Positions 1 to 64,000 of a stretch of DNA of 64,000 nucleotides are shown piece after piece. How positions within the stretch are numbered: position 1 is the first letter of the stretch; each line of letters starts with the position of its first letter. The position numbers and the translations under genes were made by a program. The notes below the pieces were generated by a model. The model saw only the letters and a list, made by a program, of their open reading frames with translations, did no database searches and was not told the origin of the DNA. The stretch is from Candidatus Methylacidithermus pantelleriae (lineage in GTDB: Bacteria > Verrucomicrobiota > Verrucomicrobiia > Methylacidiphilales > Methylacidiphilaceae), in assembly GCF_905250085.1 (NCBI RefSeq), contig NZ_CAJNOB010000034.1:1-64000 (forward strand). The letters are read 5' to 3'.

Positions 1-1469
1 TCCCACAGGATCCCTACCTTGGGATTGACTCCATAGTAATCCTTGGAACTGGAAGCACTTCCGGTAAAGTGGCTAGGGGGAGAAGGAATAAAAGTAAAAG
101 CCTCATTGGAACGATAGGCCCAAGCGAGCTGAAGACCGGTTATAAGGGTAAAATCGTCCGTGATGGAAAACCGATTCTCTCCATACAAGGGAACGGTAGC
201 GGCAACAGAAAAGCTATTGGCTTGGAGCGGTCCTTGATCGGGCCGGCCAAAAAACATTTGAAAATCGGTCTCCCCTCGAAACTCCCCCTGGGGGAGAAGC
301 CCCACCACCCAGCGGTCCGAATGCCCGAAAAGTTCTCCAGAACCCCGGTACTGAAAGAGAGCGCCAAAATCGTTGTAGGAAGCGTGGAGAAAGGTAAAAA
401 TAGGATGCCAAAGTTGCGCATTTTGCCAGTAGATCCCTGTTCGGATGTCTTGATCGGGATCGACTCGCACGGTCGCAAGGTCGGCAATCCGGGAAAGATC
501 CCAGAAACGTCGCAAGTTCATTCGAAAAAACGCGCGATTTGGCTCCTCCGGATCGGATTCGGTCTGCGCTAAGGTGAGGGGTCCCGGAAGGTACTGCCTC
601 TGGTTGATGTAGCTATAGTAAATACGGTTTTCCGCGTCGTCTCCGATCCGGTATCCTACATTTGCCGTGAGGCGTATGGAGTTAGACTCCGAATGCCCGC
701 GAAAGCCCGCTTCATAAAATTCCGATAACGATCCGTAAGCGTCCACGGGCCCTTCCACGGTCCCGCCTGCGAGCTGCCCTCGAAGATATCCAAAGCTTCC
801 GGCTTCAAATCGCGCTGTCAAAAGCGGAGAGCTATAGCCGGTTTGCGAGACAAAGTTAATGGCACCCCCCAGCGTTGCACTCCCGTAGGGAAGGGCATTC
901 GCACCCCGATAGACCTCCACGTACTGCATGGCCAAGGGATCAATATTGGAGAGGGCAAACGTAGCCCCATCAGCAAAGGTCCAGGGAAGCCCATCCTGCA
1001 AAATCATGGTTCCCCAGATTCCGTAGTTAGGCCTAGCGAGCCCAGAACCTCGAATGGAAAGCCGTAGGTCGTTGGGTCCGGCATAGGCTTCCTGGATATA
1101 AACGCCAGCCTGGAAACCAAGAACGTCTTGCAGAGTTGAGCTTCTCCCGCGCTCATATTCGCTGGCACCGATGTAATTGGTGCCACCTGGGAATTGACTT
1201 AGCGTTTCGTGAGCTTCTTCTGAAGCCGGAATCACGAGAGACTCGGGCTTTTGTCCAACAACGGTGACTTCAGGAAGCTCACTTGGGAGCTTGCGGCTGG
1301 AAGTTGGACTTAAGGGGGCAGTCTGCCCAGAGGGTACATTCTCTTCGGGGGGAGAGTCAGGAGTTTGGAAGCTGGTTGCCTGTGAGGCCTTCATCCAACC
1401 AAAAGAAGCCCACACAGGGAACCCTAGAAAAAGGAAGCGAAAGGAGACAAAGAAAATCCTCTTTACCAC
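1..1469 (-). CDS. TonB-dependent outer-membrane receptor (partial, C-terminus beyond window start)
   Basis: One open frame on the minus strand runs from a GTG at 1469 off the left edge, giving about 489 visible residues. The first ~25 residues form a signal peptide: a VKR-type basic start, a phenylalanine/leucine-rich core and a VWA cleavage-like site. A TonB-box-like EVTVVG lies near residue 70 after a Pro/Ser-rich stretch. A plug domain follows from about residue 100 (SSTLQDVLGFQAGVYIQ, then LRLSIRGSGLARP and a YGSATLGGAINF segment), leading into beta-barrel sequence. The family imports siderophores, cobalamin or other bulky ligands across the outer membrane using ExbBD-TonB energy; the ligand cannot be told here. 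The start is inferred from the signal peptide, since no ATG lies between the in-frame stop at 1524-1526 and the hydrophobic segment. A small RegA-like regulator gene diverges from it. Confidence 0.9.
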   Translation of the reverse strand, partial: MVKRIFFVSFRFLFLGFPVWASFGWMKASQATSFQTPDSPPEENVPSGQTAPLSPTSSRKLPSELPEVTVVGQKPESLVIPASEEAHETLSQFPGGTNYIGASEYERGRSSTLQDVLGFQAGVYIQEAYAGPNDLRLSIRGSGLARPNYGIWGTMILQDGLPWTFADGATFALSNIDPLAMQYVEVYRGANALPYGSATLGGAINFVSQTGYSSPLLTARFEAGSFGYLRGQLAGGTVEGPVDAYGSLSEFYEAGFRGHSESNSIRLTANVGYRIGDDAENRIYYSYINQRQYLPGPLTLAQTESDPEEPNRAFFRMNLRRFWDLSRIADLATVRVDPDQDIRTGIYWQNAQLWHPIFTFLHASYNDFGALFQYRGSGELFGHSDRWVVGLLPQGEFRGETDFQMFFGRPDQGPLQANSFSVAATVPLYGENRFSITDDFTLITGLQLAWAYRSNEAFTFIPSPPSHFTGSASSSKDYYGVNPKVGILW

Positions 1470-1605
1470 GGGTTCTACGCTACCCGGTTGCACTCCCCTG
1501 AGTCTAGCGACAGGCAGCCATATTTACCGATCTATGTGACAAAAAAGATAACGTTGTAAGTTTTTCTTTTGCGTATGCTCGCTAACACGGGCCTTAGTAG
1601 ATTGG

Positions 1606-2133
1606 ATGCGCGTACCGGGACGTTCCCACCAGGAAACTATCCGAAGGCAAAAACGCAGGCCCATTGTCTATGTAATCACTCCGGAGGAATGCCCCAGTGA
1701 TTCGCAATCGGAACGGTTAAATCATAATGCGATCGCGCATAGGGTTCTAGATGGCAACACGGAATGGGAATTTTTTCTCCAAAAACATTCCGGTGAAGGT
1801 CCGCTTATCGTTCTTTGTTCTCCTGACTCCTTGCCGATTCTTCTCTGCCGGCTCGCGTGTTCCGGTCGGCTCGCAAACGCTCGTTTGTTTGTGCAATGGC
1901 TACCTCCCGTTCAGGTTACAAGGACTCCTTCCCGTCGAGCGTCAGAACTGCCCAATGGCGGGAGCCGGGAGATCTATTCACCGGCTCTTCCTTCTGTTCA
2001 ATGGATAGAGTGGCAATACATTCATTGGGTCCTCAGGGTTGTCGGGGGGAATCTTACCCGGGCCGCTCGTTGCCTTGGGATGCACCGGCGTACGCTTCAA
2101 CGGAAGTTACAGAAGTCTCCTCCGGTAAGGTAA
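1606..2133 (+). CDS. RegA/ActR-like DNA-binding protein with degenerate receiver
   Basis: A 175-residue protein. The last ~45 residues (WIEWQYIHWVLRVVGGN, then LTRAARCLGMHRRTLQRKLQ) match the Fis-type helix-turn-helix output domain of the PrrA/RegA/ActR response-regulator family, including the highly typical GMHRRTLQRKL. The N-terminal ~120 residues are about as long as a receiver domain and start with a beta-strand-like IVYVITPEE. I cannot find the acidic pocket, phospho-acceptor Asp or Thr/Lys pair of an active receiver. It is probably a phosphorylation-independent or otherwise triggered regulator. It is divergent from the TonB receptor gene (137 bp between start codons), so local control of that receptor is plausible but unproven. 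No strong Shine-Dalgarno sequence precedes the ATG. Confidence 0.7.
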   Translation: MRVPGRSHQETIRRQKRRPIVYVITPEECPSDSQSERLNHNAIAHRVLDGNTEWEFFLQKHSGEGPLIVLCSPDSLPILLCRLACSGRLANARLFVQWLPPVQVTRTPSRRASELPNGGSREIYSPALPSVQWIEWQYIHWVLRVVGGNLTRAARCLGMHRRTLQRKLQKSPPVR

Positions 2134-2195
2134 CGGGTAACGTTTTTTGTAGGGCAAGGACTCCCATTTGGATCAATTTCTTTGTTTAAGCCTCC

Positions 2196-2639
2196 CTAGC
2201 CTTTTGCCTGCAGCCAGAAAGTCACGGGGCCCTCGTTGGTAAGCTCAACCGACATGGTGGCGCCGAAGACGCCACTGTGAACCTTCGGGTATCGTTGTTG
2301 CAATCGATCTACGAGGTATTGGTAGAGTTTCTGAGCCTGTTCGGGGGGTGCCGCCTTGGCGAAACTTGCCCGGGTGCCCTTATGGGTATCGGCAGCTAGG
2401 GTGAACTGGGGCACAAGCAAAAGCTCGCCACCAATCTCTTCCAGGCATCGGTTCATTCGGTGCTGGGCGTCAGGGAAAATGCGATACGTGAGAATCCGCT
2501 CCGCAAGCCGGTCAGCCGCCTTCGTTGTGTCTTCCCGTTCGATCCCCACCAAAGCAAGGATTCCTTGACCAATGGACGCAATCTTTTTGCCTCCGATGTA
2601 GACAGCGCCTCGACTCACCCTTTGGACCAGAGCGATCAT
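2196..2639 (-). CDS. dtd: D-aminoacyl-tRNA deacylase
   Basis: A 147-residue protein, the usual DTD length. It hydrolyses D-amino acids mis-attached to tRNA in the cytoplasm. The family's two active-site motifs are recognisable: residues 77-81 PQFTL followed by AADTHKGTRASF, and residues 134-140 TNEGPVT. The first motif is normally SQxTL, so the serine is replaced by proline here, while the Gln, Thr and Leu remain. The start at MIALVQRVSRG matches the family N-terminus. The gene is followed downstream (to the right, its 5' side) by the ROK kinase gene on the same strand, with about 230 bp between them. Confidence 0.93.
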   Translation of the reverse strand: MIALVQRVSRGAVYIGGKKIASIGQGILALVGIEREDTTKAADRLAERILTYRIFPDAQHRMNRCLEEIGGELLLVPQFTLAADTHKGTRASFAKAAPPEQAQKLYQYLVDRLQQRYPKVHSGVFGATMSVELTNEGPVTFWLQAKG

Positions 2640-2867
2640 GGTTTGCCACTTTGGCTATTCTCGTCGGTGCTATGCAAGTTTGGTCCGTTTTCTTGTTCCA
2701 GACAAAACTTTGAAACGCTCAACCGAGCTAGCCAAACACGAGTCGCTTGAAGGAAGACTGAACGAGGAAAGAGGGCTGAGTGTCCCCACCTTCACCCGCG
2801 CTCTCGCCCGATCACGGAGAGACGGTCTCCTTTCTCGCACAGAGGAGAATCGCCTTTAGGACCATTC

Positions 2868-3809
2868 TCAACTTTCCAGATCCCAAAGCCACGCTGCACC
2901 TCGAACACCGCTTGAGTCCCCGTGAAGGTTGCGGACGATCCTGGTTCTAGGCGTATGGGAAAAGAAAACATAGCGGGGTAAAAACTTTCCAATCTCCGTG
3001 TAGATAGCGGGGATCTGGGAAAGTCCACCTCCTAGAACAATCACATCGGGATCCAGGATGTTGATGACACAGGCAAGAGAACGAGCTAGGCGGTCGATAT
3101 ACAGGAGAATCGCTTCCCTACATTGCATGTCTCCTTGACGAGATCGTTCCGCGATGATTTGCGCGGAGAGCTCTAATCCGGTTTTCGTTCGAAAATCCAG
3201 CGAAAGGCCCGGTCCGGAAAGAAAGGTCTCAATGCAGCCCCGTTTGCCACAATAGCACGGCGGGCCGGGAAATTCTTCCGGGGTGGGCCAGGGCAGGGGG
3301 TTATGCCCCCATTCGCCGGCTACCCGGTTCACTCCCGGTAAAAGTTTGCCCTCTACGACAATGCCTCCGCCTGTTCCGGTTCCTAGAATCACTCCAAATA
3401 CGACCCGAGCATGACAGGCGGCTCCGTCCCGAGCTTCTGAAAGGGTAAAGCAGTTGGCATCATTCTCGATCCGGACCCTGGGTCCCAGAAGCTCCTGCAA
3501 GTCCTTTCGCAAGGGTTTTCCGTTGAGCTCGGTGATATTGGAATTTTGCAGGAGCCCGGTTTCCGGGGAGATCGATCCTGGAGTACCGATGCCTATGGGA
3601 ATTCCCCGGACTTTCCACCGATCCTCTACTTCTTGGACAAGGCTAACGACGCTTTGAAGGATGGCCTCGTAACTCCCACGGGGAGTTGGGCGCCGGTAAC
3701 GGCACAGGGTTCGTCCATCTGGGGTGAGCAGAGCGATTTCTGATTTGCTCCCTCCAAGATCAATCCCGATCCGAAGGGTAGTACGAGAATGGAAAGACGG
3801 ACCGTCCAC
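2868..3809 (-). CDS. ROK-family sugar kinase (fructokinase/glucokinase type)
   Basis: A 313-residue ROK kinase that phosphorylates a hexose with ATP. The phosphate-binding loop is IDLGGSKSE (residues 16-24). The substrate/catalytic motif ENDANC (115-120) carries the presumed catalytic Asp117. GEWGHNPLP (165-173) supplies the zinc-binding His169, and CYCGKRGC (185-192) is the ROK zinc finger. The segments around GIGTPGSISPETG and EWGHNPLPW resemble the E. coli manno(fructo)kinase Mak more than glucokinase, so fructose or mannose is a fair guess. The start is a GTG at 3809; no earlier in-frame ATG is credible and no clear Shine-Dalgarno sequence is seen. The neighbouring PTS IIA-like gene is on the same strand. 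Confidence 0.9.
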   Translation of the reverse strand: MDGPSFHSRTTLRIGIDLGGSKSEIALLTPDGRTLCRYRRPTPRGSYEAILQSVVSLVQEVEDRWKVRGIPIGIGTPGSISPETGLLQNSNITELNGKPLRKDLQELLGPRVRIENDANCFTLSEARDGAACHARVVFGVILGTGTGGGIVVEGKLLPGVNRVAGEWGHNPLPWPTPEEFPGPPCYCGKRGCIETFLSGPGLSLDFRTKTGLELSAQIIAERSRQGDMQCREAILLYIDRLARSLACVINILDPDVIVLGGGLSQIPAIYTEIGKFLPRYVFFSHTPRTRIVRNLHGDSSGVRGAAWLWDLES

Positions 3810-3923
3810 AATTCTGTGTTCGTAGGGAAAGCATTGGCGCGCTTTTTATCCACCCGCTTGCGGAGCTCTTCTTATTGGGCAACCCATCCAAATCTCTCTA
3901 TGGCTGACCTTGCCATCCCTAAC

Positions 3924-4382
3924 CTAAATACGCTTTTCCGCTTCTTCCAAAACAGCGATAAAACGCTCCGCCGTGGGTGCCTGTATTAACTGCGTTCTCA
4001 CCGTGGTATCCTTGACTAGTCTTGCAAGCCCTCCCACCAGAGCCAGATAATGGCTTGTCAAGCGCTTGGGGGTTCCAAGAAGGAAAATGAGGGAAACTTT
4101 GCGCTCGGCGTCGCCAAAATAGATTCCTTGGGAACTCCGGCCAACAGCGATCACCATGTCTTTCACAAAATCGGTGCGAGCATGGGGAAAGGCGACCCCC
4201 TCTCCGACATAGGTGGACTGGAGCCGCTCGCGCGCTACCACCGCCTGATAGAAGCTTTGCAACTCCACGACGCAAGGATGATGTTCCAGAAGGAGGGCAA
4301 CCTCGTAGATGGCTTCCAACCGGGTCGTGCTAGTAAGTTCCAACTTGATTTGTTCCGGAGATAGAAGATCGGAGACCAGCAT
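3924..4382 (-). CDS. PTS EIIA-like (fructose/nitrogen type) phosphoprotein
   Basis: A 152-residue single-domain PTS EIIA-2 protein. The phospho-acceptor histidine lies in VAFPHART (His67), preceded by the family's STYVGEGVAFPH pattern. Such proteins are phosphorylated by HPr and either feed a sugar permease or act as regulators (PtsN type). No IIB/IIC permease gene is nearby, which favours a regulatory role. I chose the ATG at 4382 because GGAGGAGG lies just before it. An ATG at 4397, one base after the nadK stop codon, would add five residues and is the alternative. The tight spacing indicates an operon nadK-EIIA. Confidence 0.85.
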   Translation of the reverse strand: MLVSDLLSPEQIKLELTSTTRLEAIYEVALLLEHHPCVVELQSFYQAVVARERLQSTYVGEGVAFPHARTDFVKDMVIAVGRSSQGIYFGDAERKVSLIFLLGTPKRLTSHYLALVGGLARLVKDTTVRTQLIQAPTAERFIAVLEEAEKRI

Positions 4383-4398
4383 ATCCTCCTCCACCATT

Positions 4399-5292
4399 TT
4401 ATTTTGCTTCCGGTTGGGCTTGCTCTTCCAGTGCGAGGCTAGTGAGCGTGGTCCCCCTCCAACCGAGTTTTTGGCGAAGGATTCCAAAGAAATCTCTTTG
4501 AGCCAAAAAGGCCAAGCGCACAGGATGGGGAGCGACACCGACCTCTGCCCAATCGCCTGCGTGCAAAACACCGCCCGAATGCCCATCAAACTCCAGACGG
4601 ACCGGAGCACAACGAGGCGGCACTTCGATCCGGAGGGTGGAGTCGGCAGAAAGAACAAGTGTCCGGTTGGTCAGGGTATGCGGGCAAATGGGGTTGAGCG
4701 TAAATACTCTTGCTTCCGGCAAAACGATAGGACCTCCTGCGGAAAGGGCATAGGCGGTGGAACCGGTTGGCGTTGCCACAATCAGACCATCAGCTTCGTA
4801 ATCGCTGACCAAAAAGGGACCGGAAAATACTCGCAGGCGTGCCATGTGAGCCGTGGTCCGAAAGGCGACAAGATCATTCAAAGCACAGGGAATTTCACTT
4901 TCTTTGCCTCCGGCGCGGACTCTGGTTTGGAGTACCAGCCTCTCGCTATACCGAAGCTTACCCGCGACAATGTGGGTGAGAGCCGCTCCTATCTCATCTC
5001 CTGTTACCGCGGTGAGAAACCCCAGTCCCCCAATGTTAATGCCCAGAATGGGGATCTGGCTTGGGTAAATCGACTGTACCACCCGCAGAATGGAACCATC
5101 CCCTCCCGCGACCAGGAGAAGGTCGGCCTTTTCCCGGAGAAATTCCAGTGTGTGTCCTTGAAGATGGAGGAGCTTAGCGGTTCCCTCCTCCCAGAAAAGT
5201 TCGACGCCGTACTGGCCTGAAACATCCTTGAGTGTCTTGAGAAAACCAAGGGCGCCCGCTTTGGTCCGGTTGGCAATGACACCGATCCGCAT
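4399..5292 (-). CDS. nadK: NAD kinase
   Basis: A 297-residue ATP/polyphosphate-dependent NAD kinase that makes NADP from NAD in the cytoplasm. The family motifs are present: GGDGS at 63-67 with its catalytic Asp65, NIGGLGFLT near 86-94, the Asn139-Asp140 pair in ALNDLVAF, and the glycine-rich TPTGSTAYALSAGGP from about 174. The open frame extends far upstream of the real gene, but the ATG at 5292 is preceded by GAAGGAGG at ideal spacing and starts with MRIGVIANRTK, as in homologues. The stop is one base from an ATG of the downstream EIIA gene, so the two are probably co-transcribed. Confidence 0.95.
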   Translation of the reverse strand: MRIGVIANRTKAGALGFLKTLKDVSGQYGVELFWEEGTAKLLHLQGHTLEFLREKADLLLVAGGDGSILRVVQSIYPSQIPILGINIGGLGFLTAVTGDEIGAALTHIVAGKLRYSERLVLQTRVRAGGKESEIPCALNDLVAFRTTAHMARLRVFSGPFLVSDYEADGLIVATPTGSTAYALSAGGPIVLPEARVFTLNPICPHTLTNRTLVLSADSTLRIEVPPRCAPVRLEFDGHSGGVLHAGDWAEVGVAPHPVRLAFLAQRDFFGILRQKLGWRGTTLTSLALEEQAQPEAK

Positions 5293-6550
5293 CCAGCCTC
5301 CTTCCCTCGCGACAAAATGACCTACGATCGCAAGCCAAACAAGGCCAATCTTGCGAGGGCCAGGACAACACCCGGCCAAAGGATTGGGCTCTTCCTGGTT
5401 ACCGGGTCGCGGAACCCCTTCACGGCTGGCCAATCCATTCCTAGGGCAAGAGAGCTGGTTCACTTCATTGCCCCATGGCCGCAACAACCCTCCTGTCTCC
5501 ATTGGAAAAAATGGCCAGGGTTTCGGCTCGGCGTAGGGAAGGAAATGACACTGGCTTGGGGCGTTCTCTGTCAGGAGCAAGCTTGTCATGACCTTACTTT
5601 TATTTCATGCCTTGCCATCCGGGACCTGATGACTAGCCCCCTCGCTCGCGAGTTGGTTTGTTGGTGGTTGTGGCTGGCAGCGATTCTGTGGTTGCGATTC
5701 GAAGACTTGGGGGCAAACTTCGGCCCTCGTGCCCCGTTTCGGGAGAGATTTTTTGGGGATCTCACTGTGAGGAACCCCAGAGGGAAGACGGAGAGACGGC
5801 TCTAGTTCTCCATGGAGATTTTTCCAGTCCCTTGGCAGGAGGCCCCGTTACAAAGGATGGGACTCGAATCGTGGCCAACGATTGCGAGGCAATCCGTTAA
5901 AAAGACGCAACGAGCGATCCCTTCTTGAGGGAAGAACCTAAGAGCGTTCTCTTGGGTGGGCAGAAACCCAAGCTTTCGCTCTAGCCGTTGGAGAGTAAAC
6001 AGGTAATCGGTGCCAACCATTTTGGATGACCGATCCCTTCACGAAGGGAGCGCACTTTTGGCGGCCCATCTCGACCATTGAGTCGCTTCTTGGACCTCTG
6101 CTCAGGCTCTGACGCATACCGATGGCCGCGCGCGGGGAAGTAGTGGAAGAAGGAGCCAAGCGTCATGCATTTGTCGCGATTACCCTAGGAGAGCGGGCAC
6201 TTCTTGGGTCTTAGCTCAATGAGTAGGGCGCTTCGCCCGGCAGCTGGCTACTCGAAGGGAGTAATTCTCCACAATGAGGCCCGGTAAAGGGGGAGAAAGT
6301 CCCCAAGCCAAAAGCCTGCATGCCCGGCCTGAGACCAGAGGCGGCTTTATAGGGGCGGGCACGGCAAAGAAGGACTAGATTCGTTTAAAATGCGTAATCG
6401 GCAACGAAAAGGGCTAGGTAAGCCTAAATCACGTCTCAAAGAGAAAGGAAACCCGGCTCTTCCGAGCTAGGTAAGTCTTCCTTATACCTCAGTCGTCCAC
6501 TGCTATTAGCTTTTGGTTGACTTTCGAGCAAAAATTCTTAGGAATTCTTA
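5293..6550. other. Gene-poor stretch with tRNA-like fragments
   Basis: About 1.25 kb with no protein I recognise; open frames here have no domain, no good start context and arginine/proline-rich shadow composition. The segment 6208-6235 (GGGTCTTAGCTCAATGAG, then TAGGGCGC) resembles a tRNA 5' half, with a GCTC...GGGC D-stem-like pairing. The complement of about 5853-5915 contains a TTCGAGTCC T-loop-like piece. Neither folds into a complete cloverleaf. The last ~70 bp hold the promoter and an AGGA ribosome site of the peroxidase gene. Confidence 0.5.
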
Positions 6551-7660
6551 ATGCCTTCGGAGAGAAAGCTACTGTGTAGCAAAGTCTTTTCTCTCGAACG
6601 AAAACCCGTGTGTCGAAAAGCGACAGGGCTAGAAGCTGGACTCCTAGCTCTTTGTTTCCTCCTGGGATTTTCCCTACGCGCCTTTACTCAACAACAAGAG
6701 CCCCTAACTCCGGAAAAAGGCCGGGCCATTTTTGGCATCCTTCCGAGGGTCGCCGATAATCCCTCCAACCCGGTGACGCCGGAAAAGGTTACCTTGGGGA
6801 AAAGCCTCTTTTTTGATCCCAGGCTTTCCAAAAGCGGGGTCGTTAGCTGCAATAGCTGCCACAATCTGGCTGCAGGTGGGGTCGATGGCCTGCCAACATC
6901 GGTGGGCCACCTTTGGCAGATTGGTCCCAGGAATGCGCCTACGGTCTTTAACGCTGCTCTTCAGGTGGCGCAGTTCTGGGATGGGAGGGCCAAGGATGTG
7001 GAAGAACAGGCAAAGGGTCCCCTGGTCAATCCTAAGGAAATGGCCGCAACCCCAGAGCTTATTGTAGCCCGGCTTAAGAGTATTTCCTTCTACCAGGAAA
7101 GCTTCCGAAAGGCTTTTCCAGGGGATAAGGATCCGGTGACGTTTGAGAATACGGCTCGGGCGATCGCTGCTTTCGAACGAACCCTTCTTACCCCTTCCCG
7201 GTTCGATCGTTTCTTGCAGGGGGACGAGCAGGCACTTTCCCCTGAGGAGAAGGTAGGACTTGAGACTTTTGTTCAGGTTGGCTGCATAAGCTGTCATAAC
7301 GGCGTAGGGGTGGGGGGAGGAATGTTTCAAAAGTTTGGGATTTTCCGAAAACCGGATGGGTTCAAAGATCTGGGGCGGTACGAAGTCACGAAAAACGAGG
7401 CCGATCGTTACGTCTTTAAGGTTCCTTCCCTTCGAAACGTAGCGCTAACGGCTCCGTACTTTACCGACGGCTCCGTATGGGATCTTGGACAGGCGGTCCG
7501 CATCATGGCGGACGTACAGCTCAATCGCAAGCTTTCAGACGTGGAAGTAAAAAGAATTGTCTCTTTCCTTAAAAGCCTAACCGCAGACCCGCGCCCCGAA
7601 ATGACTCTTCCCACTCTCCCAGCTTCGACACCGCAAACTCCCAAGCCGCAACTTCAGTAA
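6551..7660 (+). CDS. Diheme cytochrome c peroxidase (MauG/CcpA family)
   Basis: A 369-residue periplasmic enzyme reducing hydrogen peroxide with electrons from c-type cytochromes. An N-terminal export signal is visible: a basic stretch, then LEAGLLALCFLLGFSLRAF, ending near residue 46. Two heme-attachment sites are present: CNSCH at 100-104 and CISCH at 245-249. Family segments LGKSLFFDPRLS, RNAPTVFNAA and FWDGRA are also visible, as is a C-terminal RNVALTAPYFTDGS segment typical of the peroxidase domain. AGGA lies seven bases before the ATG. The gene stands alone. The N-terminal leader is unusually long, and translation might start a little further in. Maturation would need the cytochrome c assembly machinery, to which the ResB-like gene near 55 kb belongs. 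Confidence 0.93.
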   Translation: MPSERKLLCSKVFSLERKPVCRKATGLEAGLLALCFLLGFSLRAFTQQQEPLTPEKGRAIFGILPRVADNPSNPVTPEKVTLGKSLFFDPRLSKSGVVSCNSCHNLAAGGVDGLPTSVGHLWQIGPRNAPTVFNAALQVAQFWDGRAKDVEEQAKGPLVNPKEMAATPELIVARLKSISFYQESFRKAFPGDKDPVTFENTARAIAAFERTLLTPSRFDRFLQGDEQALSPEEKVGLETFVQVGCISCHNGVGVGGGMFQKFGIFRKPDGFKDLGRYEVTKNEADRYVFKVPSLRNVALTAPYFTDGSVWDLGQAVRIMADVQLNRKLSDVEVKRIVSFLKSLTADPRPEMTLPTLPASTPQTPKPQLQ

Positions 7661-10506
7661 GGCCGTGTTTTTTGGCGAGCCGAAGTGGGGCGAAAACCGG
7701 CACTGTTGCGCAGCTAGCCTCCTGTTTGGCACGGATCGAGGACTCTTTCTTGGGATCTGGGAGGTTTCTGGCACTCGGCGGGCAGGAGCCGCCACGATGC
7801 TTTAGGCAAGAAGGGTCGTCCGATCATAGCAGTCAATCTCAAGAGAACCAGAATGGGGAACTCCTCCTACCCATGGGCCATCCCAACCACCTTCGCGCTC
7901 AAGCTTCCGCGTGCGCGCCAAAAAGGCTGGCTCACCCCAGTAGGGAAAGCTGCTATTGAAAGTATGGGCTTGGAGGCAAGAGAGCGGCCCAACCGACCCG
8001 GCTCCCCACTGTGAGCGGATCGGCTTTTTGGGCGATCGTCTTGAGGAGTCTCGGCCAATACTTCCTTCGGATAAGCCACCCGGCTTTCCCGCCGGGCGCG
8101 ATCGCTCAAGAACTAGGCCACTTTCCTCCGGCAATGAGAGAAGATCGAACCCCATTGCCTTCCACCTTTATCAGTTGACTCCGGTCGGTAAGCCAAAGCT
8201 CCCGATCTTTTGGGAAGATTCGGACAATCGCTCTTGGAGCCTGGCTTCTTCTTAGCTCAAGTGAGATACGCAAGCTCTTTGCGCTTTCAGCGCTTCCCAG
8301 TTCGACCGGCTTTTTTCCTTCCTCCATCAAAGACAAGGGTTTTTTCTTCGATCCCCAACCGTGGTTGGAGCCTCACGCGCAACCCGAGAAGCGTCTTCGA
8401 ATTCGCCCGGTTTGCCCGCAGAATCTTTACTCTTTTTACTCTCCAAGAAAATCGAGACTCCTTGAGCATGGGTCGGAATCAAGAACAAGCACTGGGTGCC
8501 AGTCCCCTCGCTGATCCCGGCTCTCTCCATAACGCGCAAGTCCCTTCGGGCCTTGCCTCCCTCAAACTACACACGGGAGAGATGATAAAGCACAAGACCC
8601 GTTACCCCCCGAGCGAATCCTCGCGATAGCGCTTTTTCCAGCTAGCTCTAAAACCCCGTTTCGCCCATTCAATCGCCCGGTATAGCTCCTTTTCCTCGAA
8701 GTGGCTTTTTTCCTCCACCCCGTGGAGTTCCACTAATACCCTCCCCCTGGCTTTGTTCCCGAACGGACACTGCGAGGAAGGAAAAAAGAGTCCACCCCAA
8801 AAAAGATCGCTTGAACAAACCGCCGCTTGCGCTCCCATCTTATCCCTGGAAGCATTTCCTCTTGGACCCCTGCTGTAAGCCCTCCCGGGGTACAAGCTTC
8901 TGCCCTTTGAAGCCTGTTGGAACAACCTCTTGCCTGTCGACCGGGAGCCGCCTCCCATTGGCCCAATTCCTTCTCTTTCCCTCTTTCGCCACGCGGTAGG
9001 ACCGGTGAACCCCCCGACCTGCCGGCACACCTTCCCGTTGCGATCGGCACAAGCCTCCTGGGCACAAATGTGCAACTTACAAGAGACATGATCCGACTTT
9101 AGAAATGGTTTACCTTTAATTCCCTAACGTATCGACCCTACGCGCGTTTTTATAAGTCCTGCACTTGCAACTCCAAAGGTCAAAAGCCTAAGGAAGTTAC
9201 GTTAGCCAAAATGCGGAGTCGGGTAAGGCCCAAGAGCGCTCAGCACAGTTGTGCTCGCTCTTGACTTCATTCCGAGCTTTCCTTTGGCCTGGAGAAAGAG
9301 CCGTACCGCCTCGCCGATTACCACGCGTTTCGCGTTGGCTCTTGGGAGTATTCTCGAGCCAGGGCGGCATCGAGAAGGGAAACTGCGTAGGGAGCGAAAA
9401 GGCCTCGGGCCGCCGGATACTGTTCCACCTCCCCGGCGAGGCACGCCAGTCGCGGCACTGCCGAAAGAAAAAAGTTGCTCTCGAAGAGCTCCGGTGTCCC
9501 TCTTGGGCTTTGAGCTTGCTTTGAAACGCCTGCCTGTACAACCGCCCCTCGATCTGCCGGAATACCTCGTAGCAAAAGAAGTTGCCGTCCGGAGGGTGGC
9601 GGCCAAGCCCAATCGGCTTTGCCAAAGCTCGGACCCACGACGGAATGATTCTCTTCATGGGCAGGCGGGTGACGGGGTTTCTCAAGAGCCGTGCGCAGCG
9701 GGTACTGTTGACCCTATCAGATCTGCCAGCCATGGGCCGCCCCTGGGTTTGCGATCTCTCCGACGAAGTCGATGATGAGCAAGAAGCTCTAGCATCGGGA
9801 AAGCCGCTTGAACTTGCGCAACAAAATGCACAAAAGATGCCAGTTAGGAGGGACGCTTTCGGCGCCGGCCGGCTGGGGATTCGGGAACGCTTACTCTAGC
9901 GACCATAGAACTCTCCTTGCAAGGTTACGTTTGGGTCCCACTGTTGACTTGGGCTACAGGGGCTTTTGGGTTAAAGCTCGACTGGGTCCTACGACTGGCC
10001 GAACTGCCGTCCCAGCGGAGGGGTGGAGCGTGTGCCATCCTTTCTCTTCTTTGACTCGCCCAACTTCCGAAAGCGCTAACTCCCGAGAGATAGCCCCTAC
10101 GCTTCTGATTTCCCAAAAAGAAAGATTCTTCGGAAAGTTCTCAGTGTGCGAGCTCGCCTAGTAGCACAGACACTCTTACCTACTGCACTCTAGGGATACG
10201 TTTTGTCTACGGTATAACTCCAGCCAGTAAACCGGGGAGCTGTGATCAGCCAGCTGCAAGAGAGGGTATGCGGGTAGAGCAATCGAGCTCTTCTGGAATC
10301 TAGCCCTCAACGGGATGAGTCCCGAGATCCATTGCCACTAGTGGATATGTTGGAGGGAACTCCTCCCCACGCATCTGGGCTCCCCGGTCACGAAATCCGT
10401 TGGAGGACCCAAAAGCGAAAGCACGCGGTCCAACCTGTATTCTTGCGGCAAAGAAAAGGACCGGTGGTAAACTGTGAGTGTCCCATTTGACGGAGCAGGT
10501 AGGCCC
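7661..10506. other. Long gene-poor stretch, apparently decayed sequence
   Basis: About 2.8 kb without a gene I can support. Several frames stay open for 100-180 codons on both strands (for example complement 9197-9733 and complement 8602-9075), but they overlap each other. They show no domain, no conserved motif and no proper start context, as expected from GC-rich non-coding DNA. I checked for transposase, TnpB zinc-finger, RNase P, tmRNA and signal-recognition-particle RNA patterns and saw none convincing. Confidence 0.5.
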
Positions 10507-11136
10507 ATGCACACTCACTTTTTGCGATGGGAGCGGTTCCCAGAGTTGGATAGTCCCCTTATTTGGCACGGTTTTTCACTGCGGGCGCCTTTGGAGCCTG
10601 AGGTGTTACGGGCCGTTCTGACTACTGAGCTCCGAGAAAAAGGGATTCCGGTAGCAGCTTGGGTCGAAGCCGCTCAGCCTCATGGAAATCAAGTCGCGGT
10701 CGTCCGTTCTCCAGCCACACGATATTTCCCCGGTGCAGACGGTCTTTTGACTGCCTTGCGAAGGGTTCTCCTGGCCGTTCGTGTGGCCGACTGTGCGGCG
10801 GTCTACCTTTTGGACCCGGTTCGAAAGGTCATCGGGCTTCTCCATTCGGGTCGCAAGGGCACAGCCTGGAATATCGTTGGGGCCGCCATTGCCCAAATGA
10901 AACGCCAATGGGGATGCCGTCCCTGGGACATCCGGTTACAAATAAGCCCCTGCATCCGCCCGCCCTATTACGAGGTGGACTTTGCCGCTGAGATTCAGAG
11001 GCAAGCCCGTCGGGCTGGGGTGGTCCATGTGTATGACTCGGGGCGGTGCACAGCTGCGGATCCGGAGCGATACGACTCCTATCGGAGAGATCGGGGAAAG
11101 ACGGGGCGGATGTATGCTTTCATCCTGTTACGTTGA
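10507..11136 (+). CDS. pgeF: PgeF/YfiH multicopper-oxidase-like (laccase domain) protein
   Basis: A 209-residue protein of the YfiH family, known as peptidoglycan editing factor and as a purine nucleoside phosphorylase/deaminase with a zinc site. The three zinc-ligand regions are visible: His59 in QPHGNQV, Cys96 in RVADCAAVYLLDP, and His113 in GLLHSGRKGT. The family usually reads HAGWRG where this protein has HSGRKG, so the Trp-Arg pair is altered. The C-terminal ISPCIRPPYYEV matches the family. The ATG at 10507 gives a family-like N-terminus; a GTG at 10474 would add eleven residues, and neither has a strong ribosome site. It converges with the small hypothetical gene, with 16 bp between them. 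Confidence 0.85.
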   Translation: MHTHFLRWERFPELDSPLIWHGFSLRAPLEPEVLRAVLTTELREKGIPVAAWVEAAQPHGNQVAVVRSPATRYFPGADGLLTALRRVLLAVRVADCAAVYLLDPVRKVIGLLHSGRKGTAWNIVGAAIAQMKRQWGCRPWDIRLQISPCIRPPYYEVDFAAEIQRQARRAGVVHVYDSGRCTAADPERYDSYRRDRGKTGRMYAFILLR

Positions 11137-11152
11137 GCTTGGGAGCGGTGGG

Positions 11153-11557
11153 CTACAAGTATCCCTGGGCTCGCATTTCTTTCTCAATCTGCTGGGCTTC
11201 CCGTGCACGTTCCGAGGCCTTTTTTGCTTTCCATGCTTCATACGATCGCCCGTCTGCCGTATCTTTGCCGGTGAAAGCAATGGCCACAATCTGGTCATAC
11301 GGGATCGCCAAGGGCTCTGCTTGTCCAGGCAGAAGAAGTTCAACTGTCCCGCACGACTCTGTCAGTGTCCGGTTAAACACAAACCCTTCGACTTGTGAGC
11401 CATCGCAGAGCTCCAAGGTAACGTCGCCGCGATAATCAAAGGCAGCTTCCACGGCAAGAGCTTTCTCGGCCAAGCTTTGGCAAACAAAACGCCGCCCCTG
11501 GAGTTTTACACCCTGGCCGAGCACTCCTTGTAAAACGAGGGCTGACTCGCCGTTCAT
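11153..11557 (-). CDS. Small hypothetical protein co-oriented with hpnH
   Basis: A 134-residue protein I do not recognise. It has no signal peptide or membrane segment. The middle (VTLELCDGSQVEGFVFNRT) reads like short beta-strands of an SH3/Sm-like barrel, and a charged helical tail follows (YEAWKAKKASERAREAQQ). It starts 16 bp after the hpnH stop on the same strand, so it is probably co-transcribed and may serve hopanoid synthesis, for example as an accessory or scaffold protein. That role is inference from position only. Confidence 0.7.
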   Translation of the reverse strand: MNGESALVLQGVLGQGVKLQGRRFVCQSLAEKALAVEAAFDYRGDVTLELCDGSQVEGFVFNRTLTESCGTVELLLPGQAEPLAIPYDQIVAIAFTGKDTADGRSYEAWKAKKASERAREAQQIEKEMRAQGYL

Positions 11558-11573
11558 GGGAAGCTATGGGCTC

Positions 11574-12584
11574 TTAGTCCGACCGAACGATTGCCCGAAC
11601 GGTTCGCCACAGCCCTCCCCAAGAGCCGAAGGTATCGTTAATGGCAGAAGCCTCGTAGCCGGAGTGTACCATGCAGTTGGCACATTTTGGGTTGCCACTC
11701 CGGTAGCCATATCGCTCCCAGGGCGTGCTCTCGAGAAGTTCACGGAAGGTCCGGGCATAGCCATCGGCCAAAAGATAGCAAGGCTTTTGCCATCCAAAGA
11801 TAGTGTACGTCGGATTGCCCCAGGGGGTGCAGTCGTAGTCGATTTTTCCCTGTAAAAATTCAAGGAAAAGTGGGGACAAATTGAACTTCCAGGTCTTCTT
11901 CCGGTTTCTCAAAATATCCCGGAAAAGTTCCTTCGTCCGCTCGCGGCCAAGAAAGTGTTCCTGATCCGGTGCCTTGGAGTAGCTGTAACCAGGGGAGACC
12001 ATGATGCCTTCGATCCCCAGTTCCATGACCCGATCGAAAAATTCCCGTACCCTCTTTGGGTTAGCTCCCACAAAGAGGGTCGCATTGATGGTTACTCGGA
12101 AGCCGCGCCGCACGGCTTCCCGAATCGCATCCACGGCCACGTCGTAGACCCCCTCCCGGCATACGGAGTCGTCATGCTCTTCTTTGAGTCCGTCCAAATG
12201 GATGCTAAAAGTGAGGTATTTGGACGGCCGAAACAGATTCAGTTTACGCCGCAAGAGTAGCGCGTTAGTGCATAGGTAAACATACTTTTTCCGGGCAATG
12301 AGCCCCTCGACGATCTTATGAATTTCCTGATGGATGAGGGGTTCCCCTCCGGCAATGCTCACAATGGGAGCCCCGCATTCCTCCGCTGCCGCCCAGCACT
12401 GCTCCGGACTCAGCCGCCGGTTGAGGATATGGTCCGGATACTGGATCTTTCCACACCCTGCGCAAGCCAGGTTGCAGCGGAAAAGGGGTTCGAGCATTAA
12501 CACAAGGGGATACTGCCTTTTCCCCGACCAGCGCTGCCGCAAAACATAGAGGGCGACAGTCCAAATTTGAGAAAGGGGAACCAT
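11574..12584 (-). CDS. hpnH: Adenosyl-hopene transferase (radical SAM)
   Basis: A 336-residue radical-SAM enzyme. HpnH joins the adenosyl radical to hopene (diploptene), the first step toward extended bacteriohopanepolyols. The [4Fe-4S] motif CNLACAGC has Cys37, Cys41 and Cys44 in CxxxCxxC spacing. GGEPL near residue 79 binds SAM, and the C-terminal CANCMVHSGYEASA segment is characteristic of HpnH. Family length is matched. It heads a two-gene unit with the 134-residue gene. A squalene-hopene cyclase is not in this window, so hopanoid production is inferred from this gene alone. Confidence 0.95.
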   Translation of the reverse strand: MVPLSQIWTVALYVLRQRWSGKRQYPLVLMLEPLFRCNLACAGCGKIQYPDHILNRRLSPEQCWAAAEECGAPIVSIAGGEPLIHQEIHKIVEGLIARKKYVYLCTNALLLRRKLNLFRPSKYLTFSIHLDGLKEEHDDSVCREGVYDVAVDAIREAVRRGFRVTINATLFVGANPKRVREFFDRVMELGIEGIMVSPGYSYSKAPDQEHFLGRERTKELFRDILRNRKKTWKFNLSPLFLEFLQGKIDYDCTPWGNPTYTIFGWQKPCYLLADGYARTFRELLESTPWERYGYRSGNPKCANCMVHSGYEASAINDTFGSWGGLWRTVRAIVRSD

Positions 12585-12595
12585 TGCCTATGGCG

Positions 12596-12624
12596 TAGAC
12601 TAAGGAAGCCAAAGGTCCTGTCAA
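12596..12624 (-). promoter_or_regulatory. Predicted sigma-70 promoter for hpnH
   Basis: On the minus strand TTGACA (12619-12624) is followed after 17 bp by AGTCTA (12596-12601), and the hpnH ATG lies 11 bp further on. The -35 box is perfect and the -10 box is weak. The short distance to the start codon would make an almost leaderless transcript, in keeping with the poor ribosome site of hpnH. Confidence 0.35.
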
Positions 12625-13183
12625 TCCTGGCGTTATGCGTTTTTTTGTTTTTTTCTGTTGATCCCTCCAAGCTTGTTAGTTCTGTAACGGCCTGCTTTTG
12701 CTGGTGCAGTCCAGCGCCGATGGTCGAGGCAAGAAGACCCGAGAGAAAGTTGCGCTATTTCTTTTTAGGCCAAGAAGAAGCCTTCAAGAAGGGCCGTAGG
12801 CTGTGAAAAAGGGTCCCAACCCAACTGGTCCAGATCCTTTTCCCTTCCTGGATAAGTAAGGAAGGGAAAAAACCGTGGGGAAGTCAACGACAAGCTCCTC
12901 GCACACGGCCCGTAGTTCGCGTGTGAAGAAACGCTAGGTCTTGGGAATGCTTCGCTTGGTTTGTCGAGCAACCGAAAGTAGCGGAAGTACCCTGCCAAGG
13001 AGGCAACGTGATTGCTATCGACCCGTCGTCAGACCCGATCTGCCCGTCCAAGCGCCGCAGACACTTTCGCGTGGACTGGAATATTGACTTTGAGCGGGCA
13101 CAAGCACTGCCGAGAAGGAGCGCAAACCGGCTTTCTGGGAAGGACGCTTAAAAAGGGAAGCTCCCCAGAGAAAACCTGTACCC
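12625..13183. other. Intergenic stretch containing a perfect inverted repeat
   Basis: About 560 bp between the hpnH promoter and the tatA stop, with no supportable gene. The only structure I see is the inverted repeat at 12838-12870, reported separately. Confidence 0.5.
12838..12870. repeat. 11-bp perfect inverted repeat
   Basis: TTTTCCCTTCC (12838-12848) and its exact complement GGAAGGGAAAA (12860-12870) flank an 11-base spacer. On both strands the T run precedes the stem and the A run follows it. It is therefore not a standard intrinsic terminator; it may be a protein-binding site or RNA hairpin of unknown use. Confidence 0.6.
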
Positions 13184-13447
13184 CTATCCTTGCTGGGGTC
13201 CGTGAGAGGAGTCTTTCGGGGAGTCTCCAAGGGATTCGTTCTGCGGAACGGCCCCGGGGGGCGGGGGGGTAACCGTTCTGTGTATTTCGCGCTCAAACTC
13301 TTCGCGCGCCCGGTGGAACTCCCCAAGCGCCCGACCCAAGCCCCGGGCAAGCTCGGGAAGACGCTTGGCCCCAAAGAGAAGAAACACCACGACAAAGATC
13401 CAAAACCATTCTTGTCCGGAAGGGAGACCCAGGGCAAAAAGGTGCAT
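13184..13447 (-). CDS. tatA: TatA/TatE-type twin-arginine translocase subunit
   Basis: An 87-residue protein with one short membrane segment (about residues 14-25, WFWIFVVVFLLF). This is followed by the family Phe-Gly hinge (FGAKRLPELARGLG, 25-38), an amphipathic basic/acidic helix and a Pro/Ser-rich tail. TatA subunits oligomerise to form the pore that exports folded proteins. The ATG at 13447 puts the membrane segment at the usual place; upstream codons in the frame look non-coding. TatB cannot be excluded, but the short length and FGAKRLPEL pattern favour TatA. It diverges from the nuo cluster. No tatC is nearby. Confidence 0.88.
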   Translation of the reverse strand: MHLFALGLPSGQEWFWIFVVVFLLFGAKRLPELARGLGRALGEFHRAREEFEREIHRTVTPPPPGAVPQNESLGDSPKDSSHGPQQG

Positions 13448-13628
13448 GGGGTACTCTGCTTGATCTTCTAGTGTCCCGCAAGAGATTTTGACACCTGCCT
13501 GCCCACCGATTCTCCCTTTTTCCAAGGTCCGTGTTCGGGGCATCTTTTCGGGAAGGGACCGGTGGGGAACCGTCCGCCCTCCGGTGAAGTGCCTTTGTAA
13601 GAAGAATGGGTTTAGGTCATCGCTTTTG

Positions 13629-13657
13629 TTGTCGGAACGAAAGAAAGCGATTAGTAT
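13629..13657 (+). promoter_or_regulatory. Predicted promoter of the nuoIJKLMN operon
   Basis: TTGTCG (13629-13634) and TAGTAT (13652-13657) are separated by 17 bp, each matching the sigma-70 consensus at four of six positions. The -10 box ends eight bases before the nuoI ATG. That would give a nearly leaderless message and explain why no Shine-Dalgarno sequence precedes nuoI. It also suggests that nuoI heads its own operon here. Confidence 0.35.
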
Positions 13658-13665
13658 TAGCTTAC

Positions 13666-14184
13666 ATGATTGTTCCTCGACCGAAACTGTCCTGGCTGGA
13701 ACGCTCCTATCTTCCAGGGGTTGTTCAAGGGTTGGCCGTCACATGGAAGCATTTTAAGGATTCTGTCACAGGCAAAACCAAAGAGACCCTCGAGTATCCA
13801 GAAGAAAAGCCCCAGCTTCCTCCCGGGTACCGGGGAGCACCCGTGCTGGTAAAGGACGAAGAAGGGCGGGAAAAGTGCGTTGCCTGCCAGTTGTGTGAAT
13901 TTATCTGTCCTCCCCGAGCAATTCGGATCGAACCGGGGGAAATTCCGGAAGAGTCTCCCTACGCTAAGGTGGAAAAGGCTCCCAAGGAATTTTGGATCGA
14001 TATGACACGTTGTATCTTTTGCGGGCTATGCGAGGAAGTTTGCCCGGAAGAAGCCATTTTCCTTCGGGAGGACTGCTATTCCATTACAGGAAGGACCCGT
14101 GAAGAGATGATCCACAATAAGGAGAAACTCTACGAGCTAGGCGGCATCTTGCCTCGGCCGATCAAAAAGTGGAAAAATAAGTAG
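13666..14184 (+). CDS. nuoI: NADH-quinone oxidoreductase subunit I
   Basis: A 172-residue ferredoxin-like subunit of complex I carrying two [4Fe-4S] clusters (N6a/N6b) that pass electrons toward the quinone site. The motifs are CVACQLCEFIC (Cys71, 74, 77, 81) and CIFCGLCEEVC (Cys116, 119, 122, 126), each followed by the proline of CP. The start at MIVPRPKLSW gives family length; the open frame upstream of it is not conserved-looking. It leads the nuoIJKLMN series, whereas in most bacteria it follows nuoH. Confidence 0.95.
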   Translation: MIVPRPKLSWLERSYLPGVVQGLAVTWKHFKDSVTGKTKETLEYPEEKPQLPPGYRGAPVLVKDEEGREKCVACQLCEFICPPRAIRIEPGEIPEESPYAKVEKAPKEFWIDMTRCIFCGLCEEVCPEEAIFLREDCYSITGRTREEMIHNKEKLYELGGILPRPIKKWKNK

Positions 14185-14294
14185 CAAGCCAAACCGTATG
14201 TGTCTTTCTTTGGTGCTTCCAGGGTTTGGGTCTTACCCGGCCAGTTCAATGTTGTCCCTTGAGCAGAGAACGTCTGGATAGAAAAATATTTCGC

Positions 14295-14801
14295 ATGGGA
14301 ACGGATCTTTTTTGGCTCTTTACCGCAGTGATGCTTTTTGCTGCTTTCGGTGTGGTGCTCAATCGCAATCCGATCGCATCGGCTCTTTGCTTGATTCTGA
14401 CTCTTTTGGCTCAAGCAGGGCTTTTTGCTACGCTTGATTCTTACTTTTTAGCCGCAATTCAAGTATGGGTGTACGCTGGTGCCGTGATGGTGTTATTTCT
14501 TTTTATTATCATGCTTCTTGACATTAAAAAAGAGGAAGCACAACCCTTCCAGTGGAGTTCCGGGCTTGCAGCTTTTGTCTTGGCAGCCGTACTAGCCGGA
14601 GCCTTTATAGAGCTGGCTCGAAGTGGAGCGGCTGCTCCGATGCCACCTCAACCGGCCGGCCCGGGAGGGGATTGGGTTACGGCGATTGCCCGGGTTCTTT
14701 TTGGGAGGTATCTTCTTGCCTTAGAATCGGTGGGTGTGCTTCTGTTACTGGCGATGGTCGGCGTTGTTGTCTTTGCAAGGACACGGGCATCTCGGACGTA
14801 G
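14295..14801 (+). CDS. nuoJ: NADH-quinone oxidoreductase subunit J
   Basis: A 168-residue membrane protein of the complex I proton-pumping arm. Five hydrophobic segments are visible, including the family core AAIQVWVYAGAVMVLFLFI (about residues 55-74), which contains the pi-bulge helix region. The ATG at 14295 gives the typical short N-terminus before the first membrane helix. Its stop is two bases from the nuoK ATG, so the two are translationally linked. Confidence 0.93.
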   Translation: MGTDLFWLFTAVMLFAAFGVVLNRNPIASALCLILTLLAQAGLFATLDSYFLAAIQVWVYAGAVMVLFLFIIMLLDIKKEEAQPFQWSSGLAAFVLAAVLAGAFIELARSGAAAPMPPQPAGPGGDWVTAIARVLFGRYLLALESVGVLLLLAMVGVVVFARTRASRT

Positions 14802-14803
14802 TC

Positions 14804-15106
14804 ATGATTACTTTGGGGCATTACTTAGGAGCCAGCGGGCTTTTATTTTTGATCGGATTAGTTGGCGTCATCCTACGGAGGGAATTACTGGTCATTTACA
14901 TGTGCTTGGAAATGATGCTCAACGCGGGTAATCTTGCCTTTGTTGCCCTGAGCCGGTTTCGCCAAGATGCCTTAGGACAGGCCGCGGTCTTTTTCATCAT
15001 TACCGTGGCCGCGGCGGAGGTGGCCGTCGGCCTCTCACTGATCGTAGCCTTCTACCGGGTGCGTCGCTCAACGAAAACCGATGACCTCACGGTTCTTCGT
15101 TTCTAG
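14804..15106 (+). CDS. nuoK: NADH-quinone oxidoreductase subunit K
   Basis: A 100-residue, three-helix subunit of the complex I membrane arm, exactly the family size. The conserved membrane glutamates are visible in VIYMCLEMMLNAGNLAFVA and in ITVAAAEVAVGLSL. They form part of the chain of charged residues used in proton translocation. The ATG lies two bases after nuoJ. Confidence 0.95.
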   Translation: MITLGHYLGASGLLFLIGLVGVILRRELLVIYMCLEMMLNAGNLAFVALSRFRQDALGQAAVFFIITVAAAEVAVGLSLIVAFYRVRRSTKTDDLTVLRF

Positions 15107-15121
15107 CCGCTCTACTGCAGG

Positions 15122-16900
15122 ATGAGTGCCTGGCTTTTGTTGATCGCTCCCCTTCTGGCCGCCCTATTGGTTTTGGTCCTTTTTGCACCTTATCGTTATT
15201 GGGCAAGCTGGTTGTGCATTGGAGCGGCTGGCATTTCCACTTTGATCGCTTTGGGAATCTTTTTCGGTTGGGTGAATGCTCCTTCTCCCTGGCCGTGGTT
15301 TGAGTTTGGAGAGCTGGTCGTTCCAATAGGCATGCGCCTGGACACCTTATCCAAACTCATGTTAGTGGTTGTCACCACGGTGGCTCTTCTCATTGAAATC
15401 TATTCGCTCGGATACATGGCTCATGATCCTGGCCAGGGTCGCTTTTTTGGGATGCTTTCCTTTTTTCTTTTTTCCATGCTGGGGATTGTGGTGGCCGATA
15501 ATTTTTTGCAGATGTATATCTTCTGGGAGTTGGTAGGTCTTGCGTCTTATCTGTTGATTGGTTTTTGGTTCGAACGCCCGTCCGCCGCGGAAGCTGCCAA
15601 AAAGGCTTTCATTGTGAATCGCATTGGGGATTTTGGTTTTATCGCAGGAATTTTATCCTATTGGGCGATTACGGGGAGCCTGAGTTTTGATGTAGAAGTT
15701 GCTCATCGACTCGCGAGTCATCCTTTGGCTTGGTTGGTGACCCTTTTGCTTTTCTGTGGGTGCGTGGGAAAGTCCGCGCAAGTTCCGTTGCATGTGTGGC
15801 TTCCGGATGCGATGGAGGGCCCGACTCCCGTGTCTGCCCTTATCCATGCTGCAACGATGGTTGCCGCCGGGGTTTATATGCTTTGCCGGGCGTTTGCGGT
15901 TTTCCAAGCCTCACCCCAGGCACTGGAGGTGATCGCATGGACTGGAGGGACTACTGCTCTTTTTGCCGGGTTGTTGGGAGTCGCTCAAAATGATATCAAA
16001 CGCATTTTGGCCTATTCTACGATGTCTCAGCTAGGGCTTATGGTCATGGGTGTCGGGTGTGGCTCCCCTGGAGCGGCGATGTTTCACTTGACAACTCATG
16101 CCTTTTTCAAAGCGCTTTTGTTTTTGGGAGCCGGTTCGGTTTTGGTAGCTCTGCATCACCGTGAACAAAACATCTGGCGCATGGGAGCTCTTTACCGTTA
16201 CATGCCCCAGACGTTTGCTTGTTTTCTAGTGGGAGCTTTAGCGCTAACGGGTGTTCCGGGGGTGTCGGGGTTCTATAGTAAAGAAACCCTTTTGCGAGCG
16301 GCTTGGTCGCGTTCGCTTCCTCTTTTTGCGGTAGGTCTAGCTACTACCTTTCTCACGGCTCTTTATATGACCCGGCTCGTGATCGTGAGTTTTTTGGGCG
16401 AACCACGATCCGAAATCGTGAGTCAAGCCAAGGAAAGTCCCTTGGTCATGGGTGTTCCTTTGCTTTTGTTGAGTCTTGCTTCTATCGGTTCCGGATACCG
16501 GTGGGTGGGGATTCCGGAATATCTTGGCGTTGCGAGTGAACACACAAGTTTTGCGGTACCCCTGCTTTCTCTTTTGGTCGTCGGTTTAGGATTTGCCACG
16601 GGCTGCACCCTCTATCTGAACCGATCTTCGGAGCCACTCCACATGAGGCTTTTGGAGGCTCGGTTCTATGTAGATGAGTTGTATGATCGGGTGATTGTTT
16701 GGGCCCAGGATCGGCTTGCGTGGCTTCTTTCTTGGCTGGATCAATGGTTGATTGGATTTGGAGTTGTGCGGGGGATTGCTTTTGTCGTTAGCCTCGGAGG
16801 GGAAATTTTGCGACTGGTACAGGTGGGGAATGTTCGCTTTTATGCGTTTGTTTTTTCCCTGGGTGCGGCTCTTTTTTTCCTCTGGTTTCTAGGAAAATAA
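15122..16900 (+). CDS. nuoL: NADH-quinone oxidoreductase subunit L
   Basis: A 592-residue antiporter-like subunit at the distal end of the complex I membrane arm. The first helices are followed by the conserved glutamate segment MYIFWELVGLASYLLIGFWF. Next come KKAFIVNRIGDFGF, the VPLHVWLPDAMEGPTPVSAL signature and the lysine-bearing NDIKRILAYSTMSQLG. The C-terminal region holds the amphipathic lateral-helix sequence. Length is at the short end for NuoL. It lies 15 bp after nuoK and 7 bp before nuoM. Confidence 0.96.
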   Translation: MSAWLLLIAPLLAALLVLVLFAPYRYWASWLCIGAAGISTLIALGIFFGWVNAPSPWPWFEFGELVVPIGMRLDTLSKLMLVVVTTVALLIEIYSLGYMAHDPGQGRFFGMLSFFLFSMLGIVVADNFLQMYIFWELVGLASYLLIGFWFERPSAAEAAKKAFIVNRIGDFGFIAGILSYWAITGSLSFDVEVAHRLASHPLAWLVTLLLFCGCVGKSAQVPLHVWLPDAMEGPTPVSALIHAATMVAAGVYMLCRAFAVFQASPQALEVIAWTGGTTALFAGLLGVAQNDIKRILAYSTMSQLGLMVMGVGCGSPGAAMFHLTTHAFFKALLFLGAGSVLVALHHREQNIWRMGALYRYMPQTFACFLVGALALTGVPGVSGFYSKETLLRAAWSRSLPLFAVGLATTFLTALYMTRLVIVSFLGEPRSEIVSQAKESPLVMGVPLLLLSLASIGSGYRWVGIPEYLGVASEHTSFAVPLLSLLVVGLGFATGCTLYLNRSSEPLHMRLLEARFYVDELYDRVIVWAQDRLAWLLSWLDQWLIGFGVVRGIAFVVSLGGEILRLVQVGNVRFYAFVFSLGAALFFLWFLGK

Positions 16901-16907
16901 AGAAAAT

Positions 16908-18386
16908 ATGGACCTTTCTCCTCTCACGATCCTTCTTTTGATTCCGGTCCTGGGCATTGCGGTCATTGCCTTTTCTCCTTGGAACCCCAAGGCCGTTGCG
17001 GTCTTTGCCGCAGGGAGTAATCTTGTATGGAGTCTCTTGCTCTACGCGGGTTTCGATCCCGATTTTCAAGGTTTCCAGTTTGTACAGGATAGCCCTTGGA
17101 TCACGTTTGCGGGACTGCCTGCGATCCGTTACCACGTGGGCTTGGACGGAATCAATCTCCCCTTGGTTCTTTTAACCGCAATTGTAACCATGGCGGCGGT
17201 TGCGATTGCGCCGAGTCGGATCGAACGAGGTCGGGAGTTTTTTAGCTATCTTTTGCTCGTTTCTCTGGGAGCTTTGGGTGCGTTTGTGTCGTTGGATCTA
17301 TTCTTTTTTTATGTGTTTCATGAAATCGCACTGGTTCCGACTTTCCTTCTGATCGGAATCTGGGGACGGCAAAACCGGCAACTGGCCAGTCTTCAGTTGA
17401 CCCTTTACCTGGCAGCCGGGAGCCTCGTTCTTCTGGCAGGTATTTTAGGGCTTCTCTTTTTATTTCCCGGCCCAGTCCGGACCTTTGACATTCCCGAGTT
17501 AGAACGGCTCTTCCGCCAGCATGCTCCTGGCTTGGAAGCCCAGCGATGGGTCTACCTTTTGCTTTTGGTTGGCTTTGGAACGCTTGTTTCTTTGGTCCCG
17601 TTCCATTCCTGGGCTCCTCTGGGGTATGCCACAGCTCCTCCTGCCGCCGCAATGCTCCATGCAGGCGTTCTTAAGAAATTTGGCTTGTACGGTCTTCTGC
17701 GAGTAGCTCTCCCCTTACTTCCGGAGGGAGTGCAGGCATGGAAGCCTTTGTGGCTCATTCTTTTGCTCGGCAACATCATCTATGTGGGGCTGGTTACCTT
17801 AGCCCAGCGAGAGCTGGGCTTAATGCTTGGTTTTTCCAGTGTTATGCACATGGGGTACGTGTTTCTTGGGCTTGCCTCCTGGAATGAACTTGGGGTCAGT
17901 GGGGCGGTCCTTTTGATGGTGGCTCACGGGTTATCCAGTGCGCTTCTTTTTGCCTTGGCAGGAGAGATTGGATCTCGAACCGGGGTCCTTTCCTTTTCGG
18001 AGCTCGGGGGGCTGGCGGCGCAAGCTCCTTTTCTCACCGTCGCTTTTCTCTTTGGGTCGTTCGCATCGATCGGCCTTCCGGGTCTTGCCAACTTTGCGGG
18101 GGAGGTTTTGATCTTTTTTGGTTCTTGGAAAGCCTTCCCCTGGGTGACCACTTTGGCTCTCTGGGGGGTCGTACTTTCTGCGATCTATCAATTGAGAGCA
18201 GTGCGCCAGATCTTTTTTGGTCCTCTTCCGGAGCGCTTGCAACGAGTGGGAGATCTTGGGTTGTGGCGACAGAGAGCCCCGTACATGTTGCTCCTGGTGA
18301 GCTTGGTGATTGTAGGAGTTGTGCCCGGCAGTCTTTTGAGGGTGATTGAGCCCGCAGTCCGTGGGCTTCTTGCTTTGTCATTGTAA
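16908..18386 (+). CDS. nuoM: NADH-quinone oxidoreductase subunit M
   Basis: A 492-residue antiporter-like proton-pumping subunit. Family landmarks are YHVGLDGINLPLVLLTA and FFYVFHEIALVPTFLLIGIW with the key glutamate. VPFHSWAPLGYATAPPAAAM is the signature corresponding to VPLHTWLPDAH in NuoM; the motif is LGYA here rather than the usual LPDA. The C-terminal LPGLANFAGEVLIFFG matches the family. Hydrophobic segments run throughout. Confidence 0.95.
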   Translation: MDLSPLTILLLIPVLGIAVIAFSPWNPKAVAVFAAGSNLVWSLLLYAGFDPDFQGFQFVQDSPWITFAGLPAIRYHVGLDGINLPLVLLTAIVTMAAVAIAPSRIERGREFFSYLLLVSLGALGAFVSLDLFFFYVFHEIALVPTFLLIGIWGRQNRQLASLQLTLYLAAGSLVLLAGILGLLFLFPGPVRTFDIPELERLFRQHAPGLEAQRWVYLLLLVGFGTLVSLVPFHSWAPLGYATAPPAAAMLHAGVLKKFGLYGLLRVALPLLPEGVQAWKPLWLILLLGNIIYVGLVTLAQRELGLMLGFSSVMHMGYVFLGLASWNELGVSGAVLLMVAHGLSSALLFALAGEIGSRTGVLSFSELGGLAAQAPFLTVAFLFGSFASIGLPGLANFAGEVLIFFGSWKAFPWVTTLALWGVVLSAIYQLRAVRQIFFGPLPERLQRVGDLGLWRQRAPYMLLLVSLVIVGVVPGSLLRVIEPAVRGLLALSL

Positions 18387-18403
18387 AGGAAGAACCAATC
18401 CCA

Positions 18404-19834
18404 ATGAGTTTTGAAACGTTTGTGATGCTGCTCTCCCCGGAGGCTCTTCTTGTCGGGGTTGCGCTAGGACTTTTAAGCCTTCAAAGCTTTTTTCCCCTTC
18501 CTTCCCGCCGGGTGGGGGAACTTGTGCTTTTGGCGACGGGTCTGGTTAGCCTAGCAATCCTTTTTACCAGGGGATACCACGGGATATTTTGGCATGGGGC
18601 TTACGTATGGGATCCCATGGCAAGTTTCTGGAAAGGGTTTTTTGTCGTATCGACCTTTCTTTTAACTTTTCTTTCCCTACTGGGAGAACCCCCGGCTGAG
18701 GAAAGGGCTGAGTTTTTTATCCTACCCCTCTTTTCGGCGGCGGGAATGTGTCTTTTAGCCTCCGCTCGAGATTTTTTGGTCCTTTTTGTGGCGCTGGAGC
18801 TTGTAACGCTCTCGCTCTACGTGCTGGTAGGGTATCAGAGGGGTGATGCGGCTGCGCTGGAAGCCGCAGTCAAGTATTTGATTGTGGGCGCTCTTGCCAG
18901 TGCTTTTGTTGTCATGGGAATTGCGTATATCTACGGAGCGACCGGAAGCACACAATTTGACGAGGTGGCTGCGCGGGCTGCCCGGATCCGGGACGAGAAA
19001 CTCCTGCTTCTTGTGGCAGGAGTGCTTCTTTTACTTGTCGGGTTGGGATTTAAGACCACAACGGTACCGTTCCACGCATGGGCTCCGGACGTCTATCAGG
19101 GAGCTCCGACCCCGGTGACCGCTTTTTTGGCCGTGGCTTCCAAGGCGAGTGGATTTGTGGCTCTCCTGCGAGTTCTCAACCTGCCGTTGGCAGCAGGTGT
19201 TCTCCGGGACCGATGGATACCGGCTCTGGTTCTCTGCGCCGCGCTATCGGTGCTTCTGGGAAATCTTGCCGCGATCCCGCAGCGCAATGTCAAAAGGATG
19301 CTTGCCTATTCGGGGATCGGACACGCGGGCTTTCTTTTAATCGGCCTTTCTTCTGGGAACCCGGTAGGGTGTGCGTCGGTCCTCTATTACCTGTGGGCCT
19401 ATCTTCTAGCCATTTTTAGCGCCTTTCTGGTTCTTGTTCTTGTCGGGCGGGAGGGAGGCGGAGACAACCTGAGTGATCTAGCGGGCCTTTACCGGCGTTC
19501 CCCTTTACTTGCCTGGTCCATGGCCCTGGCCATGGTTTCCTTGGCTGGGATCCCACCACTGAGTGGTTTTTTTGGAAAACTCATGGTGTTTCTTGCGGCT
19601 TGGCAGAGCGGTCACTATCTATTGGTGGCTGTAGGACTGGCCTGTGCTGCAGCTGGTCTCTACTACTACCTGGGGGTGATCCGGGTCATGTTTTGGTCCG
19701 AGCCCTCCCATCCCCAAACGGTTTTGGTGCCCTGGCCTGCGCAAGTCGTCCTCTACGTTCTTTTAGGGGCTCTGGTCTTTCTTGGCCTCTACGCCCAACC
19801 GCTTTTGGAAGCAGTCGCCCGGATCGTCTCGTAA
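18404..19834 (+). CDS. nuoN: NADH-quinone oxidoreductase subunit N
   Basis: A 476-residue antiporter-like subunit. It shows FLVLFVALELVTLSLYVLVG with the conserved glutamate, and AAVKYLIVGALASAFVVMG. It also has VPFHAWAPDVYQGAPTPVTAF with the key proline/aspartate region, and QRNVKRMLAYSGIGHAGF with the lysine. GIPPLSGFFGKLMVF follows near the end. It closes the nuoIJKLMN cluster. No clear terminator follows, only gene-poor DNA. Confidence 0.96.
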   Translation: MSFETFVMLLSPEALLVGVALGLLSLQSFFPLPSRRVGELVLLATGLVSLAILFTRGYHGIFWHGAYVWDPMASFWKGFFVVSTFLLTFLSLLGEPPAEERAEFFILPLFSAAGMCLLASARDFLVLFVALELVTLSLYVLVGYQRGDAAALEAAVKYLIVGALASAFVVMGIAYIYGATGSTQFDEVAARAARIRDEKLLLLVAGVLLLLVGLGFKTTTVPFHAWAPDVYQGAPTPVTAFLAVASKASGFVALLRVLNLPLAAGVLRDRWIPALVLCAALSVLLGNLAAIPQRNVKRMLAYSGIGHAGFLLIGLSSGNPVGCASVLYYLWAYLLAIFSAFLVLVLVGREGGGDNLSDLAGLYRRSPLLAWSMALAMVSLAGIPPLSGFFGKLMVFLAAWQSGHYLLVAVGLACAAAGLYYYLGVIRVMFWSEPSHPQTVLVPWPAQVVLYVLLGALVFLGLYAQPLLEAVARIVS

Positions 19835-21109
19835 ATTGGCAGCCGCAAAGCTGCAAGCCCCTTCCAGACGCCCAGGCGGCTGCGGAGCTCTTCAGGGAGT
19901 TCAGGCTTTGCCAGGCGGATAGCCTATCGAACTTGTCAACCGACCCGGTTGGGTAACCGGCATGGAGGTAGGCGTGTTGGTGATAACCCTAGAAGACATA
20001 GACAAACGTATACGGATTTCGATTCGCCTTCTGGATGCATCGGCACAGGTGAGAGGTGCGACGCGTATTGTGTGGGCCGGCTTGTATACAGGGCCATCCC
20101 CGGTTGGGCTCTTTTGGTCGCTCCAAAAGACGAAGAGCTTCGTCCAGCACCCGGGAGAGTCAAACTTCCCCGGATCGGCCTTGGGGTTCTGCGATAGGGG
20201 CGGGGATAGGATCTTACGTCCCCAAAGACAAGAGCCACTGGTCTGGGTTTGAGAGGATCGCCGATGCACGGAGTATCGGAGGGGCTATTCAAGGCCAGCC
20301 CGTCCATCGGGATGGCTTAGCGATCGAGCCATTGGAACGCGGGCCCTAGCACCTGTGGGAGCTTTGGCCTAAAAGGGGCTGCGGCTGTTTTCTTCTCACA
20401 GTAAGTCATCCTAGCTAGTGCTTGGTCTCCACCGAGCCAACGCAACTGCAAGTAGCCCAGGGCCCAAGGGAGATCTTCAGCCCGCTCCATGGATGTAAGC
20501 ATAAGGGCATCTAACCCATTCGAGTGGGAAAGGCTGGGATCCATTGCAACCACGAGAAACCGAACAAAACCTTAACCGCCGGGTCTTGTCGCGCTTACAG
20601 GAGGAGTCGCATAGGCAAGGGAGGGAACCGGCAGGTGAGCGAAAAGTCCAAAGCCAACGCAAGTCGAGCGATAGCCGAGCCGCAACAGGGGTCATGTCAA
20701 GCTTTGGCCTACCCGCAAGCCATCCGACGAAGCATTTTTGCGGGTATTGGCCGGGGCTTCGCAAGAGATTCAAAGCGGTGCATGCAGCGCATGTCCGGTC
20801 GGGGGACAATGGACAGCCTCCCGCGCCTTTTTCTTAGAAAACGCGGAAATTGGGCGCTATTGACGCTTTGTGGGTGAAACCCCGGCACGCGAAATCATGG
20901 GCAACGCTTTTCGGGCGGCGTCCCGGACGGTCTTCCCTGGTAGGAAAAGGGTTGTCTATGGTTTTAGGAAAGGGCTTGTGGGTTTGCGGAACGTAAAAGA
21001 AGAGTCTTTGTTTCTAGGCCCAGTTCCTTCTTGCGGAGTCAGGGTGAATAAAATCCTTTCCTAGCCAAGAGCTCCCAAGAAGTGCCCGGGTAGAAAAGAG
21101 TTTTTACCA
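19835..21109. other. Gene-poor stretch between nuoN and trmB
   Basis: About 1.27 kb with several overlapping 80-120-codon open frames on both strands, none of which has a recognisable domain. I found no complete tRNA, riboswitch or mobile-element pattern. Confidence 0.5.
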
Positions 21110-21838
21110 ATGGAGGATAAGTCCTGTTCTGTCCAACTCCAAGGAGGCTCCCGAGGGCGCGAGATTGCGCCGAGCGCGGGCTTACACAAGAGCTTGGAGT
21201 CTTGGCCCTCTCCGTGGATCTTGGCGCCATCGACAGGGCAGCGGCTCGATTGGGAGGTCGTCTTTGGGAGGAAGGCTCCAGTCGTTCTCGATCTTGGGGC
21301 AGGGGAGGGAAGCTTTTCGTTAGCTTACTCGGTTCGCCACCCTGGCAAGAACATTATGGCTGTGGAACGGAAAGCTGAAAGGGCTCGGAAGGCTGCCAGC
21401 AGGGCACAGCGTTTGGGACTTGACCATGTGAAAGTCCTTCACTGTGACATTGGGTATTTCCTCCGTTGTTTTGTCCCTCCGAGCTCTATATGGGAAATTC
21501 ATCTTCTTTTCCCCGACCCGTGGCCAAAACGGAGGCATGCGAAACGGCGCCTGATTACCCCAGCATTCGTTTCCGACGTTGTATTGGCGTTGCTTCCCGG
21601 CGGGTTTGTGCGCTTTGTGACTGACCAGGCTTTCTATTTTGAACAGGCTGTCGAGCATTTTGGGCGGCAAAAGGAGTTGCAGCCGGAAAAAGAAGAGGTA
21701 GGGAGTTTCCCGCCAAGCAAGTTTGAGACGATCTTTCTTGCACAAGGGCTTCCCGTGTATCGAGCGATCTGGCGAAAAATCGGTGGCGTGCTGGAGCAAG
21801 AGCTGCCTTGCGCCCTCTCAGGGATCTCCGTAAGGTGA
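21110..21838 (+). CDS. trmB: tRNA (guanine-N7)-methyltransferase
   Basis: A 242-residue SAM-dependent enzyme that makes m7G46 in tRNA. The SAM-binding strand is VVLDLGAGEGSFSLAYS (about residues 59-75), followed by NIMAVERKAERARKA. The hallmark HLLFPDPWPKRRHAKRRL identifies the family. The N-terminal ~45 residues are longer than in many homologues and may be partly untranslated. The gene ends four bases before the GTG of pheT, so the two are probably one operon. Confidence 0.93.
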   Translation: MEDKSCSVQLQGGSRGREIAPSAGLHKSLESWPSPWILAPSTGQRLDWEVVFGRKAPVVLDLGAGEGSFSLAYSVRHPGKNIMAVERKAERARKAASRAQRLGLDHVKVLHCDIGYFLRCFVPPSSIWEIHLLFPDPWPKRRHAKRRLITPAFVSDVVLALLPGGFVRFVTDQAFYFEQAVEHFGRQKELQPEKEEVGSFPPSKFETIFLAQGLPVYRAIWRKIGGVLEQELPCALSGISVR

Positions 21839-21842
21839 GTCC

Positions 21843-24176
21843 GTGCGCTATTCCTTGCGGTGGCTTTGCCGGTACGTGCAACTCACTTGCACTCCGGAAG
21901 AGCTTTTCAACCGGTTTACGGAGACCGGAACTGAGGTGGAACGGTTCTGGAGGCACGGGATTGAAGACCCGAGGATTGTGGTGGCCGAGATTCTCTCCTG
22001 GGATCGTCATCCCAACGCCGATCGACTGCGGGTGTGTCGCGTTTCCACGGGTGCCCAGGGGGAGCATCAGATTGTGTGCGGTGCTACCAATTTCAAACAG
22101 GGCGATCGAGTGGCCCTGGCGCTACCGGGATCGCGCCTGCCGGACGGCAAGCTCATTGAACCGGTGAAAATCCGCGGCGTTTCCTCCGATGGAATGCTTT
22201 GCTCGCAGAAGGAACTCGGCATTTCTCAAGAGGCGGAGGGGATTTGGATCTTGCCACCCGATTGGAGCTTGGGAACACCCCTGTGCCAGTGGATTCCTGC
22301 CGATATCCTATTTGAAATCGAGACGACCCCCAACCGGCCGGATCTTTTGTGCCATGAGGGCCTAGCCCGAGAGGCAGCAGCGATTGGCTGCGGAGAGTTT
22401 TTCCCGGTCGAAACGGGCCCGTTGGCTCCCTGTGACCAGCCTTTGGATTGGCCGGTCAAACTGGAGGTTCCGGAAGCTTGTCCTTACTACGGCGCAACGC
22501 TTTTAGAAGACGTGACGGTCGGGCCCAGTCCCAGCTGGTTGCAAGCCCTGTTGTGGGCCATTGGTAAGCGACCGATTAATAACGTCGTCGATGTGACCAA
22601 CTTTGTCCTGTGGGAACTTGGGGAGCCTTTGCATGCTTTTGATGCCGACTCTTTGGATGGGAGGATTATCGTCCGGTACGGGCAGCCGGGCGAGTCGTTC
22701 CTGGGTTTGGATGGCCGGTTGTATACCCTGGATTCGTCGATGTTGGTCATTGCTGATGGGCAAAAAGCCCATGCTCTTGCCGGAATTTTGGGCGGCCAAG
22801 AAAGCGCGATCGGACCCCAGACTCGCCGAGTGCTTCTAGAAAGTGCTTGGTTTGAACCGGCCGTGATTCGCCGGACCGCTCGCAAGTTATCCCTTCATTC
22901 GGATGCAGCGTACCGCTTCGAGCGCCGGGTAGACCCTTCAGCGGTCCTACGCGCCCGGGACCGGGCGGTGCTGCTTTTAGGCGAGGTTGCAGGAGCTCGT
23001 TTGCGAAGATCTCCCTTGGTCGTGGGAGAGCCCCCGCCTGGGCCCGGTCCGGTACGGTTGCGGTATTCGAAAATCTGGGCTTTTCTTGGTGTTTCCCTTT
23101 CCCAGGAGGAGGTCCAAGCCATGTTGCAACGACTCGGGGTGCGTTGTGTGGAGGAAGGCAAAAACTTTGCAGTGTGGCTTCCTCCGAGCTGGCGCAGTGA
23201 TCTTGGAGAGGAGGTGGATCTTTTAGAGGAAATTGTGCGGTTGACTGGAACGCAATCGATCTCCGGGCGCTTGCCTTCTGGGAGAATGGCTCCTGGCCGG
23301 GTAGATGAAGCTTTCGACCGGATGGAACGACTTCGACGGGCCCTGGCGGCACGGGGATGGCAGGAATGCCTTTGTATTCCCCTACTCCCCCGAGGCGAGG
23401 GCGACCAGCACGGGTTGGAGCTGGCCAACCCCATAAGCTCGCAGTATGCGCGGCTGCGTCTTTCTTTGAAAGAGGGACTGGTCAACGTAGCCGCACTCAA
23501 TGTGAGTCGGGGCAACCGGGTTGTGCGACTGTTCGAAATGGGACGGGTGTTCCGCCGGACCCAACAAGGCATGGTCAGCGAGGAGGAACGGCTTGGAATT
23601 TTGTGGGCAGGGGAAATTGGAGAGGTTCACTGGGCCGCTCCTGTCAGGGAGGTCGACTTTTACGATATCAAAGGGGTAGTCGATTGGTTGTGCGACCGTT
23701 GGGAACTTTTACCGGTAGAAGGTCCGATCGAGCTTTCCGAGGAGCTTCAGCTCCAGACGGGTTTGGAGGTTACGGGTTATTATGCTGAGTTTTCCCTAGC
23801 AAAATATTTAACCAGTCCAAAGTTGAGGATGCTTGGGTCTTTCCAGCCACTGCCAGCCCACCCGCCGGTTCGCCGTGATCTTGCGATCCTAGTGCCCGCC
23901 TCGGTGGAACATCGGGAGGTTTTGCAGAAACTTTGGGATTGCGCTTGTTCCCTGGTGGAACGAATCGAGCTTTTTGATTGTTTTGTCGACCAGGAGGGTG
24001 TCCGGATTCCCGCTGGTTATAAATCGCTCGGGTACCGCTTGACGTATCGAGCCGGGGATCGGACATTAACCGACGAGGAAGTGAACCGACTTCAAAGCCA
24101 GCTCATTGACAGACTGAAACAGGTGCTTCCGTGCACGGTACGGGAGGGATCACCCATGCGTAGCTCGGCCGGATGA
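21843..24176 (+). CDS. pheT: Phenylalanyl-tRNA synthetase beta subunit
   Basis: A 777-residue beta subunit starting with GTG (MRYSLRWLCRYV). It has the N-terminal EMAP-II-like tRNA-binding domain (VVAEILSWDRHPNADRLRVC, residues ~47-66) and the B3/B4 editing domain (TTPNRPDLLCHEGLAREAA). The B5 domain follows, then the catalytic-like core, and an anticodon-binding FDX-ACB domain at the C-terminus (PPVRRDLAILVPASVEHREV). It pairs with PheS to form the alpha2-beta2 enzyme. The pheS gene is about 29 kb away on the opposite strand, which is unusual because pheST is generally an operon. Confidence 0.97.
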   Translation: MRYSLRWLCRYVQLTCTPEELFNRFTETGTEVERFWRHGIEDPRIVVAEILSWDRHPNADRLRVCRVSTGAQGEHQIVCGATNFKQGDRVALALPGSRLPDGKLIEPVKIRGVSSDGMLCSQKELGISQEAEGIWILPPDWSLGTPLCQWIPADILFEIETTPNRPDLLCHEGLAREAAAIGCGEFFPVETGPLAPCDQPLDWPVKLEVPEACPYYGATLLEDVTVGPSPSWLQALLWAIGKRPINNVVDVTNFVLWELGEPLHAFDADSLDGRIIVRYGQPGESFLGLDGRLYTLDSSMLVIADGQKAHALAGILGGQESAIGPQTRRVLLESAWFEPAVIRRTARKLSLHSDAAYRFERRVDPSAVLRARDRAVLLLGEVAGARLRRSPLVVGEPPPGPGPVRLRYSKIWAFLGVSLSQEEVQAMLQRLGVRCVEEGKNFAVWLPPSWRSDLGEEVDLLEEIVRLTGTQSISGRLPSGRMAPGRVDEAFDRMERLRRALAARGWQECLCIPLLPRGEGDQHGLELANPISSQYARLRLSLKEGLVNVAALNVSRGNRVVRLFEMGRVFRRTQQGMVSEEERLGILWAGEIGEVHWAAPVREVDFYDIKGVVDWLCDRWELLPVEGPIELSEELQLQTGLEVTGYYAEFSLAKYLTSPKLRMLGSFQPLPAHPPVRRDLAILVPASVEHREVLQKLWDCACSLVERIELFDCFVDQEGVRIPAGYKSLGYRLTYRAGDRTLTDEEVNRLQSQLIDRLKQVLPCTVREGSPMRSSAG

Positions 24177-24202
24177 TCCCCCCGGGGAATCGTTTTTTTT
24201 TT
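24175..24202 (+). terminator. Predicted intrinsic terminator after pheT
   Basis: A short stem GATCCC...GGGAATC (one bulged A) begins at the pheT stop codon and is followed by ten consecutive T residues at 24193-24202. This is the best intrinsic terminator seen in the window. Confidence 0.6.
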
Positions 24203-24627
24203 CCTGCGCTACTCGTGCTTGGGATCGATGTCTTTCCGCCGATAGTGACCGAAAAGGGGGCCGGAGCAAAGGATTGCGAAGTGGACGTCAGGCCTTGACT
24301 GGAAGGCGGAAGCTTCGCCCGAGGTCCCCACCTGCTCATAAAGGGTCGAAAGACCCGATCCACACGGTAGCGCGGGGCTTTCTTGCGGACTTTGGCCTTG
24401 CGATCGGTTTTAGTTCCGTCGCTGACTGGGAAAAAGCAGTGCCGCCGCTTTCTTTTTCGCTTTGCCTGGAGTATCAAGGAAGGAAGCGTTGGGATTTTAC
24501 GAGGAGAGGTGTTTCCATCTTGGGGAAATCCTCCTGACGGGGAACGGCGTTGGGTCAGCTAGCCGTCTCACGCTAAAGAGATGAGGGATTCTCTGTGAGA
24601 GATTGGCTTTTGATGCAGTTCCCCTTT
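24203..24627. other. Intergenic region between convergent pheT and dnaJ
   Basis: About 425 bp holding no supportable gene; the short open frames lack motifs. It separates two convergent units. Confidence 0.5.
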
Positions 24628-25785
24628 TTAACGAAAAAAACGGCGAGCTTTTGCGAAAAAAGATTCTTGTTGCGGATGCGTTTTCGGGTCACACGCCTCG
24701 GCGAAGGCCTGAAGAAGAGCTCGTTGCTGTGGGGTGAGTTGGGTGGGCACCTCGATGTACACTTTGACCAAAAGATCTCCCGGCCCTCCCCCGTGCAGGT
24801 CCGCGACTCCCTTGTGCTTGATACGAAAAACCCTCCCGCTTTGAGTTCCTGGGGGAATCCGAAGGGTTACTTCGCCGTCAAGAGTTGGAACGCGTACTTC
24901 CCCGCCCAAAGCTGCCTGGACAAAGCTAATGGGAACTTCGCAGACAAGATCTTTACCTTGTCGGGTGAAAAGGTCGTGATGCCGTACCTTGATTTCTACC
25001 AAAAGATCTCCAGGTGGCCCACCATGGATCCCTGCTTCTCCGTAGCCCGAAAGGCGCAATCGGGTTCCGTCCTCTACTCCGGCGGGGACCTTGACGCGAA
25101 CCCTGGTTTGCCGGCGAACCCGCCCCTCCCCATTGCAGGCCGCACACGACCGCTCGACGACTCTCCCGGAACCGTAACATCGGGGACAGGTCTGGGCGAT
25201 CACAAGAAAACCGCGGCTAAATTGGAGTTGACCACGCCCTCCACACGACGGGCATCGGATCAATCGGCTGCCGGGCTCAATTCCTTCACCCTGACACTGA
25301 GAGCATGTATCCCATTTGGATAGAGTGATTTCTTTTTCGCATCCCTTGACCGACTCCTCAAAGGAAAGTTCTAGCTCGTGATAAAGATCCCGACCCCTGC
25401 GAGAGTGCGAGGATCCTCGGTCGCTTGCGCCAAAGACCTCCTCAAAAAGATTCCCAAAAATTCCTTCCCCAAAGGATGACCCGCCGAAAACCTCCCGAAA
25501 GATTTCGAACGGATCGTGGAACCCCGGACTGGCTGCTCCGGGACGCATCGTGGGATCGAAGGCAGCATGGCCGTAACGGTCGTACGCTGCCCTTTTTTCG
25601 GGATCACTCAGAACCTCATACGCTTCCCCGATCTCTTTAAAGCGTTCTTCTGCTTGCTTGTCTCCCGGGTTTTTATCCGGATGATATTGGATGGCCAGAC
25701 GACGGTAAGCCTTTTTGATTTCCTCAGGACTCGCGTCCCGGGAGACTCCCAATACTTCATAGTAGTCTCGCTTCGTTGAGGCCAT
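24628..25785 (-). CDS. dnaJ: Chaperone protein DnaJ
   Basis: A 385-residue type I J-protein. It has an N-terminal J domain with HPD ([16 protein letters not shown]), then a Gly/Phe region with [19 protein letters not shown]. Four zinc-finger repeats follow ([32 protein letters not shown]), then the C-terminal substrate-binding domains. It delivers unfolded clients to DnaK and stimulates its ATPase. An AGAAGGG ribosome site precedes the ATG. It follows grpE by about 70 bp on the same strand. No dnaK is in the window, and I saw no CIRCE operator. Confidence 0.97.
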
Positions 25786-25857
25786 AACCCTTCTTTTCGA
25801 CCAGCAACCGAGACTTTTTTCTTGAGGCTCAGAAACCCCGAGCGTTCCAGAACCCTT

Positions 25858-26439
25858 CTATCCCTCGGCGTCTTTTCGAACGTTCGAACCCTCCCCTTCT
25901 TCGGGGGACTTGGCCACGACAACCCCGGCCGGGCGGAGCAACTTCCCCCGAAGCATGTACCCCTTTCGTAACTGGCTGATCACAGTTCCTTCGGGATGAT
26001 CCAATCGGATCTCCTCGCCAAGGGCTTCATGCTGAAAAGGATCAAAAGGTTTGCCCAGGGCTTCCACCGGTTGCAACCCAGCTTCCTCCAGTACCGACTG
26101 TAACTGTTTCCAGACCATTCTCAACCCTTCCGCCACAGGTTGCAGTGAGGTAGCCTGCTGGGCTGCCTCCACGGCCCTTTCGAGATTATCGATAACGGGT
26201 AAGAGACTGTGGAAAAGCTCCTGGTTCGCGTAACGAGTAATTTCCTCTCTTTCCCGGTCGAGTCGTTTCCGGGCATTGTCCCACTCCGCCAGGGCGCGGA
26301 GCAGACGGTCTTTGAGCTGGTCTTTTTCTTTTTCCAGTTGTTCAAGCCAGCTACGCGAAACCAAAATGTACTGGGGCTCGTTTGACCCTTCGGTGGCTTG
26401 GGCCCCAGAATCCGGAACGGAAGCGTCTGGGCTTTTCAT
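25858..26439 (-). CDS. grpE: Nucleotide exchange factor GrpE
   Basis: A 193-residue GrpE, the exchange factor that releases ADP from DnaK. A disordered acidic N-terminus precedes a long coiled coil (SWLEQLEKEKDQLKDRLLRA, then LAEWDNARKRLDREREE), the four-helix core and a beta-wing domain ending with GKLLRPAGVVVAKS. The frame can be extended to a TTG at 26466, but the ATG at 26439 has AGGA just upstream and is preferred. It is part of the unit with dnaJ and possibly the upstream phosphatase gene. Confidence 0.95.
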   Translation of the reverse strand: MKSPDASVPDSGAQATEGSNEPQYILVSRSWLEQLEKEKDQLKDRLLRALAEWDNARKRLDREREEITRYANQELFHSLLPVIDNLERAVEAAQQATSLQPVAEGLRMVWKQLQSVLEEAGLQPVEALGKPFDPFQHEALGEEIRLDHPEGTVISQLRKGYMLRGKLLRPAGVVVAKSPEEGEGSNVRKDAEG

Positions 26440-26522
26440 GGTCCTATAATCTTTTTTTCGATCCAAGCTTAGGAAAGTAGTTATCGGGGCTCGGCTGCAA
26501 GAAGTTCGAGGAGCTTCCCCTT

Positions 26523-28100
26523 TTACGTTTCTCTCCGGATGGCTACTACCGTAATATCGTCTTCTTGGGGGAGATCCCCGCGAAATTGACGAATTTCTCG
26601 CAACACTTCCTCCAATAGCCTTGCCGGACCATCCCCAGCCGCCCTTTCGACCAGCCGGAGAAGATTTTCTCGACCGAATTCTTTCCCTTGAGCGTTACGC
26701 GTTTCATAGACACCATCCGTATAGAAAAAGAGAAGCTCTCCGGGTGCCAGTCGAAACGCTACATCGCTCACCTCTCCGTCAAAGATCTCCCCGCTATCAA
26801 TCCCCAAGGCTAGACCCGGGATACGGACAAGCTCCGCAGGACGACCAGATCCCCGGTACCATACGGGAAGTTCGTGTCCTGCTCGCGCCAGACGGATTTC
26901 ACCTGTCTCTTCATCAATGACACAGTAAAGCAGCGTCAGGAACATATCTTCAGGGACCTCGCCAAAAAGGGAGCGGTTGATTTCCCGCAGGACATCCGAC
27001 GGGGAGATGACCCCGGGAGCACGTGCGCGCAACAGTGCCCGGCAGCTCGTCATGAGCACGGAAGCCGGTAGGCTTTTTCCGCAAACATCTCCAAGGGCAA
27101 TTCCCCAGTGACGACCGCTTACGGGAATAAAATCATAAAAATCTCCCCCTCTTTCCCCAGCAGAGAGCGTTCGGGCTGCCACTTCAAACCCCGAAACGCG
27201 GGGAAGAGCATCGGAAACAACCGGTTCCCGGGAGGGGGAGGGGAGAGTCGTGACCGGCTCTGCGGGAAGCTTGCCAATCGTCAAGGATGGGGGACGCAAT
27301 TCCGTTCTTTCCCCAACTTCAGGAAGGGGAGAAACGATTTGGGGAGTTTCACCCGTCTCCGGCAGGGAAAGATCCACCTTGGGAAGTTTTTTCTCGAACG
27401 GCGTGTCCGGCCTCTCCTCCGTGGCCGGACACCGGAGCTGATAGAGGAGCGCAGCTTGAGCTGCCAGAGAAATGCCTCGCGCAAGATCAGCCTGGCTAAA
27501 GGCAGTTCCTCCCTCTCGGTGGGCTAACGCAATCACTCCGAAAACCTGGCCGTTAGTAACCAGAGGAATTGCCAGGTAGGAATCGGTCCGTAATGTTCCC
27601 TGTCCTGCGGACGGAAACCGGGGATCGGACCGGGTATCTGCCACCAGTTCCGGCTTTCCCGTTCGCGCAACGGAAGCGACACACACGGGGGCGTCCAGTG
27701 AGATGGGGGAACTTTTCAAATAGTTGGCCCGTTCCAAGAGGTTAAACTGGATCCGGGCGGCCACCTCGTTGGGCACACTTATCGGGGGCGGGAAAGGACC
27801 CGCCATTCGCTCTAGCTCAAGCTGTTGGTTACGCAGGAGATAAATGGCTCCGCTTCCGGCTCGAATCAAGCGTCGCAAGCAATCGAGGAAGGCTTCCCAA
27901 AACGCTTCAGGGTCTGTACCGAGAGCACCTTTTTCTAAGAAAGAAACCAGTAGTTCCACGGTTTGCTGATACCGGTAGAGTTCTCGCACCGATTCATTGC
28001 GGCTGAGGCGAGCCCGGTTCCACTCAATCCCTAACCAGAGTAGCGCAACGGCCAGAAGCCCGGAAAGAATCCATCCGCTCATGGAAAGTAGCGACTCCAT
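26523..28100 (-). CDS. Membrane-anchored GAF-PP2C (RsbU/SpoIIE-type) serine phosphatase
   Basis: A 525-residue protein. One N-terminal membrane helix (about residues 9-26, GWILSGLLAVALLWLGIE) is followed by a GAF-like sensor domain (~60-215, with SYLAIPLVTNGQVFGVIAL). A Pro-rich linker leads to a C-terminal PP2C/SpoIIE phosphatase domain (~295-522). The metal-binding acidic motifs are visible: GERGGDFYDF, ALGDVCGKSLPASVLM, LFFYTDGVYETRN and QEDDITVVAI. Such enzymes dephosphorylate STAS anti-anti-sigma factors in partner-switching systems. The STAS gene lies 11 bp upstream, strongly suggesting that it is the substrate. Confidence 0.9.
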   Translation of the reverse strand: MESLLSMSGWILSGLLAVALLWLGIEWNRARLSRNESVRELYRYQQTVELLVSFLEKGALGTDPEAFWEAFLDCLRRLIRAGSGAIYLLRNQQLELERMAGPFPPPISVPNEVAARIQFNLLERANYLKSSPISLDAPVCVASVARTGKPELVADTRSDPRFPSAGQGTLRTDSYLAIPLVTNGQVFGVIALAHREGGTAFSQADLARGISLAAQAALLYQLRCPATEERPDTPFEKKLPKVDLSLPETGETPQIVSPLPEVGERTELRPPSLTIGKLPAEPVTTLPSPSREPVVSDALPRVSGFEVAARTLSAGERGGDFYDFIPVSGRHWGIALGDVCGKSLPASVLMTSCRALLRARAPGVISPSDVLREINRSLFGEVPEDMFLTLLYCVIDEETGEIRLARAGHELPVWYRGSGRPAELVRIPGLALGIDSGEIFDGEVSDVAFRLAPGELLFFYTDGVYETRNAQGKEFGRENLLRLVERAAGDGPARLLEEVLREIRQFRGDLPQEDDITVVAIRRET

Positions 28101-28111
28101 GGAGAGAGACC

Positions 28112-28663
28112 TTACGAGGATTGGCCCATATTCGTTCCAGGGGTTCCAAGAAGTTCCAAGACAGGCTGGAATCGACCCGCATTACCAGGGTCCCACTCAA
28201 TGAGATTTCGATGAGCCTCTGCTACCAAAGCCTTGGCGAGTTGCCGATTGGTTGGACCAGATTCAGGGATTTCGACTTTCTCCCCCTCTATCCCGGAAGC
28301 CTCCGAACATAGTCCCAGAAGGCGGTCCACACCCAGGACGGCCATTGCCTCGCGAGATCGAACCGACGCTTTCACAACCCGAACCGTTCCGTTTTGTTTC
28401 CCCATGAACATGGCCAGGCCTACCATGATTCCCAGAAACGTGCTGTCCACATAGCTACAATTTTCTAAATCGATCCAGATTTCCCGGACCCCCTCTTGTT
28501 GGGATCGCCGGGCAAGCTCTTTGAGACAACAGGCTTCTTCGATGCATCCGCGCTCTTGTACAACGACAATGAGCCGTTCCCCTCTTCGAAGCCCGACAAT
28601 ACCCGCTTTTTTCACTTTTTCCAATATCCGTTGCGCGAGGGGGAGAGTCAATCCATTGCCCAA
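28112..28663 (-). CDS. STAS-domain anti-anti-sigma-factor-like protein
   Basis: A 183-residue protein. Its central part (IWIDLENCSYVDSTFLGIMV) is a STAS fold with the Asp-Ser-Thr segment in which anti-anti-sigma factors are phosphorylated. A C-terminal ~60-residue extension (from about SEASGIEGEKVEIPE) is outside the normal STAS domain. Translation seems to start at a TTG, since no in-frame ATG precedes the domain. Together with the downstream PP2C phosphatase it forms a partner-switching pair. No anti-sigma kinase (RsbW type) gene is adjacent. Confidence 0.82.
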   Translation of the reverse strand: MGNGLTLPLAQRILEKVKKAGIVGLRRGERLIVVVQERGCIEEACCLKELARRSQQEGVREIWIDLENCSYVDSTFLGIMVGLAMFMGKQNGTVRVVKASVRSREAMAVLGVDRLLGLCSEASGIEGEKVEIPESGPTNRQLAKALVAEAHRNLIEWDPGNAGRFQPVLELLGTPGTNMGQSS

Positions 28664-28772
28664 GCTTTCTTTTAAGCGAGGGGTGAGGCAAGTTGGAACT
28701 CAAAGCAAAGGATGGGATGCATTCTCCCTTTGCCCGCTTTTTTAGGACAAACGAAAAAAAGGTTAGCACGCG

Positions 28773-29678
28773 ATGGTTGAGCGCCCATGGAACGTCCACA
28801 TCGTCGAGGAGAGCTTTCCCTTAGGGCCTCCTCTTTCGCTCATTGTCCTGGGGAGCGGAACTTCGCAGGGCGTTCCTTTGATTGGATGTTCGTGCAAGGT
28901 TTGTACTTCTGTAGACCCAAGGGATCATCGGTTTCGGGCCTCCGTCTTTTTGACCAATGGAAAGGAAGCTTATCTCATCGACACGGCTCCCGAACTGCGC
29001 CTTCAATGTTTGCGGGAGGGAATCGAGCACGTGGACGCGGTTCTGTACACTCATGCCCATGCGGATCATACGATAGGCTTTGATGATTTACGCCGTTTCT
29101 GTGACGAATCGGGAAAACCGATCCCGATCTTGGGTCCCGAGGAAACTCTGGTGGCTTTGCAACGGATGTTCCCGTATGCCTTTGACGGACCGGCCGAACC
29201 CACAGGCTACGTACGGGCCGTCCCGCATGCGATCCGGGAAAACTTTTTGCTTGGAAGCTTTGAGGTAAGTCCCCTACCCGTCATCCACGGCAAGGTCGCT
29301 ACCTTTGGATACCTCTTTTGCGCCTCAGGGCGAAAGCTTTTGGCCTACGTTCCTGATTGTCACGCTTTTACGGAGGAAGCCTGGTGCAAGGCCCAGGGGG
29401 TGGAAGTTTTGATCATTGACGGTCTTCGGGACCACCCTCACCCTACCCATCTGAGCTCTTCTGAGGCCCTGAGGATCGCGGAAAGATTAGGAGCGGGATT
29501 TACGCTCCTTACCCATCTCACCCACCATGCTTCCCATCGGGATCGCTCGCGAAACCTTCCGCCCACGGCCCGGGTTGCCTACGACGGATTGCGGTTGCGC
29601 TGGACCGAGCGCCCGTATTGCATAGGCATGTGGGGACCCCAGTGGAGACCAATGCCCCGGTGGGAAAGCCAACCATGA
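28773..29678 (+). CDS. PhnP-like metallo-beta-lactamase-fold hydrolase
   Basis: A 301-residue protein. The start LIVLGSGTSQGVPLIGCSCKVC (split over two strands) is typical of the PhnP/YycJ-like phosphodiesterase branch, with the paired cysteines of a structural zinc site. The catalytic metal motif is YTHAHADHTIGFDDL (HxHxDH), followed by a PVIHGKVATFGYLF segment and LLTHLTHHA near the end. It is probably a cyclic phosphodiester or nucleotide hydrolase. The stop overlaps the next gene's ATG (ATGA), so it is co-translated with the TatD-like gene. Confidence 0.88.
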   Translation: MVERPWNVHIVEESFPLGPPLSLIVLGSGTSQGVPLIGCSCKVCTSVDPRDHRFRASVFLTNGKEAYLIDTAPELRLQCLREGIEHVDAVLYTHAHADHTIGFDDLRRFCDESGKPIPILGPEETLVALQRMFPYAFDGPAEPTGYVRAVPHAIRENFLLGSFEVSPLPVIHGKVATFGYLFCASGRKLLAYVPDCHAFTEEAWCKAQGVEVLIIDGLRDHPHPTHLSSSEALRIAERLGAGFTLLTHLTHHASHRDRSRNLPPTARVAYDGLRLRWTERPYCIGMWGPQWRPMPRWESQP

Positions 29679-30472
29679 GGTTAGTCGATACCCACGTTCA
29701 CCTAGACTTTCCCGAATTTGATGTCGATCGGGACCAAGTGATGGTCCGGGCGGCCTGTGAGGGGGTCCATTCCATCGTTGGCGTAAGTGTCGACCTTGAT
29801 TCTAGCCGTCGCCTTCTGGGCCTTGCGCAACAATATCCGGCTCTTCGGGTAACCGTTGGGATCCATCCTGCCTATGTGGGAAAAGGGAAAAACGATGCAA
29901 ACTTGTGGAATGAACTGGAGCACCTTGCCCAGGAGCCCAAGGTGGTAGCCTTGGGAGAAACCGGGCTTGATTTCCATCGTCTTCCCCAAGATCCGGTCGA
30001 GACGGAAGCCATTCGGATGGCCCAGCGGACGGCCTTCCAAGCGCACCTGCAATTGGCAGCCAAGCTGGGTCTTCCCCTGGTCATTCACCAGAGGGACGCT
30101 TGGGAGGAAACCTGGGAACTGCTGGAGCCCTATCGGGGAAAGGTGCGTGCGGTTTTTCACTGTTTTGGCGGGACCTGGGAGCAAGCCGAAAGAATCCTCC
30201 GGGCGGGTTGGAAGCTCTCGTTCACGGGAACGGTAACCTTTCGAAAGTCGCAGGCATTGCGGGCGCTGGCGGCCCAGCTCCCTGAAGAGTCTTTCATGAT
30301 TGAAACCGACGCCCCTTTTCTGGCACCGGAGCCCTGGCGGGGGAGACGAAACGAACCGGCGTGGGTGATTCACGTGGCTCGGGTGCTGGCGCAAGCACGC
30401 CAGCAGAGTGTGGAAACAATTGCCGAACTGACCACCCAGAACGCCGTTTGCTTTTTTGCGTTGGAGGGTTGA
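29675..30472 (+). CDS. TatD-family metal-dependent hydrolase
   Basis: A 265-residue TatD/YcfH-type nuclease of the amidohydrolase superfamily. The metal ligands are visible: DTHVHLDFPEF (HxH), ALGETGLDFHR (Glu), VIHQRDAWEE (His), VFHCFGGTWEQA (His) and IETDAPFLAPEP (Asp). The ATG overlaps the preceding stop. Members act as 3'-5' exonucleases or D-aminoacyl-tRNA hydrolases. The pairing with an MBL-fold hydrolase hints at nucleic-acid processing, but that is inference. Confidence 0.92.
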   Translation: MRLVDTHVHLDFPEFDVDRDQVMVRAACEGVHSIVGVSVDLDSSRRLLGLAQQYPALRVTVGIHPAYVGKGKNDANLWNELEHLAQEPKVVALGETGLDFHRLPQDPVETEAIRMAQRTAFQAHLQLAAKLGLPLVIHQRDAWEETWELLEPYRGKVRAVFHCFGGTWEQAERILRAGWKLSFTGTVTFRKSQALRALAAQLPEESFMIETDAPFLAPEPWRGRRNEPAWVIHVARVLAQARQQSVETIAELTTQNAVCFFALEG

Positions 30473-30513
30473 CCGGCACAAAAGGAAGATTTTATTTTCC
30501 AGTCTTTCCACGG

Positions 30514-32226
30514 ATGTCGAATTCGGAGATTTCTCAAGGCCTTCGCGGTAAACGCTACTCGCGAGTCGTGGTCGAGGGGCCCGAGCGGGCCCCGAATCGA
30601 GCGATGCTCCACGCGGTAGGTTTCCGGCAGCAAGACTTCCAAAAACCCATTCTGGGCGTGGCTTCTACCTGGAGCATGGTCACTCCATGCAACATGCACC
30701 TGGATCTTCTGGCCCGGGAAGTCGCCCGTGGCATCGAAGAAGCAGGCAGTAAAGCCATCTTGTTTAATACGATCGCTGTCTCAGACGGGATTTCCATGGG
30801 CACAGAAGGAATGAGATACTCTTTGGTCAGCCGGGAGGTGATTGCCGACTCGATCGAAACGGTCGTGGGCTGTCAGGGAATGGATGGGCTGGTGGGAATT
30901 GGCGGGTGTGACAAAACGATTCCAGGCTGTTTGATCGCCATGGCCCGACTCAACCGGCCCAGCGTTTTCCTCTACGGCGGCAGCATTGTTCCGGGCAACT
31001 GGCGGGGTGCGCCGGTGGATATTGTTTCGGTTTTTGAAGCGGTGGGAGCCTATGCCCGGGGTGCCGTTACGGAAAAGGAGCTGGCCGAGCTGGAGGCGTG
31101 CGCCATTCCAGGGCCTGGGTCCTGTGGGGGAATGTATACGGCCAATACGATGGCTTGTGCTGCGGAGGCACTCGGGATGAGTCTTCCCAATAGCGCTAGT
31201 AACCTTGCCATATCGGAAGCCAAGAAAACCGACGCTTTTGAGTCGGGCCGCTTGCTTGTACGGCTTGTGGAACGGGAGCTCCGTCCGAGGGACATTCTTA
31301 CGAGAAAAGCCTTCGAAAACGCGATTACGGTGGTTACCGCACTTGGTGGTTCGACCAACGCAGTGTTGCATCTTTTGGCCATCGCGCATGCGGCAGGTGT
31401 GAGGCTTCGGATCGACGATTTTCAACGAATCGGAAGGCGGGTTCCCGTTTTAGCCGACCTCAAGCCAAGTGGTCGTTTCGTTATGGCCGACTTGAGCCGA
31501 GTCGGGGGGATAGCACCGCTTATGCGCGAGCTGTTACGCCGGGACCGGCTCCACGGGGATTGTCTGACGATTACGGGAAAGACCCTGGCGGAAAATCTGG
31601 AAGCCTTTCCGGACTATCCGACGGACCAGGAGGTGGTTCGCCCTTGGGAATCCCCTCTGAAACGCAGGGGGCATATCCTAGTACTGCGCGGGAACCTGGC
31701 TCCGGGCGGAGCCATTGCCAAGCTCAGCGGGCAGGAACCCAAATCCTTTACCGGGCGGGCTCGGGTATTTGATTGCGAAGAGGAGGCGTTGGCCAAGATC
31801 CTGGATGGTACCGTGAGCAAGGGTGAGGTGATTGTCATTCGTTATGAGGGGCCAAAAGGAGGTCCAGGAATGCGGGAGATGCTCGCTCCCACTGCGGCTG
31901 TTATGGGCAGAGGCTTGGGCCGAGATGTGGCACTGGTTACCGACGGGCGTTTTTCGGGTGGGAGTCACGGGTTTGTGGTCGGGCATGTGTGCCCGGAGGC
32001 TTATGAAGGGGGGCCGATTGCCGTAGTTCAAAACGGCGATTTGATCACAGTCGATGCCGACAAGCGGGAGATAACTTTGCACGTTACGCCACGGGAATTA
32101 GCGGGAAGATTGCGGAGATGGCGTAGACCTCCTCCACGCTTCACGCAAGGAGTTCTGGCCAAATTTGCTGCACTGGTTTCCCCGGCGAGTCTGGGAGCTG
32201 TCACCGACCGAAAAGGGGTTGGCTAG
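30514..32226 (+). CDS. ilvD: Dihydroxy-acid dehydratase
   Basis: A 570-residue enzyme of valine/isoleucine biosynthesis converting 2,3-dihydroxy-acids to 2-oxo-acids. The Fe-S ligand cysteines are in MVTPCNMHLDLL, GIGGCDKTIPGCLIAM and GPGSCGGMYTANTM. The C-terminal GGPGMREMLAPTAAVMGRG and VTDGRFSGGSHGFVVGH complete the signature. The ATG at 30514 gives MSNSEISQGLRGKRYSRVVV, the usual beginning; upstream codons in the same frame belong to the previous gene's shadow. The gene is close behind the TatD-like gene on the same strand. Confidence 0.97.
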   Translation: MSNSEISQGLRGKRYSRVVVEGPERAPNRAMLHAVGFRQQDFQKPILGVASTWSMVTPCNMHLDLLAREVARGIEEAGSKAILFNTIAVSDGISMGTEGMRYSLVSREVIADSIETVVGCQGMDGLVGIGGCDKTIPGCLIAMARLNRPSVFLYGGSIVPGNWRGAPVDIVSVFEAVGAYARGAVTEKELAELEACAIPGPGSCGGMYTANTMACAAEALGMSLPNSASNLAISEAKKTDAFESGRLLVRLVERELRPRDILTRKAFENAITVVTALGGSTNAVLHLLAIAHAAGVRLRIDDFQRIGRRVPVLADLKPSGRFVMADLSRVGGIAPLMRELLRRDRLHGDCLTITGKTLAENLEAFPDYPTDQEVVRPWESPLKRRGHILVLRGNLAPGGAIAKLSGQEPKSFTGRARVFDCEEEALAKILDGTVSKGEVIVIRYEGPKGGPGMREMLAPTAAVMGRGLGRDVALVTDGRFSGGSHGFVVGHVCPEAYEGGPIAVVQNGDLITVDADKREITLHVTPRELAGRLRRWRRPPPRFTQGVLAKFAALVSPASLGAVTDRKGVG

Positions 32227-32233
32227 AGGGGTT

Positions 32234-33187
32234 ATGGGAGACTCGGCGAGGCTTGCCCGCTACTGGTTGGTAACCCTTGGGGCGGATGCAGGCCTGGCTC
32301 TCCTCAAGGCAGTGGCAGGATGGCAGGGTCACTCGTATGCCCTTTTAGCCGATTCACTGGAATCGGCCTTTGACATGGCGGGAGCCGTGGTAGCCTGGGC
32401 AGCACTCCGGTTCTCTCTTCAGCCGCCGGACGCGAACCATCCGTACGGGCATGGAAAGGCTGATCCCCTCTTTGGAATTCTTTCATCGGGTCTTCTGGGG
32501 TGCATGGCTGCCGTCGTCGGGGTTCGATCGGCGCTGGCCCTGGCCGGGGCTGACTTCGAGCCGCCGCGTTTCTTTACGCTTCCCGTGCTTTTGGTAGCGG
32601 TGGGGATTAAGGAAGCGCTTTTTCGGATGTTTCGTCCCAAGGCAGGGGATTTTTCCAGCCATATTCTCCGGGTCACTGCTTGGCACCAACGAGCCGATGT
32701 CGTGACTTCTCTGGTTGCCGTTGTGGGTATTTCTCTTTCGACTTTTTTCTCGCCGGGGTTCCTTTGGGCGGATCGAGCGGCCGGTCTTTTGGCAAGCCTC
32801 TGGGTGGGTGGAAACGCCCTGCGTTCCTTTTGGTTGGCGGCCGGGGAGCTTATGGATGTGGCGGTTCCTAAGGAGCTGCAGGAAAAAATTCAAAGGGAGG
32901 CAGCCTGTGTGGAGGGTGTTTGTGAAATTGAGAAGTGCCGGATTCGCAAAAGCGGAGCGGCTCTCCTGCTAGACGTTCATGTACGTGTCGACCCGGAGAT
33001 TACCGTTCGAGAGGGACACGCGATTGCCCACGCCGTGAAGGATCGGTTGTGCAGTTCTGCCTTCCCCATCCAGGACGTGGTCGTCCATATTGAGCCTGCG
33101 GAAAGCTTAGGAGAAAGGGCCTCCCTCGGGGAGGCCTCCCGTCACAAGAAAACGATCGCCCGGACAAACGAACCTGGTGGGGCATAG
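32234..33187 (+). CDS. Cation diffusion facilitator (CDF) family transporter
   Basis: A 317-residue CDF exporter that uses proton antiport to expel Zn, Fe, Mn or similar divalent ions. Site-A residues are visible: LLADSLESAFDMAGA in helix 2 and AWHQRADVVTSLVAV (HxxxD) in helix 5. The HPYGHGKADPLFGIL loop after helix 2 is a hallmark. Six membrane segments are followed by a ~90-residue cytoplasmic metal-binding domain (VREGHAIAHAVKDRL, VVVHIEP). The ATG at 32234 is preceded by GAGGGG and lies seven bases after the ilvD stop. A hairpin sequence near 33118-33136 lies inside the coding end. Confidence 0.92.
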   Translation: MGDSARLARYWLVTLGADAGLALLKAVAGWQGHSYALLADSLESAFDMAGAVVAWAALRFSLQPPDANHPYGHGKADPLFGILSSGLLGCMAAVVGVRSALALAGADFEPPRFFTLPVLLVAVGIKEALFRMFRPKAGDFSSHILRVTAWHQRADVVTSLVAVVGISLSTFFSPGFLWADRAAGLLASLWVGGNALRSFWLAAGELMDVAVPKELQEKIQREAACVEGVCEIEKCRIRKSGAALLLDVHVRVDPEITVREGHAIAHAVKDRLCSSAFPIQDVVVHIEPAESLGERASLGEASRHKKTIARTNEPGGA

Positions 33188-33430
33188 CCACCGGGGTGCT
33201 CTTGTTGTTCGTCTAGTCGAACTCGACTCCGGGCCGCTCGGAATCAATGGGATTCGTTCGTCCACCCTTTGCGTTGGGCGTGCGTCTTTTGGGGGAGAGC
33301 GCAGGTGGTTGCCATTCATTTTACGCATGGGTGACTCATCAACCCCGCTTAGGATGAAAGGTTTGGCTTGGGCGCCGTGGTATGCCTCCTGCTTGGAAGC
33401 CAGAGGAGAGAGTTCCACGAGGCGATTGGC

Positions 33431-34249
33431 ATGATTGAGGTCTGTGGGGTTTGGAAAAGTTACTGGGTAAGGGGATCGGTGGTTCCGGTTTTGCGCGGGC
33501 TGGATTGGCGCGTGGAAGCGGGCCAATGGGTAAGTCTTGTCGGGCGTTCTGGGTCGGGGAAAAGCACGCTGGTAGGGATTTTGGCAGGTCTGATCGAACC
33601 GGACCGGGGTTCTGTACGGATAGGTAACCCGAACGGCGGCGGGGGAAAAGTGTGTCCTGCCATTGTCTTCCAAAACTATTCTCTCCTGCCCTGGCTATCG
33701 GCCTACGAGAACGTGCTCCTTGCAGTGGAAGAGTGTTCCCAGCGATTACCAGGTATCGACCCTGACCAGGAGGCAAAGCGGCTCTTGGATCTTGTGGGTC
33801 TATCGAAGGCAGCGTGGAAGCGACCAGGGGATCTTTCCGGTGGGATGCGCCAGCGGGTAGCCCTTGCACGTGCACTTGCCTTTCGATCCCCCGTGCTTTT
33901 ACTCGACGAACCTTTGAGTGCTCTGGATGCCTTTACAAGGGCCAGGCTGCAAGAGGAACTGGCGGCGATTGCTTCAAGCCAGGGACAGACGATTGTCTTG
34001 GTAACCAATGACTTGGAGGAAGCCTTGCGCTTGGGGGACCGGGTGTGGGCGTTGGCCGGTGGACGGCTTTGGCCTCCTGAAGGGGTTCGGCTGGGTGGAA
34101 CACGTCCACGGACAAAGCAGGAGCTTTGGGCATCTCCTTCCCTAAGGAAGGCAAAAGCGTTGCTCGAGAAGCTTCTTCGAGGGGGGCCTTCCGGAGAGAA
34201 GTTCTGGGAAGATGGGAGGATGATTCAGCCGGAGTTGGTTGGCTTGTAA
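33431..34249 (+). CDS. NrtC/SsuB-type ABC transporter ATPase with altered H-loop
   Basis: A 272-residue ATPase of the nitrate/sulfonate/taurine importer class. Walker A is GRSGSGKST (38-46), the Q-loop is VFQNYSLLPW, the signature is LSGGMRQRV (135-143), Walker B is VLLLDEPLSALD (155-166). The H-loop reads VTNDLEEA, so the usual catalytic histidine is Asn193. The second ATPase next door keeps the histidine, so the pair may be an asymmetric heterodimer with one weakened site. No permease or binding-protein gene is adjacent. The open frame extends upstream to TTG 33368, but MIEVCGVWKSY is the normal family start. Confidence 0.88.
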   Translation: MIEVCGVWKSYWVRGSVVPVLRGLDWRVEAGQWVSLVGRSGSGKSTLVGILAGLIEPDRGSVRIGNPNGGGGKVCPAIVFQNYSLLPWLSAYENVLLAVEECSQRLPGIDPDQEAKRLLDLVGLSKAAWKRPGDLSGGMRQRVALARALAFRSPVLLLDEPLSALDAFTRARLQEELAAIASSQGQTIVLVTNDLEEALRLGDRVWALAGGRLWPPEGVRLGGTRPRTKQELWASPSLRKAKALLEKLLRGGPSGEKFWEDGRMIQPELVGL

Positions 34250-34265
34250 CGCGAGGTAAGAAAAA

Positions 34266-35150
34266 GTGAAGGGTTTTTGGGAAGCACGCGAGCTTGGAAA
34301 AGCGTTTTGGACACCCCAAGGGTTAACGTTCGTCGTCCGGCATTTCTCTCTTTGTTTCGAGCCGGGGGAGTTCGTTTGCCTGGTTGGCCATTCGGGGTGT
34401 GGAAAAAGCACCGTTCTTTCGATTCTGGCTGGTCTTCAGGCTCCCACGGAAGGCGGAATCTACCGGAGAGGAGTTCCCGTGAGAAGGGCGGATCGGACGC
34501 GTGCCATGGTCTTTCAATCTCCGAGCCTTTTTCCCTGGATGACGGCCGAGCAAAACGTGGCTCTTGCCCTGGAGGGGACCCATCCGGAGCTTTCAGGAAA
34601 AGAGCGAAGGGAGAAGGCTCGATTCTATCTTGGGAAGGTGGGACTTGAAGAGGTTGCAGGCAAACGGATCGGAGAATTGTCGATGGGGATGAGACAGCGC
34701 GTCAATGTTGCGCGCGCCTTTGCCATGGAGCCCGAGCTCCTTTTGTTGGATGAACCCTTTGGAATGCTCGACTCAATCACCCGGTCGGAACTCCAGGAAG
34801 TCCTTTTGGAACATTGGGGACAGTCAGCGTGCGCGGGCCTTATGGTAACTCACGACATTGAAGAGGCCGTGTATCTGGCGGATCGGATTGTGGTGATGAC
34901 CGATGGTCCGGAAGCAACGGTGGGAAAAATCTTTCGAAACCCCAGTCCACGGCCCAAGGATCGCCGGCAGCTGGGGGAAGACCCGGTTCTTTTGGCGCTC
35001 AGGCAAGAAATCTTTGAACTTCTGGAGGGCTCTGCCGGCTCGCTGCGTTCCGTGTCCGGAGCTGAGGGAGCACAGTGGATCTTTCGCTCCTCTGGGCGGC
35101 CTCTCGTGAAACGCAAATGGTCCCAGAGAGTGGAGACAACCGTCAAGTAG
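34266..35150 (+). CDS. NrtD/SsuB-type ABC transporter ATPase
   Basis: A 294-residue ATPase starting at GTG, 16 bp after the first ATPase gene. Walker A is GHSGCGKST (41-49), Q-loop VFQSPSLFPW, signature LSMGMRQRV (138-146; methionine replaces the usual first glycine), Walker B LLLLDEPFGMLD, and a standard H-loop VTHDIEEA (His196). The ~50-residue C-terminal tail after the ATPase core is not obviously a solute-binding domain. Position upstream of a flavoprotein and nitrite reductase suggests nitrate, nitrite or a related anion as the transport substrate, but sulfonates or taurine fit the family equally well. Confidence 0.88.
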   Translation: MKGFWEARELGKAFWTPQGLTFVVRHFSLCFEPGEFVCLVGHSGCGKSTVLSILAGLQAPTEGGIYRRGVPVRRADRTRAMVFQSPSLFPWMTAEQNVALALEGTHPELSGKERREKARFYLGKVGLEEVAGKRIGELSMGMRQRVNVARAFAMEPELLLLDEPFGMLDSITRSELQEVLLEHWGQSACAGLMVTHDIEEAVYLADRIVVMTDGPEATVGKIFRNPSPRPKDRRQLGEDPVLLALRQEIFELLEGSAGSLRSVSGAEGAQWIFRSSGRPLVKRKWSQRVETTVK

Positions 35151-35219
35151 TCCGCATGGGAAGGGAAGTGTGGCCAAGAGCTTCTCAGGAGGAGCGGTCC
35201 AACAGGGAACAGGGTACCG

Positions 35220-36977
35220 ATGGTCGTAGAAAACGAGCTGGTCCGGCTGCTGGGAGAAAGGAAAGACTGGCATCAGAACGGGGTGAGCGTCCCTGCGATT
35301 CCGGAAAGCGCCCCTTTCAGCGCCGAAGAGCGTGCGTGGATTAACGGTTACCTGGCCGGGGCTTGGATTGGTTCTCTCCTCTCTAGCCGCGATTACCCAA
35401 AGCGTTCTCCTCGAGAGGAGCTCCCTGGGGATCGGGGTGATGCCTACCTCACGATTCTTTACGCTAGCCAGACGGGCAACACGGAATCGCTGGCGAAACG
35501 CCTGGCCGAAAAAGCCCAAGAGAAAGGCTTGGCGGTCCGGCTCTATTCCATGTCGGCTTATCCCAGGGAACAGCTCCAGAAGGAGCGCTGGCTGGTGGCC
35601 ATGACGAGTACGTATGGCGACGGGGAGTTTCCGGATAATGGGGTTGGATTCTGGGAGTTTCTATCTTCCGACAAGGTCCCGAGGTTAGAAAAGCTCCACT
35701 ACGCTGTCTTAGCGCTCGGGGATTCCCACTATCCTCATTTTTGCCAGGCTGGTCGCAATCTCGATGAAAGGCTCGAAGAACTGGGAGCGCAACGAATGTG
35801 CCAAAGGGTGGATTGCGACGTCGATTTTGAAAGGCCTGCCAACCGCTGGATGGAGGAGGTCATTCAAACGCTCTTGGAAAGGATTCCCAGGGTGGAAGGG
35901 CCAGAGTTTCCCCAAGGCATCCAAGGGGAAAATGAGGGGCAGCTCACAACGGCGCGCGCAGCACGAGAGGATGTGAGCGGGAAGTATCACCGGAACCACC
36001 CTTTCCTGGCAACTGTGGTTCGAAATATCCCTCTGACAAGTCTCCAGGCCGGCAAGGAGACCCGTCATATCGAAATTTCGCTTGAGGGATCCGGGCTTAC
36101 CTATCTTTCAGGGGACGCGCTGGGAGTGTTTCCCAGAAACTGTCCCCTTTTGGTAACCGAAATTCTCGACGCGAAGGGATGGGACAAGGACAGCTGGGTA
36201 GTACTGCCTGGCGGGCAGTTGCTCGGTTTATGGGAGGCTCTTTGCTCCCATTTAGAGATCGCCAGGCTTAGTCGAGAGACCCTGGCGGCCTGCGGGTCCC
36301 CGCAAGAGCTGGTCGATGCCTGCAAGCCCTTAACGCCCAGGCTCTATTCCATTGCGTGCAGTCCGAAAGTTTATCCCCATGTGGTTCACTTGACGGTTGG
36401 CGTGGTTCGCTATTGGGACCGGGAGCGGCTTCGGAAAGGAGTAGCTTCGAGCTTTCTTGCCGAGCGAGCAGCCGAAGGCGCGCGCGTTCCCGTCTACGTT
36501 CACAGTAACCCCCGTTTCCGGCCCCCACCCGCAGAAGCGCCTCTCATTATGATTGGCCCTGGTACGGGGATTGCCCCTTTCCGTGCCTTTCTCCAAGAAA
36601 GGGAGGGAGAATCTCGCCCAGGTCCCAGTTGGCTTTTCTTTGGGGAATGGCATCGTGACGGGACGTTTTACTACCGGGAAGAAATTCAAAGGTGGGCCAA
36701 AATGGGGGTTGTGACGCGTTTGGATCTAGCGTTTTCCCGAGACCAAGAAGAGAAGTGCTACGTGTGGCATCGAATGTTGGAATCACGGAAAGACTTTTAT
36801 CGCTGGTTGCAAGAAGGAGCCTACGTGTATGTCTGCGGATCCCTCAATGTGGGCAGGGATGTAGAAAAGGCACTTGTGGAGATTTTCCGAACGGAGGGTG
36901 GGCTCAAGGAACCCGAGGCTCAAGCCCGTGTGAGCGAACTTAAGGAAACAGGCAGATATCGGAAGGATGTTTATTAA
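35220..36977 (+). CDS. CysJ-like NADPH flavoprotein reductase
   Basis: A 585-residue diflavin reductase of the sulfite-reductase-alpha type. The N-terminal helix segment FSAEERAWINGYLAGAWIG is as in CysJ. A flavodoxin domain binds FMN (YASQTGNTES 81-90; TSTYGDGEFPDN; LALGDSHYPHFC). The FAD domain carries RLYSIACS. The NADPH domain carries GPGTGIAPFRAFLQER and YVCGSLNVGRDVEKAL, and the C-terminus is RYRKDVY. It moves electrons from NADPH to a siroheme reductase. The NirA-type gene follows 89 bp downstream, so it is the likely partner. The NADPH-side motif reads CGSLNVGRD rather than CGDxxxMAKD. Confidence 0.93.
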   Translation: MVVENELVRLLGERKDWHQNGVSVPAIPESAPFSAEERAWINGYLAGAWIGSLLSSRDYPKRSPREELPGDRGDAYLTILYASQTGNTESLAKRLAEKAQEKGLAVRLYSMSAYPREQLQKERWLVAMTSTYGDGEFPDNGVGFWEFLSSDKVPRLEKLHYAVLALGDSHYPHFCQAGRNLDERLEELGAQRMCQRVDCDVDFERPANRWMEEVIQTLLERIPRVEGPEFPQGIQGENEGQLTTARAAREDVSGKYHRNHPFLATVVRNIPLTSLQAGKETRHIEISLEGSGLTYLSGDALGVFPRNCPLLVTEILDAKGWDKDSWVVLPGGQLLGLWEALCSHLEIARLSRETLAACGSPQELVDACKPLTPRLYSIACSPKVYPHVVHLTVGVVRYWDRERLRKGVASSFLAERAAEGARVPVYVHSNPRFRPPPAEAPLIMIGPGTGIAPFRAFLQEREGESRPGPSWLFFGEWHRDGTFYYREEIQRWAKMGVVTRLDLAFSRDQEEKCYVWHRMLESRKDFYRWLQEGAYVYVCGSLNVGRDVEKALVEIFRTEGGLKEPEAQARVSELKETGRYRKDVY

Positions 36978-37066
36978 AGAAAGGCTTATGGCCCCAAGGC
37001 CACAGGAACTTCTAGCGTACTTTGCCAACGGGAGCAAAGCCCGTTGAAAAGAAAGGAGAGCTTGCT

Positions 37067-38857
37067 ATGGAACTGGAAGCCAAGGGAAAAGCGTCGTCGG
37101 CTGTCGTCGACAAAGTAAAGGCTGGGATCGGAACGCTTCAGCCGGTACAAGAGCGCTATCTTCAAGGGTTTTTTGCCGGGCTTGCTGAGCGTGGAATCAG
37201 TTTTTGGGACGCTGTCTCTCAAGAGGCTTCCTTGGCCACTTCCCCTCCCGTGGAATCCCCGTCGCTCACCTTTGAGGAACGGGTGAAAAAGGAAGAGCAT
37301 CCTTTGGATTCCTATTACCGACTTTTGGAGCATGCGGAAGCGAACCGGGCTCCAGATCGAGAACATACGTTTCGCTTTAAATGGTACGGGCTTTTCTATC
37401 TTTCGCCCGTAAAGGAATCGTTCATGGCGCGGATTCGTATTCCTGCCGGGCAACTTCAAAGTTTTCAACTGCGTGAGATTGCAAAGATAGCCAAGGAGTT
37501 GACAACGGGATACATCCAGGTGACCACCCGTGCCAATATCCAGATCCGGTTGATTCAGGTTCGCGACGCGCCGGAAGTCTTGCGACGCCTTTCGTCTGTG
37601 GGATTGTATACTAGGGGTTCTGGGGCTGACAACATCCGGAATATTACTGCTCATGCGACGACCGGAATTGATCCCTATGAATGGATAGACGTATCCCCTT
37701 ACTGTCACAAGCTTGCTCATTTGATTCTTTCACAACGGGAATTTTATGACCTGCCGAGAAAATTTAATGTAGCGTTTGACGGGGGAGGACTGGTTCCGGT
37801 CGTAGAGGATACGAATGATATTGGTGTGCGGGCGGTGGGTGTAGGGACAGACACAGGTCAGCCGGAAGTTCTCTTTCGGATCCGGCTAGGAGGCGTAACC
37901 GGACATGGGAGTTTTGGAACGGATCTGGGCGTTTTGGTGGAACCGGATCGGATCGTTTCGGTAGTGGCGGCGCTCATTAAAGTGTATCTGAAAAACGGGG
38001 ATCGTTCGGACCGGCGGAAAGCTCGTGTAAAATATCTTTTGGAAAAGTGGGGTGTGGAACGCTATCTGCAGGAAACCGAGAAACTGCTTGGACATTCGCT
38101 TCGCCGGAGTCCTTTTCGGGAGGACGGAAGCTTTGAGGGAGAAGTCCGGAAAGAAAAGCCTTTCGTTGCGCATCCGCACATTGGCGTTCATCCCCAAAAA
38201 CAGCCGGGGTTTTACTATCTAGGGGTGGCTCTTCCGGTGGGACAGGTAACGGCAAACCAGCTATTACGATTGGCCGATCTGGCGGATCACTACGGCCAGG
38301 GAGAGGTTCGAACGACCGTGTGGCAAAATTTTCTCCTTCCTCATATCCCGGAAGGCTATGTGGAGACGGTTAAGAAAGCATTGGTAAAAATGGGACTTCA
38401 CTGGCAGCAAAGCCCGATTGCCAGTGGGGTCATTGCGTGTACAGGAAACCGGTACTGCAAGTATTCGAGCACGGATACCAAAGGGCATGCATTAGAGCTG
38501 GTTAAGCATTTAGAAAAACGGGTGAAGTTAGATCAGCCTGTGAATATCCATCTAACAGGATGCCCGAATTCTTGTGCCCAGCATTACATTGGGGACATTG
38601 GTTTATTGGGAGTGAAAGGTACGCTCGGGGGGAGCCAGGTGGAGGCGTATCATGTGTTTGTGGGAGGTGGTTTTGGAGAGCACCGAGCGCTTGGTAGGCA
38701 GCTTTTTTATTCCATTCCCAGTTCTGAACTTCCCCATCTGGTCGAAAGGATGCTCAAAGTGTATCTTGCCAAGCGGGAGCCGGGAGAGACGTTCCAAGCC
38801 TTTACTGCTCGTCACGATATCAATACCCTGCAACGACTCTTTAGCCAGGATGAATGA
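37067..38857 (+). CDS. NirA-type siroheme nitrite (or sulfite) reductase
   Basis: A 596-residue siroheme/[4Fe-4S] reductase. The cluster ligands are CTGNRYC (Cys458, Cys464) and GCPNSC (Cys499, Cys503). The ACTGNxxC form with downstream TDTKGHA is nearer to assimilatory nitrite reductases than to CysI. Two symmetric half-domains are visible (FMARIRIPAGQLQ and GFYYLGVALPVGQV starts). AGGAG sits eight bases before the ATG at 37067; an upstream ATG at 37022 in the same frame is less likely. An extra ~60-residue N-terminal region (VQERYLQGFFAGLAERG) precedes the reductase fold and resembles the CysJ N-terminal helix. Together with the flavoprotein it would reduce nitrite to ammonium at the cost of NADPH. 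Confidence 0.9.
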   Translation: MELEAKGKASSAVVDKVKAGIGTLQPVQERYLQGFFAGLAERGISFWDAVSQEASLATSPPVESPSLTFEERVKKEEHPLDSYYRLLEHAEANRAPDREHTFRFKWYGLFYLSPVKESFMARIRIPAGQLQSFQLREIAKIAKELTTGYIQVTTRANIQIRLIQVRDAPEVLRRLSSVGLYTRGSGADNIRNITAHATTGIDPYEWIDVSPYCHKLAHLILSQREFYDLPRKFNVAFDGGGLVPVVEDTNDIGVRAVGVGTDTGQPEVLFRIRLGGVTGHGSFGTDLGVLVEPDRIVSVVAALIKVYLKNGDRSDRRKARVKYLLEKWGVERYLQETEKLLGHSLRRSPFREDGSFEGEVRKEKPFVAHPHIGVHPQKQPGFYYLGVALPVGQVTANQLLRLADLADHYGQGEVRTTVWQNFLLPHIPEGYVETVKKALVKMGLHWQQSPIASGVIACTGNRYCKYSSTDTKGHALELVKHLEKRVKLDQPVNIHLTGCPNSCAQHYIGDIGLLGVKGTLGGSQVEAYHVFVGGGFGEHRALGRQLFYSIPSSELPHLVERMLKVYLAKREPGETFQAFTARHDINTLQRLFSQDE

Positions 38858-39191
38858 GAGAGGAGGGGGTGTCTAAGAGGAAGCCGGCGGGATCGAGCAT
38901 TTTTTCCCATAGCGTCGGGATTTTTCTTTTTCGCTTTGGGTTTGACCCCAAATGGAGAGCTTACAGAGGCACCCAAGCGTGACGCAGTCGGGGGAATGAT
39001 TCTGGGGGAAAGAGGCTTTGGTCGGAAAGAAAGAAACCCTTGTAACGTTTTCATCCACCGTTTTTGGGAGTCCAAAGATATAAAAGTACCAGAACCAAGG
39101 TCGGGGATTGTTTCCTTTTGCGAAGGTCACCCGAGAAGTCGGTACAAAAAGGGCTTTGGATTCCCAGGATCCCTAACGAAGGAATGGCTTT
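38858..39191. other. Intergenic stretch between convergent genes
   Basis: About 330 bp between the nitrite reductase stop and the DJ-1 gene stop. No gene or clear terminator stem is visible. Confidence 0.4.
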
Positions 39192-39791
39192 TTACTTTGC
39201 GGCCTCTTGCTTTTGGGTTACAAGATGGATCTCACTCGGGTCGAATCGGGCGCATAGACCTTGGGCAACGCGTTGTACCACCTCGCTTCCTTCCAAGCAG
39301 TAAAGAATGGCCAGGGCAAATTCCAGGGCGGTTCCCGCTCCTACGCTGGTAATGACTTTGCCGTCGACTACGACCCGAGGACCCTCTATGAGTCTATCCT
39401 GGGGAATGTCCTTGCGGCAGGTGGGATGGGCCGTAATTTTTCTCTCTGGACAAAGTTTATGCCAGACAAGGAGTTGGGGCGCCGCGCAGATTGCGGCCAC
39501 CCACCGGTCTTCCTCCACCTGGCGCTCCAGGAGTGCTTTTACCCTTGCGTCCCGGGACAGGTTAGCGGTCCCCTCGGCACCTCCGGGAAGTACAATGACA
39601 TCGAAGGTTTCCTCCAGCACGTCGCTGATATCCTTATCGGGAAGGTGCTTCGTTTTGCGTGACGCCGTAATGATCCCGGGCATGGTTCCTCCGACCACCA
39701 CAGACCAATCTGCCCGGCGCAAGACGTCAATGGAGGTAATGGCCTCGATTTCTTCAAAGCCTGGTGCCACAGTAACAAGAGCCTTTTTCAT
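39192..39791 (-). CDS. DJ-1/PfpI (YajL-like) family protein
   Basis: A 199-residue protein of the DJ-1/ThiJ superfamily. The nucleophile elbow AAICAAPQLL holds the reactive cysteine, and the early glutamate in APGFEEIEA completes the active site. The VLPGGAEG loop is typical. Members act as deglycases/glyoxalases or redox-sensing chaperones protecting against carbonyl stress. The gene follows the PgsA-like fusion gene by only three bases on the same strand, so they form an operon. Confidence 0.92.
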   Translation of the reverse strand: MKKALVTVAPGFEEIEAITSIDVLRRADWSVVVGGTMPGIITASRKTKHLPDKDISDVLEETFDVIVLPGGAEGTANLSRDARVKALLERQVEEDRWVAAICAAPQLLVWHKLCPERKITAHPTCRKDIPQDRLIEGPRVVVDGKVITSVGAGTALEFALAILYCLEGSEVVQRVAQGLCARFDPSEIHLVTQKQEAAK

Positions 39792-39794
39792 GGG

Positions 39795-40976
39795 CTAGAC
39801 TCGAACCAGTCCGGAAATTCTCTCTAACAATTGCCGAAACTCTTCTTCGGTGAGCACTGGGATCAATCGAGATCTTTCCCACGATGCCGGAACCTCCGTC
39901 CAAGATCGGCATCCCTCATAGCTGGCGTGCCAGGGAATGCGGACCGGCGGGTCCGCACGAAAAACTCGAACGAAAAGGCAATGCACTCCCGGAACCGGTC
40001 CGCAGAAAAACTTTTCCCGCACGGTCTCAGTCGCCCAAATGTGAAAAGGGTCTAACGCTTCTACGTGATCCCAGTCCGTAAGGAAGGTCGCCTCTTTGAC
40101 TTCCGCTACATATTCCAGCAGAATTTCCGTCGGTTTTTCATCCCGGCTCACCCAGGAAGCAAATGGCGGTTTGAGCTTATCCTGTGCTTGATGGAAACGG
40201 GTGGGTAAAAGCCAAAAGCGTTGGTGTTGGACTTGGAAACCTCTTCGCAGCTCTCCTAGTCCTCCCTTTCGTAAAAGAAGCGATTGGTGACCACTGCCTA
40301 GCGCTTTGACAACAGCTTCCCACTCTTTGAAAGCCGGACAATTGACCGCTTCCCTTTTCACGGAGCTGGCAGGGATTGGCGGAACGGGGTCGCTTGCAAG
40401 AAAAAGCCCTCGGTTTTTAACCAGGTAAATCAAACCTGAGGCTACCGTAATGCAAAGGACGATCCACAGCAAGGGGGGTTGCACAAGTTGCAACCAGCGG
40501 CTAAGAAAACTCTCTTGCGCACCCAGTTCCTGCAAGGATTGGTCGGTCAAGCAAGCCAAAACAAAAAGGATCTGTGAAAGTGTTTTGTGTTTTCCTGCTT
40601 TTTCTGCTCCGAGCACAAACCCTCGCGTTGCTGCAAGCGTACGCAGACCTGTGATTAAAAATTCTCGACTCACGATGGCGACGACAACCCACATGGGTGC
40701 GTACCCGAGTTCGAGGAGCGCGATGAAGGCCGCCGTAATGAGGATTTTATCGGCCAAAGGATCCAGAAGCTTGCCAAGGTCGGACTCCCATTGGCGCGTT
40801 CGTGCGATCCATCCGTCCAGCCAGTCGGTGAGACTGCCAACCACAAAGATCCCGAGAGCGGCCGTTGCCTTGAAGGGCCACGAGGAACTGAGGTCGGCTA
40901 CAAACGCAGCCGAAAGGAGGAGCCGGCCGAGGGAAAGCTTATTGGGCAGCTGCCGGTCATGTGCGACACCCCCCAC
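39795..40976 (-). CDS. CDP-alcohol phosphatidyltransferase (PgsA-like) fused to a DUF1802 domain
   Basis: A 393-residue two-domain protein. Residues ~10-190 are a PgsA-type integral membrane enzyme with the complete signature Asp51-x2-Asp54-Gly55-x2-Ala58-Arg59-x8-Gly68-x3-Asp72-x3-Asp76, and several membrane helices. It presumably makes phosphatidylglycerophosphate. After a short Pro/Ser linker (~195-213), residues ~214-390 match the DUF1802 pattern: FKEWEAVVKAL, SLLLRKGGL, FWLLPTRFHQ and PFHIW, ending with a CRSW and a PVLTEEEF segment. DUF1802 proteins are usually separate and of unknown function. The start is a GTG at 40976 without a clear ribosome site. The junction is in one uninterrupted frame. 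Confidence 0.88.
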   Translation of the reverse strand: MGGVAHDRQLPNKLSLGRLLLSAAFVADLSSSWPFKATAALGIFVVGSLTDWLDGWIARTRQWESDLGKLLDPLADKILITAAFIALLELGYAPMWVVVAIVSREFLITGLRTLAATRGFVLGAEKAGKHKTLSQILFVLACLTDQSLQELGAQESFLSRWLQLVQPPLLWIVLCITVASGLIYLVKNRGLFLASDPVPPIPASSVKREAVNCPAFKEWEAVVKALGSGHQSLLLRKGGLGELRRGFQVQHQRFWLLPTRFHQAQDKLKPPFASWVSRDEKPTEILLEYVAEVKEATFLTDWDHVEALDPFHIWATETVREKFFCGPVPGVHCLFVRVFRADPPVRIPWHASYEGCRSWTEVPASWERSRLIPVLTEEEFRQLLERISGLVRV

Positions 40977-41007
40977 GGGGAAAGAATAAAGCTGTGTCTC
41001 GGGGGGG

Positions 41008-41706
41008 TTGACAAGGCGAAATCATCACGAGTCCCCCCGACCGGGTGGCTTGACTAGCTCCGGACTTGCTAAGGGGGTGCATCCTTTCTCGACAGAGAAG
41101 AATCGGAGCGGCTATGTTCGGTTTGTGCGTCCGAAGCAGTGGCTCGCGATTGCTTGGTTGGGAATCGCTGCCCCGGCGCTTTTGGCGTTTGACGTTTTGC
41201 CCTCGCGTGATCCCAACCCGCCCCATTCTCCTAGCGGAACAGGATTGGGCAAGCTACGGTTGTTTGCTACGGATCCCTCTCGGCTGGAAAAGGCCGAAAG
41301 GGTCGACGATGAGAAAGTGGAGGCACGGGTCGAGGTCGAGCCCAAAAGCGTTTCCTTGGCTGCACTGCGCCAGATGGCACCTGAAAATGACGCGTTGAAA
41401 ATTTGCTTGTACGTCCACAATCGCGATCGGAAGTTCTACACGCTACGATTTCCGACGACTCAACGCTTGGGGGTTTGGATTCGGGATCCTTCGGGGCAGC
41501 CGGTTTTTGTGTCGCCAGTGGATCGTGATTTGCCCAAAGAAGAAGGAGTTACTCTTCTCGACCCGGGAGACACCCTTAGGTATTGCTTTTGTCTTAAACA
41601 GAAGGACCTTGCCAACTCTCTCAGGGTGGGTGTCTACGCGGTGGAGACCGAGCTTGTTGGGTACCCTAAGATTCGCGCGAAAAGAACGCTTTCCGTTACC
41701 CCCTAA
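41008..41706 (+). CDS. Exported protein with BsuPI-like beta-sandwich domain
   Basis: The open frame begins at a TTG at 41008. A hydrophobic segment (WLAIAWLGIAAPALLAF) at residues 45-61 probably anchors or exports the protein, and a GTG at 41125 giving VRPKQWLAIAW would be a more natural signal-peptide start. Residues ~130-232 alternate short strands (LKICLYVHNRDRKFYTLRF, LGVWIRDPSGQPVFV, LLDPGDTLRYCF). This resembles the intracellular-proteinase-inhibitor BsuPI fold. The function is unknown, with a periplasmic or surface binding role likely. It is divergent from the PgsA-DUF1802 gene. Confidence 0.65.
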   Translation: MTRRNHHESPRPGGLTSSGLAKGVHPFSTEKNRSGYVRFVRPKQWLAIAWLGIAAPALLAFDVLPSRDPNPPHSPSGTGLGKLRLFATDPSRLEKAERVDDEKVEARVEVEPKSVSLAALRQMAPENDALKICLYVHNRDRKFYTLRFPTTQRLGVWIRDPSGQPVFVSPVDRDLPKEEGVTLLDPGDTLRYCFCLKQKDLANSLRVGVYAVETELVGYPKIRAKRTLSVTP

Positions 41707-41873
41707 GTTTTTTAGTGAAAGAGTCGTTTTTACCTTTCCCTGCAACCCTGAAAGCGCGACAGGAGGGAAACCTTGGGTGGGGGGTAGCCAGGGGATACGG
41801 AGAGAGTAAGAGCGTGGGCGATGTTTGAGAGAAAAACGCATGGCAAGGCTTCGAGCGGCTTTCTTTTGACCCA

Positions 41874-42635
41874 CTACGCAAGAACCCACGACTCTTTCCA
41901 GAGCCGGATTCCTCCTTGGAGCGCGGCCCGGTTTGTTTCTCGGATGACCCCTGGGGGGGTAGAGACGAGCCGCTTGGCGTTGCCGCCTCCCAGAACCACG
42001 TAATCCACAAGAAATGCAGCTTGTAGCCGCGCAATCACCTCCCAAAGATGCTTGGACCAGCGTTTAATCCCAAGTCGTAACCTTCCCGCATTGCCCAGAT
42101 AATCTTCCAGTGTTTTGCCTTTCTTTTTGTATGGCAGCTCCGAAAGCTCCAAGGGTAAAAGAATGCGATCCAAAATGAGGGCAGATCCCAGCCCCGTCCC
42201 CAGTCCAAGGAAGAGCATCCGACCCCCTCGGTAGCAACCCAGAGCCTGGAGAAGCGCGTCATTCACCACTCGAGTCGGGCAGCCCAAGAGCTTGCCAAAA
42301 TCAAGTTTTTTCCAACCTGGACCCAAGTTTTTCGGATCCTTGACGGGTTGGCCTTCCTTGACAGGGCTTGGGAAACCCACCGACGCCACCGAGTAGTTCC
42401 ACCCGGAGAGCCACTTAGGGAGTTCGTGAGCCAGGTCCTGGGGTGTAAATTGGGGTCCTGAGGGAATTTTGACCGGCTTTCTCTGGTTGAATTTCCATAA
42501 TTTCACGTGGCTCCCTCCGATGTCGACGGTGAGGATCTGGGATTCGGCCACCGAGGGACCTGGCTGGATGATTTGCAGCGCAATCCCCGTGCCTAGGGCA
42601 GGAGAGCGGCGGCAGGCCTGGGAAGTTCGAGGCAT
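41874..42635 (-). CDS. Polyphosphate-glucokinase-like ROK protein
   Basis: A 253-residue ROK-superfamily kinase. It has the phosphate loop LTVDIGGSHVKLW (35-47), a GFPSPVKEG loop and KNLGPGWKKLDFGKLLG. The catalytic VVNDALLQALG follows, then FLGLGTGLGSALI and VVLGGGNAKRL. The GxGWxxLDFxxxLG layout is that of polyphosphate glucokinases (PpgK), which phosphorylate glucose with polyphosphate or ATP. As in PpgK, the ROK zinc finger is absent. The first ~30 residues are not part of the fold and the true start might be later, though AAAGG precedes the ATG. It lies between a beta-hydroxyacid dehydrogenase gene and the BsuPI-like gene. Confidence 0.85.
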   Translation of the reverse strand: MPRTSQACRRSPALGTGIALQIIQPGPSVAESQILTVDIGGSHVKLWKFNQRKPVKIPSGPQFTPQDLAHELPKWLSGWNYSVASVGFPSPVKEGQPVKDPKNLGPGWKKLDFGKLLGCPTRVVNDALLQALGCYRGGRMLFLGLGTGLGSALILDRILLPLELSELPYKKKGKTLEDYLGNAGRLRLGIKRWSKHLWEVIARLQAAFLVDYVVLGGGNAKRLVSTPPGVIRETNRAALQGGIRLWKESWVLA

Positions 42636-42676
42636 TTGGGCCTTTGTTAAGGAGAAATCCCAGCGGATGGCTTCAC

Positions 42677-43573
42677 TTACACGTTTGATCCGGGGGTGTA
42701 CTCCTTGCTGCCAATAAGCTTGTAGAGAACCGAGTAGTCAAGATTGGCCAAGGAAGAATTTTCCCATCTTCGGAAGAATGGTTCCAGACAGCTCACCCAC
42801 TCGGATTGCAACGGGTGTCGCTTGAGCTCTTCGTGAAAGAGACGGAAATCTTTTACAAGGTGCCGATAAGAAAAGTTGGGCTCTTCATAATGGTGATGCA
42901 GCATCCGAGGCAACTTTTTGTCGAAGGTTGGCGCATAAAGGGAGCTTTGCCGCAAAAGTTCCATAAAACATTCCGTGGCTATTCCCTCCCGTTCTATGAG
43001 GGTAAGACTGGTAGCAAAGGCAAGCGTTAGGGTCGCGATCAGCTGGTTAAAGGCAAGTTTCACAATAGCGGCTTTGCCTACCGGGCCTACCCACATAGGC
43101 TTTTCCGCAAGGTCCTGAAAAAGAGGCAAAAGCTTTTGCCAGAGCGTAGATTCGGCGCCGCCAAAGACGAGGAGTCTCCCCGCCAGGGCCTCCGGCGCGC
43201 TGCCCAGCACGGGCGCTTCTGCATACAGGCCCCCGTGCTTCTGGACCAGATCCTGGAGGTCCCGGCTTTGCTCGGAAGAGATGGTTCCCATTTGCACGAT
43301 CACTTTGGAATGAAAGGAAAGCTTTTGCGCGGCTTCCTCCAGGACATGACGTGTAGCCGGATAGTCAGCTAGCGTCAGAAGGATGATATCGGCCACCGCG
43401 ATGGCTTCTGTGACATGGTCGCTTAGGGTCACCCCATACGGGAGAAGGGCTAACGCTTTTTCCCGGGTCCGGTTGTACACGGTGACCCGCCAACCTCGTT
43501 CAGCAAGCCGGCGAGCCACAGCACTACCCAAAACTCCCGTTCCTAAGAGAGCGATGGCAAAAATTTTTCCCAT
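42677..43573 (-). CDS. NAD(P)-dependent beta-hydroxyacid dehydrogenase family protein
   Basis: A 298-residue enzyme of the 3-hydroxyisobutyrate dehydrogenase/glyoxylate reductase family. The nucleotide-binding loop is LLGTGVLGSAVARRLAERG (9-27) with NRT after strand 2, favouring NADP. The substrate loop is APVLGSAPEAL, and the catalytic lysine lies in VGPVGKAAIVKLAFN. The ATG at 43573 (MGKIFAIALLG) is preceded by GGGGAAGAG; the longer frame upstream is not protein-like. The substrate could be tartronate semialdehyde, succinic semialdehyde or glyoxylate. Confidence 0.9.
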   Translation of the reverse strand: MGKIFAIALLGTGVLGSAVARRLAERGWRVTVYNRTREKALALLPYGVTLSDHVTEAIAVADIILLTLADYPATRHVLEEAAQKLSFHSKVIVQMGTISSEQSRDLQDLVQKHGGLYAEAPVLGSAPEALAGRLLVFGGAESTLWQKLLPLFQDLAEKPMWVGPVGKAAIVKLAFNQLIATLTLAFATSLTLIEREGIATECFMELLRQSSLYAPTFDKKLPRMLHHHYEEPNFSYRHLVKDFRLFHEELKRHPLQSEWVSCLEPFFRRWENSSLANLDYSVLYKLIGSKEYTPGSNV

Positions 43574-44843
43574 GAAAGACTCTCTTCCCCTACTGCACCA
43601 TATTTGATCCAACACTCGTACGGCCCTACTTTCGTTAGGCTGGTTTTTTCTAAAAAAGCGACCATACAAAAGGAAGCTTCCTTTGCCGAAAGCATATCCT
43701 TGCGATCGTTTCCTTCTGGAAAGTTTTCGCAAAAAAAGATTGGTTCTCCCCATGCTCGGGCCCGCTATCACATTCTCTCGCTAGGGCTCCCCGAGACCAA
43801 GTCCCTTTTTCTTAAGCGAGTCGGGCTCTTCTCTTGTTAAGAGACACTTCTCTTCCCCACCATTAGGAAAAAAGCCCGACGCTTGAGGTTTTCCCACCGG
43901 GTTTAAGCCCGGGGATTGTTGATGGCTGCTCCGCGCTTTTGGGACGATTGTCCCGGAGCGAGCTTGCGTGGGCATCAATATGGGCCCACCAGCACGTGAA
44001 TCTCACGTTCCATACATTGCGGGGTGCTTGACCCGCAAGAAGGCGGTGGCAGAGGAAGGCCTATACCTCCCGTAACGGGTAACCACTAGCCATCCTTCCC
44101 AGTGGGACCAGGGCTCTGGGTCTTCGGAGTCTGCGGCGCCGACTCGTACAGCCGGTCCCCTCTTAGCGGAAGAACCGAAACTGGACAGCCACCAGGCAGA
44201 TTGCCCAAAGAAGCTCGCTCCCTCTTAAAGAGGGTCAGCGGTATCGTCTGTGCGCTCTTCGCGCCAACGTATCAGGTTTGTGGGGTCTACGGAGGGCGAC
44301 GGCATCCGCCCATGCCCTTTGGGTTTTGGATGGATTGCTTGAGGACGGCCAAGGGGCGCTCCTGCTCCTGGGTTTCGAAGGAAGTCTCTCCTCCAAATCC
44401 GGGCCGGAGCCTACGGAGCCAGGCAAACTTCTGGCGGAGGATGGGAGACAATCGCAAAAACCGGCGGATGTCAATGGTGCGTATGGAGGAAAACCCATGG
44501 AGGCACAAAATCGAGGAACACCTCGATGTGAGGACGACCGTCCGTGGGGTAAAGGCCACCCTCGCAAGGAGTGATCTCCAAGGACTCCAGCCACAGCCAA
44601 AACCAGCACCCGGCCCCGAGCTTCATTTTCCGGGGGCCAGAAGTGGCGGTCCTCGCAAAAAAGGGCACAAGGTTGAGCCTGGTCTTTATGCGCGTCATAA
44701 GGCCACGCGAGTAGATTGTGCTCATCGTGGTGGATGATGGGGCCAGATGACCGCATATCTTTCGGGCGAAAAGAGCGGATTTGCGACGACCCGTTTTGGG
44801 TGAGACTTGCGGAGCCAAGCAAGCGTGCCACAATCCACCATAC
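43574..44843. other. Gene-poor stretch before tRNA-Leu
   Basis: About 1.27 kb with overlapping open frames but no recognisable protein. One frame on the complement around 44290-44400 (PLAVLKQSIQNPKGMG) resembles PLAVLQRSVDNQKPL in the complement near 57380-57460. This hints that both are remnants of one repeated element. Confidence 0.45.
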
Positions 44844-44924
44844 GGGCTCGTGGCGGAATGGCAGACGCGCTGGACTTAGGATCCAGTCCCGCACGGGGTC
44901 CGGGTTCAAGTCCCGGCGAGCCCA
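44844..44924 (+). tRNA. tRNA-Leu (anticodon TAG)
   Basis: A complete class II cloverleaf: acceptor arms GGGCTCG and CGAGCCC, anticodon stem-loop CTGGA-CTTAGGA-TCCAG with anticodon TAG, a long variable arm, and a T arm CCGGG-TTCAAGT-CCCGG. Discriminator A. The CCA end is not encoded. Confidence 0.97.
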
Positions 44925-45461
44925 AAAGAAGTTCTTCTGGGATTAGCCCACCCGTAGAGGACTCAAACCAAAGGGCCATCGCCACCTTGCTCCAACTCCT
45001 TCGATCCGGCGATCGAGCTTTTGATCCAACCGGGTTGGGTTTTCCTACCCCGAGGAGACTAGCCTGCGGTGGCACAGGAGGAGGTCGTCTTCGTGTGCGA
45101 ATAAAGAGCTTGGTGCGCATGACCGGTCAACCCCACTTGATGTCCGGGCTTGCGAGGCAAAAACGAGGAAAACTTTTTGGAAGCCTTCTAGCAGGAGGTG
45201 GTTTGCGTCGTGCCACTGCCTCCGGGGGTTGGCTAGCTCGCTTCCCATGAGCCTTTATGGATACGAAGTCGTAGACAGGTGGTCAGACGTCAGTTCCCAC
45301 TCGCTTTTTTGCCCATTTTTCTTTTCTAATGCCGAAGCAAACAAAACAAGGGTAGCTTTTGCTTTTCCGCGGAAACGCCCCTGGAAACACAATCCTTTTG
45401 ATCTTTTCGTCACGCGAGTTACGCAAAAGGCAACAAACAGTTCTCGTAAGGCCTAGAAAGG
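44925..45461. other. Intergenic stretch after tRNA-Leu
   Basis: About 540 bp with no supportable gene or clear RNA structure beyond the tRNA. Confidence 0.4.
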
Positions 45462-46623
45462 CTAACCGGTGGAGCGGAAGACCAACCAAGCCCCTACCAG
45501 AAGTGTTGCTCCCAGGAGGAATGGTATCGACAACCGGTGAAAATCCCCCACCACTCCTTTGTCTTGGGCCAGCCGTAAAGCGATGAGGTTAGCAAGCGAT
45601 CCGGTCATCCATCCGTATCCCCCGACATTAACCCCGGCTACCAGTGCACGAAGATCGTGCACGTGATTCTGCAAGAGGATCGCAGCCGGCACGTTGCTCA
45701 TTACCTGTGAGATGATGACGGCGGCTAGGAACGCTCCTAGACCATGTCCGATCGGTAGATTGGCAAGCAGGCGTCCAAGCCACGACAGAGCGACTACCTG
45801 CCGTAGGACAACGAACATAAGCCCGATCGTCGCCAATAGGGCCCAGTCGACTTCGGCCAGCAATCGAGGCCTTGCTATGAGGAAAATCGCGACGACGATG
45901 GCCAGGGCGGGAAGTTCTCGGTGAATTTCCAGGGCGCCAACGACACCAGCAAATAGGGCAACTGAAAGCGCTAGGAGCCGGTGGTCAGGCTCAGTAAGCT
46001 GGGGCGGTTCTTCGTGCAATGGCACCGGTTGAGCAGGAAAGAGGAACCAAGGTGATACCGAAAAGGAGCCCTCCTGTGAGGGTCACCGGCACCGCCGTCA
46101 GCCCGATAAACCCAGCGAAATCCAGGCCACTCGACTGCCAAAGAAAGAGGTTCTGGGGATTGCCAATCGGGGTTAGCGCTGAGCCCGTATTGACCGCAAG
46201 GGCCTCCAGAGCGACGAGTTGTTTTGTCCGAAGCTGGCCTACTTTTGCCAAGCTTACCGTCAGGGGTACGAGGAGAAAGAGGCTGACATCGTTTGTCAGT
46301 AGAGCTGCGAGGATGGCCGAGAGGAGAACTAGGGCTAGCGCCAGGGAGCAGTGGGAAGAAAAGTGAGCAAGGAGCTTCCGGGCGATTTCCTGCAAAAACC
46401 CGCTACGCTCGATTCCTTTGGTCACCACGAGGAGGCCAGCCAATGCTTCAAGTGTTGGCCAATCGATCAGGCGCAACCAATCCCGTGGGAAGCTCGCTTG
46501 GGCAAAAGCTAAACCAATCGCCAGGACTAGGAGTATCCAAAGAAGTCCGTTGCCCGGCCGCGAAAAGCGCGTCCATAGGTTCCCCTTGTGGGAGTGAGCC
46601 GACTGGATCTCGGGTCTTTTCAC
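45462..46623 (-). pseudogene. ArsB/SLC13-like anion permease split by a frameshift
   Basis: Two overlapping frames together make one membrane permease of the ArsB/CitMHS/SLC13 type. The N-terminal half (46623 down to 45991, 210 residues, GTG start) contains the helix-hairpin motif LTNDVSLFLLVPL and NTGSALTPIGNPQNLFLW. The C-terminal half (46025 down to 45462, 187 residues) contains the matching second hairpin MSNVPAAILLQNH and NVGGYGWMTGSLANLIAL. The reading frame switches within about 45991-46025, next to IARRTAPAY/LHEEPPQLTEPD. The homologous protein is a single chain of about 385-400 residues. This is a single-base indel (decay, sequencing error or programmed shift); two separately made halves are less likely. 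Confidence 0.75.
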
Positions 46624-46913
46624 CTTGCGCCACGCAACTCAAAAGGTTGGTTAGCGTGCTTTCGGTCGTTGCCGTAACTAGCGTGGGGTGTAGGTAGCGT
46701 GCAGGTTAGTCCGGCAGGGTTCATCTCCCAAGCGTCCATCCAGAGAGCTTAAGCAACCTGTTGACACGAAGGTTGCAGGCAAGCGCTCTTTCTTTGGCTG
46801 GCGCTCGGGTTCAAAGAAGATGGGCAGGTGTTACGCAAGCACGGAAAGTAAGGCTCCGCTCCCCAGCTCGTTTGGATGTAGGATCCAAACCCACTGGGCA
46901 AAGGAAGGACAAT
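46624..46913. other. Intergenic stretch upstream of the permease and beside tRNA
   Basis: About 290 bp with no gene. It should hold the promoter of the split permease, but I could not single one out. Confidence 0.35.
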
Positions 46914-46986
46914 TGCGTCCGGCGGGACTCGAACCCGCAACCAAGGGATTATGAGTCCCCTGCTCTGCCTGTTGAGCTACGGACGC
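46914..46986 (-). tRNA. tRNA with CAT anticodon (Met or Ile2)
   Basis: A full cloverleaf on the minus strand: acceptor GCGTCCG/CGGACGC, D arm TAGCTCAACAGGCAGAGCA, anticodon stem-loop GGGGA-CTCATAA-TCCCT with anticodon CAT, T arm GCGGG-TTCGAGT-CCCGC, discriminator A. No CCA encoded. CTCATAA with a G-A-C stem occurs in both elongator tRNA-Met and lysidine-type tRNA-Ile2; I cannot decide between them. Confidence 0.93.
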
Positions 46987-47511
46987 TCAAAAACCACAAA
47001 TGCAGCATTTCCCCAAGCCAATGAGGAGAAAGTCGAGGAAAAAGTTCCTGATTTTCGCCCTTCTCACAACAAGCTAGAACCGAGTTTCCGTCCTTCAAAG
47101 GAAAGCATAAAAAATGTGGCGAGGCCGTTGGTGGTCTTGTTGATGTTGACCGGATTTGCTTGGGGTAATGCGTACCGATCCCGATTGCGAAGGGGGAACC
47201 AGTGGTCAAGAGCGTCCGTCTCCTTTCCAACGGTTGCAAGCTGAGGAACTTTGCTAGGATCCTCCGCCGGCCAGCAAAAAGAACTCGTCCATCGTGCCGG
47301 CCGGAGGGGTTCCAATGGAAACGGATTCGGAAACCGTTTGTTTTCGGTAAGCAAGGAGGGTTGAAACGGGTCTATCCATCCGTCTTGTGGGACGAGGGGA
47401 GCCCAACACACCCAATCCCCCTACGGTCCAGAGACATCCCAGCAGGCGTGCCGGAAGGGCCAGGCGGTTTTTGAGCAAGTAAGGGACGTCTTTTCTTCTT
47501 TCTTCTGGCTT
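46987..47511. other. Intergenic stretch between tRNA and DUF4412-like gene
   Basis: About 525 bp; open frames on both strands lack motifs. Nothing recognisable. Confidence 0.4.
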
Positions 47512-48396
47512 TTGGCTTGCTCGTTTGAGGTAAAGGGGCTAAAAGGGGAAAAAATCGGGTTTTGCATTTTGAGTTTCTTCTTTCCAACCCGGGTCTGGGG
47601 AGCGCTTCTGGCGAGCCTGATCGTAGGGAGTCACTGGGTGCTAGCGAGCTTTGGCGAAACGGGTCTTTATTGGGAGACCCGGACCACGCAAGAGCAAGCC
47701 GGAAGGGCGGGTGAGCCGGGTGCGGTAACGAAACACTTTTTTGTCCCAAAAAAGATTCGGATAGAACGGCAAGGGTCTATTATCATTCTGCGTGGGGACC
47801 GCCGGACACTCTATGAGCTCCATCCTTCGGAAAAGACCTATACGGAACTTTCCTTTGCCCAGATGGACGCTATGGCGGGCAATACCCGGCTTTCATTTGA
47901 GCGGCTTCGTGCCAAGATGAAAAAGGAGCTAGAGCGTTTACCGGAATCCTCCCGTAAGGTGGTGCAAGAGAGGTGGGAGCGGTACGAGGCACTGGCGGGC
48001 GAGGGAGGCCAGCTATCGGTAAGTTCCCTGGGAGAGCCGAGGCAGATTGCCGGCTATCCTTGCCAAGGCTACGTTGTGCGTAAAGGGACAGTTGAGCTTG
48101 TTAGCGTGTACGCAACCAAGGATGTCGAGCCCTGGAAGAAACTCAAGGGAGATTTTTTTGAGTTCCAAAACGTACTGCGAGCCTGGCATCCGGGGGGATC
48201 ACGAGGGGGCTTATCGGAAGCTCTTGCCCAGATCGATGGCTTCCCTATGGAAACTTCTGTGGCAGGAGTTTTTACGGCCCAGGTGGTTCGGCTCGAAACT
48301 CAAGAGATGGGTTCGGAACTTTTTGAAGTTCCAACCGATTACAAGCTTTCGAAAGAGGGAAGTGGTTCTCCCGTCCCCGGCGGTCCACGGGGTTAA
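47512..48396 (+). CDS. Exported DUF4412-like protein
   Basis: A protein of up to 294 residues from a TTG start. A hydrophobic export segment (RVWGALLASLIVGSHWVLAS) lies at residues 27-46, so the true start may be a later TTG/GTG. After it comes a beta-rich domain with repeated strand pattern (KHFFVPKKIRIERQGSIIIL, then RRTLYELHPSEKTYTELSF), as in DUF4412/outer-membrane-lipoprotein-like proteins. A helical, lysine/arginine-rich middle follows, then a second beta part (GYPCQGYVVRKGTVELVSVY). The role is unknown, probably periplasmic. It converges closely with the L,D-transpeptidase gene; the two overlap by four bases at their 3' ends. Confidence 0.68.
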   Translation: MACSFEVKGLKGEKIGFCILSFFFPTRVWGALLASLIVGSHWVLASFGETGLYWETRTTQEQAGRAGEPGAVTKHFFVPKKIRIERQGSIIILRGDRRTLYELHPSEKTYTELSFAQMDAMAGNTRLSFERLRAKMKKELERLPESSRKVVQERWERYEALAGEGGQLSVSSLGEPRQIAGYPCQGYVVRKGTVELVSVYATKDVEPWKKLKGDFFEFQNVLRAWHPGGSRGGLSEALAQIDGFPMETSVAGVFTAQVVRLETQEMGSELFEVPTDYKLSKEGSGSPVPGGPRG

Positions 48397-49661
48397 TCGG
48401 TTACGTAGACAAGCGTACCCCGTTGTGCGATTCGGTAGAATGCCTGGGCCTTATCGTAGGGTAATCGGATGCAGCCATGGGAGGCGGGGTATCCCGGGAG
48501 GGGCCCTCCGTGGAGCCCCATGGGTCCGCAGTTAAGCCGTAGAAAATGCGGCATCGGCGCGCGGTAGAGCGTGGAGACCCAGCTCTTGTATTTTTGTGTT
48601 ACCACATACTCTCCTTTAGGGGTTTCGTACCCTCTTCGCCCGGTAGAAATGGGAGCTTCAAGAAGGAGGTTTTCGCTATCGTAGAGCCGAGCCCGCTGGG
48701 AGCCCAAAGACACCCAGATCCAATATCTTTGGTCTTCCGGTCGGGGACTTTTCCCTAAAAGAATTTGGAGGAGTGTATTTCGATGCGCCTCGGCGGCAAA
48801 ATCCAGTGCAGTCATGCCGTGGGGTCGAGTTACGCGATCGGGGTCGGCGCCAAAACGTAAAAGAATTTCGGCGGACGATTCACGTCCAACCAGGGTGGCA
48901 AGCATCAGAGCGGTGATCGACCGTTCGTGGTGCAGGTACCAGCTCACGTGTTCTTTGGGATCCGGAAAGCTTTTAAGCCATTGTTCGAGCCCCAAGGTAT
49001 GGTTTGCGAGGGAAACATTGGGATCGGCCCCGTTTTCCAGAAGTGCCTCCAAAACGGCATCTTTCTCTTCTAGGATGGCGCTCATGACGAGGGGTTGCCC
49101 GTATTTTGGCTCCTCTTGGTTCGGATTGGCACCTGCCTGAACAAGCTCGCGCACCATTGCGGGATCGTCCAGCTCTACGGCTAGAGCCAGAGGCGTTCGT
49201 CCCTCTCCATCTAGGCTCTCCAAGGGAGCCCCGGCCTGCAGGAGGATGCGAGCAATCTCGGGATCTCCCCGGGCGACGGCGAGGTGAACCAGAGAGCCTC
49301 CGCCGGAAAGCGGGATACGAGGATTGGCTCCAGCTCCCAAGAGAAATCGTACGATGTCCGCCCTACGCTGGGAGACGGCCGCCACCAGCGCTACGACCCC
49401 GTGCGGATCCGGCTGATCCAGAGAAATGCCAGCTCGCACTGCCTGCTCCAATAGGGGAAGGTCCCCTTGGGAGGCCGCCTCGACCAGCTGGCTCGGTCCA
49501 ATGGGAGCGGTGGATTTCTTTCCCGCTGCCTCCGAAGAACGGACCGGGGTGGCGCGATTCGGTTCCCCCGATGAGCCCAAGCGCGACGGGGTCTTTTGAC
49601 ATCCTTCAAAGAGAAGCAAGCCAGCAAGAACACAGGGGACGATCCGGATCCTCCGCTTCAC
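48393..49661 (-). CDS. Ankyrin-repeat L,D-transpeptidase (YkuD), probable lipoprotein
   Basis: A 422-residue protein from GTG 49661. The N-terminal VKRRIRIVPCVLAGLLLFEGC looks like a lipoprotein signal with Cys21 as acceptor. Residues ~55-305 contain about six ankyrin repeats (for example GGSLVHLAVARGDPEIARIL, then LQAGAPLESLDGEG and RTPLALAVELDDPAMVREL). The C-terminal ~115 residues form a YkuD L,D-transpeptidase domain, with catalytic HGGPLPGYPASHGCIRLP, nucleophile Cys397. These enzymes make 3-3 peptidoglycan cross-links or attach lipoproteins to peptidoglycan. An ATG at 49754 with AAGG upstream would add a 31-residue leader and is the alternative start. Ankyrin plus YkuD in one envelope protein is uncommon. 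Confidence 0.9.
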   Translation of the reverse strand: MKRRIRIVPCVLAGLLLFEGCQKTPSRLGSSGEPNRATPVRSSEAAGKKSTAPIGPSQLVEAASQGDLPLLEQAVRAGISLDQPDPHGVVALVAAVSQRRADIVRFLLGAGANPRIPLSGGGSLVHLAVARGDPEIARILLQAGAPLESLDGEGRTPLALAVELDDPAMVRELVQAGANPNQEEPKYGQPLVMSAILEEKDAVLEALLENGADPNVSLANHTLGLEQWLKSFPDPKEHVSWYLHHERSITALMLATLVGRESSAEILLRFGADPDRVTRPHGMTALDFAAEAHRNTLLQILLGKSPRPEDQRYWIWVSLGSQRARLYDSENLLLEAPISTGRRGYETPKGEYVVTQKYKSWVSTLYRAPMPHFLRLNCGPMGLHGGPLPGYPASHGCIRLPYDKAQAFYRIAQRGTLVYVTD

Positions 49662-49924
49662 GTTGTCACTGGTACGCGTTTCGAGAACCGATCGCAAGAC
49701 AGTTCGTCGCGCTAGTGAGTCAGAATGACACAGTCCTGGGCGCGCAGAATACATGCAGGACCTTGGAAATAAGGAACTTACAGCTAGGCATCCTCCTTGC
49801 AAAGAGGAAGGTAGGAAGAAGTCGGGGAAGCTTTCCGGGAGCATCCCCGGGTCCGTTGGGTGGGCGTTGTGGGAGTTTCCCGGATGGTTGCCCTGGCTTG
49901 GAATGCGAAAGGAGGTGAATGGCG

Positions 49925-50398
49925 ATGAATCATCGAAGATCGGTTGTGTGGGATCCCTTTCGGGAATTGGACGATCTATCTCGCCGAATGTTCAACATGG
50001 TGGAACGGTTTGCGGCACAGCTGGAGCCACCGGCAACCCGCTTCGCTCGTCCTCACTGGGTACCTCCCGTAGACATCACGGAGGATGACGAGGGGTATCT
50101 CATCGTCGTAGACCTTCCAGGTTTGCGACGGGAGGACGTCCGGGTTACGGTGGAAAACCGTACCCTTGTCGTGGAGGGCAACCGCAAGCCGCTTGGGGAA
50201 GAAAGCCGTAAAGGCCTGAAAGTTCACAGGGAGGAAAGAGCGATGGGACACTTCTCCCGAAGCTTCGTGCTGCCCGAGGATGCGGACGAGGCCAAAGTAA
50301 CGGCTGAAATGAAGGAGGGTCTTTTGTGCATCCGCATCCCCAAGGCCGAAGCGGCAAAACCCAAGGAGATTGAAGTCCGCGAGGTCAAAGAAGCATAG
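49925..50398 (+). CDS. Hsp20-family small heat-shock protein
   Basis: A 157-residue alpha-crystallin-type chaperone. The N-terminal WDPFRELDDLSRRMFNM is typical. The alpha-crystallin domain runs from about PPVDITEDDEGYLIVVDLPG to GLLCIRIPK, with the closing GxL/RxxxLP-like GHFSRSFVLPED and the C-terminal IPKAEA tail. An exceptionally good Shine-Dalgarno sequence (AAAGGAGGTGA) precedes it; spacing favours the ATG at 49925 over the ATG at 49919. It binds unfolded proteins until DnaK/DnaJ/GrpE can refold them. It converges with ileS through a perfect inverted repeat. Confidence 0.95.
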   Translation: MNHRRSVVWDPFRELDDLSRRMFNMVERFAAQLEPPATRFARPHWVPPVDITEDDEGYLIVVDLPGLRREDVRVTVENRTLVVEGNRKPLGEESRKGLKVHREERAMGHFSRSFVLPEDADEAKVTAEMKEGLLCIRIPKAEAAKPKEIEVREVKEA

Positions 50399-50410
50399 GG
50401 GAGAGAGATC

Positions 50411-50455
50411 GGCGAGCTTTTCCCCGCTCCATTATGACCCGGGGAAAAGCTCGCC
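50411..50455. terminator. Perfect 16-bp inverted repeat between hsp20 and ileS
   Basis: GGCGAGCTTTTCCCCG (50411-50426) is exactly complementary to 50440-50455, with a 13-base loop. The right arm is inside the last codons of ileS (GELFPG). There is no U tract on either side, so it may end transcription from both directions poorly, or instead act as an mRNA 3' stabiliser. It most likely serves as a shared convergent terminator. Confidence 0.7.
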
Positions 50456-53131
50456 AATGACTCGGGCGCAGCGAGGGCAAAGTTCTGGATGGGTGGTCCC
50501 AAACTCTGGGTCGTGCCTCCAACAGCGAGGGCAGCGGGGGGCAGGGGCTTTTTGAACCGTAATTTGCTGAGGTGCGCCGCGCACGATCTCGACGCGGGAA
50601 ACGATACACACTTCTGCAAGAAGTTTTTCGTCCTCCTTTGAAAAATGGGGTGTTTGGATCCACACCCATGCTTCCAGGCTTTTGCCAATCTCTTTCGCTT
50701 TCCGAGCCTTTTCCAGTTCCCGGTTTACGTCGCTTCTAAGTTGGAGGATCTGATTCCACCGTTGGATCTCTTGCGAATCGAGCTCGTACCTTGGGGTAGG
50801 TTCGGGAAAAGGTTCCAGGTGAACGGAGAGGGGACGCCCAAGGGCTTCCCAGCTTTCCTCGGCCGTAAAAGGAACCAGGGGTGCGAGCAGCCGAATTAAG
50901 GCGTCAGCCGTTTGATAAAGCACGGTTTGGGCAGACCGGCGGGTCGGCCAGCGTCTCCCATCGCAATAGAGCCGGTCCTTGAGCACATCAATATAGAAGG
51001 AAGAAAGATCCACGGCACAGTAGCGATTGATGGCTTGAAACACACGATGAAATTCAAACCGCCGATAGGCTTCTCGCGTCGTACGCACAAGCTCGTTCAA
51101 ACGAAAACGCATGAACCGGTCCAATGCGCACAATTGCTCCGTGGGACACGCATCCGAAAAAGGATCAAAATCGCTAAGATTCCCCAAAACGATTCGTAAT
51201 GTATTCCGGAGATTCCGATAACTTTCCGCCACCCGAGTAAAAATTTCTTTCGAAAAGGGTACATCTCCGCGGTAATCCTCGCTGGCGACCCACAAACGGA
51301 GAACATCCGCTCCATATTCGGCGATGTAATCCATCATGGGTCTTGCTCCCAGAGATTTGGAGAGTTTCCGGCCATCCAGATCCACGACAAACCCGTTGGT
51401 AAGGACCATCCGATAGGGAGGCTCTCCCCGGGTAGCTACGGATAACAAGAGGGAAGATTGAAACCACCCTCGGTGTTGGTCGGTCCCCTCAAGATAGAGG
51501 TCAGCAGGGAACTCTCCCCTCCGTACAAGAACGGCCGCGTGACTCGCCCCAGAGTCGATCCAAACGTCCAGTGTGTCTGCACCCTTGCGCCAGTCCGGAG
51601 GAAGGCCCAGGACCTGGCGAAGAGTTGGTTCGTCCCATTCAAACCAGAAGTTAGTTCCCTCCTTTGCCACAAGTTCGGCCACTTTATAGATAAGAGAGGC
51701 CTCAAGGACAGGGGTGCCGTCGGGTTGATAAAACACCGGAATGGGGACCCCCCAAACTCGTTGACGGGAAATACACCAGTCTTGCCGGCTTTGGACGCTG
51801 GATCGGATCCGATCCTTGCCCCAACTGGGAATCCACTGGACAGTTTCAATTGCCTCCAGGGCTTCTTGGCGAAACTTTTCTACTGCGATAAACCATTGGG
51901 GTACGGCACGAAAAACAATCGGCGTCCCCGAACGCCAGCAGTGAGGATAGTCGTGCACATAAGGGGAGCTTGCCCAAAGGGCCCCGCGCTCCTGTAAAAG
52001 GGACTCGATGTGCGGATTGGCCTCAAATACATATAACCCCTGGAGTCCTGGGACTCCGCAGTCCGAAGTAAATCGTCCCTCATCATCCACGGGGCAAAGA
52101 AGGGGCAACCCGGCTTCCTTGCCAAGGAGGTAGTCCTCAAAACCATGGCCGGGAGCAATGTGAACCAGTCCGGTTCCGCTTTCTGCCGTGACAAAATCGG
52201 CTGTATACACCCTCCCTTTCCGATCCAGGAAAGGATGATGGTATTCCAATGAAACGAGATCTTGAGGCTCAAGCCAGCGTTCCGGAGGGACTCCTTCTAG
52301 ACCCGGGACCCATGCAACGCGGCTGGTGGCCACGATGACCCACTTGTGGCCTTTCCGGTAGAGCCCGTACTGGAGCCGCGGGCTTGCGGCGATGGCAACG
52401 TTGGCTGGCAAGGTCCAGGGGGTGGTGGTCCATATGAGAAGGTGGGTCTCTGGGGGAAGTCCCTTTGTTCGAGTCGAAGCTTCGGTCAAGGGAAAAGAGA
52501 CAAAAACCGCAGGATCCGTACGAGGTCGGTACTCGATTTCTGCCTCTGCCAGTGCGGTTCGACACCCCGTACTCCAGTACACGGGTCGCAATGCTCGGTA
52601 CACAAGCCCCTTTTCTACAAGAACCCCGAACAGCCTGAGGATAGCCGCTTCGTATGCAGGATCCATCGTGAAATAGGGGTTTGTCCAGGCCCCGAGGACT
52701 CCGAGGCGTTCAAATTCCTCCCGCTGGATTTCGATGTATTTCCGCGCATAGGCCTTGCACCGTTCCCGGATCTGGATAGGGGAAGTTTGCGCCTGCTCCG
52801 GAAATACTTCTTGAATCACTTTGTATTCGATCGGTAGCCCGTGGCAGTCCCAACCGGGAATGTAGGGACACAGATACCCCTCCATGGTTTTGGATCGAAT
52901 GACAAAGTCTTTCAGCGTCTTGTTTAATGCATGTCCCATATGGGCATGACCGTTGGCAAATGGGGGACCATCGTGAAGAACAAAGCGCGGGCATCCGCGT
53001 CGTGCCTCTAAGATTCGCTCATATAAGCCGATTTCCTTCCATTTGCGAAGGATCTGGGGTTCCCGTTTGGGAAGATCCGCCTTCATTGGAAAGGCGGTTT
53101 GGGGGAGAAGAATCGTTCCTTTGTAGTCCAT
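50432..53131 (-). CDS. ileS: Isoleucyl-tRNA synthetase
   Basis: An 899-residue class I synthetase. The HIGH-equivalent is FANGHAHMGHALNKTLKDF, the KMSKS-equivalent is GRKLSKSLGARP, and the editing domain lies in the middle. The C-terminal zinc finger (CPRCWRHDPEFG, then CPRCARVIGEL) is intact. The ATG at 53131 (MDYKGTILLPQTAFPMKADL) fits homologues; the frame runs three codons further to a TTG. Its 3' codons form one arm of the hairpin shared with hsp20. It follows pheS on the same strand. Confidence 0.97.
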   Translation of the reverse strand: MDYKGTILLPQTAFPMKADLPKREPQILRKWKEIGLYERILEARRGCPRFVLHDGPPFANGHAHMGHALNKTLKDFVIRSKTMEGYLCPYIPGWDCHGLPIEYKVIQEVFPEQAQTSPIQIRERCKAYARKYIEIQREEFERLGVLGAWTNPYFTMDPAYEAAILRLFGVLVEKGLVYRALRPVYWSTGCRTALAEAEIEYRPRTDPAVFVSFPLTEASTRTKGLPPETHLLIWTTTPWTLPANVAIAASPRLQYGLYRKGHKWVIVATSRVAWVPGLEGVPPERWLEPQDLVSLEYHHPFLDRKGRVYTADFVTAESGTGLVHIAPGHGFEDYLLGKEAGLPLLCPVDDEGRFTSDCGVPGLQGLYVFEANPHIESLLQERGALWASSPYVHDYPHCWRSGTPIVFRAVPQWFIAVEKFRQEALEAIETVQWIPSWGKDRIRSSVQSRQDWCISRQRVWGVPIPVFYQPDGTPVLEASLIYKVAELVAKEGTNFWFEWDEPTLRQVLGLPPDWRKGADTLDVWIDSGASHAAVLVRRGEFPADLYLEGTDQHRGWFQSSLLLSVATRGEPPYRMVLTNGFVVDLDGRKLSKSLGARPMMDYIAEYGADVLRLWVASEDYRGDVPFSKEIFTRVAESYRNLRNTLRIVLGNLSDFDPFSDACPTEQLCALDRFMRFRLNELVRTTREAYRRFEFHRVFQAINRYCAVDLSSFYIDVLKDRLYCDGRRWPTRRSAQTVLYQTADALIRLLAPLVPFTAEESWEALGRPLSVHLEPFPEPTPRYELDSQEIQRWNQILQLRSDVNRELEKARKAKEIGKSLEAWVWIQTPHFSKEDEKLLAEVCIVSRVEIVRGAPQQITVQKAPAPRCPRCWRHDPEFGTTHPELCPRCARVIGELFPGS

Positions 53132-53173
53132 AGTCGACAAACCGGTGGCGCTTTCAAGGAAGACCCCTCTCCT

Positions 53174-54241
53174 TTAAACAACCGGAGAGAGTCGTTGCAA
53201 AAGCCTTACGTCGTTTTCCGTAAAAAATCTCAAATCAGGGACCTCGCAAAGGATCATAGCGAATCGGTCGATTCCAAAGCCAAAGGCAAAACCTTGGTAA
53301 CGCTCCGGATCCAGGCCAACACCCTGTAACACCTTCGGGTGCACCATTCCACAACCGCACAATTCGAGCCATTCCTTCCCGTGAAACATTCGGCCGGGCC
53401 TTCGGGCATCGACTTCAAAACTCGGCTCGGTAAACGGAAAGTAATGCGGCCGAAACCGAAACTCTAAATCCTTTCCCAAGAGCTCCCGGAAAAAGACCTC
53501 AAGAGTACCCTTAAGTTCACACACACTAATTCCCTCATCCACTACAAGCCCCTCCACTTGAAAGAAAGCGATGTGATGGGTTGCATCGATTTCATCCCTC
53601 CGATAGCAACGTCCCGGTGCAATCACACGGATGGGAGGTTTGTGGCTCTGCATCACACGAACCTGCACGGGAGAAGTCTGAGGACGCAAAAGAAGTCTTC
53701 CTTTCTTGGGTTGCCCTTGGTCCCACTCAAGGGCAAGTTCCTGGTCTGCAAGGTAAAACGTGTCCTGTTCCGTTCGAGCTGGATGATCGGGAGGAGTATT
53801 AAGAGCGTCAAAATTGTAGTACTCGGTTTCTACTTCAGGCCCGTCGGCAAGAGCAAAACCAAGCGTCCGGAAGATCTGGACTATACGGGCTCGCAGTTCC
53901 AGGATCGGATGGAGAGACCCAGAGACGACAGGACGTCCCGGAAGCGTAGGGTCAAGAAGCGTGGCCTGCGCCCTTGCTTTAAGCTCCTTTTTCCGATCTT
54001 CAAAGGCTGCCCAGGCGCGTTCTTTTAACGCATTGGCCTTCCGACCGATTTCCGGGCGAATCTCTTTGGGGAATTGCCCAATGCGGTCCAATAACTGACT
54101 AAGAGAGCCCTTTCGAGCCAGGTACCGGATTCGGACTCCCTCGAGCTCCTCCGGGGTAGAAGCCTGGGCAATGGATGAAAGGATCTCCCTTTCCAATTGC
54201 TCCACTTCCGCCAAGGCCCCAGGTTGCACGATCTTTTCCAT
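53174..54241 (-). CDS. pheS: Phenylalanyl-tRNA synthetase alpha subunit
   Basis: A 355-residue class II catalytic subunit. The N-terminal coiled coil (EELEGVRIRYLARKGSLSQL) is followed by motif 1 (LHPILELRARIVQIFRTLGF), motif 2 (PGRCYRRDEIDATHHIAFFQ) and motif 3 (GFAFGFGIDRFAMILCEVPD). It combines with PheT. Here it lies ~29 kb from pheT and is grouped with ileS and the ResB-like gene on the minus strand. Confidence 0.97.
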   Translation of the reverse strand: MEKIVQPGALAEVEQLEREILSSIAQASTPEELEGVRIRYLARKGSLSQLLDRIGQFPKEIRPEIGRKANALKERAWAAFEDRKKELKARAQATLLDPTLPGRPVVSGSLHPILELRARIVQIFRTLGFALADGPEVETEYYNFDALNTPPDHPARTEQDTFYLADQELALEWDQGQPKKGRLLLRPQTSPVQVRVMQSHKPPIRVIAPGRCYRRDEIDATHHIAFFQVEGLVVDEGISVCELKGTLEVFFRELLGKDLEFRFRPHYFPFTEPSFEVDARRPGRMFHGKEWLELCGCGMVHPKVLQGVGLDPERYQGFAFGFGIDRFAMILCEVPDLRFFTENDVRLLQRLSPVV

Positions 54242-54271
54242 GGGATGTACCGAATTAGTGACCTGGAAGTG

Positions 54272-56182
54272 TCAAGTTTTTCCTCCACAGTTTGAGGCTT
54301 TCGCCACCCCAACCGGGAGCTGATTCCCTTTGGGATCAGCCGTGTTGTGACCTTCTCGCCGGCCCCTCGGCTTCCAATAGAACATGAGTGCAATTCCAAG
54401 GCAAATCCCAAGGGAGCCTAGCCATTTTAGCGGCCATCCGGGATCAAAGAGTACCTGCAAAACGCTTTCGTTTAAGTCTTGAGGGTTCCAGCCCGACTGG
54501 GAGAATTTGTAGTTCCGTCCCAAAACCGAGCGCCACCATCCGCCGGGGAAGGTAGCGGGATGGTTCATTTTGGCCTTACCTACGACCTGGTGCCCTTGAG
54601 GGTCCTCAAATTGAAGTGTACTGACAAAATCCGAAGGAATCTCTCCTCCTTCTTCCCTCGGAACTTCAAAGTCCAGAAGCCGGACACGAAAGGGAAGTTC
54701 GCGGTGCCGAAATTGCCACTGGATTGTGTAGTTATGGCCAGGGGAAGAAGCCACCTGCACCGGCTGGCCTGGCAAAAGCCATCCTTCCCACGTTGCAGGA
54801 CCGGTTTTGGCAAAAACCCTCGCATGAATGGCTTCGAAAGTTTGTCCCAACCGGGTTGGTGCTGGCGCTCGTTCGACGCTTTCTTCTACAACGGCGTGGG
54901 GATAGAGCCTGACCAGGGTAAGGCTCCAGTCCGCCCACCCTAACGGACAGGTGGCACCAGGCTGAATTTCCCCCCTGCATCGTTCGCCTGAGGAACGGAT
55001 CACCTCATACTGAACAGAAGCATTCGTTGTTGGCCACAGGTAAAGGGTGGGACGCAGGGGTCTTTCTTGGCCTTGCTGGAGCCAGCTTAAGCGGACCAGG
55101 GCAGCGGGATGGAGTGGCCCACCGGCAAGGTTTTGCGGCCTTCCTTTTTCCATGGCGAATCTAGGCCAATAGCCCAGGAGCTCGACTAAAACACGACCGG
55201 CGGGGAAAAGCTGTGGTTTTTCCCTAAGCAAGGAAACCGGCCAGGAGCTCCGAACGCCAGTGGCACTTTCCACCTCGACCTCTGGGTTGTCTCCATTGGC
55301 TTCGATTTTTAGGCGAACGCGGCAACCACTATAAAACCTATCGTGTGGGTAGGTCACGGGAGCTTCCGAGGCAAACACCATCCAGGATTCGTGAAGCACC
55401 TTTTTTCCTACTTCTTCCTCCGGATTTCCCCAAACGATCTCGGCGATCCCACCCAAAGACTGGGATTGGAACTTCGGGTCCCCTTGGTAAAGAAGGAGGG
55501 AAAGCTGGCCTGCCATCTGGCTTTGCAGTCGAAGCTCCATCCCCGGCGCTCCCTTGGGATCGTTACTGGGCAAAAGTCTTGGCTGAAGGATGGCTGCTTC
55601 AAGGTAGTCATCCAGCGTGAGTTTTTCCCTCCCCTCTGGGAGGGGCACAACCTTAGGGCGAGCGTGCGATGGGCGCCATACGTCCACAGGAAACGCCGTT
55701 TCATAAAGCGTTCCCGAAGGGGCAGCAATCCGGAGGACTCTTTCCTTAAGCCATACGCGATCTACCCCTGCCCCGTTTTTCCGGAGGGTAACAAACCCCT
55801 CAAAACCCATCTCGGAGCCGATCCAAGCTCCCGCTAGGAGAAGAATGATCCCATAGTGAGTAAGGACAAAACCGATATGGCGGGCTCGCCAGGGCCACCG
55901 CGTTAGGGTCACGCAAAAGAGGTTGACGCATAAAAGGATGAGCCATCCCCGGAACCATGGGGACCGGTAGATTAGGGCCCTGGCCACGGCTCCGTCCATG
56001 CGATCTTCTACGAGGGTGGCCACTGCGCAGGCCACGGCCAGGACTACCAGCAGAGCGAGAGCCAGGCGAAGGGAGGCCAGGGCATGAATGACTTTCCAAA
56101 TTCCAGACCGAGCTCTGCGTTGCTGCACATGACGCCACCAGGTTGCCTCGTCGGTCAACCGTTCGACCCAAAGAACTTTCAT
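54272..56182 (-). CDS. ResB-like System II cytochrome c maturation protein
   Basis: A 636-residue membrane protein. Three N-terminal membrane helices (SLRLALALLVVLAVACAVAT; WLILLCVNLFCVTL; IGFVLTHYGIILLLAGAWIG) are followed by a large periplasmic domain and one C-terminal helix (WLGSLGICLGIALMFYW). This is the layout of ResB/Ccs1, which with ResC carries heme to apocytochromes. The histidine in LTHYG may be part of the heme path. No ResC (CcsA) gene is adjacent. It lies 30 bp upstream of pheS on the same strand, so they may share transcription. Confidence 0.88.
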   Translation of the reverse strand: MKVLWVERLTDEATWWRHVQQRRARSGIWKVIHALASLRLALALLVVLAVACAVATLVEDRMDGAVARALIYRSPWFRGWLILLCVNLFCVTLTRWPWRARHIGFVLTHYGIILLLAGAWIGSEMGFEGFVTLRKNGAGVDRVWLKERVLRIAAPSGTLYETAFPVDVWRPSHARPKVVPLPEGREKLTLDDYLEAAILQPRLLPSNDPKGAPGMELRLQSQMAGQLSLLLYQGDPKFQSQSLGGIAEIVWGNPEEEVGKKVLHESWMVFASEAPVTYPHDRFYSGCRVRLKIEANGDNPEVEVESATGVRSSWPVSLLREKPQLFPAGRVLVELLGYWPRFAMEKGRPQNLAGGPLHPAALVRLSWLQQGQERPLRPTLYLWPTTNASVQYEVIRSSGERCRGEIQPGATCPLGWADWSLTLVRLYPHAVVEESVERAPAPTRLGQTFEAIHARVFAKTGPATWEGWLLPGQPVQVASSPGHNYTIQWQFRHRELPFRVRLLDFEVPREEGGEIPSDFVSTLQFEDPQGHQVVGKAKMNHPATFPGGWWRSVLGRNYKFSQSGWNPQDLNESVLQVLFDPGWPLKWLGSLGICLGIALMFYWKPRGRREGHNTADPKGNQLPVGVAKASNCGGKT

Positions 56183-58259
56183 TCTTAAAAAATCCGCTCG
56201 CAGAAGAAACGTCTACTAGCTAGCGGCCGGAAAGAAAATCAGGCAGTTGCAAAACTCTTGGATGAAAAAGATAACCAAAGCAATCTTTCTTTGCTCAGGT
56301 TCCCTTTTCCCTGCGAAATCCCAAGGCCCTGCAAGTGCTCCAAGCAACGGTCGTTGTTGTGATCCCCTGTGCCAGGGTATCTCTCGATGACCCTCCCCAT
56401 TCATCTCGTACATCCGATCGGGCGCACCTGTACTTTTTGTCTCGGCGAGCCTCTCTTTGCTCGGTGTCAACGAAAAGCGATTGCATTGACACACGTTTGC
56501 CAAAAACGCGCCCTTTCCGTTTCCTTGCGGCGAGCTAGGTAAGCCTGCAGGCGAAGACCACGCTTCACCCGTCGGGGGACGCCATCGCCGCAAGTGGTTG
56601 CCCCGAAGGCCAGACCGTTTCCGCTGTCTGTTAAAGGTGCTAGCCGCCATCTCGGGCCGGCTAGAAAACGCACAAGCACGGGTAGGCCGAGGACCCAGAA
56701 CCTCCCCATGGCTTAAGCCAGAGGCTTGCGCGGCCCCTTTTTCGGTGCCCGGGAGGCTTGTGAGAATGCCCAAAGTCGCGGGGGAATCTTGGGACACATA
56801 CGCGCTTGTGCTCAAAGCACCACGTGAATCCCCCGCGGCTTCGGTCTTATCTCGGAAGATCCATGGGAGCTAATCCGTATTTCGACGGTTGCCAGAAGAT
56901 CCCGCATCTCGGTAGGGACCATGGTCTCTCGATCACTCTTGGGGAACAAGAAAACCAATGTCGCCCTTTCTTTGGTAAAAAAGAACCCAGATCGGAGGAT
57001 TCGACTTTGCCCAAGCTCTTTCCATTGGGTTACGCCCAAGGGTGTGCCATCGGCCAGAGCCGCTCTTTTTTGCCAGTCTCTATGCGGGCTATCTCGGTCT
57101 TGCTCGTGTTTATTGGAGTGCGGGCATTCGGTGCGAACCAGCTTGTCTAGTACAAGAGCGTGGCCGGGTGGTCGTCGTTGGGTCACTGCCAGGTGGCGCG
57201 GCCCAGATTTGCCCTGGGGGTGTCGCCACGGGACCCCAAGCGTTGGCGCGCGTGGGAGGAGCCTGCATCGTCCACAACGGGTAACCCAAGCTGTCTCGTT
57301 GAGCAGGGACGGGGATCGGGCTATCGCTAGGCTGGGCCGCTTGTCCCGGCGACCTTGAGCTTGTGGGAAAAGGACCCAAGGAGGGCCGACGGCCGCTCCG
57401 GATAGAGGTTTTTGGTTGTCGACGGAGCGCTGGAGGACGGCTAAGGGTGCATCTTTTTTTTTCCGTTCCCAACCTGCTCGGTCTACCCCATTGCTGGAAG
57501 GATGGCTAGGGAGCCACGCAAAACGCAGAGCCAGGGACGCAAACCGACCGGCTCTTCGTTGGAGAGAGGCGCCACGTGGGTTCCGGACTTTCCCCTCGGC
57601 TATAGCCCGTCGAAGAACCACGTCGGGTTTTAGCTCGATTGGTACCATTTTCCGGCAAGCGACTCAAAGGCAACATCGCAAAGAATGGCTTTTTGATGGC
57701 TTAGTCGATACGTTCGACGGGCGCGTGCCGTGGATCCTTCGGGAAGAAGACCTTGTGGTCCCGGGGAAGTATATGAGACAGTAGGGTTGGTCTTTTGGGC
57801 CAACGAACCCAAAGGACCCGATACCCAGCCTTTCTGTGAAAGTGGGCATTGGAAGGTGGCTTAGCCCCATTTGCTCTACCACCGGCACTTGGGGGGCGCA
57901 ATTTTCACCTACCGAGTCTACCCAGGGGGTGGTTTAGGCTGATGGCAGGGAGCAAGGCTGCGAAGGTGGATCGAATGGGGGAAACAGTCGTGTCAAGCGG
58001 AAGTGGGTGAGTTCTTTTGAACTCCGGGACAGAAAGGACCAAAGAGCCCATGATCTTACCCGGGGTAGTTCGGGGCCTGGGAAAAGACCAAGGCAAATGC
58101 TTATGGCCGGCATTGCTTTTTTCCAAGGACGAAAGAATTTGACCTTACAGGACCGGCGAGGGCGCGTACGACCTGTGCATTTGGCTGGCTGACCAAAGAG
58201 AAAGGATGGGAAGCCTAGAGCGATAGGGAGAGGGTTTTTCTAGCGAATCTGGGAGGGGA
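56183..58259. other. Long gene-poor stretch, apparently decayed sequence
   Basis: About 2.1 kb without a recognisable gene. The longest frame (278 codons, complement 56812-57648) is rich in Arg, Pro and Gly and has no domain. It overlaps open frames on the other strand, as in spurious GC-rich frames. A segment near 57390-57450 resembles the one at 44305-44360. The hisF ribosome site GGGAGGGGA lies at the end. Confidence 0.5.
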
Positions 58260-59066
58260 ATGATAGCATGGGTTAGACCGTTAGAAAGACTTCTCATGCT
58301 AGCTAAAAGGATCATTGCTTGTTTGGATGTTCATGCCGGTCAGGTCACCCGAGGGAAGCAGTTTGGAAAGGCAGAAGCGGGTGAGCTAGAATTTCTCGGG
58401 GATCCGGTCGAGCTTGCGCGTCGTTATGATCAGCAGGGCGTGGACGAAATCGTCTTTTACGATATCACGGCTAGTTCCGAAGGACGCCGTCCCTTCTTTG
58501 ATATTCTGGCCAGAACGGCCGATGTATGTTTCGTTCCTCTGACAGCCGGGGGTGGGGTGAGAAGTCTTGCTGACATTCGAGATCTCCTTCTGGCGGGGGC
58601 CGACAAGGTCAGCATGAACACGATGGCTCTCCAGTCGCCAGGTTTGATTCGCGAGGCAGCCAGCGTGTTCGGTTCCCAGTGTATTGTTGTATCCATGGAC
58701 GTTCGAAGGACGGCCGATGGGCATTGGCAAGTGTATAGCCACGGCGGAAGGAGGGAAACGTGTTGGGAAGCGTTGGCGTGGGCCAAGGAGGCAGTCGAGC
58801 TTGGAGCAGGGGAAATTGTTCTTAACAGCATCGATTCGGATGGAATGAGCTCGGGCTATAGCCTGGAAATCGTGCGGCTGGTTTCCGACTCGGTACCGGT
58901 GCCGGTCGTTGCTAGCGGTGGGGCGGGCAAGCCGCAAGATTTTCTTGACGTGTTTCAGGTGGGACGAGCAGACGCGGCGTTGGCAGCGGGAATTTTTCAC
59001 CGCGGGGTTTATACCGTTGGGGAGATCAAAGCGTTTTTGCGCGGGCATGGGATCCTAGTCCGATAA
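58260..59066 (+). CDS. hisF: Imidazole glycerol phosphate synthase subunit HisF
   Basis: A 268-residue cyclase subunit that uses ammonia from HisH to form IGP and AICAR in histidine biosynthesis. It has the TIM-barrel signatures IIACLDVHAGQVTRGKQF with catalytic Asp23, VFYDITAS, LTAGGGVRS, VVSMDVRR (second catalytic Asp), IVLNSIDSDGMSSGY and VVASGGAGKPQDF. The ATG at 58260 has GGAGG three bases upstream; most homologues begin at MLAKRII (ATG 58296), so the first 12 residues may not be translated. No hisH or other his gene is adjacent. Confidence 0.93.
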   Translation: MIAWVRPLERLLMLAKRIIACLDVHAGQVTRGKQFGKAEAGELEFLGDPVELARRYDQQGVDEIVFYDITASSEGRRPFFDILARTADVCFVPLTAGGGVRSLADIRDLLLAGADKVSMNTMALQSPGLIREAASVFGSQCIVVSMDVRRTADGHWQVYSHGGRRETCWEALAWAKEAVELGAGEIVLNSIDSDGMSSGYSLEIVRLVSDSVPVPVVASGGAGKPQDFLDVFQVGRADAALAAGIFHRGVYTVGEIKAFLRGHGILVR

Positions 59067-59276
59067 AGTAATCGAACACGTGATCTTTCCTGGCTGTCCT
59101 GCCATGGAAGAACGGAAGAGGGGAGTTTTTGAGTAAATGCGTGTGTGCTTCCTTTCAAAGGGGACCAAGTTTCGGGGAAGTGCAGGCCAGAGGGCGGAAG
59201 TCACAACCCTTTGCGAGCTCTGGCGAGCTAGAGCGGAGACAGCAGAAGGTTTTGTTGGTTTCCTGGGGGAAAGACA

Positions 59277-59930
59277 GTGACGGATCGAAGCCAGGAAATT
59301 GCTTCTCACAGGGGGGCCAAGAGGCCAGATCCCTCCGGGAAGGTGCTCGCGTTCCTCAACGAATATTTGGCGCTTCACCAGCGTCCCCCCACGATCCGAG
59401 AAATCCAAGGGTATCTTGGCTACCGTAGTCCGAGGGCGGTCTCTTATGTACTGGAAAAGCTTGAACGAGCCGGTGCAATTACGCGGCGTCCCAAAGCTCG
59501 TGGGATTTTTCCTACCAAACTGCTGGCGTCGAAAAACAGAGAGGAAATCCCGCTCTACGAGTGCATCCCTGCCGGATGGCCAGACTGGAATTCCGCAGAG
59601 AATCCCCCGCAGACTTTGGGGATAGATCCCCACGCATTGGGCATCTCTGACCCCACGCGAGCCTTTGCCGTTGTGGTCCGGGGCCAGAGCATGGTGGGGG
59701 CTGGGATCCAGGATGGTGACATTGTGATCTTTGAGCGGCGCCCGGTAAACGAGGGGGATATTGTGGCGGCCCTCATTGACGGGGAATGCACGCTTAAGCG
59801 TTTGGTTCGGAGGGGTGCCGGTTACTGGTTAGCCTCCGAAAACCCTAGCTATCCTGCGCTCCGACCTGCCGAAGAGCTAGCGGTTCAGGGTGTGGCTATT
59901 GCGGTGATTCGCCGTCTTTGTTCAACCTGA
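59277..59930 (+). CDS. lexA: LexA-type SOS repressor with S24 peptidase domain
   Basis: A 217-residue protein starting at GTG after GGGGGAAAG. The N-terminal winged helix (VLAFLNEYLALHQRPPTIRE, then IQGYLGYRSPRAVSYVLEKL) binds DNA. The self-cleavage site is Ala99-Gly100 in IPAGWP. The catalytic dyad is Ser138 in RGQSMVGAGI and Lys174 in CTLKRL. Canonical LexA has GDSM, so the residue before Ser is Gln instead of Asp. It would repress DNA-damage genes until RecA filaments trigger cleavage. The linker is longer than usual, and a UmuD-like or phage-repressor role cannot be ruled out. No classical SOS box was identified by eye. Confidence 0.9.
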   Translation: MTDRSQEIASHRGAKRPDPSGKVLAFLNEYLALHQRPPTIREIQGYLGYRSPRAVSYVLEKLERAGAITRRPKARGIFPTKLLASKNREEIPLYECIPAGWPDWNSAENPPQTLGIDPHALGISDPTRAFAVVVRGQSMVGAGIQDGDIVIFERRPVNEGDIVAALIDGECTLKRLVRRGAGYWLASENPSYPALRPAEELAVQGVAIAVIRRLCST

Positions 59931-60029
59931 CAGAAGCCCAGGGCCTTTGGTCATCGACGCATTTTGCTTCCCTTTGCGAGCCGTTTTTGGCCTATGGTAA
60001 TCAACTTGGATCCATTTTGGGAACAGGGA

Positions 60030-60779
60030 ATGCAAGAGCTCCATGTAGTGCTTCCCATCTACAATGAAAAGGCCCGTGTCGAAGAATGCTTTTTTACCGT
60101 GCTTGCCTGGGCCCATGATCACTGCGGTTTTGAATTTTCTTTTGTAGACGACGGTTCTTGCGACGGCACGGGAGAGCGATTGCTTGCTCTAGCAAAGGCT
60201 TACGGGGAAGGGCTTATTCGAGTGATTGTTTTGGAAGAGCATCGGGGCAAGGGTTATGCTATACGAAAAGGATTCGCAAGTCGTCCCGAGCTTGATTTTT
60301 GCTTTACCGACGGGGATCTAGCGTATCCGCTGGATCTTTTGCTGCGGTTTCGCGAGGAGCTCCTCCGCTACGATTTGGTGATTGGTTCTCGGGGCAGCCC
60401 GTTTCAAGGGGCGAGGAACGCCCCATGGATCCGGCAAATCCTTGGATGGGGATTTAATTCCTTGGTCCGGGTGACGTTGGGGCTTCCTTATCGAGATACC
60501 CAGGCCGGGCTTAAAGCGATGCGGAAAGAGGTTGCCAGGGCCGTTTTTGCCCGAAGCCGCGTGGACGGGTTTGCTGCGGATGTCGAACTCCTTTGGATCG
60601 CTCAGTGCCTGGGGTTCCGTGTCAGAGAGCTTCCCGTAACAACTCTGCCAACCCATTCGTACAACTCCACTCGCGTCCGCGTTTTTCGCGATTCCCTCCG
60701 CATGTTGGGCGAGCTGGCAAGCATTGCCTGGAACCATCGCAATGGCTGTTACCGGACGAAACATCCTTGTCAGTATTGA
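60030..60779 (+). CDS. GT2 glycosyltransferase, polyprenyl-phosphate-sugar synthase-like
   Basis: A 249-residue GT-A fold enzyme resembling DPM1-type synthases. VVLPIYNEKARVEEC begins the fold, FVDDGSCDGTGERLL (38-52) binds the nucleotide sugar, and DGDLAYP (95-101) is the DxD-like metal site. RDTQAGLKAMRK and a VDGFAADVELLW segment, with the acceptor-site residues, follow. No membrane helix is present. The ATG at 60030 is preceded by GGGAACAGGGA; ATG 59994 is an alternative. The 3' end overlaps the deacetylase gene start by 38 bases, so the two are translated together. Confidence 0.85.
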   Translation: MQELHVVLPIYNEKARVEECFFTVLAWAHDHCGFEFSFVDDGSCDGTGERLLALAKAYGEGLIRVIVLEEHRGKGYAIRKGFASRPELDFCFTDGDLAYPLDLLLRFREELLRYDLVIGSRGSPFQGARNAPWIRQILGWGFNSLVRVTLGLPYRDTQAGLKAMRKEVARAVFARSRVDGFAADVELLWIAQCLGFRVRELPVTTLPTHSYNSTRVRVFRDSLRMLGELASIAWNHRNGCYRTKHPCQY

Positions 60780-61527
60780 TCTTGAGGAGTTTGAAATCCT
60801 TTCGGAATTCGGCGGACACGCTCTGGAAGAGGAATTTGCCGTGTCCCGCCAGGGCTTGGAGGCTCTGCTAGAGGTTTTTCGGCAACTGGAGATCCCCGTG
60901 ACCTTTTTTGCAACGGTTCGATTTTTGGCTTCGCAGCCGGGCCTGGGACGAAGCCTGGTAGGGTTAGGTCATGAAATTGCTTCCCACGGGTATTGCCACC
61001 GTCACTTTGTCCAGGAAGATTTGGCTCGTTCACGGCAGGATCTGGAACAATTAGCCGGAGAGCCGGTCTATGGGTATCGAAGTGCCCGGTTCCAACCGGT
61101 TTGCCCGGAGGCTCTTCGAGCGGCCGGGTATCGCTACGATTCTTCCATCCATCCCATCCTTTTGCCCGGGCGCTACAATTACCTTCGATTTCCGCGGGTG
61201 CCTTTTCGATATGGTGGTCTTCCCGAGTTGCCGGTTTCCGTGTCACCTGGGCTACGGTACCCGTTTTTTTGGCTCGCATTTAAAAACGCTCCCTTCTGGT
61301 TCCATTGGGAGCTGTCCCGGTACACCCTGCGTAAGGATGGATATCTTTTGCTTGTCTTCCATCCCTGGGAATTTGCCCCTCTGGAGCGCTTCCGAATGCT
61401 TCCCGTCTATGTGCGGTCTCCCTCGGGTCACGCCTTGGTCTCGCGCCTGGCAGAGTATCTTGGGAAACTCAAACGGGAAGGATGGTTTGTTACATGCTGG
61501 GAATTTTGCCAAAAGCGCTTCGGCTAG
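60742..61527 (+). CDS. NodB-like polysaccharide deacetylase
   Basis: A 261-residue carbohydrate deacetylase. Catalytic motifs are SIDLEEFE (Asp13, catalytic base region) and SHGYCHRHF with His82 and His86 as metal ligands. GYRSARFQP is motif 3, and VFHPWEF is the late histidine motif. The PF01522 fold is close to peptidoglycan or N-acetylsugar deacetylases. No export signal is visible, so it would act in the cytoplasm, consistent with a lipid-linked or nucleotide-linked sugar substrate. The ATG overlaps the GT2 gene, and its 3' end overlaps the next gene. Confidence 0.87.
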   Translation: MAVTGRNILVSIDLEEFEILSEFGGHALEEEFAVSRQGLEALLEVFRQLEIPVTFFATVRFLASQPGLGRSLVGLGHEIASHGYCHRHFVQEDLARSRQDLEQLAGEPVYGYRSARFQPVCPEALRAAGYRYDSSIHPILLPGRYNYLRFPRVPFRYGGLPELPVSVSPGLRYPFFWLAFKNAPFWFHWELSRYTLRKDGYLLLVFHPWEFAPLERFRMLPVYVRSPSGHALVSRLAEYLGKLKREGWFVTCWEFCQKRFG

Positions 61528-62657
61528 CGCGCACGCTTGCCCCTGCACGTTTTTTTCCTTCCCTACCGGCGGGGTTGTGGATTTCTTACACTCTCCTCAT
61601 CGCTCTTTTGGTTGCTACCAACCCCACGGAACACACGGTCACCCCGACCTACGCCCGGGCAATGGCCCACTGGTGGGCCAGTCAAGAGGTCTATCCTCAT
61701 GGCCCCCATGGGTTTCTTTACCTTCCCCAGGCTGTCTGGCTTTTCACGCCGTTTTTCTGGGGCCCGTGGATCTGGGATGAAATCCTCTGGCGCGCGGTAG
61801 GCCTTAGCCTTCTTGCTGGAGCCCTTCACAGACTTTCCCTCCGAATCCGCGGGCTTGAGTATTCAAAAAGTATGGTATTTCTTTCTTTGCTCGTCATCCC
61901 TGCCTCCCTAGCGAGTGCTCGCAACGGTCAAACCAACCTGTGGCTTGCGGGTTTGTGGACGCACGGCTGGCTCGACTGTGAAGAAGGGCATCCGTTCCGG
62001 GCACTCCTTTGGTTTTACCTGGGACTCGCCTGCAAGCCTCTGGGAGTGGTCCCTCTCGTCGTTGCCTTTGTTCTTTACCCCTCCGTACGACTTCCTGCGC
62101 TCAAGCTTGCTCCGGTCTTTTTCCTGCTGCCTTTCCTGCATCCCGACCCAGGGTATGTGGCCAGGGAATATGCTCGGGTGGGGGAAGTTTTGGTGACCGC
62201 TGCCCATCCAGGTGCCGAAGAGTTTGCTAACCTGGGAAGTCTTTTATGGCGACTGGGGATACTCCCAAGCCCATCTTTGGGTATGCGGATTGCGATGGTG
62301 ATGGGGGCTTTTGTCCTAGCCCTGATTACTTGGCACCACAAGCATGTAGGTTCCCAAGTTCGGCCCGTCTGGATTCTAGGAAGTTTGGCGACCTACCTCA
62401 TGTTATGGAACCCGCGGACCGAGGAGAATAGTTACGTGATTCTAGCGGTTCCCATGGCCTTTTGGGCGATCCACGAAGCGCTAGAAGGCCAAAGGATAAA
62501 GGGTTGTTGTACGGGTTTGGGTTGTCTTCTTCTGGGGATCGAAAGCTACGGCCTTGGCCTGTATCCCCTGGCGAGAAACTGGTTAAAACCTCTTGTTGCT
62601 CTTGCTTTCCTTTTGTCGTTCCCAGGGGGCTCGAACAAAAAGGAAACCTTGCACTAG
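61482..62657 (+). CDS. GT87/DUF2029-like membrane glycosyltransferase
   Basis: A 391-residue protein with about 9-10 membrane helices. The first large periplasmic loop carries TEHTVTPTYARAMAHWWASQ then VYPHGPHGFLYLPQAV, which matches the GT87 layout in which polyprenyl-phospho-sugar donors are used. The acidic residue normally opening this loop is not evident at the usual spot (the sequence reads VTPTY). NGQTNLWLAGLW and the ACKPLGVVPL helix are also GT-C-like. The start at 61482 overlaps the deacetylase gene by 46 bases; ATG 61494 is equally possible. Confidence 0.75.
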   Translation: MVCYMLGILPKALRLARTLAPARFFPSLPAGLWISYTLLIALLVATNPTEHTVTPTYARAMAHWWASQEVYPHGPHGFLYLPQAVWLFTPFFWGPWIWDEILWRAVGLSLLAGALHRLSLRIRGLEYSKSMVFLSLLVIPASLASARNGQTNLWLAGLWTHGWLDCEEGHPFRALLWFYLGLACKPLGVVPLVVAFVLYPSVRLPALKLAPVFFLLPFLHPDPGYVAREYARVGEVLVTAAHPGAEEFANLGSLLWRLGILPSPSLGMRIAMVMGAFVLALITWHHKHVGSQVRPVWILGSLATYLMLWNPRTEENSYVILAVPMAFWAIHEALEGQRIKGCCTGLGCLLLGIESYGLGLYPLARNWLKPLVALAFLLSFPGGSNKKETLH

Positions 62658-62838
62658 CCACTGGCCTGAGAACACTTACCGAAAAAATGGAGTCTCCTCT
62701 CTCAAAGAGAGCCCTTCTACGGTCGGGAAAATCCGGGTTTCCCCGAAAAGGGTCAAACGGTTGGGAGTGGAGAGCCGCAGAGGGAAGGAGGTTTCCTCAA
62801 AGCCTCAGTCCTTGTAGGTTTCTAGGGGATGGCTCGCG

Positions 62839-63327
62839 ATGAGAGAAAAGATGCCAAGACTTCTGGTTTTCTATGACGGTACCTGTGGATTGTGTCACCG
62901 GTGGGTCCAGTGGGTTCTCCAAAGGGATCGAAGCGGCATTGTGCGATTTGCAACCCTCCAGGGGCGTTGCTTTGAAAAGCTTGCGCGGGACTATCCTTGG
63001 CTCAAAGAAATGGACTCACTCGTTGTAGTGGATCTTACTCGTCCCGATCGTCCTCCCTTGGTTCGAGCCCAGGCCGTTGCGCGGGTTTTGGAAGAGTTTC
63101 CGGGTTGGAGAATAGTAGCTAGGTGCATCCGGAGCTCTCCCCAATGGGTGTGGAATTGGCTATACGAAAAGACGGCACAGAGGCGGTACTCCCTTTTTTC
63201 CAACCAGGGGTGGTGTCGAGCATTGACGCCTCAGGAAAAGAAAAGGTTTGTGGAGGAGAGCACTTCCGGCGATCCTTGCGCGGGGCTTCTCTCTCCTGGG
63301 GGAAGGGTAAGGGAGAGGCAAACATGA
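62839..63327 (+). CDS. DCC-family (DUF393) thiol-disulfide protein
   Basis: A 162-residue protein with the family hallmark LLVFYDGTCGLCHRWVQWVL (Cys16-x2-Cys19), followed by a FATLQG segment and a predicted C-terminal helical part. Members are thioredoxin-like proteins of unknown function, named for a conserved DxxCxxC signature, and probably redox-active. The stop overlaps the ATG of the dUTPase gene (ATGA), so the two are co-translated. Confidence 0.87.
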   Translation: MREKMPRLLVFYDGTCGLCHRWVQWVLQRDRSGIVRFATLQGRCFEKLARDYPWLKEMDSLVVVDLTRPDRPPLVRAQAVARVLEEFPGWRIVARCIRSSPQWVWNWLYEKTAQRRYSLFSNQGWCRALTPQEKKRFVEESTSGDPCAGLLSPGGRVRERQT

Positions 63328-63722
63328 CGGAAACCCGTCTTGGAACCATGGCGGACAAACTGGATGAAATTTTCCGGCTGCAGAGGGAATTAAATCTCCG
63401 GATTGGGGTGGACACAGAGAAACTCGATGAGAGTGGCAAAATCGAGTGGTTACTGAACTACGCACGCGCGATGAGCCAGGAAGTCGCTGAGCTCACCGAT
63501 TGCGTTCCCTGGAAGTGGTGGGCTCGTTACCAGACGTTTAACGCACAGAATGCTCAGGTAGAGCTGGTCGATCTACTACATTTTCTTGTGTCGGCGGCTC
63601 AGGTTCTGGGGATGACTTCGGAGGAGCTTTTTGAGGTCTATCGCCGGAAACACCAGATTAATTGCGAGCGGCAGGAGCGTGGCTATCGGGAAAAAGATCC
63701 CCAGGACTGCGAATCGGTCTAA
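63324..63722 (+). CDS. All-alpha (MazG-like) dimeric dUTPase
   Basis: A 132-residue helical protein of the type 2 dUTPase/MazG-like superfamily. The metal-binding acidic pattern is spread over SQEVAELTDCVPWKWW and AQVELVDLLHFLVSAAQVLG, followed by VYRRKHQINCERQERGY. It hydrolyses dUTP to dUMP, keeping uracil out of DNA. The start is set by GGAGAGG upstream and the ATGA overlap with the DCC gene. It converges with glutamate synthase, with 12 bp between stop codons. Confidence 0.87.
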   Translation: MTETRLGTMADKLDEIFRLQRELNLRIGVDTEKLDESGKIEWLLNYARAMSQEVAELTDCVPWKWWARYQTFNAQNAQVELVDLLHFLVSAAQVLGMTSEELFEVYRRKHQINCERQERGYREKDPQDCESV

Positions 63723-63734
63723 AGTCAGGGGAGT

Positions 63735-64000
63735 CTAGGGACGAGCCTTGGCCACCTCGACTTGGGGTTGCCCGACTGCAGCTGGAGGATGGGGAACCAC
63801 CTTCCAGAAAAGGGGAAGATAGCGGTCCCACTCCTTGAGAATTCTCCGGGCCGTTGCACTTTCCGTGTATTCCAGGTGCTGGTAGACAAGACCAGCCAGG
63901 CGCTTGCCTTCTTCCTCCCCCGCAATCCGTTCCAGTCCAACCGTATCGCGATTGCAACGAGCCGGAAACGTCTCCTCTTCGTCCAACACGTAGGCGATTC
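63735..64000 (-). CDS. gltB: Glutamate synthase large subunit, C-terminal end (partial)
   Basis: The last ~88 codons of a gene that enters from the right edge. The end of the GltB beta-helix domain is recognisable: DEEETFPARCNRDTVGLE, followed by LVYQHLEYTESATARRIL then KEWDRYLPLFWKVVP. This segment is close to the C-terminal end of the family, and the stop codon at 63735-63737 is real. GltB transfers the glutamine amide to 2-oxoglutarate, completing the GS-GOGAT route for ammonium, which links to the nitrite-reduction genes elsewhere in the window. Confidence 0.9.
   Translation of the reverse strand, partial: IAYVLDEEETFPARCNRDTVGLERIAGEEEGKRLAGLVYQHLEYTESATARRILKEWDRYLPLFWKVVPHPPAAVGQPQVEVAKARP

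Follow-up and report, generated by a model that had tools for sequence, protein, structure and literature searches.

A stretch of 64,000 nucleotides from Candidatus Methylacidithermus pantelleriae (the window) carries on its minus strand one gene in which a PgsA-like phosphatidyltransferase is continued by a DUF1802 domain (Table 1). The fusion is real, as Pfam places both domains, CDP-OH_P_transf and DUF1802, inside a single open frame of 393 residues. With a probability of about one half, we read the protein as a working PGP synthase carrying a flexibly tethered, probably cytosolic module of predicted ASCH-like fold, which would bind a nucleotide or nucleic acid; the PgsA activity, the ligand binding, the cytosolic side and an effect on lipid synthesis are what we infer in this reading. 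Both families joined in the fusion were already known, and what is new here is the predicted fold of DUF1802 and its order-wide coupling to pgsA. A search of 5.39 million open-access papers, in which few subscription papers are covered, yielded a single passing mention of DUF1802 and nothing on a PgsA-DUF1802 fusion or on the DUF1802 fold.

The PgsA half, the linker and the reading frame

An earlier note on this DNA had described the fusion from the letters alone, giving correct coordinates (39795-40976) and no strand. The plus strand carries stops over this interval, and the open frame is that of the minus strand. The domain search proposed there was run with the curated cut-offs for both domains applied to the window's protein, and it located CDP-OH_P_transf at residues 9-169 and DUF1802 at residues 215-384 of the same protein, which bears out the claim of a one-frame fusion. 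The note had also reckoned with a profile search missing DUF1802; the profile (PF08819) matched with 160 bits against a cut-off of 25, over profile positions 1-172 of 174.

Table 1 Features of the fusion locus (positions in the window; residues of the fusion protein).
Feature	Position	Strand	Details
PgsA + DUF1802 fusion gene	39795..40976	minus	393 aa; uncertain start GTG 40976; stop TAG 39795-39797
CDP-alcohol phosphatidyltransferase (PgsA) domain, residues 9-169	40470..40952	minus	Pfam E 4.3e-37, 128.3 bits vs cut-off 22
Catalytic CDP-AP signature, residues 51-76	40749..40826	minus	D51xxD54G55xxA58R59x8G68xxxD72xxxD76, complete
Linker, ~residues 193-212, past last long helix and KNR	40341..40400	minus	mean pLDDT 50 at residues 201-210
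DUF1802 domain, residues 215-384, predicted ASCH/PUA-like fold	39825..40334	minus	Pfam E 6.5e-47; AF2; ZmASCH match
Motif Q231-x4-R236-K-G-G-x-x-E242	40251..40286	minus	R, K, G, G, E in 56/56 aligned members, partly by construction (see text)
Motif P258-T-x-x-H262	40191..40205	minus	H 56/56; P and T 55/56
Motif G355-C-R-S-W359	39900..39914	minus	G, C, W 56/56; S 53/56
DJ-1/PfpI family gene, 199 aa	39192..39791	minus	Pfam 142.6 bits; TIGR01383 167 bits vs cut-off 131.25

PgsA enzymes convert CDP-diacylglycerol and glycerol-3-phosphate to PGP with release of CMP, and DxxDGxxARx8GxxxDxxxD is the signature of CDP-alcohol phosphotransferases. All eight signature residues are present in the fusion, in agreement with the earlier note, and are invariant in 14 of 14 aligned fusions. 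The fusion protein reached 122.9 bits with the NCBIfam pgsA model TIGR00560 (cut-off 109.1) and 75.8 with the cardiolipin synthase model NF053678 (cut-off 240). In the full-length AlphaFold2 model (42 sequences, mean pLDDT 90.7) residues 6-187 form six long helices, and Foldseek matched this model to the PGP synthase structure 7drj with E 2.8e-9 and 31% identity. Signature, helices, profile score and structural match are thus shared with PgsA (TIGR00560; 7drj/7drk), whereas the TIGR00560 model and 7drj comprise only ~185-190 residues and the fusion adds a further domain of ~190 residues.

The window's assembly (2,459,655 bases in 71 contigs) encodes three CDP-OH_P_transf proteins. As the fusion is the only one of them to pass the TIGR00560 cut-off, it is, judged by sequence, probably the principal PGP synthase of the cell. 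The third protein is PssA. The genome's second PgsA-like gene (L040:1501-2130) stays below the pgsA cut-off with 91.4 bits (TIGR00560); it is flanked, as judged by eye, by glutamyl-tRNA-synthetase-like and GTPase-like genes, and its product may be another phosphatidyltransferase.

The pTM of 0.62 of the full-length model indicates that the arrangement of the domains is not confident. With a low-confidence linker between two well-folded domains, the model argues for a flexible tether and not for a packed unit. The linker differs in length and sequence among the fusions, being long and Pro/Ala-rich in the genus f86g205 (families and genera are designated here by f and g numbers). Since KNR follows the last long helix, the positive-inside rule would place the C-terminus of the fusion probably in the cytosol. 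Like the fusion, IPCT-DIPPS (4mnd) and AF2299 (4o6m), both among the Foldseek matches, combine a CDP-AP membrane domain with a soluble domain. Their extra domain is presumably N-terminal, cytidylyltransferase-like and of nucleotide-related role, whereas that of the fusion is C-terminal and predicted to be ASCH-like.

The start codon GTG 40976 is uncertain: no evident Shine-Dalgarno stretch was seen by eye at this GTG, and the N-termini of the relatives diverge ahead of an LPNQL-like stretch. A promoter scan of the fusion locus returned no promoter-like site on the minus strand, and a terminator scan returned one terminator-like site on this strand, within the fusion gene, terminators not being above chance. 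Three bases past the stop codon of the fusion the DJ-1 gene starts, whose position and family (TIGR01383 above cut-off) confirm what had been noted before, and which is probably co-transcribed with the fusion gene. Among the 48 other loci of the order examined, 18 have a DJ-1 relative after DUF1802, none of them in f1g2, f82 or f87. One g3 genome, assembled as a single contig, has serially overlapping ORFs for pgsA (7296-7901), DUF1802 (6704-7303) and DJ-1 (6120-6707) (L238:6120-7901, minus strand), arranged as if translationally coupled. Elsewhere in the window, at 35220-38857, an adjacent pair of plus-strand ORFs resembles by eye a sulfite-reductase flavoprotein and hemoprotein.

Predicted fold and conserved residues of DUF1802

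The window's genome contains a single DUF1802 domain, the one in the fusion. Three motifs stand out in the alignment of 56 members (Table 1). That RKGGxxE is invariant results in part from how the rows were chosen, as 36 of the 56 were collected by scanning for the pattern [LIV][IL]LRKGGIxE; H262, G355, C356 and W359 lie outside this pattern. The position of Q231 is occupied by Gln in 53 of the 56 members and that of R236 by Arg in all of them. The 16 copies from f87, which were found by profile, keep RKAGxRE, PTxYH and GCRSW.

The AlphaFold2 model of the DUF1802 domain (56 sequences) had a mean pLDDT of 93.3 and a pTM of 0.89. When it was compared with the PDB by Foldseek, all six matches at E<=0.001 were ZmASCH (probability 1.00, best E 2.2e-4), the TM-scores being modest (0.45-0.48 by query length; 0.46/0.58 with an rmsd of 9.5 over 184 columns). 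The full-length model matched ZmASCH as well (E 1.8e-3). By VIA-align, ZmASCH aligned over 126 residues with an rmsd of 3.2 and a Z of 10.0, which is above the Z of 7-8 typically reached by models without a clear match, if not far above it. Mouse CXorf40A (Z 9.5), TTHA0113 (9.4), human EOLA1 (9.1), TRIP4 (~8) and YqfB (7.6) followed, and Lon-N, EVE and YTH proteins came next with Z about 4 to 5. The fold of DUF1802 is therefore predicted, on the strength of these models, to be an ASCH/PUA-like beta-barrel.

Sequence comparison gave no such match. The Pfam ASCH profile (PF04266) matched none of the 56 members at E<=1, and hhalign of DUF1802 with five single ASCH proteins, a weak test, returned no match. 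Searched by sequence against solved structures, the DUF1802 alignment gave chance matches only (best E 0.16), PHROGs gave scattered single members (best E 0.048), and the viral structure library had no match at E<=0.001, its best hits (2e-3) being unnamed proteins of which some are annotated as ASCH. What DUF1802 has in common with the ASCH proteins ZmASCH, EOLA1/CXorf40A, TTHA0113, TRIP4 and YqfB is, besides the predicted fold (Z 7.6-10.0), a K/Q-x4-R pattern: Lys-x4-Arg occurs near the chain start in six of seven Pfam-ASCH proteins read (eight loci fetched; two of the six near-identical), and its counterpart in DUF1802 is Gln-x4-Arg past the first helix, the Lys being replaced by Gln in 53 of 56 members. 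DUF1802 differs from these proteins by its own motifs RKGGxxE, PTxxH and GCxSW and by a C-terminal helix that falls outside most of the structural alignments.

RNA, DNA and modified bases are reported ligands of ASCH/PUA-like domains, some of which are catalytic (PMC5615036, PMC6972931, PMC7641849); ZmASCH binds nucleic acid and cleaves single-stranded RNA, with Tyr47, Lys53 and Ser128 in its cleft (PMC5615036). A shared fold alone does not establish function. The predicted ASCH/PUA-like fold is nevertheless a stronger clue to the role of DUF1802 than the fusion, which by itself is a weak one.

Fused and split pairs within and outside the order

DUF1802 was found in 50 of the 62 genomes of the window's order, which we take to be Methylacidiphilales, a little-studied group with acidophilic methane oxidizers among its members, including 13 of the 13 genomes of the window's family (own genome counted), of which g2 and g3 are presumably Methylacidimicrobium and Methylacidiphilum. 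The junction was examined in 49 of the 50 positive genomes (G428 was left out). In 48 of these 49 loci pgsA lies directly upstream of DUF1802, be it fused or split. Fused loci number 14 (own, three in f2, one in f85 and nine in f86), and in all 14 both domains were detected by Pfam at E<=0.001 and TIGR00560 at E<=1e-5. Fusion extends to every genome of f2 (3/3) and f86g205 (8/8), while within the window's family only the window's genome, the one g1 genome examined, is fused and the 12 others (g2, g3) are split. The single exception, in f83 (G398, L089/L235), has no pgsA within ~8 kb and a close match on a different contig.

In the remaining 34 loci pgsA stands immediately upstream of a separate DUF1802 gene. 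Measured from the fitting start codon closest to the pgsA stop, the ends overlap in 31 of these pairs, by 4 nt (16 in f87, three in f82), 8 nt (five in f1g3) or 53 nt (seven in f1g2), and the three split pairs of f86 have gaps of 4 nt (two) or of 24-93 nt depending on the start (one). For the 53-nt overlaps (L007-L012, L014), in which the two genes use different frames, programmed frameshifting was considered and dropped because a conserved TTG start, preceded within 25 nt by AAGGAG, is present in all seven. In one draft genome (G001, L013/L014) DUF1802 is split into two frames, perhaps by an assembly error. Three contigs titled Bacteroidetes, Betaproteobacteria and Akkermansia (L091, L095, L097) bear the pgsA-DUF1802 arrangement of the window's order; they are probably mistitled or come from mixed bins.

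A DUF1802 match was absent in all seven genomes of f84 (completeness 77-95%), in four of 21 genomes of f87 and in the single f81 genome, the latter two groups being mostly incomplete assemblies. A close PgsA was present in four of the six f84 genomes searched, the remaining two having a weak relative only. Since f84 is without DUF1802 and yet retains a close PgsA in these four, PgsA does not seem to need the DUF1802 domain.

A PgsA tree was built for 38 of the 48 paired loci, with 10 of the 16 f87 rows omitted, and the fused and split states require at least four changes on it. They would fit one early fusion followed by three later splits, the basal families f87 and f82 being split; given the long branches of this tree, independent fusions may be the alternative history. 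The DUF1802 tree (37 rows of the order and nine others; L014 and the same ten f87 rows omitted) was poorly resolved, and the order's copies do not form one clade in it, which counts against simple vertical descent of the domain.

In wider samples DUF1802 occurred in 42 of 387 genomes of the phylum (seven of the 42 belonging to the order), in 38 of 146 cyanobacterial genomes and in six of 398 from Bacillota; phage records gave none, and plasmid records one Paenibacillus replicon. We inspected 103 further loci, namely 23 of the 35 non-order phylum matches (1.5 kb flanks) and the best 80 of 581 named-genome loci (flanks <=6 kb), the latter being biased towards close relatives. A PgsA-like match near DUF1802 was obtained in nine of the 103, and the same nine came up with a second PgsA probe. 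Eight of them are apparently order loci already counted, judged by identities, lengths or coordinates, with some titles doubtful; the ninth, L161, is a 34% match ~1.6 kb away. The 95 loci apparently outside the order, which include those from the best 80 of 581 and some contigs ending near DUF1802, therefore hold this one weak match. In another set of 35 loci pgsA lay within 1.5 kb only in L176, whose coordinates are those of G417, a genome of the order, and the five Bacillota loci L214-L218 showed no pgsA near DUF1802. Scanned with flanks of 1.5-6 kb, some of them cut by contig ends, the loci from other Verrucomicrobiota, Cyanobacteria, planctomycetes and Bacillota showed no pgsA beside DUF1802 apart from the weak L161 match. 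In the best 80 of 581 named-genome loci each recurrent neighbour (simple ORF filter; by eye Maf-like, PHP-like, pantothenate-kinase-like and acyltransferase-like) appeared in 11 loci at most, so that there is no constant partner. Free-standing DUF1802 (PF08819) has the family and the motifs in common with the fused domain; outside the order it is not joined to pgsA, with no clear pgsA nearby in the scanned loci.

A single order thus seems to have the pgsA-DUF1802 pairing as its trait. Because pgsA is nearly absent beside DUF1802 in the loci scanned elsewhere, the tie to membrane-lipid synthesis, offered before as a functional clue to DUF1802, holds inside the order (48/49 loci) but not as a general clue. 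The accompanying statement that DUF1802 is normally free-standing is mostly right, with exceptions among the Cyanobacteria: in 23 of the 146 genomes the match lies within a frame of 464-524 codons. In the one long frame that was read (L205:553-2034, minus strand) a part resembling restriction endonucleases (Mrr_cat, E 0.029, below cut-off) comes after DUF1802, and the adjoining gene matches AAA weakly (E 0.028, likewise below cut-off). Such a nuclease-linked form supports a nucleic-acid role for DUF1802. Its translation is without the RKGG motif, hence the two DUF1802 forms may differ in function.

A strong rival to the tethered module is tight co-expression with an incidental link, in which DUF1802, kept by the order in one translationally coupled operon with pgsA, would act on RNA or nucleotides in the cytosol independently of PgsA, the stop codon between the genes being lost and regained without much effect. 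This would agree with the 34 of 48 adjacent pairs that are separate genes, 31 with overlapping ends, with the at least four state changes on the PgsA tree and the variable linkers, and with the loci compared outside the order (best 80 of 581), where DUF1802 has no constant neighbour and no clear pgsA nearby. However, it leaves the adjacency in 48 of 49 loci unexplained, and the fused form persists throughout f2 (3/3) and, with long Pro/Ala-rich linkers, f86g205 (8/8). We consider it a real, if tentative, possibility.

Possible roles of the fused domain

In the preferred reading of a tethered module, the PgsA half would make PGP and release CMP, as its family does, and the conserved polar residues of the DUF1802 half would most likely serve to bind a nucleotide or nucleic acid. 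The fusion would keep DUF1802 at the membrane in a fixed ratio to PgsA, where it could serve as a membrane-tethered reader or regulate lipid synthesis through a nucleotide signal. A more specific idea, which we regard as rather unlikely, is that cytidine nucleotides or (modified) RNA near the membrane are read by the ASCH-like domain, which in this way sets the activity or location of PgsA.

Less likely still, DUF1802 might be catalytic on CMP or another cytidine compound, in a YqfB-like manner, and clear or salvage the product of PgsA. The fold match to YqfB (Z 7.6) is consistent with this, the conserved polar set R, K, E, H and C/S could form an active site, and other CDP-alcohol phosphotransferases (4mnd, 4o6m) carry soluble extra domains, presumably of the nature given above. 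YqfB hydrolyses N4-acetylcytidine with Lys21, Thr24, Arg26 and Glu74 in the active site, Lys21 and Thr24 being essential (PMC6972931). In a register deduced from spacing, Lys21 and Thr24 correspond to Gln26 and Ile/Leu29 of the DUF1802 domain, and only Arg26 is kept, as Arg31. Catalysis is thus disfavoured, because two essential residues appear to be replaced; moreover, in the loci scanned outside the order DUF1802 has no tie to PgsA. A defence or restriction module, with DUF1802 reading modified nucleic acid and PgsA as a mere membrane anchor, would recall the restriction-endonuclease-like part and the neighbouring weak-AAA gene of L205, both below cut-off, but Pfam finds no nuclease in the fusion or the neighbouring DJ-1 gene, none of the 56 members is matched by PADLOC at E<=1 and the PgsA signature is intact, all of which makes this reading highly improbable. 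An assembly or sequencing artefact, a concern raised from the outset and encouraged by the window's genome being the only fused one in its family against 12 split, can be dismissed for the architecture in view of 13 other fused loci in f2 (3), f85 (1) and f86 (9), among them the one-contig G084 and the 9-contig G399.

With these results DUF1802 gains a predicted ASCH/PUA-like fold and a testable class of ligands, and PgsA appears with a soluble domain that stays joined or translationally coupled to it in several families of one order. Were the domain to sense RNA or a nucleotide, the RNA or nucleotide state would be directly linked to phospholipid synthesis. Should the more specific idea hold, a sensor would sit in the first committed enzyme of phosphatidylglycerol synthesis, and the RNA and nucleotide state would be linked to the membrane make-up in this order.
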